A DNA stretch of 64,000 nucleotides from Cryomorphaceae bacterium (GTDB lineage: Bacteria > Bacteroidota > Bacteroidia > Flavobacteriales > Schleiferiaceae), in assembly GCA_007116495.1 (NCBI GenBank), contig SKIJ01000015.1:1-64000 (forward strand), read 5' to 3'. Positions within the stretch are counted from its first letter, which is position 1, and each line of letters opens with the position of its first letter. This document shows, piece after piece, positions 1 to 64,000 of the stretch. Under the pieces are notes generated by a model. That model made no database searches and was not told the DNA's origin. It saw only the letters and a list, made by a program, of their open reading frames with translations. The position numbers and the translations under genes were made by a program.

Positions 1-256
1 CCCCCCTCTCGTTACAAATACGTTTTACAACCCCTCTCTTATTTGCAAACATACGTTGCGCTCTTTAGCGTTTTCATGATATGTGAGTTTATTTTCACAC
101 CATCCATGGCTATTGATTTTTTTGTTGTTCACCAACTCGTCAATAAAACACAAAGACTGTAACCCGCATCACCATCTTAACAAGGTCAGTCGTTAGACCT
201 TTGCAGCACAACACGTAGAGCTACTTTTTAGGTGCGCTCTCCCAAACATAGACGAT

Positions 257-1969
257 ATGACAATTAGACAACGCTTTGGTCAGGCTTTTCCCATAGCTGA
301 GTGGCTTCCTCAATACAACAAAACATTGTTAAGTGGCGATTTATCGGCTGGCCTTACCGTGGGGGTTATGCTCATTCCACAGGGCATGGCCTATGCCATG
401 CTGGCCGGACTCCCACCCATTCACGGTTTGTATGCCGTTACCATTCCGTTGTTGGTTTACGCCATGTTGGGAACGTCGCGTCAGCTGGCAGTTGGACCGG
501 TTGCCATGGTATCGCTGTTGGCTGCTGCGGGTATAGGCGCGCTGGAACCTCAGTCTACCGGCGATTACCTCATGTACGCATTCACCCTTGCGTTTCTCGT
601 GGGAATCATTCAATTGGGAATGGGAATTCTGCGCATGGGGTTTGTGGTCAACTTCTTATCGCACCCCGTTCTCAGCGGATTTACGTCAGCTGCCGCCATC
701 ATCATCGGGCTGAGTCAGATAAAACATCTCTTTAAAATCGACCTTCCGCGAAGCGAACACGCCCACGAAATACTCTGGGCCATGGCGCACAACATCAAAG
801 ATATCCACTGGCTGACCTTCGCGTTGGGGGCTGCCGGGATCATTATTATTAAGTACGGAAAAAAAATACACAAACAATTTCCGGCACCACTGGCGGCCGT
901 TGTACTGGGCATTGTCATGGTTTCGGCATTTGGACTCGACGATCGCGGTGTTGTGGTGCTCGGAGAAGTACCGTCGGGATTACCCGGTTTTTCCATGCCG
1001 AGTTTTGACGGCAGTGCTTGGGCGCAGTTGTTCCCAGTTGCCTTAGCCATATCATTGGTTGGTTTTGCGGAAAGTTTTGCCGTTGCCAAAGCCATTCAAC
1101 AACGACACAAGGATTACGACCTTCGACCCAATCAAGAATTAATCGGTTTGGGTGCAGCCAATTTAGGCGCAGCCTTTTTCCAAGGCTATCCCGTTACCGG
1201 AGGATTCTCCCGTACTGCTGTCAACGACCAAGCAGGGGCTAAAACCGGAATGGCGTCGATTATTTCTGCAGCGCTTATCGTGCTCACACTGTTGTTTCTT
1301 ACCGGATTGTTTGTGAACCTTCCCAGCGCCATACTCGCCGCAGTGGTATTGGTTGCCGTATCCGGTCTCATAGATGTTAAGGAACCCATGAATTTATGGA
1401 AAAAAGACCGCACCGATTTTGCCATGCTCATGACAACCTTTTTAGCCACCCTCACACTGGGCATTGAAGCGGGTATCATCATCGGGATGGTTCTTTCACT
1501 CATCACCGTTATCTACCGCGCCTCTCGTCCGCATATGGCAAAAATGGGACGCATACCCGGCACGGAAACATTTCGCAATATCGAGCGCTTCGACAACCTT
1601 GAAACGGATGAAAACCGCATGGTAGTTCGCATTGACGGCGCCTTATACTTCGCCAATACCGAATACATTCGAAGCACGTTGCAGCGTTGGATGAATGACA
1701 AGCCGATCAACGAACTCATTTTTGACTTCAGCACCGTTCCACACATCGACAGTTCGGCCGCCCACACCCTCCACAACTGGATTGACGAGTGGCATCAACA
1801 AGACATCAACGTAAAAATCAGTGGCACCCACGGGCCTGTTCGCGACATTTTCAACACTTGGAATATCGTTGCTCAAGTAGGTGAAAACCAATTTTATTTG
1901 TCGGTTAATGACGCTATTAAAGGTCATAAAGACTCCAAACATCAAGAGTACGTATTGGAGTCTCGTTAA
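257..1969 (+). CDS. SulP family inorganic anion (sulfate/bicarbonate) transporter with C-terminal STAS domain
   Basis: N-terminal GDLSAGLTVGVMLIPQGMAYAMLAGLPPIHGLYA is the SulP signature; C-terminal STAS-like region (FDFSTVPHIDSSAAHTLHNW). Confidence 0.95.
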   Translation: MTIRQRFGQAFPIAEWLPQYNKTLLSGDLSAGLTVGVMLIPQGMAYAMLAGLPPIHGLYAVTIPLLVYAMLGTSRQLAVGPVAMVSLLAAAGIGALEPQSTGDYLMYAFTLAFLVGIIQLGMGILRMGFVVNFLSHPVLSGFTSAAAIIIGLSQIKHLFKIDLPRSEHAHEILWAMAHNIKDIHWLTFALGAAGIIIIKYGKKIHKQFPAPLAAVVLGIVMVSAFGLDDRGVVVLGEVPSGLPGFSMPSFDGSAWAQLFPVALAISLVGFAESFAVAKAIQQRHKDYDLRPNQELIGLGAANLGAAFFQGYPVTGGFSRTAVNDQAGAKTGMASIISAALIVLTLLFLTGLFVNLPSAILAAVVLVAVSGLIDVKEPMNLWKKDRTDFAMLMTTFLATLTLGIEAGIIIGMVLSLITVIYRASRPHMAKMGRIPGTETFRNIERFDNLETDENRMVVRIDGALYFANTEYIRSTLQRWMNDKPINELIFDFSTVPHIDSSAAHTLHNWIDEWHQQDINVKISGTHGPVRDIFNTWNIVAQVGENQFYLSVNDAIKGHKDSKHQEYVLESR

Positions 1970-2635
1970 TTGCATTTAAAAAAAGAGATGAAGTCTTTAC
2001 AAATCATCCTCTTTACCGTTATTACGGGAACAACATACGCACAAAACACAATTGGCGGTTGGCTTATGTATTGGGGCGTTCATCCCGTTGGTAAATCGTA
2101 TGAGATTTACAGCGAATGGCAATTTCGACAAAAAGAACTTCCTTCAACACACGAACAACTCTTATTCCGAACCGGATTTGGCAGAAAGATAAATCAAAAC
2201 AACTCAATAGGTACCGGCTATGGTTCAATTAGTTATTACAAAAACAGTAACGAATGGTCTGCACCAGACGCGATGGAACACCGTTGGTGGGGTCAATGGG
2301 TCAACCAAAAGCGAAACGGCGCCAACATTTTAGAACACCGTTTGCGAACAGAATATAGGTGGCTTGAAGGTGCAACCCCTTGGCGTTGGAGGTACCGAGT
2401 AATGTGGATCTTTCCCATTCACGTTTTTCATCCCAACAACGATGCATTGGTCATTCACTTATCAAACGAACTGTTTGTCCACAATAACGATTCGTTTTTT
2501 GACCGCAATCGCGTTTATGCTGCAGTAGGCTACCATTGCAATACGCACTGCGAAATACAAATGGGCTACCTCCATCAAACCGTACATCGGCAAGCAGCTG
2601 GGCAATACATTCAGCTGGGATTTCTGATTCACTAG
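1970..2635 (+). CDS. DUF2490-like outer-membrane protein (start probably at the internal MKSLQII Met)
   Basis: signal peptide, then WLMYWGVHPVGKSYEIYSEWQFRQKE and LLFRTGFGR-type motifs, C-terminal aromatic-rich strands. Confidence 0.65.
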   Translation: MHLKKEMKSLQIILFTVITGTTYAQNTIGGWLMYWGVHPVGKSYEIYSEWQFRQKELPSTHEQLLFRTGFGRKINQNNSIGTGYGSISYYKNSNEWSAPDAMEHRWWGQWVNQKRNGANILEHRLRTEYRWLEGATPWRWRYRVMWIFPIHVFHPNNDALVIHLSNELFVHNNDSFFDRNRVYAAVGYHCNTHCEIQMGYLHQTVHRQAAGQYIQLGFLIH

Positions 2636-2820
2636 CTTTTCAAACATTGTTTTAGCATTTGAATACCTCTCACACATTGTAGCAATACTGTAAAATACTA
2701 TTACAGATTACAATACAAACGCATTTCCTGAATTTCCAGAGTATTTGCCATGACAACCCTGTTTATTAATATATTTTGCCTTTGGTAAAACTACAGCGTA
2801 AAGGATTGATTTTTTTTGCT

Positions 2821-2828
2821 TAGCTTTG
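2821..2828 (+). promoter_or_regulatory. Bacteroidota -7 promoter box TAGCTTTG upstream of the lipoprotein gene at 2891
   Basis: exact match to TAnnTTTG. Confidence 0.55.
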
Positions 2829-2890
2829 TGGCTGGTGTACAGTAGTGCGCTAACACCGGATATTTAAACCAGATACGTAATTTATTCTTC

Positions 2891-3193
2891 ATGAAAAGAT
2901 TTACAACCATACTATTTGCCTTTTTGGGTTTGGCATTTTTTTTCTCATCATGCGACAAACGCGTGGATTGTTTGTGTACCGCTACACCGGTAGACGAACG
3001 CAATGAAGACCTCGACGTAACCGAATTTTACGTAACCTTTAAAGACGGCGGTGATTGCGACGACGCAAGTGGTCCATTCTACCATACGGATGAATTATTT
3101 CGAGAATTTGAGTACAATGCTGTATGTGAAGAAATTCCTCAGGAATTGATGAATCCCGACGAACTCAATGGAGGAGAACCCGAAGGCGAATAA
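2891..3193 (+). CDS. small hypothetical lipoprotein
   Basis: signal peptide with lipobox (FFFSSC), acidic mature part. Confidence 0.65.
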   Translation: MKRFTTILFAFLGLAFFFSSCDKRVDCLCTATPVDERNEDLDVTEFYVTFKDGGDCDDASGPFYHTDELFREFEYNAVCEEIPQELMNPDELNGGEPEGE

Positions 3194-3207
3194 TCAGAGT
3201 GTAATAA

Positions 3208-4062
3208 ATGATTAACGGCATAGCGCGAAGCATACTCATTGCTGTATTTTTTTGGTTCTGGTTTTCCTACACAGACGATATAGATGTCTTCATTTATCGT
3301 TCCACCAACCTCAGTCTACGTGGGTCTTTGTGGTTTACACGTCTCATCGTTGGCTTTGGGTTACTGTGGTTTACATTAGAATGGTGTGGCAGGCTGCAAT
3401 TAAAGCGCACTCGTTTTTTTGCCATCTCGTTAAGCATTCTTACGATAGTAATGTTTTCCACCTTGTCTTTTGGCGACAAACAAATCATTCGCGGCGAACT
3501 TTATCCGGCTTGGCTACTGTCTCCACCATTTATCGCGGTAATCACCGCATGGCTTCTTCCGCAAAAGCGGTCGTTTTGGAAAGCGCCTAAATGGCTTGTC
3601 ATCATTTTAGGTATTGCCTCGTTTACAGTCCCATTTATCCTTCACCCTCCTTCGCTTATTCCCGGAATTGCTTCTCGTGATGGCGACGTTGATAAAGCCG
3701 TATTTTACGAATGGCTCACCAACAACGACCAAGGCGTCAATCCAACGCTTCCCAATCAACTCATCGCCTTTTATAGTCCAACCTGCAAATTCTGTCGCCT
3801 TACATCCTACAAAATAGACGGCTTTTTACGCGATCATAACGTACCGACTATCGTGGTTTTTCCGGGACAATTTAAAGACGCCTCACCATATTTTGACCAA
3901 CGAGGCATCGAAGAGCTCCCCGCCATTGGTATACCTCCCAACGTATTGTTTTCCATTACCAACAAACGCGTTCCAATGGTACTGCACCTACAATATGCAG
4001 AGATAAAAGGCGTTTACAGATACAACACATTCGACGACAAACGGATAAGACAGCAGTTATAA
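3208..4062 (+). CDS. membrane protein with C-terminal thioredoxin-like CxxC domain
   Basis: several hydrophobic helices followed by LIAFYSPTCKFCRLTSYKIDGFL and a VPTIVVFPGQF strand. Confidence 0.5.
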   Translation: MINGIARSILIAVFFWFWFSYTDDIDVFIYRSTNLSLRGSLWFTRLIVGFGLLWFTLEWCGRLQLKRTRFFAISLSILTIVMFSTLSFGDKQIIRGELYPAWLLSPPFIAVITAWLLPQKRSFWKAPKWLVIILGIASFTVPFILHPPSLIPGIASRDGDVDKAVFYEWLTNNDQGVNPTLPNQLIAFYSPTCKFCRLTSYKIDGFLRDHNVPTIVVFPGQFKDASPYFDQRGIEELPAIGIPPNVLFSITNKRVPMVLHLQYAEIKGVYRYNTFDDKRIRQQL

Positions 4063-4108
4063 CAACACTTCCCCAATTATTATAATGCGTTGCTAAAGCG
4101 GAAAGTCA

Positions 4109-4116
4109 TACTTTTG
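4109..4116 (+). promoter_or_regulatory. -7 promoter box TACTTTTG upstream of the Wzz-like gene
   Basis: exact TAnnTTTG match 24 nt before ATG 4140. Confidence 0.6.
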
Positions 4117-4139
4117 CAAATTGCACTAAATGCTAAACT

Positions 4140-5162
4140 ATGGAGCCCAAATCAACTTCGAACCCATTCGACTCCAGCAACATCATCATGTTTGCTTGGA
4201 AGTGGCGTAAACCGTTACTAATCGTTTCCTTTACGGCCGCGTTTGTCGCCATCATTTTCTCTGCACCGTATTTCATCAAACCGCGTTTTAAGTCAACCGT
4301 AGTGGTTTTCCCTTCCACAACCTACTCGGTGTCAAAAGCATTGCTGCCACAAACCAGTGCAACCAAGGCACAAGACGTTTTGGAATTTGGTGAAGAACAA
4401 CAAGCCGACCAGCTGCTGCAAATTTTAAAATCCGACGAGATTCGCCAGCGCATCATCGATAAATACGACTTGATGAACCACTACGACATCAAGGAGTCGC
4501 ATCCCTATCGCGTCACCCAATTACATAAAAAATACGAAAAGAACATCAGTTTTAGACGCACCGAGTTCATGTCGGTCGAAATAAAAGTCTTAGACACATC
4601 GCCCGATACGGCCGCAGCCATAGCTAATGAAATAGCACGATTGCTCGACGAAGTAAAAGGCCGCATTCAGCGCGAACGCGCTTTGAAGTCACTGAACATT
4701 GTTGAAAACGAGTACAACCAAATGCGCCAAGAGCTCACCGAGATGGAGAACAAGCTCACCGAGCTTCGCTACAAAGGCGTTCACGATTACGAACGTCAGG
4801 CTGGAGCACTGACAGAACAATTGGGGCGATCCATCATACAAACAGGAGCAAAGAGTGAAAAAACACGAGAAATTCAAAACAAACTCGATACGTTAGCCCG
4901 ATACGGAGGGCTTTACGTATCCATGCGAGACGAAGCCAGCTTACTCCAAGAAGAATTTGTAAAAGTTAAAACCAAACTGGCACAAGCGCGTGTGGATGTA
5001 AACGAGCAATTGCCCACCGTATTTACGGTAAACAACGCCTTTGCCGCTGAGCGCAAAACCTACCCCAAACGCAGCTTGATTGTCGCCGTAAGCTTTTTCT
5101 CGGCACTTGTATTCACACTGATCGTCATCATTGTGGTGGAAACCATTCGCAATCGCATGTAG
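4140..5162 (+). CDS. Wzz/chain-length-determinant-like polysaccharide copolymerase
   Basis: two terminal TM helices flanking a coiled-coil periplasmic region; C-terminal AERKTYPKRSLIVAVSFFSALVFTLIVI (Wzz-type P-rich TM2). Confidence 0.8.
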   Translation: MEPKSTSNPFDSSNIIMFAWKWRKPLLIVSFTAAFVAIIFSAPYFIKPRFKSTVVVFPSTTYSVSKALLPQTSATKAQDVLEFGEEQQADQLLQILKSDEIRQRIIDKYDLMNHYDIKESHPYRVTQLHKKYEKNISFRRTEFMSVEIKVLDTSPDTAAAIANEIARLLDEVKGRIQRERALKSLNIVENEYNQMRQELTEMENKLTELRYKGVHDYERQAGALTEQLGRSIIQTGAKSEKTREIQNKLDTLARYGGLYVSMRDEASLLQEEFVKVKTKLAQARVDVNEQLPTVFTVNNAFAAERKTYPKRSLIVAVSFFSALVFTLIVIIVVETIRNRM

Positions 5163-5206
5163 TTCTGAGGAAAGAAGAACGCGTATCACCCTGCAATACC
5201 TCCATT

Positions 5207-6670
5207 ATGAATCGACTGATTCAACGCTTACCCCAAACCGATGAACGCATCCAATGGATTGCCATTGGAAGTGGTTTGGTATTCGTTGCTGCCATTGCAG
5301 TTTTTCTCAGCAATGAATGGTATTGGGGGTTGCTTATTCCCTTTGGAATGGCGTTGATTGCCAGCATTGTACTGGCAATGGACTACGTACTTTGGTTCAT
5401 CGTTTTGGCCACTCCGTTATCGTTAAATGTAGAATTCAAAGACTTGGGCTCAACGCTCAACTTACCAACGGAGCCATTTATGATTGCCCTCACCGCATTG
5501 TTCTTCATTCGATTGGCGTATCACGGTCATTTTTTTCCGAAGTTGGTAAAACATCCCCTTTCGCTCATTTTAATTGCCCATTTGGTATGGATGCTCAGCA
5601 CCGCCATCACCAGTGAAATGCTGCTCGTATCGCTGAAGTATTTTGTTTCCAGACTTTGGTTCATTGTGGTATTTTTCTACTTGATGAGCTTGCTGTTTAA
5701 AGATCAGAAAAACCACCGACCATACTTTTTACTGTATCTCATTCCCATGGCTGCGGTGGTCATCTACACGGTGATTCACCACGGTCAATACGGGTTCACC
5801 AAGAAAAGCGGCACCTGGGTAATGCAGCCATTTTTCAAAGAACACACGGCCTATGGCGCTGTTTTGGCCATGTACTTCACCGTGGCCTGGACCATGTTTT
5901 TGCGTTATAATTACCGACCACTGGCAAAAATCGGAATACTCGCGCTTTCGATCATCATATCGGTAGGGCTTTACTTTTCTTATACGAGGGCAGCTTGGCT
6001 GAGCGTGATGGTTATGATGGGAGTAGCCGGTTTCATCTACTTAGGTTGGGGGTTTAGACGGTTTATGATGTTGATTGCCGGTGTGCTCTTGCTTATCGGA
6101 CTGAGCTGGAATACGATAAACGAACGACTGAACACCACGCAAGCCGAATCCTCAGACGATGTCACCGAACACCTCTCCTCCGTTGCCAATGTGAGTACAG
6201 ACGCCTCAAATACCGAACGATTGAATCGTTGGAAATCGGCATGGAGAATGTTTAAGGAACGACCCATTACCGGATTTGGACCGGGAACCTACATGTTTTT
6301 ATATGCACCCTACCAAAATCCCCACGAAAAAACCATCATATCAACCAATCGCGGCGATGTGGGAAACGCCCACAGTGAATACATTGGCCCACTTTCCGAT
6401 TCAGGGCTACCGGCGGCAATCATTATTCTCGCATTAGTCGTTGCGACCTTCTACTACGGGTTTAGATTGAGTTTGTATTTACCCACCATCGAACTGAGAA
6501 CAACCGCAACGATTGCCTTCTTAGCGTTGGTAACGTACTGGTTTCACGGACTGGTAAACAACTTCTTAGACATCGACAAAACGGGACTGCCCGTTTTTGG
6601 ATTCACGGCGCTACTCGCCACCTTAGATGTGTGCTTTATGCACAAGCAATCCAATCAAAATACGCCGTAG
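5207..6670 (+). CDS. O-antigen ligase/polymerase family membrane protein
   Basis: polytopic; RLNRWKSAWRMFKERPITGFGPGTYMFLY and NAHSEYIGPLSDSGLPA are Wzy_C/WaaL-type motifs. Confidence 0.85.
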   Translation: MNRLIQRLPQTDERIQWIAIGSGLVFVAAIAVFLSNEWYWGLLIPFGMALIASIVLAMDYVLWFIVLATPLSLNVEFKDLGSTLNLPTEPFMIALTALFFIRLAYHGHFFPKLVKHPLSLILIAHLVWMLSTAITSEMLLVSLKYFVSRLWFIVVFFYLMSLLFKDQKNHRPYFLLYLIPMAAVVIYTVIHHGQYGFTKKSGTWVMQPFFKEHTAYGAVLAMYFTVAWTMFLRYNYRPLAKIGILALSIIISVGLYFSYTRAAWLSVMVMMGVAGFIYLGWGFRRFMMLIAGVLLLIGLSWNTINERLNTTQAESSDDVTEHLSSVANVSTDASNTERLNRWKSAWRMFKERPITGFGPGTYMFLYAPYQNPHEKTIISTNRGDVGNAHSEYIGPLSDSGLPAAIIILALVVATFYYGFRLSLYLPTIELRTTATIAFLALVTYWFHGLVNNFLDIDKTGLPVFGFTALLATLDVCFMHKQSNQNTP

Positions 6671-8286
6671 ACATTTTCGCCTTTCACGTAGGTTTGCAAT
6701 ATCTCCACACGACGCAGTTCGGATGCGTCACACCGCATGATATCTTTACTCAAAACCACCATATCTGCCTGTTTACCAATTTCCAACGAACCGCAGCGGT
6801 CGTCTGAGAACTGAGCATAGGCGGCCCAGATGGTCATACCCCGCAAGGCGTCCTGACGAGAAAGTGCATTAGACATTTGAAATCCACCTTCGGGAACACC
6901 ATCGTCATTTTTTCGCACCACGGCAGAATAAAACGTTCCGAGTGGATCAACCGGCTCGATAGGGAAATCTGTTCCCAGCGCAACTATACCCGCAACGGCT
7001 CGAAGATCTTCGTAGCGATAGCCGTCATTAATGCGGCGAGCTCCCAAGCGCTTTTTAGCCCACAACATATCGGAGGTTGCGTGCGTAGGTTGCACCGACG
7101 GAATGATGCCGGTACCATCAAAGGCACGAAGATCGTCGTCGTGAACAATTTGTGCGTGTTCAATGCGCCAGCGGTGCGTATTGTCGTCTGGCCACAAACG
7201 CTGATAAATATCGAGCATTACCCTGTTGGCGCTGTCGCCAATGGCATGTGTACAGAGCTGCATACCTGCATTTTTTACCTGACGTGCTTGTTTTTCAATT
7301 TCCTCCGGATCTTTAAGTAAGAACCCGGTGGTTGTGGGCATGTCGCTGTAAGGCTTTATCAAACATGCACCGCGACTTCCTAATGCCCCATCGGCGTAAA
7401 ATTTAAACCCATTAAACTCCATATTTCTGCGGACCCAGCCTCCATTTGCCAATGCCTTTTCAAACGTTGCGGAATCGCTGCCCGCCAACACCTGCATATT
7501 GATGGTCAATTCATTGTTGGTGTACAAATCGTCCAAGTACATGATTTCTTCCCAAGACAAGCCCATTTCAGAAAGTCCGGTAAGCCCCAACGAGAAACAC
7601 TTGCGTTCTGCCAGCTCAACGCCATCTTGTAAATCGTCGAGAGATTTAGGCGGCCACTTTACCAAATCCATGGCATTGTCGATTAGCACTCCCGTAGGAA
7701 CACCGTTTTCCGTTACGATTTCTCCGCCTTCTACGTCCATTTCTGCAGTAATGCCGTTGCGCTCGAGTACGATGTCGTTTACCAGCATGGCATGACCATC
7801 GATGCGGCGAAGCAGTACCGGCGTTTCCGGAAACAACTTGCTGAGAACAGTATTATTTGGAAATTGATTGTCTTCCCAAATATTTTGATCCCAACCCATA
7901 CCGCGAATTACGGAATAGTCACGGTCGAGTTGAAAATCACTTACCCGAACTTCGACATCTTTAAGCGAACTGCTGTTTCGCAGATCAACCTCTTGATAGG
8001 AGCGCGCTAACGCCAAAAAGTGCGCGTGCGCATCGATGAAGCCGGGATACGCATAGTTGCCTTTGAGGTTGCGTTCAAGCCTTGGATTATAGGTTTTATG
8101 CAGTCTTTGCTCGGGACCAATATCAACGATTAAGCCGTCTCTAACCACCATGGCATCGGCCACACCAAACGCGTTATCTACCGTGTAAAAACGCGCATTG
8201 AAAAACAGCATATCCACGTCTTCTCGCGGAATACACGACGACACAAGCAATGTCATGAGGGCAAAAATGGTTACAGATTTCATCAT
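6655..8286 (-). CDS. amidohydrolase family (YtcJ-like) lipoprotein
   Basis: NARFYTVDNAFGVADAMVVRDG, GFIDAHAHFLALA, ALGTDFPIEPVDPLGTFYSAV; lipobox LLVSSC; start at MMKSVTIF (8286) preferred over ORF start 8400 because of the -7 box at 8303-8310. Confidence 0.88.
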   Translation of the reverse strand: MMKSVTIFALMTLLVSSCIPREDVDMLFFNARFYTVDNAFGVADAMVVRDGLIVDIGPEQRLHKTYNPRLERNLKGNYAYPGFIDAHAHFLALARSYQEVDLRNSSSLKDVEVRVSDFQLDRDYSVIRGMGWDQNIWEDNQFPNNTVLSKLFPETPVLLRRIDGHAMLVNDIVLERNGITAEMDVEGGEIVTENGVPTGVLIDNAMDLVKWPPKSLDDLQDGVELAERKCFSLGLTGLSEMGLSWEEIMYLDDLYTNNELTINMQVLAGSDSATFEKALANGGWVRRNMEFNGFKFYADGALGSRGACLIKPYSDMPTTTGFLLKDPEEIEKQARQVKNAGMQLCTHAIGDSANRVMLDIYQRLWPDDNTHRWRIEHAQIVHDDDLRAFDGTGIIPSVQPTHATSDMLWAKKRLGARRINDGYRYEDLRAVAGIVALGTDFPIEPVDPLGTFYSAVVRKNDDGVPEGGFQMSNALSRQDALRGMTIWAAYAQFSDDRCGSLEIGKQADMVVLSKDIMRCDASELRRVEILQTYVKGENVYGVF

Positions 8287-8302
8287 CGGGTAAATATTTA
8301 CA

Positions 8303-8310
8303 CAAATGTA
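8303..8310 (-). promoter_or_regulatory. -7 promoter box TACATTTG for the amidohydrolase gene
   Basis: exact TAnnTTTG on the minus strand, ~17 nt upstream of MMKSV. Confidence 0.55.
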
Positions 8311-8466
8311 AACGCTGAAAACCGATTCGTGGTGTAAATTTATCGAGTTAAAAAACGTTTCCAAAACGTTCTTTCGTGGCGTGAATCTATCCTTGCGCAT
8401 TGTACATTTACAACAATAAACGAAGGTTTATTGAAACATGACAACTAATTAAAAAAAAATACGAAT

Positions 8467-9168
8467 ATGCCAGAAGACAAAATTCTAAAAGCACTCAAAC
8501 CTAAAAACTGGAACGAAATAAAAACCAACGACTCTTGGGCCATTTTTAAAATCATGTCGGAGTTCGTTAACGGTTACGAAATCATGAGCCGCATTGGTCC
8601 GTGTGTGTCCATTTTTGGATCTGCACGAACATCTCCCGATCATAAGTATTACAAACTGGGTGTTGAAATTGCCGAGGCTCTAACGCAAAAAGGGTATGGC
8701 ATCATTACCGGAGGCGGACCGGGGATTATGGAAGCAGGAAACCGTGGTGCCAGCAACACGGGCGGAATTTCCGTGGGGTTAAACATCGAATTGCCCTTTG
8801 AACAAAACGCCAATCCCTACATCGACCAAGATAAAAACCTACAATTTGACTACTTCTTTGTACGCAAGGTTGTCTTCGTAAAATACAGTCAAGGGTTTAT
8901 CGTAATGCCCGGCGGACTGGGAACCTTAGACGAACTGTTTGAGGCACTGACGCTCATTCAAACGGACAAAATAGGACGTTTTCCCATTGTACTGGTCTGT
9001 CGCGAATACTGGCAAGGACTGATCGACTGGATGAAAGACGTCGTTCTCAAGGAAAAAAATATCGATGCAGAGGACTTAGATTTATTCAAGTATGCCGAGT
9101 CCGCGGACGAAGTCACGGAAATCATCGATAACTTTTACAAAAAGTATCAGCTCAAACCAAACTTCTAA
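8467..9168 (+). CDS. LOG family / TIGR00730-type Rossmann-fold protein (cytokinin riboside 5'-monophosphate phosphoribohydrolase-like)
   Basis: GSARTSPDHKYY, GYGIITGGGPGIMEAGNRGA, VMPGGLGTLDELFEALTLIQT. Confidence 0.93.
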   Translation: MPEDKILKALKPKNWNEIKTNDSWAIFKIMSEFVNGYEIMSRIGPCVSIFGSARTSPDHKYYKLGVEIAEALTQKGYGIITGGGPGIMEAGNRGASNTGGISVGLNIELPFEQNANPYIDQDKNLQFDYFFVRKVVFVKYSQGFIVMPGGLGTLDELFEALTLIQTDKIGRFPIVLVCREYWQGLIDWMKDVVLKEKNIDAEDLDLFKYAESADEVTEIIDNFYKKYQLKPNF

Positions 9169-9201
9169 TCATTTTCGGTCAACAGTAATTGATGGTTGCG
9201 T

Positions 9202-9846
9202 TTACTTTTTTCGCGCAACCATCAAACCATCGCGAATCGGAAACAATACGTTATCTACACGCTCGTCTGCTTGCACATACTTGTTGAAATCATGTAGCGC
9301 TCCCGTATCGACGTCTTTTTTACGCTCGTCCTCGTCGGTAACCTTACCAGACCACAAAACGTTATCGGCGATGATTAATCCACCGGAGGGCATCACGGGC
9401 AACACCAAATCATAGTAGGTTTTGTAATGTTCCTTATCGGCATCAATAAACACCAAGTCCCACGGTTTTTTGATGGTTGGAATCACCTTTTGCGCGTCGC
9501 CAATGTGCAGGTGTAATTTATCTGCATGCTCAGATCGCTTGAAATAGCCGCGAATGCGGGAAGCGAGTTCCTCGTTGTTGTCGACGGTGTGTAGTTCTCC
9601 ATCCTCTTTGAGTCCGTCGGCCATGCAAAGTGCAGCGTATCCGGTGTATGTACCCACTTCCAAAATGTATTTGGGTCGTTGCATCATGCTGAGCATGCGT
9701 AGCACTTGACCTTGCAAATGCCCACTGAGCATACGCGGTTTGAGCACCTCCGCATGCGTTGTACGATTGATTTCGGCCAATAAGGGCGATTCTTTTCGCG
9801 AATGCGCTTCGGTATAACGATCGATGTGTTCAGGTAAAAATTCCAT
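9202..9846 (-). CDS. class I SAM-dependent O-methyltransferase
   Basis: ILEVGTYTGYAALCMADGL, DLVFIDADKEHYKTYYDLVLPVMPSGGLIIADNVLWSGKV. Confidence 0.94.
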   Translation of the reverse strand: MEFLPEHIDRYTEAHSRKESPLLAEINRTTHAEVLKPRMLSGHLQGQVLRMLSMMQRPKYILEVGTYTGYAALCMADGLKEDGELHTVDNNEELASRIRGYFKRSEHADKLHLHIGDAQKVIPTIKKPWDLVFIDADKEHYKTYYDLVLPVMPSGGLIIADNVLWSGKVTDEDERKKDVDTGALHDFNKYVQADERVDNVLFPIRDGLMVARKK

Positions 9847-9938
9847 AAATGTGTTTCTTTAATACAGCAAAGATAAAGGGCAGACGTGATGGGGTAATTA
9901 TATCTACCTTAATTTTACCCACTCAAAACGGCACCAAA

Positions 9939-10370
9939 ATGACCAAACAAGAACGATACGATCGGGCGTATTTACGCATGGCGGTCGAATGGGCAAAACT
10001 GTCGCACTGCAATCGCAAACAAGTGGGGGCGCTAATCGTCAAAGACCGCATGATCATTAGTGACGGATACAACGGTACGCCCACTGGCTTTGAAAATGCG
10101 TGCGAAGACGATGACGGGCTTACCAAATGGTATGTATTGCATGCGGAGGCCAACGCCATCCTCAAAGTTGCCGGATCCACGCACAGCTGCAGCGGTGCTA
10201 CACTCTACCTCACCCACTCGCCGTGCCGTGATTGCGCAAAGCTCATTCATCAAGCAGGTATAAAACGTTTGGTTTTCATTCAACAATACAAGGACGATTC
10301 CGGTTTACTATTTTTAGAAAAAGCCGGCGTAGACATCATACAGATGACGTCCGTAACCAACAGCGCATGA
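9939..10370 (+). CDS. dCMP deaminase / CMP-dCMP deaminase family protein
   Basis: KVGALIVKDRMIISDGYNGTPTGFENACED, HAEANAI and SPCRDCAKLIHQAGIKRLVF zinc motifs; start MTKQERYDRAY preferred over the ORF start 9849. Confidence 0.93.
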   Translation: MTKQERYDRAYLRMAVEWAKLSHCNRKQVGALIVKDRMIISDGYNGTPTGFENACEDDDGLTKWYVLHAEANAILKVAGSTHSCSGATLYLTHSPCRDCAKLIHQAGIKRLVFIQQYKDDSGLLFLEKAGVDIIQMTSVTNSA

Positions 10371-11914
10371 CCCGTAAATCTCTGATTCCCCTTTTAATTG
10401 GCACAACATTAATACTTGGATACTACGTAGGTGTGTATACCAGCTCGGCTCCCACATCGGGTAACGAGCGCTTGCAAAAGATTGAATACCTGCTAAGACT
10501 CATTGAAGAAAACCACCTCAGTCAGGCCAGCATCGACAGCATACTCGAAAGCTCCATAGACGAAATGCTACACGAGCTTGACCCGCACAGTACCTACCTC
10601 AATCCCGATGAAGTCAAACGCGCCCAAGAAAATATGAGTGGGCGATTCGTTGGAATTGGCATTGAGTTCAATAATCTCAAAGACAGCGTTCGGGTATTAT
10701 CCGTTATTCCCAATGGCCCTTCTGCCACAGCAGGTCTGCGTGGTGGCGACATTATTCTCCACGCCGACACCACAATGCTCTCCGGAGCAAATCTCCCAAA
10801 CCAAGAGGTCATTGGCCACCTCAAAGGCAAAAACCGCAGTAAGGTTGCCTTAACCGTACTTCGAAACAGCGATACGCTGAACATAAACGTAAGACGTGGC
10901 AATGTGAATATTCCGAGCGTAGACTTGGCTTACTCACCACAAGACAGCATTGGCTTTATTCGCATTACGCGATTCAACGAACAAACTACAGCCGAATTTG
11001 ATCGCGCACTGAAATCGCTACGTGGAAATATGGACAATGGGCTGATTATTGACGTTCGCGATAATCCGGGCGGCTTACTTAATCAAGCTGTTCAAGTAGC
11101 GAGCAGATTCCTCGAACCCGGAGACACCATCGTGTTTTTAGAAAATAATAAAGGAACACGCGATTATTACATCAATAAACAATCTAAGAAACGCATCCAT
11201 GTTCCCCTGGTGATACTCATCAACGAAGGTTCGGCATCAGCCGCTGAAATTCTTGCCGGGGCTTTGCAAGACAACGACCGCGCATTGATCATTGGCCGTC
11301 GCAGCTTTGGAAAAGGATTGGTACAAGAAGAAGTAGGTCTCCCGGACGGGAGCAAAATTCGTTTAACCACCTCGCGTTACTTCACGCCATCGGGTCGCAT
11401 CATTCAAAAATCCTACGCCAACGGCTACAACGATTACCAACAGGAAATTATGCAACGTTTTCACGGCACCACATCCAAAAATGACACCGCCGGGATGCCC
11501 ATTTACAAAACCCGCAGCGGACGCATCATTTACGGAGGTGGCGGTGTTCGTCCGGATATTGACCTCGCATTGGATTCGTCTTCAGCGTTCAACAGCAGTG
11601 CATTTCAACTCCTCGGAGATGCCGGAAGAATGCTGCAACTGTATAAATACACCTCAGTGCATTACGACAGTTTACAGGTAGTAAACCCCGAAACCATTTG
11701 GGATACACCAACGCCGAAACTAATCAAACGCGTTTTTGGCGATGACTTTCCCGAAACAGAAAATGAAGATGTTAGTCGATTTATCAAACAACAAATGATC
11801 CTCATGGTGTTTGATCGTCCTACCATGTCGCAGTTTAGCATGAAAAACGACCAAGCTGTAGAAAAAGGTTTACGGACCATAGAAAGTGGTGTTATTGATA
11901 CAATGTTACAGTGA
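10367..11914 (+). CDS. S41 family C-terminal processing peptidase with PDZ domain
   Basis: PDZ (GLRGGDIILHADTTMLSG), GLIIDVRDNPGGLLNQAVQVASRFL, EGSASAAEILAGALQDNDRALIIGRRSFGKGLVQ; ATGA overlap with the deaminase stop. Confidence 0.93.
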   Translation: MTRKSLIPLLIGTTLILGYYVGVYTSSAPTSGNERLQKIEYLLRLIEENHLSQASIDSILESSIDEMLHELDPHSTYLNPDEVKRAQENMSGRFVGIGIEFNNLKDSVRVLSVIPNGPSATAGLRGGDIILHADTTMLSGANLPNQEVIGHLKGKNRSKVALTVLRNSDTLNINVRRGNVNIPSVDLAYSPQDSIGFIRITRFNEQTTAEFDRALKSLRGNMDNGLIIDVRDNPGGLLNQAVQVASRFLEPGDTIVFLENNKGTRDYYINKQSKKRIHVPLVILINEGSASAAEILAGALQDNDRALIIGRRSFGKGLVQEEVGLPDGSKIRLTTSRYFTPSGRIIQKSYANGYNDYQQEIMQRFHGTTSKNDTAGMPIYKTRSGRIIYGGGGVRPDIDLALDSSSAFNSSAFQLLGDAGRMLQLYKYTSVHYDSLQVVNPETIWDTPTPKLIKRVFGDDFPETENEDVSRFIKQQMILMVFDRPTMSQFSMKNDQAVEKGLRTIESGVIDTMLQ

Positions 11915-12060
11915 TGTTTACTACCCGAAGAGATTAACGCCCACCGGGACCCATTTTGAAAAAAGCACGTATCATTTATAGTATCTCGTTATACTAAATC
12001 TAAACAAATCACATCTGATTTAGAAAGCACTGTGATTTAACCCGTATGGGATTAAACCAA

Positions 12061-12089
12061 AAAAACCGGCCACTTGGCCGGTTTTTTTT
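12061..12089. terminator. bidirectional intrinsic terminator between convergent S41 peptidase and DUF4168 genes
   Basis: aaaaccggccacttggccggtttttttt. Confidence 0.9.
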
Positions 12090-12114
12090 AAAGAATAAGA
12101 GTTATTCTAAACGA

Positions 12115-12687
12115 TTATTCCGCAGCTGGAGGTGCTTGCTCACCCATATCAGGTTGCATCATTGTTTGAACGCGCTGCATGAGATCTTGGTCTTGCTGAA
12201 CGATCATCATAATTTCCTCATAGCGCTCTTTAGACATGCCGTTGGCTTCAATGATGGTGTTCATTTCATCTTGAGCGTCATCCTGAATTTTATCAATGGC
12301 AGTTTGAGCCTTCTCGTACTTTTCCATTTCTACAGGCGTGATTTCCGCGTCAGACTCACCTTCAGGCATTTGTTGTGCAGACATGATTTCTGAAAAGCGC
12401 TGTACTTCAAGACCTTCATCTTGTACTGCTGCCATCATTTTTTGTTGAGCATCCATTCCCATTGGTTGTAGTTTCTGAACGATATCTACAAACTTAACCA
12501 ATTCTTCTTCACTTACATCGCCGGTAGGCTGTTGCTGGTCGAAGTCCATCATTTCAGTATCTGAAGCAGTAGCTTCGTCTACATCGCTCGATGCTTCTTT
12601 ACCTTGTTGACATCCATAGCTCAATAATACAGTGCTGGTTAATACAGCAGTTAAAATGTGTTTTACAAACATAATTTGGGTTTTCAA
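12115..12687 (-). CDS. DUF4168-like protein, putative lipoprotein (start 12687 or 12672)
   Basis: lipobox-like LLSYGC; VSEEELVKFVDIVQKLQ...LEVQRFSEIM...MSKERYEEIM repeats. Confidence 0.75.
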   Translation of the reverse strand: MKTQIMFVKHILTAVLTSTVLLSYGCQQGKEASSDVDEATASDTEMMDFDQQQPTGDVSEEELVKFVDIVQKLQPMGMDAQQKMMAAVQDEGLEVQRFSEIMSAQQMPEGESDAEITPVEMEKYEKAQTAIDKIQDDAQDEMNTIIEANGMSKERYEEIMMIVQQDQDLMQRVQTMMQPDMGEQAPPAAE

Positions 12688-12861
12688 TTAAACATGAGCA
12701 AAAGTAAGTTGCAATTGCGTCAACAAACAAACGAAAGCATACTTTTACCGATAACTTAGGATAAAATTACCTTGTTAGCCAATATGTTAAGAATCCATTT
12801 GGTTTTCAAAAATAAGTGAAGACAAGATTTTTTGTTATCACAACAACATATGGTATCGATA

Positions 12862-14133
12862 TCACTGAATGTAACGCGATCCGCTTTCATCATTGTGATT
12901 GGGTCGCCACTTGTTGAGAATCTCATTTAATAAGGCAGCATTTTTCTCACTGGCACCGCGGTGGGCATCAAAGAAAACATCTGCGGCACGTGCAGCCTCA
13001 TTGCGGTTATGCTTTATCGCATACCTATCGACGAAAGCAATGAGTTCTTGAGCATTGAGCACTTCATGCCCTACACCCAACGCAATGAATGCTCCCGGCT
13101 CAAAAAACGTTTTGTGGCGAGGCCCGAAGGCAACGGGAATGCGATAAGCAACAGGCTCTAAGGTATTGTGCACACTTTTGCGAAAGCCCCCACCAATGAA
13201 TGCCATATCGGCAAAGCGGTATAAGCGAGAAAGCCAGCCAATGCGATCGATAACCAACACGCTGTACTGACGCACCTCGCTGATGTTAGTGATACTGGAA
13301 TAACGAATTGCACGGTTACTGAAACGTCTATCCAGTTCTTTTAAGTGCGCCTCCGACACGTCGTGCGGTGCTAAAACAATTTTAATATCGGGGTTGACCT
13401 GTAAGAGCTTTACGATCATCGACTCTTCTGCCTGCCATGAACTCCCCACCATCAAAACCAATTCGTTGCGGGTAAATGTTTCGATGACGTCGTTTGCAAA
13501 CTCTGTTTTCGACAAATCCACGACACGGTCTACACGAGTATCGCCGGTACAAACGACTTGTTGAAAATTCAAACCAACCAACAGCTGAGTAGAGGCTTTA
13601 TCTTGACAGGCCCAAAAGGCGGCTTGGCTGAGAATGCGTCTTGCGAAGCCCGCCCAAGGTTTGGTAAAAAAATGTGTTGGCCTCACCAAAACCGAGATAA
13701 ATCCCAATGGAACATTGGCGACACGTGCTTCGCGAACGTAGTGCAGCCACATGTCGTATTTGAAAAACACCGCCATTGCCGGATCCCAATGCGCGTACCA
13801 TTTTTGCGCGTTTCTGCGCCCATCGGCCGGGAGATAGGTAATATAATCGGCTGGTCCATCGCTGTGGGAAACCGAAAAGCCGGAGGGAGAATAAAACGTC
13901 AGTAAGATGTAATCCGTTGGATGTTGCTTGCGCCACAACTCCATAACTGGTCGACCCTGCTCGTACTCTCCCAACGAAGAAGCGTGAAACCATACCACCC
14001 GTTTTGTGGTATCGGGCATCTTTTGCCACTGATTCTTCCTACCCTTTATCCACGCGCGTGCTTTAGACGACCAAATTTGCGCCAAGTAAATGCCCGTATG
14101 GTATGCCCCAATGGCAATATTGTAAATGAACAT
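12862..14133 (-). CDS. waaA: 3-deoxy-D-manno-octulosonic acid (Kdo) transferase
   Basis: VWFHASSLGEYEQGRPV, LLTFYSPSGF, GSSWQAEE, ADMAFIGGGFRKSVHNTLEPVAYRIPVAFGPRH. Confidence 0.94.
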   Translation of the reverse strand: MFIYNIAIGAYHTGIYLAQIWSSKARAWIKGRKNQWQKMPDTTKRVVWFHASSLGEYEQGRPVMELWRKQHPTDYILLTFYSPSGFSVSHSDGPADYITYLPADGRRNAQKWYAHWDPAMAVFFKYDMWLHYVREARVANVPLGFISVLVRPTHFFTKPWAGFARRILSQAAFWACQDKASTQLLVGLNFQQVVCTGDTRVDRVVDLSKTEFANDVIETFTRNELVLMVGSSWQAEESMIVKLLQVNPDIKIVLAPHDVSEAHLKELDRRFSNRAIRYSSITNISEVRQYSVLVIDRIGWLSRLYRFADMAFIGGGFRKSVHNTLEPVAYRIPVAFGPRHKTFFEPGAFIALGVGHEVLNAQELIAFVDRYAIKHNRNEAARAADVFFDAHRGASEKNAALLNEILNKWRPNHNDESGSRYIQ

Positions 14134-14141
14134 CGGGCAAA

Positions 14142-14909
14142 CTAATTATAAAAATAGGTCTGAAAATTTTTGTCGTAAATGGGCAAAAACCATGTGAACC
14201 GCAAACCAATGGTAAGGTTGTGGTTGATGTTTGTGTCGCGCAACCCGGTATCCCAATTAAACCCTCTAATGTTGGTTGTTTGCCCGTACATCACCTCTGC
14301 CGCAATCATGAAGTTAAGTGTTTTTCCGGAGTGCGCATTGAGGTAGCCAATGTTAATACGACTCATCCAACCCCGATTAAGTCGGTCGTAGCCCCTTTGA
14401 TATTCAGATTCTATCTGATACACCACACTGCTTCTACTTGCCGATTCTAACCGTACGCGATGCTGGAGAAACCCTCCGCCAACGGTTGCAAACACACCAC
14501 TATTGGCATTACCACCCCATTTGTGAAAGAGTTTACCTACGTCTCCTCCAACGATCCAACCGCGTTGATACGTAACGACATTCCCGAAGTTGCCAAAGTG
14601 ATCCATGATTTCGCCGCCAAGATTACCGGCAAGACCATTGAGGATGGATTCACGGGCGTGAACGTCGCTGCCAAACCAAAAATCACCACTAACGCCCCAC
14701 ATCCAATTTTGCTTTGTTTTGTAAAACGTTCCCGCTCCAATGGTAAAGCTCTCTCCATACATATCTCCCAAATCCATTTGCGGAAACAGCAACCCGGTTC
14801 GAATGGTAATCATCCAACCGGGCGAAACGCTGTCGCGCACGTTGACTTGCGCAAACGCGGAAGCAAAACAAGATAAAAAAATGGCCGTTAGTGCAATGCT
14901 GCGAATCAT
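14142..14909 (-). CDS. hypothetical outer-membrane beta-barrel-like protein
   Basis: signal peptide MIRSIALTAIFLSCFASAFAQ; alternating aromatic strands; start MIRSIA (14909) supported by -7 box at 14914-14921. Confidence 0.7.
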   Translation of the reverse strand: MIRSIALTAIFLSCFASAFAQVNVRDSVSPGWMITIRTGLLFPQMDLGDMYGESFTIGAGTFYKTKQNWMWGVSGDFWFGSDVHARESILNGLAGNLGGEIMDHFGNFGNVVTYQRGWIVGGDVGKLFHKWGGNANSGVFATVGGGFLQHRVRLESASRSSVVYQIESEYQRGYDRLNRGWMSRINIGYLNAHSGKTLNFMIAAEVMYGQTTNIRGFNWDTGLRDTNINHNLTIGLRFTWFLPIYDKNFQTYFYN

Positions 14910-14913
14910 AATG

Positions 14914-14921
14914 CAAAAATA
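14914..14921 (-). promoter_or_regulatory. -7 promoter box TATTTTTG, only 4 nt before the internal ATG at 14909
   Basis: exact TAnnTTTG on the minus strand. Confidence 0.55.
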
Positions 14922-15081
14922 GGACACAAAGAAATGCTCTTTACCCCAAAACGAATGGATTTAATCATCTGAAAATAACACTCCCATTGATGTGTTGAGG
15001 TGAATTCTTCATTTTTTAAAAAATTCACTCACACACACCAAACACCAAACGTTCTATTGGCGAACATAAAAACTAAACACC

Positions 15082-16404
15082 ATGAAAAAAGCACTAATCA
15101 TTTTCGCTATTTTGTTTTCATCTGTGGCACATGCTCAGATATACGTAAAAATTGAGTTTCGCATTGGAGATCTAACAAACACCATTGCACTCCCATCCAG
15201 CGCACCGGATTCAATACTGGTTGAAGTAGATACGGTACCTTCAATTCCTTTTAATACTGCTGCATCATTCTACGCTTCAAAAGTAAATGCGTATACTTAC
15301 AGAGTAATTGACTCTTTTCTTGTTGGTCAAAATTTCTATGCCGGTAATTTAGACATTCAATGGAAGTATGCATGTGGGCAGACCGACTCTATAAGACAAA
15401 CAAGCTATCTAACTGTTAACATGAATGCTAACTTAGATACCATTATCAATTACATTGATTCTACAGGGTTTTGTGCCGGTACAGGTTTAGCTTCTGCTGA
15501 TCTATCTGTTAATGTAGAGGGCACTGTAAACTCAGCAAATCAAGTTGACCCGGTCAATGACCACACCATGCTTTATTTGCTGTCGCAAAATGCATCCGGC
15601 ACGATAAGTGTTTCTGATTCAGTAGGTCCATCAGGAAGCGCCAGAACATTTTCCAATCTCGACACCAATTTGCAGTACACCGTTATTGCCATACCACAAA
15701 GCACCCACAGCTTTCTGCATCAAAACAATTTACCTACATACCTAGGCAACCAAACCAATTGGCAAAACGCACTGTGGATCTCTGTGACGCCACAAACAAC
15801 CACGCAAACCATTACCTTGGCAACGAGCAACACAGGCAATGGCAGCGGAACGGCTGGTGGAAACACAAGTGGCGGCTCACCTCGAAACACCGGTGGCGAC
15901 CCGGTTGAAGATTTACTCATGATCCTCACCGATGTGTCTGGAAACATCATTGATTTTCAATTCACCGACTCAGACGGAGACTTTCTCTTTGAAATGCTTG
16001 ACGATGGCGAGTACCGCTTGTTTGGTGAATCACTTGGACGTATTTCCGATGTTGCTTCCTTTGACATTTCCAACAACATGACCGACATATCCGGCCTCAA
16101 CTTTGAGGTTACCGATACCGAAATCCTCTACCAAGGCTTGAACTTCTCGGTTGTCAATCAAGATCTGGCCATCTCCAAAGTTTACCCCAACCCCGTGCAA
16201 ACGCAGTTGCACATCGAATTCCAAAACAGCGACATCCAAACGGTTGACTTGGTGGATTTACAAGGACGCGTCATCGAAAGCCACTTGGTGAACGACAAGC
16301 CACTGTCTATCATAGAAATGAGTCATGTAAACAATGGTGTGTACCACCTGCGCTTTACCGACAAAAACGGACAGCAATTCAGTAGAAAAGTCATCAAAAT
16401 GTAA
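15082..16404 (+). CDS. T9SS type A sorting-domain secreted protein
   Basis: signal peptide MKKALIIFAILFSSVAHAQ; C-terminal SKVYPNPVQTQLHIEF...LQGRVI...VNNGVYHLRF...RKVIKM. Confidence 0.9.
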   Translation: MKKALIIFAILFSSVAHAQIYVKIEFRIGDLTNTIALPSSAPDSILVEVDTVPSIPFNTAASFYASKVNAYTYRVIDSFLVGQNFYAGNLDIQWKYACGQTDSIRQTSYLTVNMNANLDTIINYIDSTGFCAGTGLASADLSVNVEGTVNSANQVDPVNDHTMLYLLSQNASGTISVSDSVGPSGSARTFSNLDTNLQYTVIAIPQSTHSFLHQNNLPTYLGNQTNWQNALWISVTPQTTTQTITLATSNTGNGSGTAGGNTSGGSPRNTGGDPVEDLLMILTDVSGNIIDFQFTDSDGDFLFEMLDDGEYRLFGESLGRISDVASFDISNNMTDISGLNFEVTDTEILYQGLNFSVVNQDLAISKVYPNPVQTQLHIEFQNSDIQTVDLVDLQGRVIESHLVNDKPLSIIEMSHVNNGVYHLRFTDKNGQQFSRKVIKM

Positions 16405-16414
16405 TCGTGACAGC

Positions 16415-16463
16415 AGTGCAATGCAAGTTCGTTTAAATGACACTTGCATTGCACTCTTTTTTT
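16415..16463 (+). terminator. strong intrinsic terminator after the T9SS gene
   Basis: perfect 14-bp stem agtgcaatgcaagt/acttgcattgcact followed by a T run. Confidence 0.92.
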
Positions 16464-16544
16464 AAAGCTTTTACTCAGTATTCATGCACAATTACTAATC
16501 AACACAGAGTGTAAACTTTCAAACATGTAATTTGCATGCTAAAC

Positions 16545-16570
16545 GGGGAGGTGACTTGTTTCACTTCCCC
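16545..16570 (+). other. hairpin in the 5' leader of the sigma-factor operon
   Basis: ggggaggtga-cttgtt-tcacttcccc (10 bp with one G-U), 20 nt before ATG 16591, no strong T tract. Confidence 0.6.
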
Positions 16571-16590
16571 TTTACTACTTAAAAAAATTA

Positions 16591-17157
16591 ATGTCCTACA
16601 TAGACAAAAGACTGATCAAAAAGTGTATCGAAGGCAAGGAAAAGTCGATACATTCTTTATACAATATCTGCTTTAACGATATGTATAAAGTCAGTGCGCG
16701 CTATGGCAAACACCCGGAGGACATACAAGAGATCATCGACAACAGCTTTATGAAAGTTCTCAAAGGACTTAAATCATACAGCGACACATCCAAATTCGGG
16801 TCTTGGGTTAGAACAATAGCCATCAACACGGCACTGGATTTTGTTCGCAAGAAGCAACGAGAACTCAAGTTGTTTTCGGACGTAGACATAAGTGCAGAGG
16901 CCAATGTAAATGCACAGCCTACCCAAGCATGGGACGACAGTCTTGAGGCCAGCGATATTTTTAAGATGATGCAGCAGCTGCCCGATCAAAACCGCATCAT
17001 TCTCAACCTATTCGCCATAGAAGGTTACTCTCACAAAGAGATTGGCGACATGTTAGACATCAGCGAAACGGCATCTCGTTGGTATCTCAGCGAAGCAAGA
17101 AAAATGATGAAGAAACACATTACGAGCAAAAACAAGTACCGACATGAAGGCGCATGA
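16591..17157 (+). CDS. RNA polymerase sigma-70 factor, ECF subfamily
   Basis: region 2 (SWVRTIAINTALDFVRKKQRE) and region 4 (LPDQNRIILNLFAIEGYSHKEIGDMLDISETASRWYLSEARKMM). Confidence 0.95.
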   Translation: MSYIDKRLIKKCIEGKEKSIHSLYNICFNDMYKVSARYGKHPEDIQEIIDNSFMKVLKGLKSYSDTSKFGSWVRTIAINTALDFVRKKQRELKLFSDVDISAEANVNAQPTQAWDDSLEASDIFKMMQQLPDQNRIILNLFAIEGYSHKEIGDMLDISETASRWYLSEARKMMKKHITSKNKYRHEGA

Positions 17158-18577
17158 CCCATTTGATGACTGGCTGAAACGTCAGGTAGACAACGCGCAG
17201 GCGCCCAATCCTGACGCGTACTGGAAGAAAACTTCCCAAAAAGTTTCCGCTAAAAACGGAAGCTGGACGTTTATTGTGCCTACGTTATTACTCCTATTCC
17301 TCACCGCCGGAGGAGCGCTTTATTACTTTACTGCTAACGACAATCTGAATCCGATTAAAGAAGATAAAAATATTGGCCTTGAAAGTAATGAGGAGGGTGG
17401 GGTTTATGACTTTGACGATGACAATAACGATGACTTTGACCTTGACAATGACTTTGATCTTGACGATGACAACTTATTAGTGCGTGATGGCGTAGAATTG
17501 GAGCGTGTGATAAAGGAAGACAATCAATCTACGCCTACCGGACTTGATGACACAAGTCATTTAGATGAAACGACAAATAAGGAGTCATTCGTTCAAGCAC
17601 CAGACCGTATAGAGGAAACGTCAGATGAAACGCTTCAAACCAGTAAATCCAACACTGAAATTGCAAAAATTGCAAAGACTGATGACAAGGAGATTATCGC
17701 AAAAACCAGTGATAAAATAGCAGCAATCAACACAGTTGCAACAAGTGAATATACCTCTGAAACACCTCAGAAAGCAGCGGATACGAAACAGGTAGAATCA
17801 GCGCGTTTACAGGAAGAAGACGAAACCGGAGAAAGTCCTGATGACGAAGGATTCACTGAAGAAAAGGATGTTGACGCAGATGATAAAACAGATGTTATAG
17901 ATGGTAAAGAAGACTCTAAAGTTGTCATATTAGATGAAGAAGAAAAAGACGACGTAGCCAAAGATGTAGAGAATGATGAGGATGAAGAGGAAATCATTCC
18001 GGAGATTTTGAAAAAGATAGCCGATCAACCCAAGTGGTCGGCCTACTCTCGCTTAGGCGGGGGCATTCTACTTCCTGTAGATAACAACATTATGCCGGCT
18101 TTATCTCTAGACCTTGGCGCATCTTACGATTTTAGTCCGAGTTGGAGCATACAGTTTGGAGTAGCCATCACCGGTTTGTCAAATTTGAATCAATCGTACA
18201 CCGTTCGTCAAATAAGCTATGATTTTGACGTAAACGAATCCGGCACTGATGTTACCTTTAGGGATGCATTGTATCTTCAAATACCTATTGGTGTTCAGTA
18301 TCGACTAAATCGCCATGCCTTCAGTGCGGGGGTATTACCGGGGGTATTCCTTGACGGCAGAGCTACGTTTACCGGAATTGAAGACGGAATTCAGCAAAGC
18401 ACATGGGGATACAACGAGAACATTCAACAATGGAACATTGCCATCGGTTTGAGTTATGATTATTCAATCAGCAAAGATTGGCAAATGGGATTGTCGTTCT
18501 ACAGCAGTCCGTTTACCATTTTTGAGGACACAAAGCGCTTTCAGTACATTCAAATTCGCATGACAAAATGGTGGTAA
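17144..18577 (+). CDS. putative dual-membrane-spanning anti-sigma factor: cytoplasmic N-terminus, TM helix, long acidic linker, C-terminal outer-membrane beta-barrel
   Basis: 14-bp overlap with the ECF sigma gene; TM WTFIVPTLLLLFLTAGGALYYFTA (aa 41-64); D/E/S/T-rich linker aa ~65-297; amphipathic strands aa ~298-477 ending in KWW. Confidence 0.75.
   Translation: MKAHDPFDDWLKRQVDNAQAPNPDAYWKKTSQKVSAKNGSWTFIVPTLLLLFLTAGGALYYFTANDNLNPIKEDKNIGLESNEEGGVYDFDDDNNDDFDLDNDFDLDDDNLLVRDGVELERVIKEDNQSTPTGLDDTSHLDETTNKESFVQAPDRIEETSDETLQTSKSNTEIAKIAKTDDKEIIAKTSDKIAAINTVATSEYTSETPQKAADTKQVESARLQEEDETGESPDDEGFTEEKDVDADDKTDVIDGKEDSKVVILDEEEKDDVAKDVENDEDEEEIIPEILKKIADQPKWSAYSRLGGGILLPVDNNIMPALSLDLGASYDFSPSWSIQFGVAITGLSNLNQSYTVRQISYDFDVNESGTDVTFRDALYLQIPIGVQYRLNRHAFSAGVLPGVFLDGRATFTGIEDGIQQSTWGYNENIQQWNIAIGLSYDYSISKDWQMGLSFYSSPFTIFEDTKRFQYIQIRMTKWW
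17408..17473 (+). repeat. in-frame degenerate Asp-rich tandem repeat in the linker
   Basis: DFDDDNND-DFDLDN-DFDLDDDN encoded by three units each beginning GACTTTGA. Confidence 0.7.
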
Positions 18578-19698
18578 CATTGAAACAACTTTTGCTTTAC
18601 ATCTCAGCCATATTGGTTCTGATGAGTTGTGCCAAAAACGACGTCCCCGAAGATTGGGAAGGCGAGCCCGTATTTGTTTTTAACGGCAGCATTGGAGGAA
18701 AACCTGTGCTCTATCAAGCGGGTGTAGACGGACGAAAAATGCACACAGACTACTTTAAAGACTCCACAGATTTATGGGCCATGCGCGGTGTATTAGCTCC
18801 GAGAACGTGCATGGATTGTCCGGGGAGTTTAGAGGTTAGTTTGTACGACGAAGAGCCACAGCCATCGGTAAACAAAGACCGCAGTGCATACACCGCTCGT
18901 CCGGAATGGATTCTCCCCAGCGGTCGTCCACAAACCATCAACGACACCATATATGTATTTACGTTTGTTGCAGATACAAGCAACGCATCACCGCAAAACA
19001 TCACGTGGGATTTTCAAAATGGTGATACATCTTCTCAATACGCGGTAGAGCGGGTATTCAGAAACGCGCCGTTCACCAATGTTTGTTTGACCTACAGAAC
19101 TCCTACTTGCTCCAGAAATATTTGCAATCGCATTGAAGGCATGCAAAACCGCCCCTGCCGCATATTTTTTGGCGTTCAACAAATGTCGGGTAACACCTAT
19201 CGGTTTGACGCTCCTCGTGGGGTGCTTTGGAACTTTGGCGATGGCGGAACGGCATTTAACGATACAGTGGTTCACACCTTTGCATCCGACACCGCCATTT
19301 ACAGGGTCTGCGCGACACTTGGAGGAAGTTGCAACACGCAGTTTTGTCGCGATATTGCCATGCCACAGTCGGCAGAGCAATGTGCGCCCGGTTACAACTA
19401 CACCGTTCGCGACAGCATAGAAGAAAGCACATCCCCGGCAGGATTTGCTGGAAAAGTGGTCATAAAATGGACCGATCGTCAAGGGGAAACGTACGTCAAT
19501 TACCGCGAAAACAGGTCGCCTTCGAGTAGTGAATACGTCAAAGCAAAACACGTAGAAGAATACAAGAAAAACAGCAATGGCTATCCCACAAAGAAAATCA
19601 CGTCAGATGTTGATGTTTGGTTGTTTAACACCGGCGACCCGACGGATTCGGTTGCGTTAAAAGCCAATGATTTTGTATTTGCATTGCCACAGCCCTAA
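18568..19698 (+). CDS. putative lipoprotein with two PKD-like motifs, third gene of the sigma operon
   Basis: lipobox AILVLMSC; ITWDFQNGDTSSQYAVERVF and LWNFGDGGTAFNDTVVHTF; 10-bp overlap with the previous CDS. Confidence 0.75.
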   Translation: MVVTLKQLLLYISAILVLMSCAKNDVPEDWEGEPVFVFNGSIGGKPVLYQAGVDGRKMHTDYFKDSTDLWAMRGVLAPRTCMDCPGSLEVSLYDEEPQPSVNKDRSAYTARPEWILPSGRPQTINDTIYVFTFVADTSNASPQNITWDFQNGDTSSQYAVERVFRNAPFTNVCLTYRTPTCSRNICNRIEGMQNRPCRIFFGVQQMSGNTYRFDAPRGVLWNFGDGGTAFNDTVVHTFASDTAIYRVCATLGGSCNTQFCRDIAMPQSAEQCAPGYNYTVRDSIEESTSPAGFAGKVVIKWTDRQGETYVNYRENRSPSSSEYVKAKHVEEYKKNSNGYPTKKITSDVDVWLFNTGDPTDSVALKANDFVFALPQP

Positions 19699-19806
19699 GG
19701 GTTCGTGTTAAACGATCTCCTTGTTCTTTTGAAACAACCACCTTGCGATGAGTCACTCCGTAAGTATTACTAAACGGATGTTGGATATTAGCGCATATGC
19801 AAACCA

Positions 19807-21948
19807 TCATTCATTCTCTACCATCGAAAAATCGATTTGCTTTTTCTCTAAGTCTGTTGATTTGACCATAACGCAAACACGGTCACCTAATTGATAGACC
19901 TTTCCTTTGCGTTCACCAACGATGGCGTAATTCCCTTCGTCGTATAGATAGTAATCGTCCTTAAAGTCCCGTATGCGGATCATGCCCTCGCATTTATTGT
20001 CTTCCAATTCCACAAACACTCCCCACTCGGTAACACCGGTGATGGTTCCAAAAAACGTTTGATCTTTTTTATCTTCCAAGAACTTCACTTGCATGTACTT
20101 GATGGAATCGCGTTCGGCCTTGGTTGCCAGAAGTTCACGATTTGAACAGTGCTTGCATTTTTCCTCCCATTCACCTGTGGGCTTCATGGTTTTACCGTTT
20201 AAGTATTCGGCCAAAATGCGGTGTACCATTAAGTCAGGATAACGGCGAATGGGCGAGGTAAAGTGGGCGTAATAGGGAAACGACAATCCGTAGTGCCCCA
20301 CGTTTTTCGTGCTGTAAATGGCTTTGGCCATCGAACGAATAGAGAGCGTTTCAATCATATTGGCCTCCGGCTTGCCCTTCACATCGTTGAGCATTGCGTT
20401 AAGACTCTGAGATATTTTTTTGGTGCCTGTGGTTGCTACTTTGTACCCAAACCGCTTAACAAAATTAGACAGTTCCTCAAGCTTCTCGGGATCGGGATCG
20501 TCGTGGATGCGGTACACCATGAGGTTATTGGACGGCTTCCCATCCTTTTTAGCACCGACGTGCCTGGCAACACTGCGATTTGCCAGCAGCATAAACTCCT
20601 CGATGAGGTGATTGGCGGCTTTTGATTCTTTCACGTAAACACCAGTTGGATTACCCTTGTCGTCGATGTGAAACTTCATTTCCAAGCGATCAAAGGCGAT
20701 GGCACCGTCTTTCATACGTTCTTTGCGTAGCCTTACCGCTAGGTTATTTAGAATATTAACCTCCTCTGCCAGTTGTCCTTTCCCCGTTTCGATGCAGCTT
20801 TGTGCGTCTTCGTAGGCAAAACGGTGGTCGGAGTGGATCACGGTTCGCCCGTGCCAAGTTTTGTGAATTTTGGCGTTTTCGTCGATTTCAAACACCACAC
20901 TAAACGCAAGCTTATCTTCATTTGGGCGTAACGAGCAGAGAAAATTCGACAAGCGCTCGGGCAACATGGGCACAACGCGATCCACAAGATACACTGATGT
21001 GCCGCGGTCGTATGCCTCGTTATCGAGCGCAGTGCCCTTTTTTACGTAGTGCGCCACATCGGCTATGTGGACACCCACCTCGTAGCGTCCGTTATCAAGA
21101 ATGGTTAACGACAAGGCATCGTCAAAATCCTTGGCGTCAGCCGGGTCGATGGTAAAGGTGAGGACGTCGCGCATATCCCGGCGTTTTTTTATTTCCGAAT
21201 CACTGATGACTTCGGGAATGGCGTTCGCTTCTTCGTCGATGTCAGCGGGAAATTCATAAGGCAAATCGTATTCCGCGAGAATGGCGTGTATTTCGGCTTG
21301 ATGGTCTCCCGGGCGACCGAGAACCTTTTTCACCACACCAAAGGGACTCTTTGCGCGCTCCGGCCAGTCGGTAAGTTGCACGACTACTTTATCGCCGTCT
21401 TCGGCTCCGTTGAGATGTTCGGTATCGATGTAAATGTCGGTATGCATTTTCCGGCTATCGGCGCGAAAAAAGGCGAAATTTTTCGAAATATCTATAACAC
21501 CAACAAACTCCGTTTTGCTGCGCTCAATGACCTCCACGATTTCACCGGCAGGTTTGGCATTCTTGCGTTTTGCGTAGAGCATTGTTTTTACTCTATCACC
21601 GTGCAACGCTTGTCCTAAGTGCTTGGGTGAAATATAAATATCCCGTTCGTGTTCGTCGTCTTCCAGATTGATGTAGGCCGCCCCGTTTGATGTCATATCC
21701 ACTAAACCAATCACGTATTTGTCTTTACCGGGTAAGCGATAACGCCCGTTAGCCGGACTTTCCAGCACATTGTCTTTCAGTAGCTTTTCGAGTTCCGCAG
21801 CGATATTTCTTCGCAATTCGCGGTCTTTAATGCCCATACGGGCGCATACCTGTTTGTAGTTAAGCGGTCTCCCTTCTTCTTTTGAGAGCACTGCTAAAAT
21901 GGGTTCCCTCCAGTTTTTGACAGATGTAGTTTTCTTTTTTTTTGTCAT
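19807..21948 (-). CDS. rnr: ribonuclease R
   Basis: FTIDPADAKDFDDALSL, YEVGVHIADVAHYVKKGTALDNEAYDRGTSVYLVDRVVPMLPE, C-terminal S1 domain. Confidence 0.96.
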   Translation of the reverse strand: MTKKKKTTSVKNWREPILAVLSKEEGRPLNYKQVCARMGIKDRELRRNIAAELEKLLKDNVLESPANGRYRLPGKDKYVIGLVDMTSNGAAYINLEDDEHERDIYISPKHLGQALHGDRVKTMLYAKRKNAKPAGEIVEVIERSKTEFVGVIDISKNFAFFRADSRKMHTDIYIDTEHLNGAEDGDKVVVQLTDWPERAKSPFGVVKKVLGRPGDHQAEIHAILAEYDLPYEFPADIDEEANAIPEVISDSEIKKRRDMRDVLTFTIDPADAKDFDDALSLTILDNGRYEVGVHIADVAHYVKKGTALDNEAYDRGTSVYLVDRVVPMLPERLSNFLCSLRPNEDKLAFSVVFEIDENAKIHKTWHGRTVIHSDHRFAYEDAQSCIETGKGQLAEEVNILNNLAVRLRKERMKDGAIAFDRLEMKFHIDDKGNPTGVYVKESKAANHLIEEFMLLANRSVARHVGAKKDGKPSNNLMVYRIHDDPDPEKLEELSNFVKRFGYKVATTGTKKISQSLNAMLNDVKGKPEANMIETLSIRSMAKAIYSTKNVGHYGLSFPYYAHFTSPIRRYPDLMVHRILAEYLNGKTMKPTGEWEEKCKHCSNRELLATKAERDSIKYMQVKFLEDKKDQTFFGTITGVTEWGVFVELEDNKCEGMIRIRDFKDDYYLYDEGNYAIVGERKGKVYQLGDRVCVMVKSTDLEKKQIDFSMVENE

Positions 21949-21968
21949 AAATATATATTGATTTTTGT

Positions 21969-21976
21969 CAAAGATA
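21969..21976 (-). promoter_or_regulatory. -7 promoter box TATCTTTG for rnr
   Basis: exact TAnnTTTG on the minus strand. Confidence 0.6.
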
Positions 21977-22029
21977 CATTGGCATTAATTACGAAAAGAA
22001 TATCATTGCATCATTAACATTCGTTTCCT

Positions 22030-24300
22030 CTAAAATGGATAACCCAATGCAACGTTCCATGCGATGCGACTAAACCGAAAATCGTCGGTAATGTAACGAT
22101 TTCCCTCGGGTTGATTGGGGTTGTAGAGTGGGTATGCCATATCGAGTCGAATAACAAAAAAACCAAAGTCGTAGCGCACCCCAACACCACTTCCCAGGGC
22201 CATACTTTCCAACAAGGTTTCCCAACGCAATACCAAATCGGGATTTTCGTCGGATACCCGTGAGCCATCCGGCAGCCTCAAGTCTTCGTAGAAAATGTTT
22301 CCGGCATCGAGAAAAACAGCACCCTTAAAGCGTTCGTATATGGGAAAGCGATACTCTAAATTAGACAACAGCTTGATGGGTGCAGTATTAAATAGCGTGT
22401 CGGCGCCTTGGTTGGTACCCGGCCCTAATCGGTACGGAAGAAATGCGCGTATATCGTTATTTCCACCTGCAAAGTAACGCATCTCAAACGGCGGTTGATA
22501 GCCAAATACCGGGTCGATGCTGTTGCCGTAGGCACGGGTATAGCCGGCAAACACACGCCATACTAAACTGGTTTTAGGGCTGAGTGTCCAAAACTGTCGG
22601 TAGTCGATTTCGGCTTTAACGTACTGAGCAAAATTGACCCCCATAATGGTAGACGCCCCTAAAGAATCGGTGGGGAATTCTGCAGCGGCGTTGATGCCGG
22701 CCAGGGTATTTCCGGCAACTTCGACCATACCGCGAAAGAAATACCGCAGTGGTTTTTTACTGGTGAGCTGGTTGTTGTAGGTATAGGTATAGCGCGTGGA
22801 GCTGATGAAGGTATTTCGAAATCCGAATAAGAAGTTGAGGTTTTGTAAAAATTCATCGCGAAGCTGACTGATGCGAACAACATTAACATCCACGAAGTCC
22901 ACAGCATGGGTTTGATTCAAATCTTGTTGCCATATGTACCCCAAACTACCGCGATAAAGGATGCGGTCGAACTCCACACGACTCTGTCTACCGGCAGATA
23001 AGGCCATACGCGTACGGGGCTGCATGCGCCTCGGGATGATTCCAACGGTATTGAACGGAAGTAAAAAACGCGGAAAGAGCAGCGACACCTCTGCACTGAG
23101 TTCAAAGGTGTTGAAAAATTGGTCGGTAGCCAATTCACCAATGGCTTGTGATTCAATACCTCCGCGAAGGCGCACATTGAGGTTCTCCCCTCCACCGAAG
23201 GCGTTTCGGTTTATCCAGCTGATGTTGGCATTTGTTCCCAATTGCGCAGCCGTATTGAGGGCTTCAATTTCGGCAGTAAAACTTCTGCGCGGGAGCGGTA
23301 CCATAGAAATACTCGCAATCAACCCTCTTCCAGTCGTATCGTCTTCCTCCGCACGAAAATTGATTTCGGTGCTGCTGAATAACCGCAAACGGTTGATGTG
23401 CTGGTAGGAGTTTTTGATGCGATTTTCGCGGTAACCGGTGCCGGGGGTAAACTCCAGCACATCGGTGAGCACTCTCGGAGCTAACCAAATGGAGTCCTTG
23501 CTTTCGTAGAGAATCTCGTAGCCCATAAACGATGTCGTATCGGCATTCCTATTGCGCACGCGATAATCAGGATTGATAACGATGCGCGAGATCACATTGG
23601 GTACCGGTGTAACAGATATCAGGGAATCACCTTGTTGGCGCTGTTGATTGGGAATATTGATGGTGAGGTCGATTTCACCGGGATGCTGAAGTGTATCTAC
23701 CGTAAAGCGAATGCGGTCGCGAGGAAATGCAAAATAACCATTGTTGCGAAACAACGTGGTGAGTCGCTCGCGTTCCTCTTCCATCTTTGAAAGATTAAAG
23801 GGATTATCGGCTTTCACTGTACTGTTGTTTATCTCTCTTTGGTGCAAGCGCCTTAAGCCATCGTCTTCAATGTTGTACTGAATGCTTCGAATATTAAACT
23901 GTGGCCCCGTCTCAATGCGATATATAATACCGGCTTTTTTATCGCCCTTCTCCTCGTAGGTGTAACTTGCATTAGCACGAAAGTACCCTTGATTAATGGC
24001 ATATTGCTTCAGCTGCTGGGTTGAGCGGATGGCCAAAGCCGTGTCTACAATGGTTGGTATGTATCCAAACAGTTTGCGTGGTGCCGGCTGTTGGCGAATA
24101 ACGGCCATCGCACTGCGATCGCTGCTCTTTTTTCCATTGATGAGCAATGTGGTATTCCATAGTGCACGATCACCGGGCTGAACATTGCGCACGGATCGGC
24201 AAGAGGAGAATACTGCAAGGAGGGCGACAAACACAAATATAGACCAACATTTAGAGGCTCGACAAACGAGCAGCTTGGTCATCATTTGTGTGGTGTTCAT
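22030..24300 (-). CDS. BamA/TamA-family outer membrane lipoprotein (TamL-like)
   Basis: lipobox VFSSC followed by RSVRNVQPGDRALWNTTLLINGK; POTRA-like region; MRYFAGGNNDIRAFLPYRLGPG; C-terminal barrel ending in F. Confidence 0.9.
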   Translation of the reverse strand: MNTTQMMTKLLVCRASKCWSIFVFVALLAVFSSCRSVRNVQPGDRALWNTTLLINGKKSSDRSAMAVIRQQPAPRKLFGYIPTIVDTALAIRSTQQLKQYAINQGYFRANASYTYEEKGDKKAGIIYRIETGPQFNIRSIQYNIEDDGLRRLHQREINNSTVKADNPFNLSKMEEERERLTTLFRNNGYFAFPRDRIRFTVDTLQHPGEIDLTINIPNQQRQQGDSLISVTPVPNVISRIVINPDYRVRNRNADTTSFMGYEILYESKDSIWLAPRVLTDVLEFTPGTGYRENRIKNSYQHINRLRLFSSTEINFRAEEDDTTGRGLIASISMVPLPRRSFTAEIEALNTAAQLGTNANISWINRNAFGGGENLNVRLRGGIESQAIGELATDQFFNTFELSAEVSLLFPRFLLPFNTVGIIPRRMQPRTRMALSAGRQSRVEFDRILYRGSLGYIWQQDLNQTHAVDFVDVNVVRISQLRDEFLQNLNFLFGFRNTFISSTRYTYTYNNQLTSKKPLRYFFRGMVEVAGNTLAGINAAAEFPTDSLGASTIMGVNFAQYVKAEIDYRQFWTLSPKTSLVWRVFAGYTRAYGNSIDPVFGYQPPFEMRYFAGGNNDIRAFLPYRLGPGTNQGADTLFNTAPIKLLSNLEYRFPIYERFKGAVFLDAGNIFYEDLRLPDGSRVSDENPDLVLRWETLLESMALGSGVGVRYDFGFFVIRLDMAYPLYNPNQPEGNRYITDDFRFSRIAWNVALGYPF

Positions 24301-26438
24301 TAGGCTTCTTTTCGGGCTTCAATCATCACGTCGAGGATGTCACTGGCCGCTTTAGAAATAACGGTTCCCGGACCAAAAACACCTACTACACCACAATCGA
24401 AGAGGAAATCGTAATCTTGGCGGGGAATCACTCCGCCCGCAATAACGAGAATATCGTCTCTTCCTTGACGCTTCAACTCTTCAATAACTTTAGGTACTAG
24501 CGTTTTATGCCCCGCTGCCAACGAGCTGACGCCAACGATGTGAACATCGTTCTCAATCGCTTGTTGCACCACCTCCTCGGGCGTTTGGAAAAGTGGGCCA
24601 ATATCGACGTCAAATCCTATATCGGCGAAAGACGTGGCCACCACTTTCGCACCTCTGTCGTGACCGTCTTGTCCAATTTTAGCAACCATAATACGCGGTC
24701 TACGCCCCTCGAGTTCACTGAATTCATTGGTGCGTTTGCGGGCCAAATTGAATGCGTCGTTTTGTTTCATTTCTTTGGAATATACGCCACTTACTGAGCG
24801 ATTAGTGGCCTGATAACGACCAAATACACATTCTATCGCCGACGAAATCTCTCCCAAACTTGCGCGTTTGCGCGCGGCATCTACCGCAGCGGCAAGCAGA
24901 TTGCCATCGCCTTTAGCTGTCTCAGTAATGACCTCCAAGGCGCGTTGGACATCTTTCTCGTTCCGATTTGCGCGCAATTCCTTTAAGCGGTCGATTTGCT
25001 CACGCGTTACCTTTTCGTTGTCAATTTCTAAAATATCCAATGCCTCTTCCTCTTCGGTAAGCTGAAAGGCATTAACCCCGATGATCAGGTCCTTTTGGCC
25101 ATCGATGCGGGCTTGTTTTTTGGCCGCAGCTTCTTCGATGCGCAACTTTGGCAACCCGTTTTCAATGGCCTTTGCCATTCCACCCAGCGCCTCCACTTCC
25201 TGTATGAGTTCCCATGCGTTGTTTGCCAATTGCTCGGTAAGGTATTCCACGTAATGCGAGCCACCCCACGGATCAATAGCGTCGGTGATTCCGGCCTCTT
25301 TTTGTAAGTAGATTTGCGTATTGCGGGCAATGCGGGCGGAGAAATCCGTCGGCAATGCAATGGCTTCATCTAAACTGTTGGTATGCAATGATTGCGTACC
25401 GCCGAATGCGGCACCCATGGCCTCGATACAGGTGCGCGCCACGTTGTTGAACGGATCTTGCTCGGTAAGACTATACCCCGACGTTTGGCAGTGGGTACGC
25501 AACGCCATGGATTTGGGGTTTTGGGGATTGAACTGTTTCACCAATTTTGCCCACAACACTCTTCCGGCACGGAGCTTAGCAATTTCCATAAAGTGGTTCA
25601 TGCCAATAGCCCAAAAGAACGATAAACGCGGAGCAAATTCATCAATGCTCAAGCCGGCATTAAGTCCGGTGCGAATGTATTCCAGTCCATCGGCTATGGT
25701 GTAGGCCAGCTCAATATCGGCTGTGGCGCCGGCTTCGTGCATGTGGTATCCGGAAATAGAAATGCTGTTGAAACGCGGCATGTTCTCACTGGTGTAGCGA
25801 AAAATATCGCCAATGATGCGCATGGAGGGCAATGGTGGATAGATGTAGGTGTTGCGCACCATAAATTCTTTCAAAATGTCGTTTTGAATGGTGCCACTGA
25901 GTTTTTCGGGCGACACACCTTGCTCTTCAGCAGCAACAATGAAAAAGGCCAGTATGGGAATCACCGCGCCGTTCATAGTCATCGAAACTGACATCTTATC
26001 TAAGGGAATCTGATCAAACAGAATCTTCATATCCTCGACGCTATCGATGGCAACGCCTGCTTTTCCCACATCACCAGACACCCTTGGGTGATCGGAGTCG
26101 TAACCGCGGTGGGTTGCCAAGTCAAACGCAACCGACAGTCCTTTTTGTCCGGCCGCCAAGTTTTTACGGTAAAACGCATTTGACTCTTCCGCAGTAGAAA
26201 ACCCGGCATACTGACGGATCGTCCACGGACGCTTGACGTACATGCTAGCGTAAGGGCCTCTCAGATAAGGCGGATACCCCGCACCAAAACCGTCCATCAA
26301 TCCGGAAAGATGCTTCTTAGGATCAATAACGAGAGGGATGGCAATACCTTCCGGACTGGTCCATTCCTTATCTGAAGAGATGGATGATTTAGAAGTCGTA
26401 TTAGGAGTAAACGGAACGTCTGATAGGTTACGGCGCAT
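24300..26438 (-). CDS. scpA: methylmalonyl-CoA mutase, large-subunit type with B12-binding domain
   Basis: [97 protein letters not shown]. Confidence 0.97.
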
Positions 26439-26456
26439 GGTTAAATATGTTTATCG

Positions 26457-26464
26457 CAAAAATA
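26457..26464 (-). promoter_or_regulatory. -7 promoter box TATTTTTG for the scpA-tamL-like operon
   Basis: exact TAnnTTTG on the minus strand. Confidence 0.6.
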
Positions 26465-26582
26465 GCAAACAACCATCAGTCTTATCACTTTAGATTTTTC
26501 TTTTTTCGCATAGGCTCCCAATGGCACTCTATCCTTACGCCCTATCCGCTCATGAGTTGGATTTTAGATTAAGCCTATTGGT

Positions 26583-26624
26583 CATTCCATTCTCATTTTC
26601 TCATTCTTCATTCTTCATTTTTTC
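26583..26624. repeat. degenerate CATTCT/CATTCTT microsatellite at the 3' end of rlmD
   Basis: cattccattctcattttctcattcttcattcttcattttttc. Confidence 0.6.
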
Positions 26625-28045
26625 ACCCTCAACAGCGCCACATTCTCAACATGATGCGTATGCGGAAACATATCCACGGGGCGGTAGGTTTCCACCTCGT
26701 AGTGTTCGCTCATCAATGCGAGATCACGAGCTTGGGTAGCGCTATTACAACTGACGTATACCCAGCGCTTGGGCATGATGTCGAGGATTGTTTTTACCAC
26801 GGATGGGTGCATGCCCTCTCTCGGTGGGTCAACCATCAAAATATCGGGTTTGCCGTGAGTGCGAATGAATGATTCGTTGAGAACCTCGCGCATATCGCCG
26901 GAGAAAAAGGTGGCGTTTTCAATGTTGTTGCGCACGGCATTTTCCTTGGCGCTGATGATGGAATCTTCCACCAATTCTACGCCCACAACGTGGTTGACGG
27001 AACGGGCGGCGTATAAGGCAATCGTCCCGACCCCGGTGTAAAGGTCGTAGAGCAACTCATCGTTTTGTGGGTTGAGAAAATCCAAGGCCACGCGGTAAAG
27101 CGCTTCGGCTTGCAAGGCATTGGTTTGGTAAAAGGTCTTTGGACCAATGTGGAAAGTCAACTCCGGGTCATTTTCGCGATAACCTTTCATGACCTCTTTG
27201 ATATACCCAGGACCGCTGACCACTTGAATGTCTTGATCGTACAAAGACTCGTTTCCTTTGTGGTTAACCGTGTACAAGGCCGTGGTTATTTCCGGGAAGG
27301 CCGCTTGCAGATTGTTCATCACCTTGATATAATCCACGCCATAGGACGGACCAAACTGCAACAACACCATCACTTCTCCGGATTGTGCCGTACGAATCAA
27401 CAGCGAACGCATCGCCCCAACCTTGTCATAGGGGTGATAAAAACTGAGGTTGTTCTCCACGGCGTATTCGCGCATCCAATTGCGAATGCGGTTCGACGGC
27501 TCGGGCTGCAAGTGACAATGAGTAATGTCTATGACCCTGTCCCACCTCCCCGGGGCGTGAAAACCAAGGGCGTTGCGGGCACTGATGGTTTCGTCCGACT
27601 GCACCTCCTCGTCGGTCAACCAGCGATGGGTAGAAAAGCTAAACTCCATTTTATTGCGGTAGTAGTACGGTGAGGGCGATGGCAGAATCGGCTGTGCGTC
27701 GGGGAGTTTGAGGTGGCCAATGCGACTGAGGTTTTGGGTGACCTCATTGGCTTTGTGCGTCAACTGCGCTTCGTAACTCAAGTGCTGCCATTTACAGCCA
27801 CCGCAGTGGTGAAAGTGTTTGCACTCGGGCTCTATCCTATCGGGAGAATACGACAGTATCTCAATGGCTCGTCCTTCGGCATAGGCCTTTTTGTGCTTGA
27901 ACACCTTGACTTTCGCCTTATCTCCGGGAACGGCGCCTTCTACCAGCACCGTTTTTCCTTCCGGCAAACGCGCAATGGCTTTCCCCTTGGCGCCTGCCCC
28001 TACAATATCCAAATCGTGGATGGTTGGTTTGCGTTTTCTTGACAT
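26615..28045 (-). CDS. rlmD: 23S rRNA (uracil-1939-C5)-methyltransferase, RlmD/RumA-type
   Basis: TRAM domain; CKHFHHCGGCKWQHLSYEAQL Fe-S motif; LYDLYTGVGTIALYAA; DPPREGMHPSVV; WVYVSCNSATQARDL; start MSRKRKPT (28045) preferred over 28084. Confidence 0.94.
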   Translation of the reverse strand: MSRKRKPTIHDLDIVGAGAKGKAIARLPEGKTVLVEGAVPGDKAKVKVFKHKKAYAEGRAIEILSYSPDRIEPECKHFHHCGGCKWQHLSYEAQLTHKANEVTQNLSRIGHLKLPDAQPILPSPSPYYYRNKMEFSFSTHRWLTDEEVQSDETISARNALGFHAPGRWDRVIDITHCHLQPEPSNRIRNWMREYAVENNLSFYHPYDKVGAMRSLLIRTAQSGEVMVLLQFGPSYGVDYIKVMNNLQAAFPEITTALYTVNHKGNESLYDQDIQVVSGPGYIKEVMKGYRENDPELTFHIGPKTFYQTNALQAEALYRVALDFLNPQNDELLYDLYTGVGTIALYAARSVNHVVGVELVEDSIISAKENAVRNNIENATFFSGDMREVLNESFIRTHGKPDILMVDPPREGMHPSVVKTILDIMPKRWVYVSCNSATQARDLALMSEHYEVETYRPVDMFPHTHHVENVALLRVKK

Positions 28046-28050
28046 GGCGG

Positions 28051-28058
28051 CAAAGATA
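28051..28058 (-). promoter_or_regulatory. -7 promoter box TATCTTTG immediately upstream of the rlmD start
   Basis: exact TAnnTTTG, 5 nt before ATG 28045. Confidence 0.6.
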
Positions 28059-28177
28059 AATCGAGCCATTATACCAATGACCAATTAGTTTGTCTATCAT
28101 TGCAACAAGCCCACTTTCTAAAAACCTACGCACATTTTCCCCGTAAAAAAAGCACCCCCTACCTCCACATTAATTAG

Positions 28178-28185
28178 TAGCTTTG
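28178..28185 (+). promoter_or_regulatory. -7 promoter box TAGCTTTG for pyrG
   Basis: exact TAnnTTTG, implying a ~150-nt leader. Confidence 0.65.
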
Positions 28186-28251
28186 TGGCGAAATTATTAG
28201 CTTAACCATAAAGTTAAAGTGGCTGTCTAATAACGTGCGAAAGCAATGGAT

Positions 28252-28286
28252 GCGGTAAGGGTCAACCTGTGTATTGACCCTACCGC
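28252..28286 (+). other. leader hairpin upstream of pyrG
   Basis: gcggtaagggtcaa-cctgtgta-ttgaccctaccgc (13 bp with one bulge). Confidence 0.7.
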
Positions 28287-28300
28287 TTAAAAAAATATAA

Positions 28301-29959
<1,659 letters not shown>

Positions 29960-29989
29960 CCCTACCGGGTTAATTATAACAATTACTAA

Positions 29990-31777
29990 ATGGAAAAAAA
30001 GACCGACATAAACAGCATCATAGGGTTTTTCCTTATTGGGTTGATCATGATTTACATGTTCTGGAATGATTCTCCAGAATCTCCAGAGCCCATCAGCACA
30101 CCCTCGGCCACCGAAGAAAAAGAGATGCGTGAAACCGAAGCGACCGTTGCCACTGATATAGATGCTCTTACGGACACTACAGCCGCATTGGACACCACCG
30201 AAGTAATTCCGGTAAAAGAATTCACGCTGGAGAACAACCGCATTCAAATGGTCATCAGCTCAAGAGGTGGTCGACCGAACGCACTTCGCTTAAAAGAGTT
30301 TCAAACATTTAAGCGCTTTGAGCAAGACGAAGAGGCGCCGTTGTATTTGGCGAAAGACGGCAATATGCGGTTCAATTTGGATTTGAACAACGGAATAGAA
30401 ACCTCTTCGCTAAACTTCCGTGCCGTAGAAGAAAGCACGGAAAAACTAAAACTGCAAGCCACAACACCCCGCGGGAACGTCTATATCACATATCACCTTC
30501 GCCCAGACGAATACGAGACCGACGTTCGCGTACAAACCGACTTCGATGTGACGGACCCTTCCATGTACTGGAAACTGCAAGCCCTTCGTCACGAGAAAAA
30601 CGACGAGTACGAAACCAATAAAACAACCATATACTACCACTTTGCCGATAAGGATAAATCCGACCGCCTATCAGAAACCCGTGATCAACTTAAAGAAAAG
30701 GAAAACATCAACTGGTTTGCCTTCAAGCAGCAGTTTTTCTCTACCATTGTTCGCGTAGACGGTCAGTTTCCCTTAGCAACATTAGAAACCAGCACCAAAG
30801 AAGGTCGCTCGGACGTAACCAAAAACATGACGGCCAATCTGCGTATTCGCAACACCGGCAACCTCGACCTTCCACTTCACCTCTACTCCGGGCCCAATCG
30901 CTTTAAGCGCCTGAAATCGTACGGACACGGTTACGAAAAAGTCGTTCCGCTTGGATGGGGGATTTTCGGATGGATCAACCGTGGGGTAATCATCAACATC
31001 TTTAGCTGGTTAGAAACCTATGGTCTCAACTACGGAATCATCATTTTATTGATGACGTTGATGATCAAAATGGTATTGTTTCCACTCACCTACGGTTCGT
31101 ACCGTTCTATGGCAAAGATGCGCGTATTAAAACCGGAAATTGACGCCATAAACGAGAAGTTTAAGGACAAAGACGCGATGAAAAAGCAACAAGCCACCAT
31201 GAAGCTTTATCAGCAAGCCGGTGTCAATCCGCTAGGAGGTTGTATCCCTGTTCTTTTTCAAATGCCCATTCTCTTTGCCGTATTCCAATTCTTCCCGGCA
31301 TCGATTGAGCTGCGACACCAATCCTTCCTTTGGGCCAATGACCTTTCGAGCTACGACTCCATTTACAACTTACCCTTTTCCATTCCCTTCTACGGCGACC
31401 ACGTAAGTTTGTTTACGCTCTTGATGACGGTCACCACGATCATGTACACCTACATGAACCAACAATTGACCGGCACAAACAGCCAATACCCGCAAATGAA
31501 GTACATCATGTACCTAATGCCCGTGGTATTTTTAGGTGTATTCAACAACTTTGCCGCCGGATTGAGCTACTACTATTTCGTTGCCAACCTCATCACGTTT
31601 GGCCAACAGTTTGCCATCAGAAGCATCATAGACGAAGACAAAATTTTGGCTAAAATTGAGGAAAACAAAAAGAAACCTAAGAAAAAGTCTAAGTTTCAAC
31701 AGCGCATGGAAGAAATGGCCAAAGAACGAGGGCAGCAAGTACCTGGGCAGAAAAAATCAAACAAAAAGAAAAAGTAA
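29990..31777 (+). CDS. yidC: membrane protein insertase YidC
   Basis: GIIILLMTLMIKMVLFPLTYGSYRSMAKMRVLKPEI; GGCIPVLFQMPILFAVFQFFPASIELR. Confidence 0.97.
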   Translation: MEKKTDINSIIGFFLIGLIMIYMFWNDSPESPEPISTPSATEEKEMRETEATVATDIDALTDTTAALDTTEVIPVKEFTLENNRIQMVISSRGGRPNALRLKEFQTFKRFEQDEEAPLYLAKDGNMRFNLDLNNGIETSSLNFRAVEESTEKLKLQATTPRGNVYITYHLRPDEYETDVRVQTDFDVTDPSMYWKLQALRHEKNDEYETNKTTIYYHFADKDKSDRLSETRDQLKEKENINWFAFKQQFFSTIVRVDGQFPLATLETSTKEGRSDVTKNMTANLRIRNTGNLDLPLHLYSGPNRFKRLKSYGHGYEKVVPLGWGIFGWINRGVIINIFSWLETYGLNYGIIILLMTLMIKMVLFPLTYGSYRSMAKMRVLKPEIDAINEKFKDKDAMKKQQATMKLYQQAGVNPLGGCIPVLFQMPILFAVFQFFPASIELRHQSFLWANDLSSYDSIYNLPFSIPFYGDHVSLFTLLMTVTTIMYTYMNQQLTGTNSQYPQMKYIMYLMPVVFLGVFNNFAAGLSYYYFVANLITFGQQFAIRSIIDEDKILAKIEENKKKPKKKSKFQQRMEEMAKERGQQVPGQKKSNKKKK

Positions 31778-32253
31778 TGAGACCAATTAGCCGTCTATTT
31801 GCCTTGTTTATTATGGCAGCACTTTCGGGATGCGCAAGTCAGCAAGCGCGAATGATGAAGTCCTTTGACAATGCCGGTGATGATGTCTACGTGCGTTTTG
31901 AACGCACTGAGTGTTTTGGTACCTGTCCCGTTTACGAACTCGTTATTCGGGGCAATCGCGAACTAGAATACACCGGGAAATCCTTTGCCAAGCCAAAAGG
32001 ATCCTTCACGGCTACCATCAGTGAGGAAGATTGGGATAAACTTCGCAACAAAATCATTGAAGTTGAATTTTTCAATTTTGAAGATGAGTACGATGCTCCC
32101 ATCAGTGATGTTCCCACTACCATTACAGAAGTATTTATCTCCGATAAACGCAACAAAACCGTCATCAATCGCTGGGATGCCCCCGAGAAGCTCGTGGCAC
32201 TTGAAACATTCATCGACCAGTTGTGGCAGTCGTACGTTGTTGAAGATAGATAG
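31777..32253 (+). CDS. DUF6438-like lipoprotein
   Basis: lipobox ALSGC; DDVYVRFERTECFGTCPVYELVIRGNRELEYTG. Confidence 0.75.
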   Translation: MRPISRLFALFIMAALSGCASQQARMMKSFDNAGDDVYVRFERTECFGTCPVYELVIRGNRELEYTGKSFAKPKGSFTATISEEDWDKLRNKIIEVEFFNFEDEYDAPISDVPTTITEVFISDKRNKTVINRWDAPEKLVALETFIDQLWQSYVVEDR

Positions 32254-32393
32254 GTTGTGGGCTATTTGCTGTTGGGTGAATGCCATTTAAAAAAGCATCA
32301 TTCGCCACCAAACGCGTTATCATCTCTTTGCGTACATAAAGTGCGTTGATTTCTTCCCCATATTTCATTATTGAGCATGTAATACACAACCAT

Positions 32394-32401
32394 TACCTTT
32401 G
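32394..32401 (+). promoter_or_regulatory. -7 promoter box TACCTTTG upstream of the cystathionine synthase/lyase gene
   Basis: exact TAnnTTTG. Confidence 0.6.
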
Positions 32402-32445
32402 CTTGGTCTTTCAAATTAAACGGATGGTTCAAAACAACACAACAA

Positions 32446-33615
32446 ATGGGTAAAGGCAACGGTTTAGGGTTTGGTACGTTAAGCATACACGGCGGGCAAG
32501 AAGCTGATCCGTCTACCGGTGCCGTAATGCCTCCGATATACCAAACATCGACATACAAACAAGATGTACCAGGCGAGCATAAGGGATACGCATATTCGCG
32601 GTCGAAAAACCCAACACGCACGGCTCTGGAAAAAAGCTTGGCAAGCTTAGAAAAAGGCACACACGGATTGGCATTTGGATCGGGGTTAGCTGCCGTAGAC
32701 GCCGTTATGAAACTGCTTTCCCCGGGTGACGAAATCATTGCTCCCAATGATTTATACGGAGGCACCTACCGTTTGTTTCATTCCATATTTGCCAAATGGG
32801 GACTCGTATTTCACTTTACAGACCTCAACGACGAAGACAAGGTTCGCGCATTAATCAACGACAATACGCGAATGATATGGGCCGAAACACCCACCAATCC
32901 TCTGCTTAAACTATTTGACATCCGCAAACTGGCGGCCATTAAAGACGAGCACAACCTTACTCTGGTAGTCGATAATACGTTTGCTACGCCCTATCTGCAA
33001 ACACCTTTAGAGCTTGGCGCCGATATCGTTATGCACTCGGTTACGAAATACCTAGGAGGGCACAGTGATTTGGTGTTGGGAGCACTGGTTCTTAAGGACG
33101 ATGACATTGCTGAAAAACTTTATTTCATCCAAAAAAGCAGTGGAGCCATTTGTGGCCCTATGGACTGCTATCTCGCGCTAAGAGGCATCAAAACACTGCA
33201 CGTACGCATGCAGCGCCACTGTGAAAACACCGAAGCAGTTGCGCGATTCCTAATCAGTCACCCCGCGGTAAAAAAAGTGTACTGGCCTGGCTTCCCGGGA
33301 CATGGAGGTCACGAAATAGCCAATAAGCAAATGCGTGGATTTGGCGGGATGATCTCTTTTGAACTAAAGAACGACACAGTAGAAAATGCGTTTACACTGT
33401 TGTCGTCGCTAACAATATTTACCTTGGCCGAATCCTTGGGGGGTGTAGAAAGTTTGGCCGGCCATCCGGCAACAATGACGCATGCATCCATTCCGCGCGA
33501 ACAGCGCATTGCTTCGGGTTTAACCGACAGTCTCATTCGTCTTAGCGTAGGGCTGGAAGACGCAAAAGACCTCATTCGCGACTTAGACCACGCACTTAAA
33601 GCCACATTAGAATAA
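32446..33615 (+). CDS. PLP-dependent cystathionine gamma-synthase/gamma-lyase family enzyme
   Basis: YAYSRSKNPTRTALEKSLASLE, LVVDNTFATPYLQTPLELGADIVMHSVTKYLGGHSDLVLGAL, SLGGVESLAGHPATMTHASIP. Confidence 0.96.
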   Translation: MGKGNGLGFGTLSIHGGQEADPSTGAVMPPIYQTSTYKQDVPGEHKGYAYSRSKNPTRTALEKSLASLEKGTHGLAFGSGLAAVDAVMKLLSPGDEIIAPNDLYGGTYRLFHSIFAKWGLVFHFTDLNDEDKVRALINDNTRMIWAETPTNPLLKLFDIRKLAAIKDEHNLTLVVDNTFATPYLQTPLELGADIVMHSVTKYLGGHSDLVLGALVLKDDDIAEKLYFIQKSSGAICGPMDCYLALRGIKTLHVRMQRHCENTEAVARFLISHPAVKKVYWPGFPGHGGHEIANKQMRGFGGMISFELKNDTVENAFTLLSSLTIFTLAESLGGVESLAGHPATMTHASIPREQRIASGLTDSLIRLSVGLEDAKDLIRDLDHALKATLE

Positions 33616-33616
33616 C

Positions 33617-34288
33617 ATGCAACAAAAGAAAATTGCCGTCATAGGACTGGGTCGATTCGGATCGGCCATTGCGCGTAAACTCGTTGGTTTAGGTGCCGAC
33701 GTAATGGGCATCGACATAGATGAAGACAAGGTTGATGACTTAAAGGACGTGCTCACATACACGGTTTGCCTTGATTCTTCAGACCCCAAAGCACTTTTAT
33801 CGCAAAACATACCGGATATGGACGCGGTGGTGATTGCCATTGGTGCCAGTTTTCAGGATTTGATCCTCACCACGTATGCGCTTCAAGAAATTGGGGTTGA
33901 ACGGATTATTGCACGTGCACAAGAACAAGTGCAAAAGCGCATTTTGCAAAAAATGGGGATAAAAGAGATTATGAGCATTGAAGACGAAGTGAGCAACGGT
34001 GTGGCGCAACAACTCATTAACCCGAGTGTGCTTATGGCGGTTCAGCTACCCGATGAATACGAAATTGTTGAAATTTCTGCACCGTCTTCTCTGTGGAACG
34101 AAAAACTAGCCAACATTGGCCTGCGTGAGAAGTATAACCTCAATCTGGTTACCGTACTCCGACACAAAAAAGATACACATCACATCATCGGCGTCCCTTA
34201 CCCGGATACCGTAATTGAAGAAGGTGACTTAATCATCATTTTCGGATTGATGGATGACATCACGAAATTCATGGAGATCAATAAGTAA
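33617..34288 (+). CDS. TrkA/KtrA-type potassium channel regulatory subunit (RCK domains)
   Basis: KIAVIGLGRFGSAIARKLVGLGADVMGIDIDEDKV; C-terminal TrkA_C-like VIEEGDLIIIFG. Confidence 0.93.
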   Translation: MQQKKIAVIGLGRFGSAIARKLVGLGADVMGIDIDEDKVDDLKDVLTYTVCLDSSDPKALLSQNIPDMDAVVIAIGASFQDLILTTYALQEIGVERIIARAQEQVQKRILQKMGIKEIMSIEDEVSNGVAQQLINPSVLMAVQLPDEYEIVEISAPSSLWNEKLANIGLREKYNLNLVTVLRHKKDTHHIIGVPYPDTVIEEGDLIIIFGLMDDITKFMEINK

Positions 34289-34328
34289 AACGACCCATTG
34301 GGCTGCATTTATGTGCCGTCTAAAATCT

Positions 34329-34364
34329 AAAAAAGCCGGAAACGATATCGTTTCCGGCTTTTTT
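34329..34364. terminator. bidirectional terminator, perfect 36-bp palindrome, between trkA-like gene and groEL
   Basis: aaaaaagccggaaacgatatcgtttccggctttttt. Confidence 0.93.
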
Positions 34365-34385
34365 ATTTAGTGCGAATGATGTTGA

Positions 34386-36026
<1,641 letters not shown>

Positions 36027-36051
36027 TTATTGATGTTTTAAAATTAACTGA

Positions 36052-36330
36052 TTAAATGATGGCGTAAATATCCGATTCACGCATAATGAGGTAGTCCTTG
36101 CCCTCAAAGTTTAGCTCGGTACCGGAGTACTTCCCGTAGAGAATGGTATCACCTACCTTAACGGTAAGAGGCTCATCGGGTTTACCGTTCCCAACAGCAA
36201 TCACTTTTCCTTGTTGTGGTTTTTCTTGCGCGGTATCGGGAATGATGATACCGGACGCCGTTTTGGTTTCTGCCGCTGCGGGCTCAACTAAAACCCGGTC
36301 GGCTAACGGACGAATGTTTACGTTTGACAT
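36052..36330 (-). CDS. groS: co-chaperonin GroES
   Basis: [43 protein letters not shown]. Confidence 0.98.
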
Positions 36331-36394
36331 GGTTATTATTTATTAAGTGTTATACTGATTTACGGTATCTCTTAGTCACATTATGTGCCAAAGC

Positions 36395-36421
36395 AAAAAA
36401 AAAGGCGCTAGGCCTTTTTTC
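36395..36421. terminator. terminator of malic enzyme gene upstream of groES
   Basis: aaaaaaaaaggcgctaggcctttttt hairpin with T run on the minus strand. Confidence 0.75.
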
Positions 36422-36453
36422 GTTGTCAAACTGTCAGTTCACTTATTTAAATG

Positions 36454-38736
36454 TCAGTCTTCCGCTGTCATTTCTCGCGTTTGGGCGTCCACAACACCCA
36501 AAGCAATCATATTGACAATTTCCCTTACGGAGCACCCCATTTGGAGGATATGTGCTGGCTTATTTAGGCCTAATAGCACAGGCCCTAAGGCTTCGGCAGC
36601 GCCAAATTCTTGAAGCAACTTATAGGCTATGTTACCCGACGCCAAAGATGGAAAAATATAAATATTAGGGCGGTTCCCAACCAGATCACTGAACGGGAAG
36701 TTTTCTTTTAAAAGGTCATTATTTACGGCAAAATTGGCTTGCATTTCACCATCAACAATGATATCGGGGTGATTTTTTCGAAGAATATCCGCAGCTTCTC
36801 TCATTTTTTTTGGCACGTCCCCTTCGTGTGAACCAAAATTTGAGAAAGACAAAAAGGCAACCTTAGGTTTTAAATTAATTCGGCGTAAAATCTTGGCGGT
36901 ATGAACCGTGATTTCCACTAACTCATCAGCCGTGGGATTGGGGTTAATGGTTGTATCAGCAAAGAATATAGGGCCTTTTTTGGTGAGCATGATGTACATG
37001 CCTGCTGCACGCGAAACGCCCGATGCAGTACCAATGGTCTGAAATACGTTTTTAGCAACCTCAGGATACTTACGTGTGCTTCCGCTGATGAATACATCGG
37101 CATCTCCTTGACGCAGCATCATACATCCAAAGTAGTTGCGCTCGCGCATCATTTTATGCGCATCCATCTTAGTGACCCCTCGGCGCTTTCTAAATTCCCA
37201 AAATGCTTCAGCATACGTTTGGTTGATGGGCTCTTCATCTTTTGGGTCAATGATGGTGCAATTCTCCAGACCCGTTAATTGATATTCTTTAATAATGCTT
37301 TCAATTTTTTTGCGTTTGCCCAGTAAAATTGGAATAGCAATACCCTCGTCCGCGACAATTTGTGCGGCCTTAAGCACCTTAAAGGTATCTGCTTCGGCAA
37401 GAACAACGCGCTTGGGGTTAGCACTTGCACGCTGAATGGCCAGGCGCATAAACTTATCATCACGCCCCAAGCGATTGATGAGTTCCTCGCGGTACGTTTC
37501 CCAATTAGTGATGGGATTCTGTGCAACCCCACTTTCCATTGCAGCTTTAGCAACTGCAGGTGCAATGGTGTAAATCAAGCGCGGATCAAAAGGTTTGGGG
37601 ATGATGTAATCGGAGCCAAACTGTAAATTCTTTTGGTTGTAAGCGATGTTGACGATCTCAGGAACGGGCTCGCGAGCCAACTCCGCCAATGCGTGAACAG
37701 CAGCCAATTTCATTTCTTCATTGATGGACTTTGCGCGTACGTCGAGTGCACCTCGAAATATAAACGGAAAACCAAGTACGTTATTAACTTGGTTGGGATT
37801 ATCGCTTCGTCCTGTAGCCATAATAATATCCTTCCGTGACGCTATGGCTTTGTTGTAATCTATTTCAGGATCGGGGTTGGCCAATGCAAAAACGATCGGC
37901 CGTTTGGCCATGCTTTTTACCATATCTACAGAAAGCACACCACCACGACTCAAACCGACAAATACATCGGCTTTTTTAACCGCTTCTTCAAGCGTTTTAA
38001 GTTTTGTTTTTCGTGCAAAAAACAACTTTTCCTCGGTTAAATTATCACGATCGGTTGTGATAACACCTTTGGAATCCAACATCAGAAGGTTTTCCTTTTT
38101 CACCCCTAATGAGAGATATAATTTGGCACAACTCACTGCACTGGCTCCCGCACCGTTGAAAACCACTTTTACTTTATCAATTTTTTTCTTTACAACGTGT
38201 AATGCATTGATGAGTGCCGCGCCGGAGATGATTGCCGTACCGTGTTGGTCGTCGTGCATTACGGGGATGTCCAGTTCGTCGCGCAGGCGTTGTTCAATGT
38301 AAAAACAATCGGGTGCTGAAATATCTTCCAAATTGATACCTCCAAACGTGGGCGCCATAATCTTTACAGCTTCCACGAACTTCTCCGGATCTTTGGTATC
38401 CATCTCTATATCAAAGACATCTATATCGGAAAATATCTTAAAAAGGAGTCCCTTTCCTTCCATCACGGGTTTTGAGGCAAGTGGTCCAATATCGCCTAGC
38501 CCCAACACAGCTGTACCGTTGGAAATTACCGCCACCAGGTTTCCTTTAGCCGTATATTTATAGGCATCTTCGGGCGTTTTAGCGATCTCCTTACACGGCT
38601 CAGCAACCCCCGGCGAGTACGCTATGGCTAAGTCGCGCTGACTGTTGGATGGCTTAGACGGTATGACTTCAATTTTCCCCGGTCTGCCTTGACTGTGGTA
38701 CTCGAGGATATCTTTTTTGTTGAGTTTTTTACCCAT
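36454..38736 (-). CDS. maeB: NADP-dependent malic enzyme fused to phosphotransacetylase-like domain
   Basis: [52 protein letters not shown]-terminal PTA-like domain. Confidence 0.97.
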
Positions 38737-39955
38737 TGGTTTCTTCGTTATAGTTCCAGTAATCGGTGTAACCTTGTGAGAAGGGGTAACGTTCGTCGCG
38801 AATATTCACGATCATTTTTCGCAGTTTTTCCTTGAGTTCATCAATATTGTCCCCACGATTGGCAGAGATAAACACAACATCATCACCCATACGATTCATC
38901 CACGTTTGCTTCCAATCGGATAAGGTCATGTGGTGTTTCTCCTTGGGGCCTAAGTCGTCTTCATCTTGCGTATGGTGAGTAAACGCATCTATTTTATTAA
39001 ACACCAACAGTGTATCTTTTTCTTCACCACTAATTTCTGCCAGTGTTTCTTGTACCGTTTTGATGTGATCTTCAAAATAAGGGTGTGATATATCTACTAC
39101 GTGTACCAATAAATCGGCTTCTCTTACTTCGTCGAGAGTGGATTTAAAGGATTCGACCAACTGGGTTGGTAATTTGCGAATGAACCCAACCGTATCACTC
39201 ATCAAGAACAACACCCCGTCTAAAAATACCTTACGTACTGTGGTGTCGAGTGTTGCAAACAACTTGTTTTCGGCAAACACCTCCGACTTCGAGAGTAAAT
39301 TCATCAGGGTAGACTTTCCGACGTTGGTATATCCCACTAGCGCAACTCTTACCATCTTATCACGTGATTTGCGCTGGGTGGCCATTTGCTTATCTATTTT
39401 GGCCAACTTTTCTTTTAGAAGAGCAATTTTCTGTGTGATGATTCGACGGTCGGTTTCAATTTGCGTTTCACCCGGTCCGCGCATACCTATCCCTCCTTTT
39501 TGCCTTTCCAAGTGCGTCCACATTCTTGTAAGACGGGGTAATAAATATTGGTATTGAGCGAGCTCTACTTGGGTACGCGAGTGTGCTGTTCGGGCACGAG
39601 AAGCAAATATATCGAGTATGAGGTTGGTACGATCCATCACCTTTTGCTCGAAAATGTTTTCCAAGTTTTTAATCTGAGATGGCGTAAGCTCGTCGTCAAA
39701 GATGACCAAATCCACATTGTTTTCCTCGACATATTCGGCGATTTGTTTCACCTTTCCCATACCGAGGTAAGTACGTGGATTTGTATTAGACACTTTTTGT
39801 GCGAAACGCTTAAGTGTAACAGCACCGGCCGTTTTTGCAAGAAAAGCAAGTTCGTCGAGGTACTCTTCCAGCATGTCATTAGTCATATTGCGCGTTTGCG
39901 CACCAACGAGCACTGCTGTTTCCGATGTATGTGTTTTACTTTGGCGTTCGAGCAT
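38729..39955 (-). CDS. hflX: ribosome-associated GTPase HflX
   Basis: TNPRTYLGMGKVKQIAEYVEENNVDLVIFDDELTPSQIKNLE; GGIGMRGPGETQIETDRR; VALVGYTNVGKSTLMNLLS. Confidence 0.96.
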   Translation of the reverse strand: MLERQSKTHTSETAVLVGAQTRNMTNDMLEEYLDELAFLAKTAGAVTLKRFAQKVSNTNPRTYLGMGKVKQIAEYVEENNVDLVIFDDELTPSQIKNLENIFEQKVMDRTNLILDIFASRARTAHSRTQVELAQYQYLLPRLTRMWTHLERQKGGIGMRGPGETQIETDRRIITQKIALLKEKLAKIDKQMATQRKSRDKMVRVALVGYTNVGKSTLMNLLSKSEVFAENKLFATLDTTVRKVFLDGVLFLMSDTVGFIRKLPTQLVESFKSTLDEVREADLLVHVVDISHPYFEDHIKTVQETLAEISGEEKDTLLVFNKIDAFTHHTQDEDDLGPKEKHHMTLSDWKQTWMNRMGDDVVFISANRGDNIDELKEKLRKMIVNIRDERYPFSQGYTDYWNYNEETNG

Positions 39956-40085
39956 ATAGTTATTTAGAGGTTATTACCAGCAATGCACCTTTGAATGAAG
40001 CAATTATTTTAATACGCAAAAGAAATCAACAGTGTAGCTCATGTTCAAGTTGCAACCAGAAAAGCGCATTTAGAGAACCCATAGA

Positions 40086-40532
40086 TCACCCAAGGTTTAA
40101 CCAATTTACCCAAGGAACTCTAGACAATAAAAGCACTAAACCGATTGAAAACAGAAGCGCGAGATTTTTAAATTTCAACTTATCCGTTGGCAGTCGCTTT
40201 GATCGTGCGGAAGCAATGGTAATGGCAACCACAGCGAGAATATTGGTAGACGCATGCTCTACAAGCATAAACCGCAATTTGGAGTTGCGCATTGCTTCAC
40301 CCACATCTGCGAATGCTTCTTGTGTAATGGGGCTTAAAAAGATATAAAGTATTAAACCCACCAAAAACTGAACGTGCACCGCTAAAACAGTGAATTTAAC
40401 CCATTTTCGATCAGTATCTGTAAACGATGCATTGTTTGCTGTTTTGGTAATCCAGCGAATAATCGTGATTATAAGCATGGCAAATACGACATATGCCAGC
40501 GTGGAATGTGTGTGTAAAAATGCGGTGTACAT
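40086..40532 (-). CDS. small four-helix hypothetical membrane protein
   Basis: hydrophobic helices; HTHSTLAYVVFAMLIITIIRWI. Confidence 0.6.
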   Translation of the reverse strand: MYTAFLHTHSTLAYVVFAMLIITIIRWITKTANNASFTDTDRKWVKFTVLAVHVQFLVGLILYIFLSPITQEAFADVGEAMRNSKLRFMLVEHASTNILAVVAITIASARSKRLPTDKLKFKNLALLFSIGLVLLLSRVPWVNWLNLG

Positions 40533-40693
40533 ACTGTTTTAGTTATTAAATTAAAAGAATTCAAATCTACAAAAAAAGCGTGTAATCGAACCTTAAAAAA
40601 ACAAGAATTGTAATTAGGAAGAGACCTATGCTTAAGGATTGACAATACTGCAGTCGGCAGCAAAAGACGATTTAGTAGGTTGCGCAACGTAAA

Positions 40694-41203
40694 TCAAGAA
40701 GACTTCTCTCCTTCACGCCGTTTCTTGTTCTTTTCAACCACCGCATCTAATATTTTTGCAATTTCCTTTTGTTGCGAAGGTGTCAAAAATGTAACCTCTA
40801 ACTTTTTGATTTTTTCTTCGTTGGAATTCGACAGGGTTTTAACAACTAAATTTTTGGCGAGAAACTTTTTTTCAAATTTGTAAGAAAGCACCATGCGTCG
40901 GGGAAATTCAGCAGAGCCATTGTAGTGGGCGTTTAGCGGAATTTCTTTGAACAAGGGCAAATCGCGCATGGAGATTATTTCATATTCCATCTGAAAAACA
41001 GCGGTGCGGAAACGCGATAAAATGATCAAAATAATAACTGTTGCTGATATATAGGATGCCGTGAAGTCGGAAAACATCCAGCCTAAACTTCCCGGAATCA
41101 TAGCAAGCGTTACATTAAAGAAAATAACTACAGCTCCTGCAATAGATAGAAATCTGAGCAAATATGTAAAGAACTTATTATGAATTTTAATTAGTTTCTT
41201 CAT
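40694..41203 (-). CDS. hypothetical membrane protein with charged C-terminal domain
   Basis: two N-terminal TM helices, then a soluble lysine-rich region. Confidence 0.55.
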   Translation of the reverse strand: MKKLIKIHNKFFTYLLRFLSIAGAVVIFFNVTLAMIPGSLGWMFSDFTASYISATVIILIILSRFRTAVFQMEYEIISMRDLPLFKEIPLNAHYNGSAEFPRRMVLSYKFEKKFLAKNLVVKTLSNSNEEKIKKLEVTFLTPSQQKEIAKILDAVVEKNKKRREGEKSS

Positions 41204-41281
41204 TTCTATCTATTGAAAAAATCGATCATTAAAGCTTTATAAGATAATTTTGTACCAGTACGCAAATATACACCAATAAAA

Positions 41282-41854
41282 TTAAATGTAGAGTAACTGT
41301 TTGTTGATATGAGTCCAAACTGAATCTGGAACCAAAAATGACTTAGGATTGCTATTCTTTACCGATTTTCGAAAATCTGTTGAGGAAATGTCTAGAAGGG
41401 GCGCATCGGAAATCGCAATATTTGAAAAATCAAAAAAGTGCGCATCGGGGGGGTGACCGGGTCGTGGATACACCGTTATGTGCTGATCATTCAGTATAAC
41501 GGATCCGTTCTTCCATCGCGCCATATTTTGCAAACTATCAGATCCAACCAATAGCGAAAATGATTTTTCAGGATGCCTCAACTTGAATGCTTCTAAACTG
41601 GCATGCGTGTAGGAGGGTGTAGGTAGTGAAAATTCTAAATCACTGCTTCGAAAATACGGACAGTCTTCTATGGCCAAGTTCACCATGTGCAAACGCTCGT
41701 ATTTATCGAGCATACCCTTTGACGATTTGAATGGATTTTGTGGGCTCACTACAAACCAAATTTCCTCAAAAGACATCTCATAGTAAATATGCTGTGCTAT
41801 GATGAGATGCCCAATGTGAATGGGATTGAAACTGCCAAAAAACAAGCCTGTCAT
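41282..41854 (-). CDS. nadD: nicotinate-nucleotide adenylyltransferase
   Basis: TGLFFGSFNPIHIGHLIIAQHI; SFSLLVGSDSLQNMARWKNG; ISSTDFRKSVKN. Confidence 0.95.
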   Translation of the reverse strand: MTGLFFGSFNPIHIGHLIIAQHIYYEMSFEEIWFVVSPQNPFKSSKGMLDKYERLHMVNLAIEDCPYFRSSDLEFSLPTPSYTHASLEAFKLRHPEKSFSLLVGSDSLQNMARWKNGSVILNDQHITVYPRPGHPPDAHFFDFSNIAISDAPLLDISSTDFRKSVKNSNPKSFLVPDSVWTHINKQLLYI

Positions 41855-42417
41855 GATTCTATAAAATTGGACACTATTGCATCTAGTGTTTTCATCGATG
41901 CACCTAAGTCGTCATTTACCAAAACAAAATCAAAATGCATTGACATGGTCAATTCTTCTGCTGCTTTATCAATTCGAATGTCAATTTCTTCCATTGAATC
42001 TGTTCCTCTTGCCAGCAACCTCGCTTTGAGTTCGTCAATACTCGGCGGTTGAATAAAAACTGCTAAAGACTGTTTGGCGTATGTCGCTTTAATGGTTTTT
42101 CCTCCTTGCACATCAATATCAAACACTGCTATTTTCCCATCCTTATAGATTCGCTCCACTTCAGATTTTAGTGTGCCGTAGAAACGCCCGGGGTAGACCT
42201 CCTCGTATTCAACAAAATCACCGTTTTCAATGTGTTTTTTAAACTCATCTACAGACATAAAATAGTAGTCTACACCATGCATTTCGTTTCCTCTTGGAGA
42301 TCGCGTAGTGGCACTAATGGAAAACGCTAAATCATCGCGCGTATTTAAAAGGTGCGTCACCAGCGTTGTTTTTCCCGCACCACTCGGAGCTGAAAGTACG
42401 AGCATTTTACCTTCCAT
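41851..42417 (-). CDS. gmk: guanylate kinase
   Basis: LVLSAPSGAGKTTLVTHLL; SISATTRSPRGNEMHGVDYYFMS; ATG/TGA overlap with nadD. Confidence 0.97.
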   Translation of the reverse strand: MEGKMLVLSAPSGAGKTTLVTHLLNTRDDLAFSISATTRSPRGNEMHGVDYYFMSVDEFKKHIENGDFVEYEEVYPGRFYGTLKSEVERIYKDGKIAVFDIDVQGGKTIKATYAKQSLAVFIQPPSIDELKARLLARGTDSMEEIDIRIDKAAEELTMSMHFDFVLVNDDLGASMKTLDAIVSNFIES

Positions 42418-42420
42418 ACA

Positions 42421-43284
42421 TCAGGCAATATTAAGGTTGATTTCTTTAATCTGCTCAAGCGTATCTTTCATGTCAACCACCAATTTTTGTATGGATTCAT
42501 GTTGGCATTTTGAACCGAGTGTATTGATCTCCCTGCCCATTTCTTGAGCTATGAAATTCAGTTTTCGCCCACTGTGTGCGTTTGCACTCATCACCTCTAA
42601 AAAATACTGTATGTGTTGACTCAAACGTACTTTTTCCTCGTTGATATCGAGTTTTTCCAAGTAGTAAATCATCTCTTGCTCAAAGCGATCGCGATTGACA
42701 TCAGCGTTTAACTCTTGAAAATGATGTTCAAACTTCTGACGAATACGGTTCATGCGTTCGTCTTCATAAGCTGGCACCTCGGCGAGCAATGAATCAATAC
42801 GAACAACAGCAGTACGCAGATCTTTTTCCATAGCACTACCCTCTTCAGCGCGAAAAGACTCGATGCGCTGCAGTGCTTCTCTCATAGCATCCTTAAGGTC
42901 CTTGACGTCGTCGTCATTAAGCGCCTCTTCTCTTCCGGAAAGCACATCGGGCATCTTCAACGCAGATGCCAATGCGTCGCCGGCTGCACCGGTTTTCGAT
43001 AGTAAGTCATTGTAAAACGTTAGATATGTTTCCAATTTAGCCACATCTACAGCCTGATCTAATGATGCTTCGTGCGGTACAATGGTTATGTTGGCGTCTA
43101 CTTTTCCGCGTACCAATCGTTCTTGCAGCATTTTGCGCATGAATGATTCGTGTGGCCTCAAGAGTGACGACACACGAAAATTAACGTCAAAAGTTTTGCT
43201 GTTTAGCGAACGAAGTTCTACCGTAAAATGATGGTTTTTTCCGTTTAGTTCGGATTTACCATAACCCGTCATTGAATGTATCAT
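42421..43284 (-). CDS. YicC/YloC family endoribonuclease
   Basis: MIHSMTGYGKSELNGKNHHFTVELRSLNSKTFDVNFR; C-terminal HSGRKLNFIAQEMGREINTLGSKCQHESIQKLVVDMKDTLEQIKEINLNI. Confidence 0.96.
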   Translation of the reverse strand: MIHSMTGYGKSELNGKNHHFTVELRSLNSKTFDVNFRVSSLLRPHESFMRKMLQERLVRGKVDANITIVPHEASLDQAVDVAKLETYLTFYNDLLSKTGAAGDALASALKMPDVLSGREEALNDDDVKDLKDAMREALQRIESFRAEEGSAMEKDLRTAVVRIDSLLAEVPAYEDERMNRIRQKFEHHFQELNADVNRDRFEQEMIYYLEKLDINEEKVRLSQHIQYFLEVMSANAHSGRKLNFIAQEMGREINTLGSKCQHESIQKLVVDMKDTLEQIKEINLNIA

Positions 43285-43306
43285 ATAATTCCGTACAAAT
43301 ATTGGG

Positions 43307-43314
43307 CAAAGGTA
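43307..43314 (-). promoter_or_regulatory. -7 promoter box TACCTTTG for the YicC-gmk-nadD operon
   Basis: exact TAnnTTTG on the minus strand. Confidence 0.6.
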
Positions 43315-43338
43315 ATGGCTAGAACAGTAGCAGTCGAT

Positions 43339-43560
43339 TTATGCCTTTCCGCTCTTTTTATGGAAGTACCAAGCAATGGCTACTGAAGCCATAAGTACAT
43401 ATGGCATGAACATGAGGTATAAAATGCCATTATTCAAGCCTGTAGCAGCCTTGTCCCCTGATGATGATTCAGCTACTGCCTTACACATGGCGCACTGAGC
43501 ATCGGCTATTGCCGGTAAGAGAAGTATAATTCCAACAAGGATTAATATGCGCCTAGCCAT
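43339..43560 (-). CDS. small CAMC-motif membrane protein associated with cox locus
   Basis: MARRILILVGIILLLPAIADAQCAMCKAVAESS...; start at internal Met. Confidence 0.6.
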   Translation of the reverse strand: MARRILILVGIILLLPAIADAQCAMCKAVAESSSGDKAATGLNNGILYLMFMPYVLMASVAIAWYFHKKSGKA

Positions 43561-44098
43561 AATACGGATACATAAATAAATAAACCAAAACACCAGTACT
43601 AGAGACATACAGCCAAATGGGGTATGTCCACTTCACAACAGCTTTGTGCTTGTTTATCTGATTGACGTAAGCGCGATAAATAGCCAACATGGCTAGGGGC
43701 AATACTGGTACTGAAAGAACAATGTGCGTAATGAGTATGAAAAAATAAAGGGATCGCATCACACCTTCACCTCCATAAGGAACAGGATCGTTAGAAAGTT
43801 TTGAGATGACGTATGACACGAGAAACACCGCAGACAGTATAAACGCAGACGCCATAACCAGGCGGTGCTGTTTAATCATATTTTGTTTTATGAAAACACC
43901 TCCGAGTAACAGTAGTATAAAGGTAGAACCATTAATGACTGCGTGAAAAAATGGCAATCCTTGAATGAGGTGATTATCTGTTTTCAACCGTGCATTCTCA
44001 GGCAAAATCATTAGTATAGCAACAGCAACAGGTACAACAATCGACAAAATTGCGATGATGCTAAGCATTTTCTTTTCGTTAGACAGAACCTTGTCCAT
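43553..44098 (-). CDS. DUF420 family membrane protein
   Basis: position after SCO; LIQGLPFFHAVINGSTFILLLLGGVFIKQNMIKQHRLVMASAF, KWTYPIWLYVSSTGVLVYLFMYPYY. Confidence 0.85.
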   Translation of the reverse strand: MDKVLSNEKKMLSIIAILSIVVPVAVAILMILPENARLKTDNHLIQGLPFFHAVINGSTFILLLLGGVFIKQNMIKQHRLVMASAFILSAVFLVSYVISKLSNDPVPYGGEGVMRSLYFFILITHIVLSVPVLPLAMLAIYRAYVNQINKHKAVVKWTYPIWLYVSSTGVLVYLFMYPYYG

Positions 44099-44102
44099 AT
44101 TA

Positions 44103-44858
44103 CTAATTCTTTTTTGCTTCTTTTGCTGCTTTTTCTTCTTCGTACTCTCTTTTTGAACGGTCTTTTTCCAATTCTGCTTTGAGAACTTTTATATCGTCAA
44201 CCATGTCCTTCACTTCTAAAAGTTCTAATGAATTATAAACACCCATAAGGTTACCTTGTTCATTAATACGACTGCGTATACGGCCTTCCCAATCGACTAA
44301 AACCAACATCTCTGAATGCAGAAAACCGCCGGGTGCCATCTCATCTTCCATTGCACTCAATAGAAATGCATTGGCAAGCGCATAGGTTTTTTCCTTATCT
44401 CCGCGAACAAAATTCCAAATGGTTGGTGTACGTTCCTTTACACCAAGCTCCAATCCATATGCCTTGAGTGCTTCTAGGGTATCCTTCTCCGGATCTACAG
44501 TAAACGATAAGATTCTAAAATCATCCAAATGTTTAAAGCGGTCATAGATTTGATCCTTTAACTGGAAATTCATAGGACCGCATACACTGGGGCACGTTGT
44601 GAAAAAGAAATTAACAACCGTAATTTTCCCCTCAAAGAAGGAGCGGTCGACGGGGGTACCATTTTGATTTAAAAAGCCGTCAAAATGTGGAATGCTATAC
44701 GGTATGGTATCACCCTCGTCTGTAATTTCGGCAGGACCGGCATACTCAAGCGACTGGAAGAACACCTCCTTCACATTGTATACCCAGATATAGTAAAGTA
44801 AAAAGGGCAATATTAGTATGGCTACCAATATTACCCACTTTTTAATATTGAAAGACAT
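44103..44858 (-). CDS. SCO1/SenC family copper chaperone
   Basis: KITVVNFFFTTCPSVCGPMNFQLKDQIYDRF; RILSFTVDPEKDT; FLHSEMLVLVDWEGRIR. Confidence 0.95.
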   Translation of the reverse strand: MSFNIKKWVILVAILILPFLLYYIWVYNVKEVFFQSLEYAGPAEITDEGDTIPYSIPHFDGFLNQNGTPVDRSFFEGKITVVNFFFTTCPSVCGPMNFQLKDQIYDRFKHLDDFRILSFTVDPEKDTLEALKAYGLELGVKERTPTIWNFVRGDKEKTYALANAFLLSAMEDEMAPGGFLHSEMLVLVDWEGRIRSRINEQGNLMGVYNSLELLEVKDMVDDIKVLKAELEKDRSKREYEEEKAAKEAKKN

Positions 44859-44863
44859 AAGGT

Positions 44864-45208
44864 TTAATTTCCCGGTATAGATTGTAACGTAATGGATCCA
44901 AAGTATCCGGCCTCAACCAATATTATAAACATCATGTACGGAATCAAGATGAGGGCTGGAAGCGAAATGGCCCAAATTAGGTTTTTTCGTTCGTACTTTA
45001 AGTGCATAAAATACATTACGATGTAATACGCTTTAACAAGTGTAAGGATGATAAAGACGTGATTCAATAAAAGCGTACCGGCGAATTTGGTCATCAAAAA
45101 AGGAGGCTTAACAATACCCAAGCCAACTTCAACGGCCGTTACGATAAGTAAAAGCCAAAATATATTCCAAATCCAACGGGTTCCTGCGGGTTGTGCGTGA
45201 TCAGACAT
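44864..45208 (-). CDS. cytochrome c oxidase subunit IV-type protein
   Basis: AYYIVMYFMHLKYERKNLIWAISLPALILIPYMMFIILVEAGY. Confidence 0.85.
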   Translation of the reverse strand: MSDHAQPAGTRWIWNIFWLLLIVTAVEVGLGIVKPPFLMTKFAGTLLLNHVFIILTLVKAYYIVMYFMHLKYERKNLIWAISLPALILIPYMMFIILVEAGYFGSITLQSIPGN

Positions 45209-45234
45209 AACGGTATATTGTTGTTAATTGATGG

Positions 45235-46152
45235 TTATACAAGGTAAAAGAACGTAAATACGAAAACCCATACGAGGTCAACGAAGTGCCAGTACAAACC
45301 AACCTTCTCTACCATCTCGTAGTGACCTCTGCGTTCGTAGGTGCCTTTCACAATGTTAAGAAAAATAATGAAGTTCAAAAGCACTCCGGTAAAAACGTGA
45401 AAACCGTGAAAACCGGTGATAAAGAAAAAGAAATTGGCGAACAGTGGATGACCATACTCATTTTCCTTCATGTTGGCACCCTGAACCACATAACTGTTCT
45501 CAACAAGGGGTAATGCTGTTTTGTGGTCTACAACTTCGTGTTCTTTACCCGGCAACAATAGCTGTAGCGATGGATCAGCTTTAAAGGCTGCAATAACATC
45601 TTCCGTAGCAAATTTCTCGTGATGGTCATGGGCCACACCCTCACCGTGAATGATATCGTGTAGAGATAACACATGCCCTTCGGAATCGGCAATTTTCGCC
45701 ATGCGTCCATCTTCAAAACGAACGGCGCCGTGTTCACCAACGATGAAGTGATACCACTCCCATGCTTGTGAACCCAAGAAAATGACACCACCTATGATGG
45801 TAGCGAGCATCCATATGGTTACACCTTTTTGGTTCATCTTGTGACCCTCGTTTACAGCCATTACCATGGTAACCGAACTCATAATGAGAATAAACGTCAT
45901 CAAGGCTACATAGAGAAGCGGGAACTCTCCGTGTAAAAACGGAAAATGTGTAAATACCGCATCGGGATCGGGCCAAAGGGATTCGAATTTAAACCGATAA
46001 ACACCGTAACCTATTAGGAAAGCACTAAACGTTAGAGCATCCGAAACGAGGAAAAACCACATCATCAGTTTGCCATAACTGGCACCTAGTGGCCTGTTAC
46101 CGCCTCCCCAAACGTTTTCATTACTTTGATCTACAGTTGCTTGTGTAGCCAT
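45235..46152 (-). CDS. cytochrome c oxidase subunit III (long form)
   Basis: KLMMWFFLVSDALTFSAFLIGYGVYR; FFFFITGFHGFHVFTGVLLNFIIFLNIVKGTYERRGHYEMVEKVGLYWHFVDLVWVFVFTFFYL. Confidence 0.95.
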   Translation of the reverse strand: MATQATVDQSNENVWGGGNRPLGASYGKLMMWFFLVSDALTFSAFLIGYGVYRFKFESLWPDPDAVFTHFPFLHGEFPLLYVALMTFILIMSSVTMVMAVNEGHKMNQKGVTIWMLATIIGGVIFLGSQAWEWYHFIVGEHGAVRFEDGRMAKIADSEGHVLSLHDIIHGEGVAHDHHEKFATEDVIAAFKADPSLQLLLPGKEHEVVDHKTALPLVENSYVVQGANMKENEYGHPLFANFFFFITGFHGFHVFTGVLLNFIIFLNIVKGTYERRGHYEMVEKVGLYWHFVDLVWVFVFTFFYLV

Positions 46153-46181
46153 TATCTCTTACTTTAAATTGAAATGCAATA

Positions 46182-46766
46182 TTACCGAACAAAATTTAAA
46201 AACAGGTACAAATATAACCATACGGCACCGAGAAAATGCCAAAAAATTGATGCTAATTCAAAGCCTAATTTGTTTTCTTTTGAATACAAACCTCTTAGGG
46301 CATTAATCATGGTTACAAAGAGTGCAATTATACCCCCTGCCAAGTGTAACAAATGGAAGAATGTAATCGCATAAATCCACGATCCACTGGTATTACTCCC
46401 TTCACCGGTGAAATAGATGCCGCGTTCTGTAAGGTCGTTCCATCCCAGAACTTGATACAAAACAAACCCAATCCCCAAGAGGAAGGCCGCTACAATTCCC
46501 GTATTGAACAAACCCATATTGTGCTGACGGATTGCAATCGCAGAAACGATTAGTGACACGCTAGACACAACAATAAGAATCGTGCTGATTAAAAACTCTG
46601 TTGGTAGGGCAAACTCCATCCATAGGCCCTTGTCTTCGAGTGTACCTTTACTTACTAAGAAACCCGATGTAAGCCCGGCAAACGCCATAAAAATACTCGC
46701 TTGAGCAATCCATAACATCGGCTTTTTTGCTCTTCTTCGCTGCTGTTTTAGTGTTTCGTCTGACAT
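46182..46766 (-). CDS. second heme-copper oxidase subunit III family protein (short form)
   Basis: IYAITFFHLLHLAGGIIALFVTMINALRGLY; FELASIFWHFLGAVWLYLYLFLNF. Confidence 0.9.
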   Translation of the reverse strand: MSDETLKQQRRRAKKPMLWIAQASIFMAFAGLTSGFLVSKGTLEDKGLWMEFALPTEFLISTILIVVSSVSLIVSAIAIRQHNMGLFNTGIVAAFLLGIGFVLYQVLGWNDLTERGIYFTGEGSNTSGSWIYAITFFHLLHLAGGIIALFVTMINALRGLYSKENKLGFELASIFWHFLGAVWLYLYLFLNFVR

Positions 46767-46772
46767 GTTTAA

Positions 46773-47675
46773 TTACGCGATAAAGTGATCAACTACCCAA
46801 ATGATTTGAGTTAATGTGAGATAAACAATGCTGTAGAGCATTAGTTTGCGAGCGGATGTGTTGTCTAACTTGCGCAACAACACCCATGCGCGAAACACCA
46901 AAACCAAACCCAGTAAAAATATTATAGACGTAGCGACTAAACTTACGGAAAAAGACCCCGCCAATCCAAAATAGGGCAGTAAAACCAGACCAAGCAATCC
47001 GGTTGAATACAATACAGTTTGAAATGCGGACGCTTTATCTTTTTGTCCGGAAGGCAACAAAACATACCCTGCCTTGGCGTAATCCTGATGCAACAACCAA
47101 GCAATGGCCCAAAAATGCGGAAATTGCCACAAAAACTGCCACGCAAACAACGTTCCCGGCTCAACGCCAAAGCGTCCTGTAGCAGCAACCCACCCCAACA
47201 TAATCGGAATCGCTCCGGGGAAGGCGCCCACGAAAACAGCAAATGACGTTTTTCCCTTTAATGGCGTATACACCAAAGCGTATAACACAACCGATGCTGC
47301 ACCAAAAATGAAGGTTAAAAAATTGAGTGTATAGAGCAACGATAATCCAACAACGGCCAACACAGTCGCAACAACAATGGCTTCCTTAGCGGAAAGCCGG
47401 CCAGCTGCTACCGGCCTATTGGCTGTTCGCGACATGCGAGCGTCTTCATGCTTTTCAATGATTTGATTGTATGCATTGGCAGCGCCGGTTACTAAAATAC
47501 CACCCAACACAAGTATGATGATTTCAATAGCTTGAACATTTGATACACCCAATAGGTAGCCCACCACTGATGAAAAAACAACACTGGATGACAGCCTGAG
47601 CTTCATCAAAGCGGTGTACTCACGCCACCTCGGAATCGTTAAAGTCTGCACAGCCGCTGTTTGATTTGTTTGCAT
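46773..47675 (-). CDS. ctaB: protoheme IX farnesyltransferase (heme O synthase)
   Basis: GAANAYNQIIEKHEDARMSRTANRPVAAGRLSAKEAI; YTPLKGKTSFAVFVGAFPGAIPIMLGWVAATG. Confidence 0.97.
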   Translation of the reverse strand: MQTNQTAAVQTLTIPRWREYTALMKLRLSSSVVFSSVVGYLLGVSNVQAIEIIILVLGGILVTGAANAYNQIIEKHEDARMSRTANRPVAAGRLSAKEAIVVATVLAVVGLSLLYTLNFLTFIFGAASVVLYALVYTPLKGKTSFAVFVGAFPGAIPIMLGWVAATGRFGVEPGTLFAWQFLWQFPHFWAIAWLLHQDYAKAGYVLLPSGQKDKASAFQTVLYSTGLLGLVLLPYFGLAGSFSVSLVATSIIFLLGLVLVFRAWVLLRKLDNTSARKLMLYSIVYLTLTQIIWVVDHFIA

Positions 47676-47693
47676 AGCTTAAATATCGGCCTG

Positions 47694-47701
47694 CAAAAAT
47701 A
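47694..47701 (-). promoter_or_regulatory. -7 promoter box TATTTTTG for the ctaB-cox operon
   Basis: exact TAnnTTTG on the minus strand. Confidence 0.6.
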
Positions 47702-47795
47702 ACTTAGCGGAACTCCACGGGAAAATCAATCCGTGGTTTTAAGATTTATTATCAATTATAAAGAATTGGCAAGCAGATGACAACTTATGCGATCA

Positions 47796-49061
47796 CTATG
47801 CTTTTCCTTTTAGCATCAGATTCCAATACATGTATGGCAATGCGTACTTCTTAAGCAGCCACATGCTGTATTTTTCTTTTGTGGTATCTACGAATGTTGA
47901 AATAAGCGGATCGCTCATGCGCTTATTGCCGTAACCAAACTCTGCCAATACCATTTTACCGTACCCAGTAACCAACGGACAAGACGAATACCCTTGATAA
48001 GCTTGGTTATCTGCTTTACTACCCGCGATGAGTTTTAAAATATTATCGACAACCACGGGAGCTTGCTTGCGAACTGCCGCACCTGTTTTAGCGGTAGGTA
48101 ATGCTGCTACATCCCCCAAGGCAAACACATTTGGATAGTCGGGATTTTGCATACTATGGATGTTTACGTTAGCCCACCCAGTATTGGGGCCTTCGATATG
48201 TGCAATGGGTGATTGCTTTATAAAATCCGGAGCAGACTGGGGAGGGGCTAAATGAAGCATATCGTATTTAATGGCTACCGTTGCTTGTCCGGTAACTTCT
48301 TCACCTATGCTCTGCTTCTCGTTTATGGCAATGCAATTGCTGTCGTCGGTTGCTGTGATGGTGAAGTAAACTTTCTTTTCCACTGAATCGATTTTGGTAA
48401 TTTTGTGGAAGAACTTCACCGTGATGCCATGCCTGTTGATGACATTCATAAGCGCAGGCAAAAACTCTTTAACACCAAAAACTACCGAACCAGGGGTGGC
48501 AAAAACTATATTGGTATCGCTGTCTACGCCCATGGATTTGAACATGTCCGCAGCCAAATACATGATTTTCTGCGGTGCACCTCCACATTTAATGGGTGTT
48601 GCTGCCTGCGTAAAAATTGCATTTCCACCCTTAAAGTTTTTGAGGGTTTCCCGGGTATATTCCGGGTCGATATAGTTTGAGCAAACACCACCCTTTCCCA
48701 TTGCCTCGCGTAGTCCTTCGATGCCATCTAAGTCTATTTGAATGCCGGGAGCCACCACCAAATACTCGTAGGTCAAAACATCACCGTTATTGAGCGATAC
48801 ACTATTGTTGTCCGGATCCAACGATTGAACGCGTTGCTGAATCCATTTAGCGCCATCCGGAATTAAATCCTTCTGGTCGCGTCGTGTTTTTTCCATGTCA
48901 AATGTATCGGCCCCAACCAATGTCCAAGCAGGCTGATACCAATGATCTGTGGAAGGATCAATAATGGCAACATCCAATTTTTTATCTTTCTTCAACAATT
49001 GAGCAGCTACAGTAATTCCTGCTGTTCCGGCTCCAATAATGGCAATTTGATGATGAGGCAT
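47796..49061 (-). CDS. sulfide:quinone oxidoreductase-like (SQRDL-type) FAD-dependent oxidoreductase
   Basis: QIAIIGAGTAGITVAAQLL; DHWYQPAWTLVGA; FTQAATPIKCGGAPQKIMYLA; YSSCPLVTGYGKMVLAEFGYG (both catalytic-type cysteines present). Confidence 0.88.
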   Translation of the reverse strand: MPHHQIAIIGAGTAGITVAAQLLKKDKKLDVAIIDPSTDHWYQPAWTLVGADTFDMEKTRRDQKDLIPDGAKWIQQRVQSLDPDNNSVSLNNGDVLTYEYLVVAPGIQIDLDGIEGLREAMGKGGVCSNYIDPEYTRETLKNFKGGNAIFTQAATPIKCGGAPQKIMYLAADMFKSMGVDSDTNIVFATPGSVVFGVKEFLPALMNVINRHGITVKFFHKITKIDSVEKKVYFTITATDDSNCIAINEKQSIGEEVTGQATVAIKYDMLHLAPPQSAPDFIKQSPIAHIEGPNTGWANVNIHSMQNPDYPNVFALGDVAALPTAKTGAAVRKQAPVVVDNILKLIAGSKADNQAYQGYSSCPLVTGYGKMVLAEFGYGNKRMSDPLISTFVDTTKEKYSMWLLKKYALPYMYWNLMLKGKA

Positions 49062-49277
49062 ACTACTAGTGTATATTTATTAAACAATTTGCAAAAGACG
49101 AACTCCATTGGCGCTTCAATTTTGAAACAAGGCGATTTTGCACAAAACAACAGAACCTAGGGCGGTAACGAAAATTTTAAATCGCAGATTCGCAGTTACC
49201 CTTTACATCGTCAAAATCGGATAGCTCTTTTACGCTTCAAATATACAATTTCACAAGTGCAGAAATAGTGACTAAAA

Positions 49278-50015
49278 TCACATATGCTTATTTTCCAACG
49301 CAGAACGCATAAGATTAAAACATTCATCGCGAAGCGCTTTAGCATCTTTATTTGATGAGTCTAGTGGAGGCAGAATGGTGGCGCGCAATAATCCGGGCAT
49401 TCCGCCGGCCAAAAAATCATAAGGCTGACGCCGCTTATTGTCGGGAAAAATCATAGGTAGTATGGGAACGCCCTCTTCCACCGCCAGGCGAAATGCGCCA
49501 ATTTTAAAAGGAGCTAGTACGTCATCACCTGTATCTAATATACCTCCCTCAGGATAAATGCAAACACCGCGTTTTCGCTTCAACTGATTGCGCGCTTCGT
49601 GAAACACATCCCGTCGACTGGCCAAACTACTTCGGTCTACGAGTATATTGGTACGCCGATAGTAAAAACCAAACACAGGTATGCGCTCCAATTCTACTTT
49701 GCCCACAAAGAGAAAAAGGTTGGGCACGGCTACGTAGGTAAGCATGATATCGAGCATGCTGGTATGATTGGCAACGATGATGTAGGTGGTTTTTCGTTTG
49801 TAATAATGACGATTTAATACACGCGGATAAAATCCCGACAACAGCAATACCATGTACGCCCAGATACGTGCAAATGCAAAAAACGGCCGATACCACCGAT
49901 CGGTTAACGAAAACAGTGTAATGAATGGAAATACCGTAACGATGGCTATGAAAATTGCCACGTAAAACCACGCGCGCCACAGTATTTGCAGCGGGAAAAA
50001 TATCTTCGACCACAT
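49278..50015 (-). CDS. 1-acyl-sn-glycerol-3-phosphate acyltransferase (PlsC-like)
   Basis: YIIVANHTSMLDIMLTYVAV; ICIYPEGGILDTGDD; start MWSKIFFPL (50015) preferred over 50078. Confidence 0.92.
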   Translation of the reverse strand: MWSKIFFPLQILWRAWFYVAIFIAIVTVFPFITLFSLTDRWYRPFFAFARIWAYMVLLLSGFYPRVLNRHYYKRKTTYIIVANHTSMLDIMLTYVAVPNLFLFVGKVELERIPVFGFYYRRTNILVDRSSLASRRDVFHEARNQLKRKRGVCIYPEGGILDTGDDVLAPFKIGAFRLAVEEGVPILPMIFPDNKRRQPYDFLAGGMPGLLRATILPPLDSSNKDAKALRDECFNLMRSALENKHM

Positions 50016-50020
50016 GCGGG

Positions 50021-50028
50021 CAAAAGTA
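50021..50028 (-). promoter_or_regulatory. -7 promoter box TACTTTTG directly before the plsC-like start codon
   Basis: exact TAnnTTTG, 5 nt before ATG 50015. Confidence 0.6.
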
Positions 50029-50080
50029 CCACATGAACATCTTATCTTCGCGGCAACATTATTACGAATACAAAACACCT

Positions 50081-51064
50081 ATGGCACGCATTCTAACCGG
50101 CATACAAAGTTCAGGAGAACAACACCTCGGCAATCTCTTAGGTGCTTTAGCTCCCGCCATTGAACTGTCGCAACGCCCAAACAACGAATCGTTTTTCTTT
50201 ATCGCGGATTTGCATTCACTCACTTCGCTTCGCGACGGGGAGCAACGAAAGCAAAACACACATGCAGCGGCAGCGGCATGGCTTGCCGCCGGCTTTGATG
50301 TAGAAAAAAATGTGTTTTATCGACAAAGCGACCTCCCGGAAGTCAACGAACTTACTTGGTATCTGGGGTGCTTTGCACCGTTTCCTATGCTGGCAAATGC
50401 GCATTCATTTAAAGACAAATCCGATCGGTTGAGCAACGTCAACGCAGGTTTATTTTACTACCCCGTTCTTATGGCGGCCGATATTCTTCTCTACGATGCA
50501 GATTTTGTACCGGTTGGAAAAGATCAAAAACAACACCTTGAAATCACGCGCGACTTAGCTGGCGCGCTGAATAATGCCTGTCAACAAGAGCTGCTCAAAT
50601 TACCTGAACCCTTGATACGTGATGAGGTAAAAACAGTACCGGGTACCGACGGACAAAAAATGAGTAAATCGTACGGAAACATCATCAATATTTTTGGCCC
50701 CGCAAAGCAGTTGAAGAAACAAGTAATGAGCATCATCACCGACAGCACTGCATTGGAAGACTCTAAAGACCCAGACAATTGTAATGTGGTTACCCTTTAT
50801 AAATTGGTTGCTTCACCGGAAGAGGTAGCCGAAATGGAAGACAACTATCGCAAAGGCGGTTACGGCTATGGGCATGCAAAAAAGGAATTGCTGCGTGTAC
50901 TTACAACACGTTTTGCTGAAGAACGGGATCGCTACGCATATTGGATCAATCGACCAAAGGAAATGGAAGACATTCTTAGAGCCGGAGCCGAGAAAGCACG
51001 ACCACACGCCGAGAACGTGCTCAATCGCGTTAGAGAGGCATTGGGCTTTGGCGGAATGCGCTAA
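50081..51064 (+). CDS. trpS: tryptophan--tRNA ligase
   Basis: MARILTGIQSSGEQHLGNLLGAL; VPVGKDQKQHLEITRDLA; KMSKSYGN. Confidence 0.97.
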   Translation: MARILTGIQSSGEQHLGNLLGALAPAIELSQRPNNESFFFIADLHSLTSLRDGEQRKQNTHAAAAAWLAAGFDVEKNVFYRQSDLPEVNELTWYLGCFAPFPMLANAHSFKDKSDRLSNVNAGLFYYPVLMAADILLYDADFVPVGKDQKQHLEITRDLAGALNNACQQELLKLPEPLIRDEVKTVPGTDGQKMSKSYGNIINIFGPAKQLKKQVMSIITDSTALEDSKDPDNCNVVTLYKLVASPEEVAEMEDNYRKGGYGYGHAKKELLRVLTTRFAEERDRYAYWINRPKEMEDILRAGAEKARPHAENVLNRVREALGFGGMR

Positions 51065-51070
51065 CGCTCA

Positions 51071-53506
51071 TCACCATTCCACTTCAAATTCGTACTGTTG
51101 TTTGGGTTCAGTCTTCTCCTCTCCTCGCAATTGCCGGCCTTGTTCGCGCATTTGGTCGCTTAAGCTTCGTCGAATTTGACGGTTGTCGAGCGATATTCTT
51201 GGGTTTGAAACCGGTCCCTTCATCGTTACCCATAAACGCGCACCACCTTCAGACGGAATGATCATTATATCGTCAAATTCGCTTTTCTTGCGTTTTCGCT
51301 CTGCGAATAGGGCTTCGCGTAAATCCATTCGCACCACGTAATCAATATCGTTGTCAAAGGTGTGCGTTCCTTCAAACTCAATATCCAAAACATTAGAGCG
51401 TATATCCATGGCGGGAATGTAAATAACGCCATTATTGATGCTTAACGTGTTGGATAATGTATTGAATCGCACATCGCGTAGTTCTTCCAAACGAGCAAAT
51501 CGCGACAACGCTTCCATAGGCTCAAAGTGAACCAAACGGCCATTGTCGAGTTGCAGTGTTGCATCGGCTGTAATGCTGTTGAGGGGAATATTAAGATTGG
51601 GTGTTAGAACCGCTAGAAGATTGACATCTGCTGATAACGTACCGTGAAGTTCGCGAGATGTAATAACATCTTGTCCAAAATTGTGAAACGCATCAAACAT
51701 TGCATTCATGTTGATGTCTTCACCTTTGGCTATAACCTGCATTTTATAAGGTTTTTCTTTCCCATCTATGAATAAATTGGCATAATTAATAGAGCCGTTA
51801 AGCGTTTTTACATTCTTTAATTTTGCCTGAAAGCCAGAGGGCGATAGTATACACGTTCCCTCGGTCTCTTTTGCGGAAAAGGAATCAAAGTGAAATTCAT
51901 TGAGCTCCATATTCAATTTTGCGACCACGCGTTCCGGGAAGCGCAGCACGTACGGATCATCAGATTGTCCTTGAGCTGCTAAAAACTCATCGAGCAATAA
52001 ATAGCGCGAGTACGCATTGGCCTCTAGCACTAATAATTCATTGGGTACCAGCAAAAAAGGCAAGAGGTTATTTAGTCGCCCTACAAAGGTTATATCGCTT
52101 TTCCCGGCAGCAATGGTTAGCGTATCAAACCGCAAGTCGTTTTTCTCCAATGAACACGAAGCGTTAAGGTTTGAATATGGAAGGTCACTATGTTTAAATT
52201 GAAAAGAACCATCGGTTATTTGCAGTGATCCGGCCGACTGAGCTGTGACGAAGTCGCGGGTTGTAATGGCGTTCAAAGACTGAAATCGGTTTTGAAAATG
52301 CAGATCAAACGATGCCTTACCACCAACATTATTAAGCGTATCGATGCCTGCCAAAACAAATAATTTTTCCAAGGAGATTTTAGCATCGGCTTGAAGCTCA
52401 ATAAGTGGTCGGTCAAAATCTTCTAACCCCATTGTCAGGTTAAAAGATCCCCCGTCGATGTTTCCGTTAAACGCTTCGACATCTAATGCGCCATTTTGCG
52501 TGCGAACATCTTTCCCGAATTGCAACGTGCCATTGGTTTGCACATCGGTAATGCGCAAAGCTCTATCGCGGATATCCAGCCCCCCATCTTTAAGAGCAAA
52601 GTCCAGCAGACGCTCTGATGCTCCAACGTCCGGGATATGTGTAGAAAAGGCCATGTCTAAACGCCCGTCAAGATCAAACCAATCAAGAGCATCGCGATAG
52701 GCGTCCGGCATAAGTCCTTTAACCGATTGCGCATTGAGGTTGTCTCCGGCAATGTAGACATCGGTTTCTTTATTCATTATAGAAACCTGAAAATGAAGCG
52801 GTTCGTTTTCCAACAAAAACTGCTTAGACTCAATAACAATATCATCACCAACCTTTTGAACGGAAAAATCAGCCTTTACGGCAACGGATCGATTATACGA
52901 AAAGTCGGATACCGTTAACTTGCGGTGCTCGACGTCTCCTTTACCTTTAATTCGAAATTCGCGATCGGAAAAATTGCCGTTTAGTTTAATGAAGTCGACT
53001 TGATCTACTACTAAAACGTCGCCATCGGAATAGCGAAACAATACATCACGCGCAAGGACTTCGTTAAGCGCAATGTTTACGGAAGATGTATCGTCGGTTG
53101 GTTTCCAAAACGACCAATTATTACTTCCATCTGCAAATGCACGTAGGTTGACAATTCCATTATCAAGAGACACACCGTATACTTGAATGTCATCACGCCA
53201 CAAATCCCATGGCCTAAAGTTGAGGTATGCCTTTTCCACGCTAATGAGTGTATCGCTGCTACCGGTAACGGCTTCCGGGATGTACACATTGGTAAACGCA
53301 ACGGACACCAATGGAAATTCGCGAAAAGACAAATGAATATCGCCCACGTCAACCTCTACAACGAGCTGTTTGTTAATTTGATTTACAACGGGTTGAATGA
53401 GCTTTTCTTGATGGTAATAAAAATAAATCATCGCACCACCTAACAGCAGAACGACAGAAAGCACAAGAAGTGCAACCCGAAAAAACCAACGTTTTAATTT
53501 GCTCAT
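51071..53506 (-). CDS. AsmA family protein
   Basis: N-terminal TM, then INKQLVVEVDVGDIHLSFREFPLVSVAFTNVYIPE; AsmA_2-like C-terminal region; start MSKLKRWF supported by -7 box at 53522-53529. Confidence 0.88.
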   Translation of the reverse strand: MSKLKRWFFRVALLVLSVVLLLGGAMIYFYYHQEKLIQPVVNQINKQLVVEVDVGDIHLSFREFPLVSVAFTNVYIPEAVTGSSDTLISVEKAYLNFRPWDLWRDDIQVYGVSLDNGIVNLRAFADGSNNWSFWKPTDDTSSVNIALNEVLARDVLFRYSDGDVLVVDQVDFIKLNGNFSDREFRIKGKGDVEHRKLTVSDFSYNRSVAVKADFSVQKVGDDIVIESKQFLLENEPLHFQVSIMNKETDVYIAGDNLNAQSVKGLMPDAYRDALDWFDLDGRLDMAFSTHIPDVGASERLLDFALKDGGLDIRDRALRITDVQTNGTLQFGKDVRTQNGALDVEAFNGNIDGGSFNLTMGLEDFDRPLIELQADAKISLEKLFVLAGIDTLNNVGGKASFDLHFQNRFQSLNAITTRDFVTAQSAGSLQITDGSFQFKHSDLPYSNLNASCSLEKNDLRFDTLTIAAGKSDITFVGRLNNLLPFLLVPNELLVLEANAYSRYLLLDEFLAAQGQSDDPYVLRFPERVVAKLNMELNEFHFDSFSAKETEGTCILSPSGFQAKLKNVKTLNGSINYANLFIDGKEKPYKMQVIAKGEDINMNAMFDAFHNFGQDVITSRELHGTLSADVNLLAVLTPNLNIPLNSITADATLQLDNGRLVHFEPMEALSRFARLEELRDVRFNTLSNTLSINNGVIYIPAMDIRSNVLDIEFEGTHTFDNDIDYVVRMDLREALFAERKRKKSEFDDIMIIPSEGGARLWVTMKGPVSNPRISLDNRQIRRSLSDQMREQGRQLRGEEKTEPKQQYEFEVEW

Positions 53507-53590
53507 CGTAGCATTAAAACGCAAAAGTAGTTAAATTACGTGTAGACGCAAGACGATTATGCACGAAGAGATGTTACGAAAAATAAAAAA

Positions 53591-53617
53591 CCGCTCACTT
53601 CAGTTGAAGAGAGCGGC
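53591..53617 (-). terminator. terminator of the RRM protein gene
   Basis: minus-strand ccgctctcttcaactgaagtgagcgg followed by tttttt. Confidence 0.85.
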
Positions 53618-53657
53618 TTTGAAAAACGGAAGTGACTAAAAGCCACTCGATGGTATG

Positions 53658-53918
53658 TTAGTACCGTGGACGTTCTTCACGTGGACGCGCTTCGTTTACG
53701 ACGAGTTGACGACCACCGAAATCGGCACCGTGCAATCCGTCGATGGCGCTTTGCGCGTCGTCATCGTTGGACATTTCAACGAACCCGAATCCACGGCTGC
53801 GTTGTGTTTCGCGATCTTTGATGATTCTTACAGAATCGACATCCCCATAAGATTCAAACGCTTGACGAAGTTCATCTTCGGTGCTGCGGAAGGGGATACT
53901 GGCTACATAAATTTTCAT
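53658..53918 (-). CDS. RNA recognition motif (RRM) RNA-binding protein
   Basis: MKIYVASIPFRSTEDELRQAFESYGDVDSVRIIKDRETQRSRGFGFVEMSND (RNP1/RNP2). Confidence 0.96.
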   Translation of the reverse strand: MKIYVASIPFRSTEDELRQAFESYGDVDSVRIIKDRETQRSRGFGFVEMSNDDDAQSAIDGLHGADFGGRQLVVNEARPREERPRY

Positions 53919-54044
53919 AATCGAAAAAAATTAAAAAACAGTCACATTCAGATGGCTAAAAAAAGCGTTTACTCTTAGTAGTTTCAAATAGCGTGACAAA
54001 TCAAAAACTAACAAAATGAACGATTTATATCTTCATTTCTGGGG

Positions 54045-54052
54045 CAAAGGTA
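54045..54052 (-). promoter_or_regulatory. -7 promoter box TACCTTTG for the RRM gene (leader of ~120 nt)
   Basis: exact TAnnTTTG on the minus strand. Confidence 0.6.
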
Positions 54053-54144
54053 CATCATAAAACCGTGGCGCATGCATTTACCTAATAATTTAATTTTTCG
54101 CAGCATTATGTGGTTCGTATCTTCGTGCCAAATATAAATGACGT

Positions 54145-55143
54145 ATGCTCAAAGCAGTTGATTATGCAAGTGACCAGGATGTAAGGTGGTGCCCTGGTTG
54201 TGGAGACTACTCCATTCTCAAGCAAGTTCAGTCGGTTTTAGCCGATCTCTCTGCGCAAAAAGAAAACACCGTTTTTATTAGTGGTATTGGTTGCAGCTCT
54301 CGATTTCCATATTACTTGAATACATACGGAATGCACGGCATTCACGGACGAGCAACCGCAATTGCTGCGGGATTAAAGTCGGTGCGACGCGATTTAGATG
54401 TGTGGGTGATCACTGGTGATGGCGATGGACTTTCCATTGGCATCGGGCATTTATTGCACTTGTTGCGCCGAAATATCCGCTTAAAGGTTCTGCTTTTTAA
54501 CAACGAAATATACGGTTTAACCAAGGGGCAATACTCGCCAACCACTCCAGAAAACCACCGCACTAAATCATCTCCCATGGGTGTGATTGACCACCCGTTT
54601 AACCCCGTAGCCCTGGCTTTGGGCGCTGACGCCACCTTCGTTGCTCGCAGTGTTGACAGAGACCCCATTCACCTTAGGGAAACACTTAAATCCGCTCATG
54701 AACACAACGGTACCGCACTCATTGAAATTTACCAAAACTGCAACGTCTTCAACGATGGCGCCTTTTTTTCATTTACCGATAAAGACAAGAAAGCACACAA
54801 CACGGTGCAAATGATTCCCGGACAACCCCTTACATTTGGCGAAAACAACGAAAACGTTTTGGTGAGAGATAAAAACAAACTACGGGTAGAAAAAACCAGT
54901 GAGTGCTCTAGCCCAATGATTCACGATCCGGAGGATTTGAACCAAGCATGGATGCTCAGCCGACTTTTTGAAACACCGTCAGACAAAATGGATCTCCCAC
55001 GGCCATTTGGTGTTTTTTATCGGGAAGAACGCCCCTGCTACGAGGATCGCCTTCAAGAACAAGTGGACGAAGCTCAGCAAAAAAAAGGAACCCCCAATTT
55101 AGACGAACTGCTGCGTGGCGACACTTGGTGGGAAGTACATTAA
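54145..55143 (+). CDS. korB: 2-oxoacid:ferredoxin oxidoreductase subunit beta
   Basis: YASDQDVRWCPGCGDYSILKQVQ; HGIHGRATAIAAGLK; WVITGDGDGLSIGIGHLLHLLRRN; NNEIYGLTKGQYSPTT. Confidence 0.95.
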   Translation: MLKAVDYASDQDVRWCPGCGDYSILKQVQSVLADLSAQKENTVFISGIGCSSRFPYYLNTYGMHGIHGRATAIAAGLKSVRRDLDVWVITGDGDGLSIGIGHLLHLLRRNIRLKVLLFNNEIYGLTKGQYSPTTPENHRTKSSPMGVIDHPFNPVALALGADATFVARSVDRDPIHLRETLKSAHEHNGTALIEIYQNCNVFNDGAFFSFTDKDKKAHNTVQMIPGQPLTFGENNENVLVRDKNKLRVEKTSECSSPMIHDPEDLNQAWMLSRLFETPSDKMDLPRPFGVFYREERPCYEDRLQEQVDEAQQKKGTPNLDELLRGDTWWEVH

Positions 55144-55158
55144 TACAATAGAACAATT

Positions 55159-56409
55159 TTGAACATCAACGAACTCCATTTATCGGAGCAACTTCAGGAA
55201 GGTCTCGAAGCCATGCGCTTTGAGAAGGCCACCCCCATTCAGGAGCAGGCCATCCCCATTATTTTAAACGGTGACGATCTTATCGCATGCGCGCAAACTG
55301 GTACAGGAAAAACCGCCGCATACCTCATTCCCGTTCTCGACAAAGTCGTCCGTAGCGGCACAAAAAAGCAAACCACTACATTAATACTCGTGCCAACGCG
55401 TGAGCTGGCGGTGCAAGTAGATCAAGCCGTTGAAGCATTATCTTACTTTGTTGATGCCGGTTCAGTTGCCGTGTTTGGCGGCGGCGACGGTGTGGAATTT
55501 GAACGTCAGCGCAGAGGAATGACTGAGGGCGCAGAAGTTGTTGTTGCTACACCCGGTCGTTTGATTTCCATGCTCAAAGCTGCTCCTAAAGGCAAGTATT
55601 TTTCTAAGTTGCAGCACCTAATCCTCGACGAAGCCGACCGCATGCTCGACATGGGCTTTTACCAGGACATCATGACCATCATACATTTTTTACCGAAAAA
55701 CCGTCAAAATCTGTTATTTTCAGCAACCATGCCTCCCAACATTAGGAAGCTTGCGAAGGAAATTATGGTTAATCCCAAGGAAATAAGTTTATCAATCGCC
55801 AAACCGGCAGAAAAAATTGCCCAATTTGCCTACGGTGTTTTTCCCGAACAAAAAAACAACCTCCTCGACCACATTCTCAAAGAAAAAGATTACCAATCCA
55901 TCATCATCTTTTGTTCTACCAAATCTGCTACCAGCACACTGGGTAGAAACATGAAACGCAAAGGGTATTCCGTGGAATCGTTTTCATCAGACATTGAACA
56001 AGACGAACGAGAACGCATCATGCTCGATTTCAAAAACCGCAAGCTCAATATGCTCGTTGGAACCGACATACTCGCACGCGGAATCGATGTCGACGGCATA
56101 GAATTGGTCGTAAACTTTGATCTACCCTCTGATGCTGATGACTACGTGCACCGCGTAGGTCGCACAGCTAGAGCGGAACGTGACGGAACAGCCATCACAT
56201 TTTTAGAAGAAAAAGACCAACGAAAATTTGCGAATATTTACGAGGTTACCGAAAAAAAGATAACCATTCTCCCGCTTCCGGAGTCACTTGGAAAAGGACC
56301 GGACGTTGACCTTACAGGTAAGCGCGGCCACAAATCCAACAACAAAAGAAGACGTTCTGGCAACCAACGAAATAAGTCCAAACGTCCCTTTAAAAAACCT
56401 AAACGTTAA
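55159..56409 (+). CDS. DEAD-box RNA helicase (TTG start)
   Basis: ACAQTGTGKTAAYLIP, LVPTRELAVQ, ATPGRL, LDEADRMLDMGF, FSATMP, HRVGRTAR; basic C-terminal tail; sequence gaacatcaac shows ttg at 55159. Confidence 0.96.
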   Translation: MNINELHLSEQLQEGLEAMRFEKATPIQEQAIPIILNGDDLIACAQTGTGKTAAYLIPVLDKVVRSGTKKQTTTLILVPTRELAVQVDQAVEALSYFVDAGSVAVFGGGDGVEFERQRRGMTEGAEVVVATPGRLISMLKAAPKGKYFSKLQHLILDEADRMLDMGFYQDIMTIIHFLPKNRQNLLFSATMPPNIRKLAKEIMVNPKEISLSIAKPAEKIAQFAYGVFPEQKNNLLDHILKEKDYQSIIIFCSTKSATSTLGRNMKRKGYSVESFSSDIEQDERERIMLDFKNRKLNMLVGTDILARGIDVDGIELVVNFDLPSDADDYVHRVGRTARAERDGTAITFLEEKDQRKFANIYEVTEKKITILPLPESLGKGPDVDLTGKRGHKSNNKRRRSGNQRNKSKRPFKKPKR

Positions 56410-56562
56410 CATTTACTCCGTAGAGTTATGCACAATCAAAACATTAATCGCACAAAAAAGTGCAAACAGCACTTAAGACATGCCTGATTCCAGCAGTGTT
56501 CACCCGAATACATGTTGAACACAATACGGCAACGCAAGATAACAATGAGAACTACAATTAAT

Positions 56563-56638
56563 ACAAAAGCCCACGTCGTTAACCTTTCCTCGGCTTGCAG
56601 CAGGTGTTTTACGGGCTTTTGTCACCTGCTTTTTTTTA
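56563..56638 (+). promoter_or_regulatory. putative pseudoknot/attenuator RNA upstream of S1/P1 nuclease
   Basis: acaaaagccc (56563-56572) complementary to gggcttttgt (56613-56622); agcaggtg (56599-56606) complementary to cacctgct (56623-56630) followed by a T run; ATG at 56649. Confidence 0.55.
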
Positions 56639-56648
56639 AAGAAACCGC

Positions 56649-57413
56649 ATGTTTAGACACTTAATAATTGCCATCGCATTCGTTTTTTGCGCCCACTCAT
56701 CTTACGGTTGGGGAGCAACCGGCCATCGAGTTACCGGCGAAATCGCGGAACAGCACCTGACGAAAAAAGCGCGTAAACAGTTGCGTAAAATTCTTGATGG
56801 TGAAGGATTGGCTTTGGTTTCAACCTGGATGGACGAAATTAAATCAGCACCGGGAACGCGGCATCTCAATCCCTGGCATTACGTGAGTATTCCCGACACT
56901 GCCACCTACGAAAGCAGCGAAAAAAATCCCGATGGCGATGTCATTTGGGCCATAGAAACCATTACCGACAGTATTAAAAACAACGATCTTTCTGCAGAGG
57001 TTGAACGCGACTTGGTTCGCATGCTCATTCACTTAGTAGGAGACATCCACCAACCACTTCACGTAGGGCGCGCAGAAGACAAAGGCGGAAACAGCATTCG
57101 AATAAAGTGGTTTGGAAACCCCAGCAATCTTCACCGCGTTTGGGACAGTGATATGATTGACGGATATAAAATGAGTTATACCGAATTTGCGCGCAATTTA
57201 CCCACCCCATCGCGCGCTCAAATAAAAGAGTGGCAGGCGAGTGGCCCAAGAGATTGGGCCGTCGAGTCCATGTCGTATCGCGAAGGCATTTACAATTACC
57301 CTAACGAAAGACTCGGTTATCGCTACCAGTACAATCATTTTGACACCGTAAAAGAACGCTTGTTACAGGCAGGGATTCGCATCGCAGGATTGCTTAACGA
57401 AATTTACGGTTAG
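56649..57413 (+). CDS. S1/P1 nuclease family zinc phospholipase/nuclease
   Basis: signal peptide then WGATGHRVTGEIAEQHL; HYVSIPD; LIHLVGDIHQPLHVGRAEDKGGNSI; NLHRVWDSDMID. Confidence 0.95.
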   Translation: MFRHLIIAIAFVFCAHSSYGWGATGHRVTGEIAEQHLTKKARKQLRKILDGEGLALVSTWMDEIKSAPGTRHLNPWHYVSIPDTATYESSEKNPDGDVIWAIETITDSIKNNDLSAEVERDLVRMLIHLVGDIHQPLHVGRAEDKGGNSIRIKWFGNPSNLHRVWDSDMIDGYKMSYTEFARNLPTPSRAQIKEWQASGPRDWAVESMSYREGIYNYPNERLGYRYQYNHFDTVKERLLQAGIRIAGLLNEIYG

Positions 57414-57438
57414 CCTTCGTGGTTTCATCCTTTTACTT

Positions 57439-57446
57439 TACTTTTG
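57439..57446 (+). promoter_or_regulatory. -7 promoter box TACTTTTG for the SRP RNA
   Basis: exact TAnnTTTG, ~5 nt before the predicted RNA 5' end. Confidence 0.7.
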
Positions 57447-57450
57447 CCGA

Positions 57451-57553
57451 CCGGGACAAGTCCCATACAACCAGCTCCTGGTGAACCCCCCCAGATCCGG
57501 AAGGAAGCAAGGGTATCCGGTCGTAGCGGTGTGATATGGGTCGCTTGTCCCTT
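57451..57553 (+). ncRNA. ffs: bacterial small signal recognition particle RNA (4.5S-type)
   Basis: gggacaag...cttgtccc closing stem; core ccagctcctggtgaacccccccagatccggaaggaagcaagggta; followed by a T run. Confidence 0.93.
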
Positions 57554-57602
57554 TTTTATTTCCCTAGGTGAGGGCTACCTTTGTGGGAAATTATTTCGCA
57601 CT

Positions 57603-58445
57603 ATGGATTACACCGCCCTCTATATTCGCAACACTCGGCCAGATACTTGGAATGATATTATTGTTGCGTTACTCAGTGACCAACCATTTGAAAGCTTTGA
57701 GGAAATTGAAAACGGTATTGCTGCTTACATACCGGCAGACCAATTTGACGAATCCATGCTTGAACCCGTTCGCGAATTGCCTTCTTTTGCAAATATTGAG
57801 ATTGAACAAAAAAATATACCACGCGAAAATTGGAATGCTGTATGGGAAAATGCATTTGACCCTGTCATTATTGACAAGCTATGTTGCATATACGCCCCTT
57901 TTCACGATGTCCCCGACACTAATTCGTTTCAATACACCATGTGTATTATGCCCCGCATGGCATTTGGAACCGGTCATCACGCCACCACACGCCAAATGAT
58001 TGCTGCCATGGAAGAAGCTGTGGATTTTATCAATAGAGATGTACTCGACATGGGCTGCGGAACAGGTGTTTTGGGTTTATTTGCGCGCATGAAAGGTGCA
58101 AAAAATATTCACGCCATCGATGTAGACGAATGGGCAGTGGAAAATACCATTAAAAACTTTCGTACAAACAACCAAAAAGAACCGGAATATGCCGTTTGTG
58201 GTAACCGGAACAGCATCCCTAAAAACGCGAATTACGGCATCATCCTTGCCAACATAAATCGAAATGTTCTCATTGAAGACATCCCAACGTATGCAAGCCA
58301 TCTTAATACGGGAGGCGACCTTCTCCTAAGCGGATTTTATCCCGATGACATTCTGCACCTCGAACCGGTATGGTCTTCGGTCGGACTGACAAAACATCAA
58401 CAATGGGAATTTAACAATTGGGTTGTTCTTCACCTAAAAAAGTAA
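57603..58445 (+). CDS. prmA: ribosomal protein L11 methyltransferase
   Basis: MPRMAFGTGHHATTRQMI; DVLDMGCGTGVLGLFARMKGAKNIHAIDVDEWAVENT; ILANINRNVL; true start MDYTALYIRNTRPD, not the 57444 extension. Confidence 0.95.
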   Translation: MDYTALYIRNTRPDTWNDIIVALLSDQPFESFEEIENGIAAYIPADQFDESMLEPVRELPSFANIEIEQKNIPRENWNAVWENAFDPVIIDKLCCIYAPFHDVPDTNSFQYTMCIMPRMAFGTGHHATTRQMIAAMEEAVDFINRDVLDMGCGTGVLGLFARMKGAKNIHAIDVDEWAVENTIKNFRTNNQKEPEYAVCGNRNSIPKNANYGIILANINRNVLIEDIPTYASHLNTGGDLLLSGFYPDDILHLEPVWSSVGLTKHQQWEFNNWVVLHLKK

Positions 58446-58457
58446 CTAAAACACGAG

Positions 58458-61400
58458 ATGCGCTACCTCATACTTTCCTATCTTTTCATCGCCAATGCAG
58501 CCCTATTTGCCCAAAAAGTAAAGCGATTCGACAACGACCCTGAAACCTATCTCAGCCAAGTAACAAAACTCATTCGCGATGACAATCGCGAGGGCACCAA
58601 CGCACTTATGGAAGCGTTTAGCGATATTTGGCATACCGACTTAACGGCCGATCAGCAAGACATTGTATTCACAACATCCAATCACTTCATTAAAAAACGC
58701 GTGGTCGATTTTGAAAGTTGGAAATACTACTTTTATTGTTTGATGCACTTGATTTACCAAGAAGAGGAAGACATGGTTCTCGACTGGATGAACTACATGG
58801 AATCCTACGTGCGTAAATCTCCGAGTCGAATGACACGAGACCAGCTTGCTACCTTCTACAACATTTTCTACGAGGAAACACTCTTTAGCGACAATATGAT
58901 TACGTGGAAATACTTTGGCGGATACGAAATGACATTCGACGAGGAACCACTGTTTGAATTTACTGAAGTTGATATCTATGCCACCTTAAAAAAAGACTCC
59001 ACGTACATTGAAAACACCAACGGAACGTATAAACCCTCCGAGTTTAAGTGGATGGGCAGCAAGGGCGAAATATACTGGGAACGCACCGGACTGAGTAGAG
59101 ACAGTGCCCGAGCAGAATTTTCAAGCTATACCCTCTTTGCCAACAAGTCAAATTTTGAGGCCGACAGTGTAACCCTGTACACCGATGTTTACCCCATAGA
59201 GCCAATAATGGGCCGTTTAGAAGAGCGTCTTACCGCGCGCAGCGATCCGCAATCAGCAACATTTCCAAGGTTTATCTCTTACCGCAACGATATTTCCATC
59301 AAAGGCATCGCGGAAAACGTTGACTTCCAAGGTGGACTTACCGTGATTGGGAGAAGAATCTACGGCTCCGGAACCGACTCAAGCAGCGCATATTTCGTTT
59401 TCTACTATGAAGGCGAGCCGAAAGTAATTACCCGCGGAGAGCGGTTTGCTTTAAAAGAAGACATTTTTACCTCTGATAAAATTGAACTTACCATCTACCT
59501 CGACAATGATTCCATCTACCACCCTAAAGTGTACATGCGACTGATTCCTGACAACAAAACCGTAACGTTTATTCGTCAGGACAAAGGGTTAAGCAAGTCG
59601 AAATTCACCAACACCTACCACAAAGTAAACATGGCCTTTGAGTCGCTGAATTGGAAAATGGACGAGCCCAAAATGTCTATCTCAAACACCAACATCGGAA
59701 CCGAAACCCCCGTAGTTATTGAAAGTGACTTCTATTTTAGACAGGAGCGCTTTGAGCGGTTGCGGGGATTTTCAGACCGCAGTCCTCTATACGATGTAAG
59801 ATCGCTGATGTACGCGCAAAATAAAAGCACCTTTACCATGAAAGAACTCGCGCGAGAATTGCGATTCGATGAACGCAGTGCTCGCATATTTGCCATGAGT
59901 TTAGCGGTTGAAGGGTTTGGAACATTTGATATGATAAACGATGCGGTTACGTTTAGCGAACGCGTCGTAGAATACATCAATTATTATGAAGAGCAAACGG
60001 ACTACGATGTAATCGCCTTCGTTTCGCAAATCGAAGGAGCGCCAAACGCTATGTTGAGCCTTCTCGATAACGACCTCACCATACAAGGGGTTCGGGCCAT
60101 TGCATTGAGTGACTCGCAGCAGGTTCGTTTATTCCCCTACGAACAAAAAATTGTGATGCACAAAGATTTAAACTTTGACTTCAACGGCGCCATCGTTGCC
60201 GGGCGGTTTGCTTTTTGGGGGCACAACTTCTCCTTTCTCTACGACCAATTTAGACTTAACATGACCGACATTGACTCGATGCGTTTTAAAGTGGAGAGCT
60301 TTCAAGCCGGAGTGGACGGAGAAAAGCGATTAGTCGACGTACAAAATGTACTTCAAAATTTAACTGGAGATATCCTAATCGACGAACCCAACAATAAATC
60401 GGGTAAAGACATGCACCCCGAATACCCCATATTTCGTTCGGCAAGAGAAAGTTACGTTTACTTTGACAACGAAAAAATATTTGACGGAGTATACGATCGT
60501 AAGGAGTTTTACATCGAATTGGAACCATTTGAAATCGACAGCTTAGATAACGCACTCACCGAAAGCATTGAATTTGCAGGTGTTTTTGTTAGTGCAGGTA
60601 TTTTTCCCGACATAGAAGAACCGGTTAAAGTACAACGCGATTACTCACTGGGCTTTGTTCGCGAAACACCGAGCAATGGCTACCCTGCATACGGAGGAAA
60701 AGGGCGTTTCACCAATACCATTAGCCTGAGCAACAAAGGTCTAAAAGGCGATGGTCAGATCGACTACCTTACGTCCACTGCGTATTCGGATGAGTTTTTC
60801 TTTTTCCCGGATTCCACCAATGGACTCGCAAGCAGTTTTGAAATCGAAGAACAAACAGCAGGTACGCAGTATCCTCACGTGACCAATACAAAAACTGATA
60901 TTCATTGGGAGCCGTATAATGACAAACTCTACGCGCACAATACAGACAAAGCGTTTGAAATGTACGATGACATAGGCATGACGGCCAATGGAGAATTGGT
61001 TTACGGCCCCGATGCTTTAAGGGGGAATGCCCTATTGGCATATCTCGATGCTGAAAGTGAATCGGAAAACTTTTTATTCCAAAATAGAGAGTTCTCAGCC
61101 GACACCATGTCGTTCCGAGTGCGGCGCGACAAGCACACACCTTGGGCATTCTCCATGCAGAACGCTCGTGGTGACGTCAATTTTGATCGCGACCGCGGAC
61201 TATTTACACTGAACGACCCAGCTAATTACTTCAATTTTGAGATCCACGAGTACATAAGTTACATGGATCACGCACGATGGGACATTACCCCTAAGACCAT
61301 TGAAGTAAAGAAACGCGGAGAAGCACCATCTTCGCGAATGGTGTCGACGCAAAGAGATCAAGATTCGCTTCAGTACGTCGCCGGATCTGCCAAATTCTCC

Positions 61401-62861
61401 CTCATTGAAGAGGAACTGGAAGTGCTTGAAGCCAATGAGATCGACGTTGCAGACGCAACCATCTACCCCGATACCGGCTACGTCGTCATTGACCCCGGAG
61501 CCAAAATGCGTCGACTGGAAAACAGTCGTGTTGTGGCAAATCGAACCGACCGTTTTCATGAATTTTTAGAATCAAGCATACAAATCAGTTCGCGAAAGAA
61601 ATACGACGGAACCGGCTATTACGAGTACATCGACGAAGATGACGTGGGCTGGCCGGTCTTCTTTAAAGAAATCCGTGTGCATCGAGATGGTTTCAGTATT
61701 GCCCGTGCAGAGATAGAAGAAGAAGATCACTTTTACCTGAGCCCCTTCTTTGGCTTTTACGGACATGCACGCATGGAGGCTGGACGTAAGTTTTTAGAAT
61801 TTGACGGACATACACTCATTCAACACGAATGCGAAAATATCCTTACCGATTGGTTTGCATTCAAGTCAGTCATCGACCCCTTGAACATCGTGATTGACTT
61901 ACCAACACCACGCGAAGACGGTAGAATGCCCATTAACAATGGCATTTACATCTCCAGCGACTCGGTGTCTGGCTATTCGGCTTTCCTCACTCCGGAAAGC
62001 CCTAATGCGGCATACGATGTACTTACAGCACATGGAAAACTGTACTACGACCACGCCTTAACCAGTTACATTGTTGCGTCGGAGGAACGCATAGCAGATC
62101 CGAATGCAAAGGGGAACTACCTCGCGCTCAACAACCGTGATTGCTATACGTCCGGAAATGGTGTTCTCAGTTTTGGCGACCGTTTGGGTCAAGTAAAAAT
62201 CGAAGGCATTGGTTACGTTGAACACCTTATGGAAGACGATATCATTGCGCTCGACATGCAGCTTGCATTAGATTTCTTCTTTAACGATGATATCTTAAAA
62301 TCCATTACCGAAGAGCTTCTTTCACGTAACGAGCTTCAGGGCGTCAACCTCCAAAGAGACGCCTACAAAACAGTCATCAACCAGTTGCTCGATGGCAAAA
62401 CAAAAGAGAAGTACGTAGACGAACTGGAAATGTACGGTTCGGTAGACAAGCTCCCCAAAGAGTTGATCAACACCCTCACCTTTAACGATATAGAGTTGGA
62501 GTGGGTACCCGAAGCGAATGCCTTTTTATCGGTTGGAGAACTGGGAATAGGCAGCATAGCAAAAGAGCCGATTAACCGTAAGGTAGACGGTGTATTGGAA
62601 ATTGCGAGAAAGCGTCGCGGTGATGAAATCAGACTGTACATTGAACTCGACAATCGCACATTCTACTTCTTTGAATACCGTCGAAACCTGATGTCGTTTT
62701 ACTCCTCAGACGATGAATTGATGGCAATCATTCGCGAAACAAAGCCCGATAGTCGGAAGAAATCCGGTGGTAAAGGTCAACAACCATACACCTATACCAT
62801 AAGCACCCGTGGCAAGATGAATCGCTTTCTCAACCGACTGGAGGATTTGGAAGAAGAATAA
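58458..62861 (+). CDS. large (1467 aa) exported protein of unrecognised family
   Basis: signal peptide MRYLILSYLFIANAALFAQ; uninterrupted ORF with coding-like composition, followed by a terminator. Confidence 0.85.
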   Translation: MRYLILSYLFIANAALFAQKVKRFDNDPETYLSQVTKLIRDDNREGTNALMEAFSDIWHTDLTADQQDIVFTTSNHFIKKRVVDFESWKYYFYCLMHLIYQEEEDMVLDWMNYMESYVRKSPSRMTRDQLATFYNIFYEETLFSDNMITWKYFGGYEMTFDEEPLFEFTEVDIYATLKKDSTYIENTNGTYKPSEFKWMGSKGEIYWERTGLSRDSARAEFSSYTLFANKSNFEADSVTLYTDVYPIEPIMGRLEERLTARSDPQSATFPRFISYRNDISIKGIAENVDFQGGLTVIGRRIYGSGTDSSSAYFVFYYEGEPKVITRGERFALKEDIFTSDKIELTIYLDNDSIYHPKVYMRLIPDNKTVTFIRQDKGLSKSKFTNTYHKVNMAFESLNWKMDEPKMSISNTNIGTETPVVIESDFYFRQERFERLRGFSDRSPLYDVRSLMYAQNKSTFTMKELARELRFDERSARIFAMSLAVEGFGTFDMINDAVTFSERVVEYINYYEEQTDYDVIAFVSQIEGAPNAMLSLLDNDLTIQGVRAIALSDSQQVRLFPYEQKIVMHKDLNFDFNGAIVAGRFAFWGHNFSFLYDQFRLNMTDIDSMRFKVESFQAGVDGEKRLVDVQNVLQNLTGDILIDEPNNKSGKDMHPEYPIFRSARESYVYFDNEKIFDGVYDRKEFYIELEPFEIDSLDNALTESIEFAGVFVSAGIFPDIEEPVKVQRDYSLGFVRETPSNGYPAYGGKGRFTNTISLSNKGLKGDGQIDYLTSTAYSDEFFFFPDSTNGLASSFEIEEQTAGTQYPHVTNTKTDIHWEPYNDKLYAHNTDKAFEMYDDIGMTANGELVYGPDALRGNALLAYLDAESESENFLFQNREFSADTMSFRVRRDKHTPWAFSMQNARGDVNFDRDRGLFTLNDPANYFNFEIHEYISYMDHARWDITPKTIEVKKRGEAPSSRMVSTQRDQDSLQYVAGSAKFSLIEEELEVLEANEIDVADATIYPDTGYVVIDPGAKMRRLENSRVVANRTDRFHEFLESSIQISSRKKYDGTGYYEYIDEDDVGWPVFFKEIRVHRDGFSIARAEIEEEDHFYLSPFFGFYGHARMEAGRKFLEFDGHTLIQHECENILTDWFAFKSVIDPLNIVIDLPTPREDGRMPINNGIYISSDSVSGYSAFLTPESPNAAYDVLTAHGKLYYDHALTSYIVASEERIADPNAKGNYLALNNRDCYTSGNGVLSFGDRLGQVKIEGIGYVEHLMEDDIIALDMQLALDFFFNDDILKSITEELLSRNELQGVNLQRDAYKTVINQLLDGKTKEKYVDELEMYGSVDKLPKELINTLTFNDIELEWVPEANAFLSVGELGIGSIAKEPINRKVDGVLEIARKRRGDEIRLYIELDNRTFYFFEYRRNLMSFYSSDDELMAIIRETKPDSRKKSGGKGQQPYTYTISTRGKMNRFLNRLEDLEEE

Positions 62862-62866
62862 CCCTC

Positions 62867-62901
62867 AATAAAAAAAACCGCCTCGGGCGGTTTTTTTTTA
62901 T
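62867..62901 (+). terminator. intrinsic terminator after the large exported protein
   Basis: aataaaaaaaaccgcctcgggcggttttttttt. Confidence 0.92.
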
Positions 62902-63044
62902 TGAAATAACATTGTTAAAGTGCATCTTTACATTGGAATGGCTGATTAATAAACGTTGCTGAGCAATGCTGCTGGGTTAAGTCTTGCACTAACCCTAAGC
63001 AGTTACCAGACATTATAGACAGCCAATACAAACATCCAAAAATG

Positions 63045-64000
63045 TTATACAGCACCTTGATCTATCATAGCATCAGCCACCTTAATAAATCCGGCAACAT
63101 TAGCACCACGAACGTAATCGATGTAACCATCCTCACGTTTTCCATATTCCACGCAAATGGCGTGTATATCTTTCATGATGGTTTGTAAACGTTCATCAAC
63201 TTGTTCGCGCGTCCAATTGTAGCGCAGTGAGTTTTGCGACATTTCCAAACCACTGGTTGCTACACCACCTGCATTACTTGCCTTACCGGGACTAAACGAC
63301 ACTTTTGCTTTTTGAAATGCGCGAACAGCTCCTGGCGTACACGGCATATTTGCACCTTCGCCAATAGCAATAACTCCGTTTGCAATTAACCGTTCGGCAT
63401 CTTGGTCTTTAAGTTCATTCTGCGTTGCACACGGAAGAGCGATATCAACGGCAATATCCCATGGTGTTTTTCCTTCGTGAAATTCACAACCGTACTTGTC
63501 GGCGTATTCTTTGATGCGTCCGCGTTTTACGTTTTTAAGCTCTTTCAAAAACGCCAATTTTTCGGTTGATATTCCTTCTGCGTCGTAAATATAACCCGAA
63601 GAATCACTGGCTGTTACGGGAATAGCACCGTATTCAAGCGCTTTTTCAATGCCGTATTGCGCTACATTTCCTGAACCTGAAACAGCGATGCGTTTACCTT
63701 TGAGTTCCTCTCCGCGTTCACGAAGCATTTCTACAACAAAATAAACAACCCCATATCCGGTTGCCTCAGGGCGGATCAAAGATCCTCCCCAATTGAGACC
63801 CTTTCCGGTAAGTACTCCGGTAAACTCGTCGCGAATACGCTTGTATTGACCAAACATATATCCGATTTCACGGGCACCAACACCAATGTCTCCTGCCGGT
63901 ACGTCGGTATTCGCCCCGATGTATTTAGATAGTTCCGTCATGAAGCTTTGACAAAAACGCATTACTTCATTATCGCTTTTTCCTTTGGGGTCGAAATCAG
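63045..64000 (-). CDS. gdhA: NADP-specific glutamate dehydrogenase, 5' end beyond the window
   Basis: DFDPKGKSDNEVMRFCQSFMTELSKYIGANTDVPAGDIGVGAREIGYMFGQYKRI; GLNWGGSLIRPEATGYG; reading frame continues to 64000. Confidence 0.97.
   Translation of the reverse strand, partial: DFDPKGKSDNEVMRFCQSFMTELSKYIGANTDVPAGDIGVGAREIGYMFGQYKRIRDEFTGVLTGKGLNWGGSLIRPEATGYGVVYFVVEMLRERGEELKGKRIAVSGSGNVAQYGIEKALEYGAIPVTASDSSGYIYDAEGISTEKLAFLKELKNVKRGRIKEYADKYGCEFHEGKTPWDIAVDIALPCATQNELKDQDAERLIANGVIAIGEGANMPCTPGAVRAFQKAKVSFSPGKASNAGGVATSGLEMSQNSLRYNWTREQVDERLQTIMKDIHAICVEYGKREDGYIDYVRGANVAGFIKVADAMIDQGAV

Follow-up and report, generated by a model that had tools for sequence, protein, structure and literature searches.

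A putative Dma/Das-type sigma and anti-sigma locus with a conserved PKD lipoprotein gene in a Cryomorphaceae bacterium

How a single protein relays the state of the outer membrane to transcription has come under study only recently, and so far for the most part in gut Bacteroidales. By definition, Dma proteins begin with an anti-sigma domain and end in a barrel, with a TM helix and a long disordered tether in between, and an ECF21 sigma factor gene adjoins theirs (PMC13088901). Such an anti-sigma factor was reported earlier in Phocaeicola vulgatus by Evans et al. (PMC9308784) and was later named Reo (PMC13114119). From BT_1559 to BT_1555, the gene order is sigma factor, Dma, DUF4943, DUF4858 and NMO/FabK-like (PMC13088901). 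Deletion of dma2 was shown to activate its sigma factor and operon (PMC13088901), ecfO-reo is the most upregulated pair after treatment with BcpT or Bd-A (PMC13114119), and bacteroidetocin A inhibits BamA (PMC9308784).

The locus considered here belongs to a 2.3-Mb MAG of a Cryomorphaceae bacterium (Flavobacteriales, Schleiferiaceae; GCA_007116495.1), in which the first 64,000 nucleotides of contig SKIJ01000015.1 were analysed (the window). It consists of three co-directional genes, referred to as the triad (Table 1), whose overlaps of 14 and 10 bp agree with a preliminary description made from the sequence alone. The first gene, described there as an ECF sigma factor, is recognized as such by Sigma70_r2 and Sigma70_r4_2 (both E about 2e-11) and by sigma70-ECF (E 7e-25) in Pfam and NCBIfam searches. 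According to the ORF list and Pfam, gene 2 has no FecR match and the three-gene operon contains no TonB-dependent receptor gene.

Table 1. Features of the triad and its leader region (positions in the window)
Feature	Position	Strand	Evidence
Hairpin followed by a T-run, probably ending the upstream T9SS-cargo transcript	16412..16457	+	Fold z -4.7
Stable hairpin 16 nt before the sigma start codon (ATG), possible leader element	16540..16574	+	Fold z -3.85
Gene 1, ECF sigma factor, 188 aa, Das/Dma-linked clade	16591..17157	+	Pfam/NCBIfam, tree
Gene 2, putative Dma-type anti-sigma, 477 aa	17144..18577	+	Pfam, AlphaFold model, Foldseek, relatives
Gene 2, predicted cytoplasmic head, aa 1-40	17144..17263	+	AF2 helices 2-17 and 23-35; Trp27; weak module HMM
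Gene 2, single TM helix, aa 41-64	17264..17335	+	Hydropathy, AF2 helix 41-64
Gene 2, acidic disordered tether, predicted periplasmic, aa 65-296	17336..18031	+	pLDDT mostly <50; net charge -53
Gene 2, predicted C-terminal 8-stranded outer-membrane beta-barrel, aa 297-477	18032..18574	+	Pfam, AF2, Foldseek
Gene 3, lipoprotein, 376 aa, family of about 375 aa after the Dma barrel gene	18568..19698	+	Pfam, AF2, profile search
Gene 3, signal peptide and lipobox (LMSC, Cys21)	18568..18630	+	Cys21 invariant in 14- and 33-member alignments
Gene 3, N-terminal beta domain, aa 37-136, family-specific, search profile	18676..18975	+	AF2, profile search
Gene 3, two PKD domains, about aa 145-190 and 202-270	19000..19377	+	PKD_4 twice, AF2, ColH PKD profile matches
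Gene 3, C-terminal beta domain, aa 275-376	19390..19695	+	AF2

The AlphaFold model of gene 2 alone, for which an alignment of 34 sequences served as input, predicts two helices in the head, a helix over the hydrophobic segment, disorder from about residue 65 to 286 and a barrel at residues 297-476 with pLDDT mostly above 90, whose strands number eight if the interrupted strand 363-388 is taken as one. Both the single TM helix and the barrel had been claimed in the preliminary description, which named the absence of either as evidence against it, and both are present in the prediction. The barrel is also matched by OMP_b-brl_2 (PF13568, residues 319-453, E 1.6e-6), and a Foldseek comparison against the PDB showed the gene 2 model to resemble the small outer-membrane barrels Ail (9.5e-8), OmpA (3.5e-7) and OmpX (4.9e-5). 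The linker, noted earlier as some 230 residues rich in D, E, S and T, indeed comprises 43 D, 34 E, 13 S and 19 T among 232 residues, and it is unusually acidic (32% D+E versus a median of 13%). Linker lengths ranged from 122 to 294 residues in the 73 Dma proteins measured; since a residue at full extension covers about 0.36 nm, even the shortest of them (about 44 nm) would be able to span the periplasm. The succession of head, TM helix, tether and outer-membrane barrel in gene 2 is well predicted, and the model suggests a protein that would be localised across both membranes.

The head of gene 2 has no match to any Pfam or NCBIfam anti-sigma family, and its putative sigma-binding function is approached through its relatives, among which Trp27 is nearly invariant. 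A profile of a module of about 32 residues, derived from single-copy heads with the window genus and Bacteroides excluded, detected the module in nearly all Dma proteins; no match below 0.1 was obtained in 1860 shuffled sequences, and the 6 matches among 747 background ORFs were all truncated Dma copies. The head in the window matches this profile weakly (i-E 0.098), the congener heads at 0.014 (L038) and 0.036, and the Bacteroides heads at 0.013, 0.067 or undetectably. One module copy was counted in 72 proteins, the window gene 2 included, two in 7, three in 8, four in 3 and none in 3, some of these entries being near-identical. Tandem arrays of two to four modules before the TM helix were seen at the N-termini of Dma proteins in several Flavobacteriales (L043, L048, L049/L067, L059, L061, L064, L066, L078, L116), and in Crocinitomix the heads (about 160 aa) seem to be repetitive too, though more diverged. 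Behind a second ECF gene in the genome of the window (L219, 331-1522) lies the gene for a 230-aa protein that has a similar head motif (module 0.087) and a TM helix but no barrel. As the motif also heads this barrel-less TM protein, the module may be portable to other sensors. In more distant members of the phylum (L191, L192, L195), a sigma factor and proteins made of module, TM helix and barrel occur in other gene contexts that lack gene 3.

Gene 3 had been presented as a lipoprotein with two PKD-like motifs, and this is what was found: the lipobox cysteine is followed by a protein that PKD_4 matches in two stretches (E 7.9e-9), and the confident AlphaFold model (pLDDT 88) displays two PKD domains flanked by one beta domain on each side. 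A profile search with gene 3 matches ColH PKD chains, and the whole chain gave no significant structural match in Foldseek (best E 8.5e-3). No similarity was detectable between gene 3 and the DUF4943 protein that occupies the equivalent place in Bacteroides dma2 operons. The residues after Cys21 (AKNDV) partially resemble the surface export signal C-X-K-(D/E)2 (PMC5080379), which some gene 3 relatives match fully (CEKDE, CSKED), so that surface exposure of gene 3 is plausible. Neither the PKD lipoprotein partner nor the tandem modules were found described in the literature searched, which did not extend to the founding Dma1 report, and an earlier description of either is possible.

Within the same taxonomic order, the triad was found at 13 further loci. 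GTDB species genomes were also scanned with the sigma factor, and the 80 nearest loci were picked by sigma similarity and not by their neighbours. A complete next ORF was available at 71 of them, with an N-terminal TM segment in all 71 and a barrel-profile match in 59; a gene 3 homologue then follows in 38 of the 71. Culturable relatives with the triad include Phaeodactylibacter xiamenensis (L123) and Crocinitomix algicola (L096). The triad is thus not a chance arrangement, given the 13 syntenic loci and its recurrence at these nearest sigma loci. The barrel profile was rejected as a family-specific marker, as it also matches an ordinary barrel (L202). Among gene 3 matches in the taxonomic order of the window, each of the 12 outside the window that extend past the PKD region proved to be a triad. 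Across the phylum, a full-length gene 3 profile was dropped, as it was swamped by generic PKD matches, and for this reason the N-terminal domain alone, without PKD, was used. This domain matches 68 of 388 class-level genomes that were sampled independently, mostly in frames of 370-410 codons, and a Dma-type barrel ORF lies directly upstream in 30 of the 30 gene 3 loci examined (the best 30 of about 80 matches, window included). Conservation of gene 3 beside gene 2, on which the preliminary description had staked its proposal, is therefore upheld by the further triads, the nearest sigma loci and the best matches alike. The suggestion that gene 3 might be a partner, of a sensory or plug type, is strengthened as far as partnership goes, gene 3 being a fixed neighbour of the Dma barrel among these best matches. 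Duplicated triads in two genomes (G013 and G025) have kept matched partners for all three genes. The lipoprotein partner is apparently obligate and apparently undescribed. Elsewhere, in Saprospiraceae and related loci (L051, L052, L054, L101), the third position is taken by other lipobox proteins.

Two Bacteroides-like genomes, reached through a NigD family search, served for comparison with the described systems. Two of their loci (L199 and L200) have the order sigma, Dma, DUF4943, DUF4858 and NMO/FabK-like, and two others (L215 and L216) have a sigma-Dma pair beside a divergent nigD; on gene order and family matches, the former are probably dma2-type and the latter dma1-type loci. A search of the phylum genomes with PF16301 (DUF4943) returned one locus, which is not a dma operon. 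When the two Bacteroides-like genomes were searched with a profile of the window sigma family, the four best matches were the Dma-linked sigma factors. A quick ML tree placed the Dma-linked sigma factors (window, relatives, Das1, Das2 and Das3-like) apart from ten other ECF factors with an SH-aLRT of 99, the window sigma factor falling in a largely triad-bearing subclade (90) and the Bacteroides Das factors in another (95), with fine placement unsure because of long branches. The assignment of gene 1 to ECF21 is by the side of the tree that it shares with Das1 and Das2, and not by an ECF21 model. The preliminary description had likened gene 2 to the Dma proteins of Bacteroides, and architecture, gene order and sigma phylogeny all bear this reading out: as judged from these, the locus is a variant member of the Dma/Das kind (Dma1, Dma2, Reo), and gene 3 is its variant feature.

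Upstream of the triad, the hairpin nearest to the sigma start codon has a counterpart in a congener (L038, fold z -7.55). Scans of the leader for sigma-70 promoters and simple terminators returned nothing, the terminator scan having missed the hairpin at 16412-16457, and no promoter motif common to three congeneric triads was found. The gene before this hairpin (15082-16404) bears a T9SS sorting tail by Pfam, as do 18 of the 40 upstream ORFs tested (four from triads, and 36 of the 42 that lie upstream on the same strand at the scanned loci). Picked by their C-terminal residues, T9SS-tailed genes lie upstream of the sigma gene at L050, L038, L062, L072, L094, L107, L119 and L123, and after gene 3 in Crocinitomix (L077, 9533-10621). 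Other envelope genes surround the triad, both on the minus strand: one for a Kdo transferase (12862-14133) and one for an Omp85/POTRA protein that may have a lipobox (22030-24300).

Altogether, the locus probably encodes a unit for signalling across the envelope, of the Dma/Das kind and with a lipoprotein subunit of its own, which would sense damage or faulty assembly and release its sigma factor by proteolysis. At rest, the two-helix head of gene 2 would keep the sigma factor at the inner membrane, while the acidic disordered tether would cross the periplasm to a barrel seated in the outer membrane next to the gene 3 lipoprotein. A failure of barrel assembly or retention, or an encounter of the gene 3 lipoprotein with its signal, would expose the tether or remove its anchor, and proteolysis finishing at the inner membrane, where a protease of the RseP type would act, would release the sigma factor to turn on an envelope-protective regulon and its own operon. 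Most likely, the signal would be damage to the outer membrane or to barrel assembly, with gene 3 as a sensing or gating partner; the support is indirect, through the strong induction of ecfO-reo by BcpT and Bd-A, the block of BamA by bacteroidetocin A and the derepression seen on dma2 loss, and the evidence for a membrane-damage signal comes from the Bacteroidales relatives and not from triads with the gene 3 lipoprotein.

The main alternative is that gene 3 is a regulon output, a surface lipoprotein produced on release of the sigma factor, in the manner of NigD or of the DUF4943 protein next to Bacteroides dma genes. In Bacteroidales, anti-sigma loss induces nigD genes and BT_1557 (DUF4943) (PMC13088901, PMC13114119), membership in an autoregulated operon would induce gene 3 too, and gene 3 diverges faster than the barrel (51% versus 81% identity in a closely related pair). 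However, NigDs exist in several copies per species (PMC13114119) whereas the gene 3 domain always sits beside a Dma barrel among the best matches, gene 3 mostly overlaps the barrel gene or starts within a few bases of it at the nearest sigma loci, and the distances of barrel and lipoprotein remain correlated once the sigma factor is allowed for (partial r 0.37, 0 of 500 permutations, with incomplete control of relatedness), which makes a simple output possible but rather unlikely. We lean slightly towards gene 3 as a sensing or gating subunit.

As for the passage of the signal, ligand binding or displacement could be transmitted along the barrel and tether by tension or conformation, with no proteolysis involved. 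The predicted joining of surface and cytoplasm by one continuous chain would suit this, the authors of the Dma2 study propose surface sensing of an unknown glycan (PMC13088901), and RseP (Peptidase_M50) was not found in this MAG, compared to its detection in all 14 controls. RseP is nevertheless present in 12 of the 12 relatives searched, one of them of the same genus; its absence here is for that reason most likely an assembly gap, and the idea that regulated proteolysis is impossible for want of RseP was dropped. Additionally, the tether, being long, flexible and disordered, would transmit tension poorly unless stretched, so that signalling of this sort appears unlikely. An RseP gene was also seen within a few kb of the triad in four genomes (G059, G033, G067 and G042, near L043, L048, L049 and L046) of one family, which may count once. 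It might finally be argued that gene 2 regulates no sigma factor and is a barrel protein whose N-terminal anchor is unrelated, given a head that resembles no catalogued anti-sigma family and has a putative sigma binding; but the constant adjacency to a Das-clade ECF gene in distant families, the confinement of the head module to ORFs after those sigma genes (truncated copies aside) and the genetics of the Bacteroides relatives render this very improbable.

The locus and its relatives suggest a design that occurs widely among Bacteroidota, whose lipoprotein partner is conserved and whose putative sigma-binding head is modular; gene 3 is a concrete candidate for the missing sensing component. 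The proteins with one to four modules form a natural copy-number series for sigma stoichiometry. We suggest only tentatively that these systems make up a class of three-part envelope sensors, a tethered barrel anti-sigma factor with an obligate surface lipoprotein that detects or gates the signal; in some lineages, an up to fourfold multiplication of the module would turn the anti-sigma factor into a multivalent sigma store.

Compared to the described systems, the locus is close to Dma2/Das2 of B. thetaiotaomicron (BT_1558/BT_1559), with which it shares a related sigma factor, the order of sigma gene, Dma gene and a third, lipoprotein-like gene, and an anti-sigma protein composed of N-terminal head, TM helix, long disordered tether and C-terminal barrel, all predicted in the window. 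It differs in that the third protein of Dma2 belongs to DUF4943, measures 174-175 aa in the Bacteroides-like loci and has a lipobox but no PKD domain, and in that the Dma2 operon continues with the DUF4858 and NMO/FabK-like genes; in the window, the gene after gene 3 encodes RNase R on the other strand, and the dma2 operon order is absent. Dma1/Das1 of B. thetaiotaomicron and EcfO-Reo of B. fragilis and Phocaeicola vulgatus share the anti-sigma architecture and the sigma clade, and a NigD lipoprotein gene adjoins the sigma gene in the loci examined; unlike gene 3, NigD is divergently transcribed, belongs to another family and forms no triad operon. In FecI/FecR cell-surface signalling, too, an event at the outer membrane is relayed to an ECF sigma factor, but this requires both a TonB-dependent receptor as a separate protein and FecR in the periplasm, and the window operon encodes neither. 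Gene 3 itself recalls the PKD surface glycan-binding lipoproteins such as SGBP-B of Bacteroides fluxus (7kv6), an outer-membrane lipoprotein with a PKD domain, although the structural similarity is weak and the window operon lacks SusC and SusD genes.
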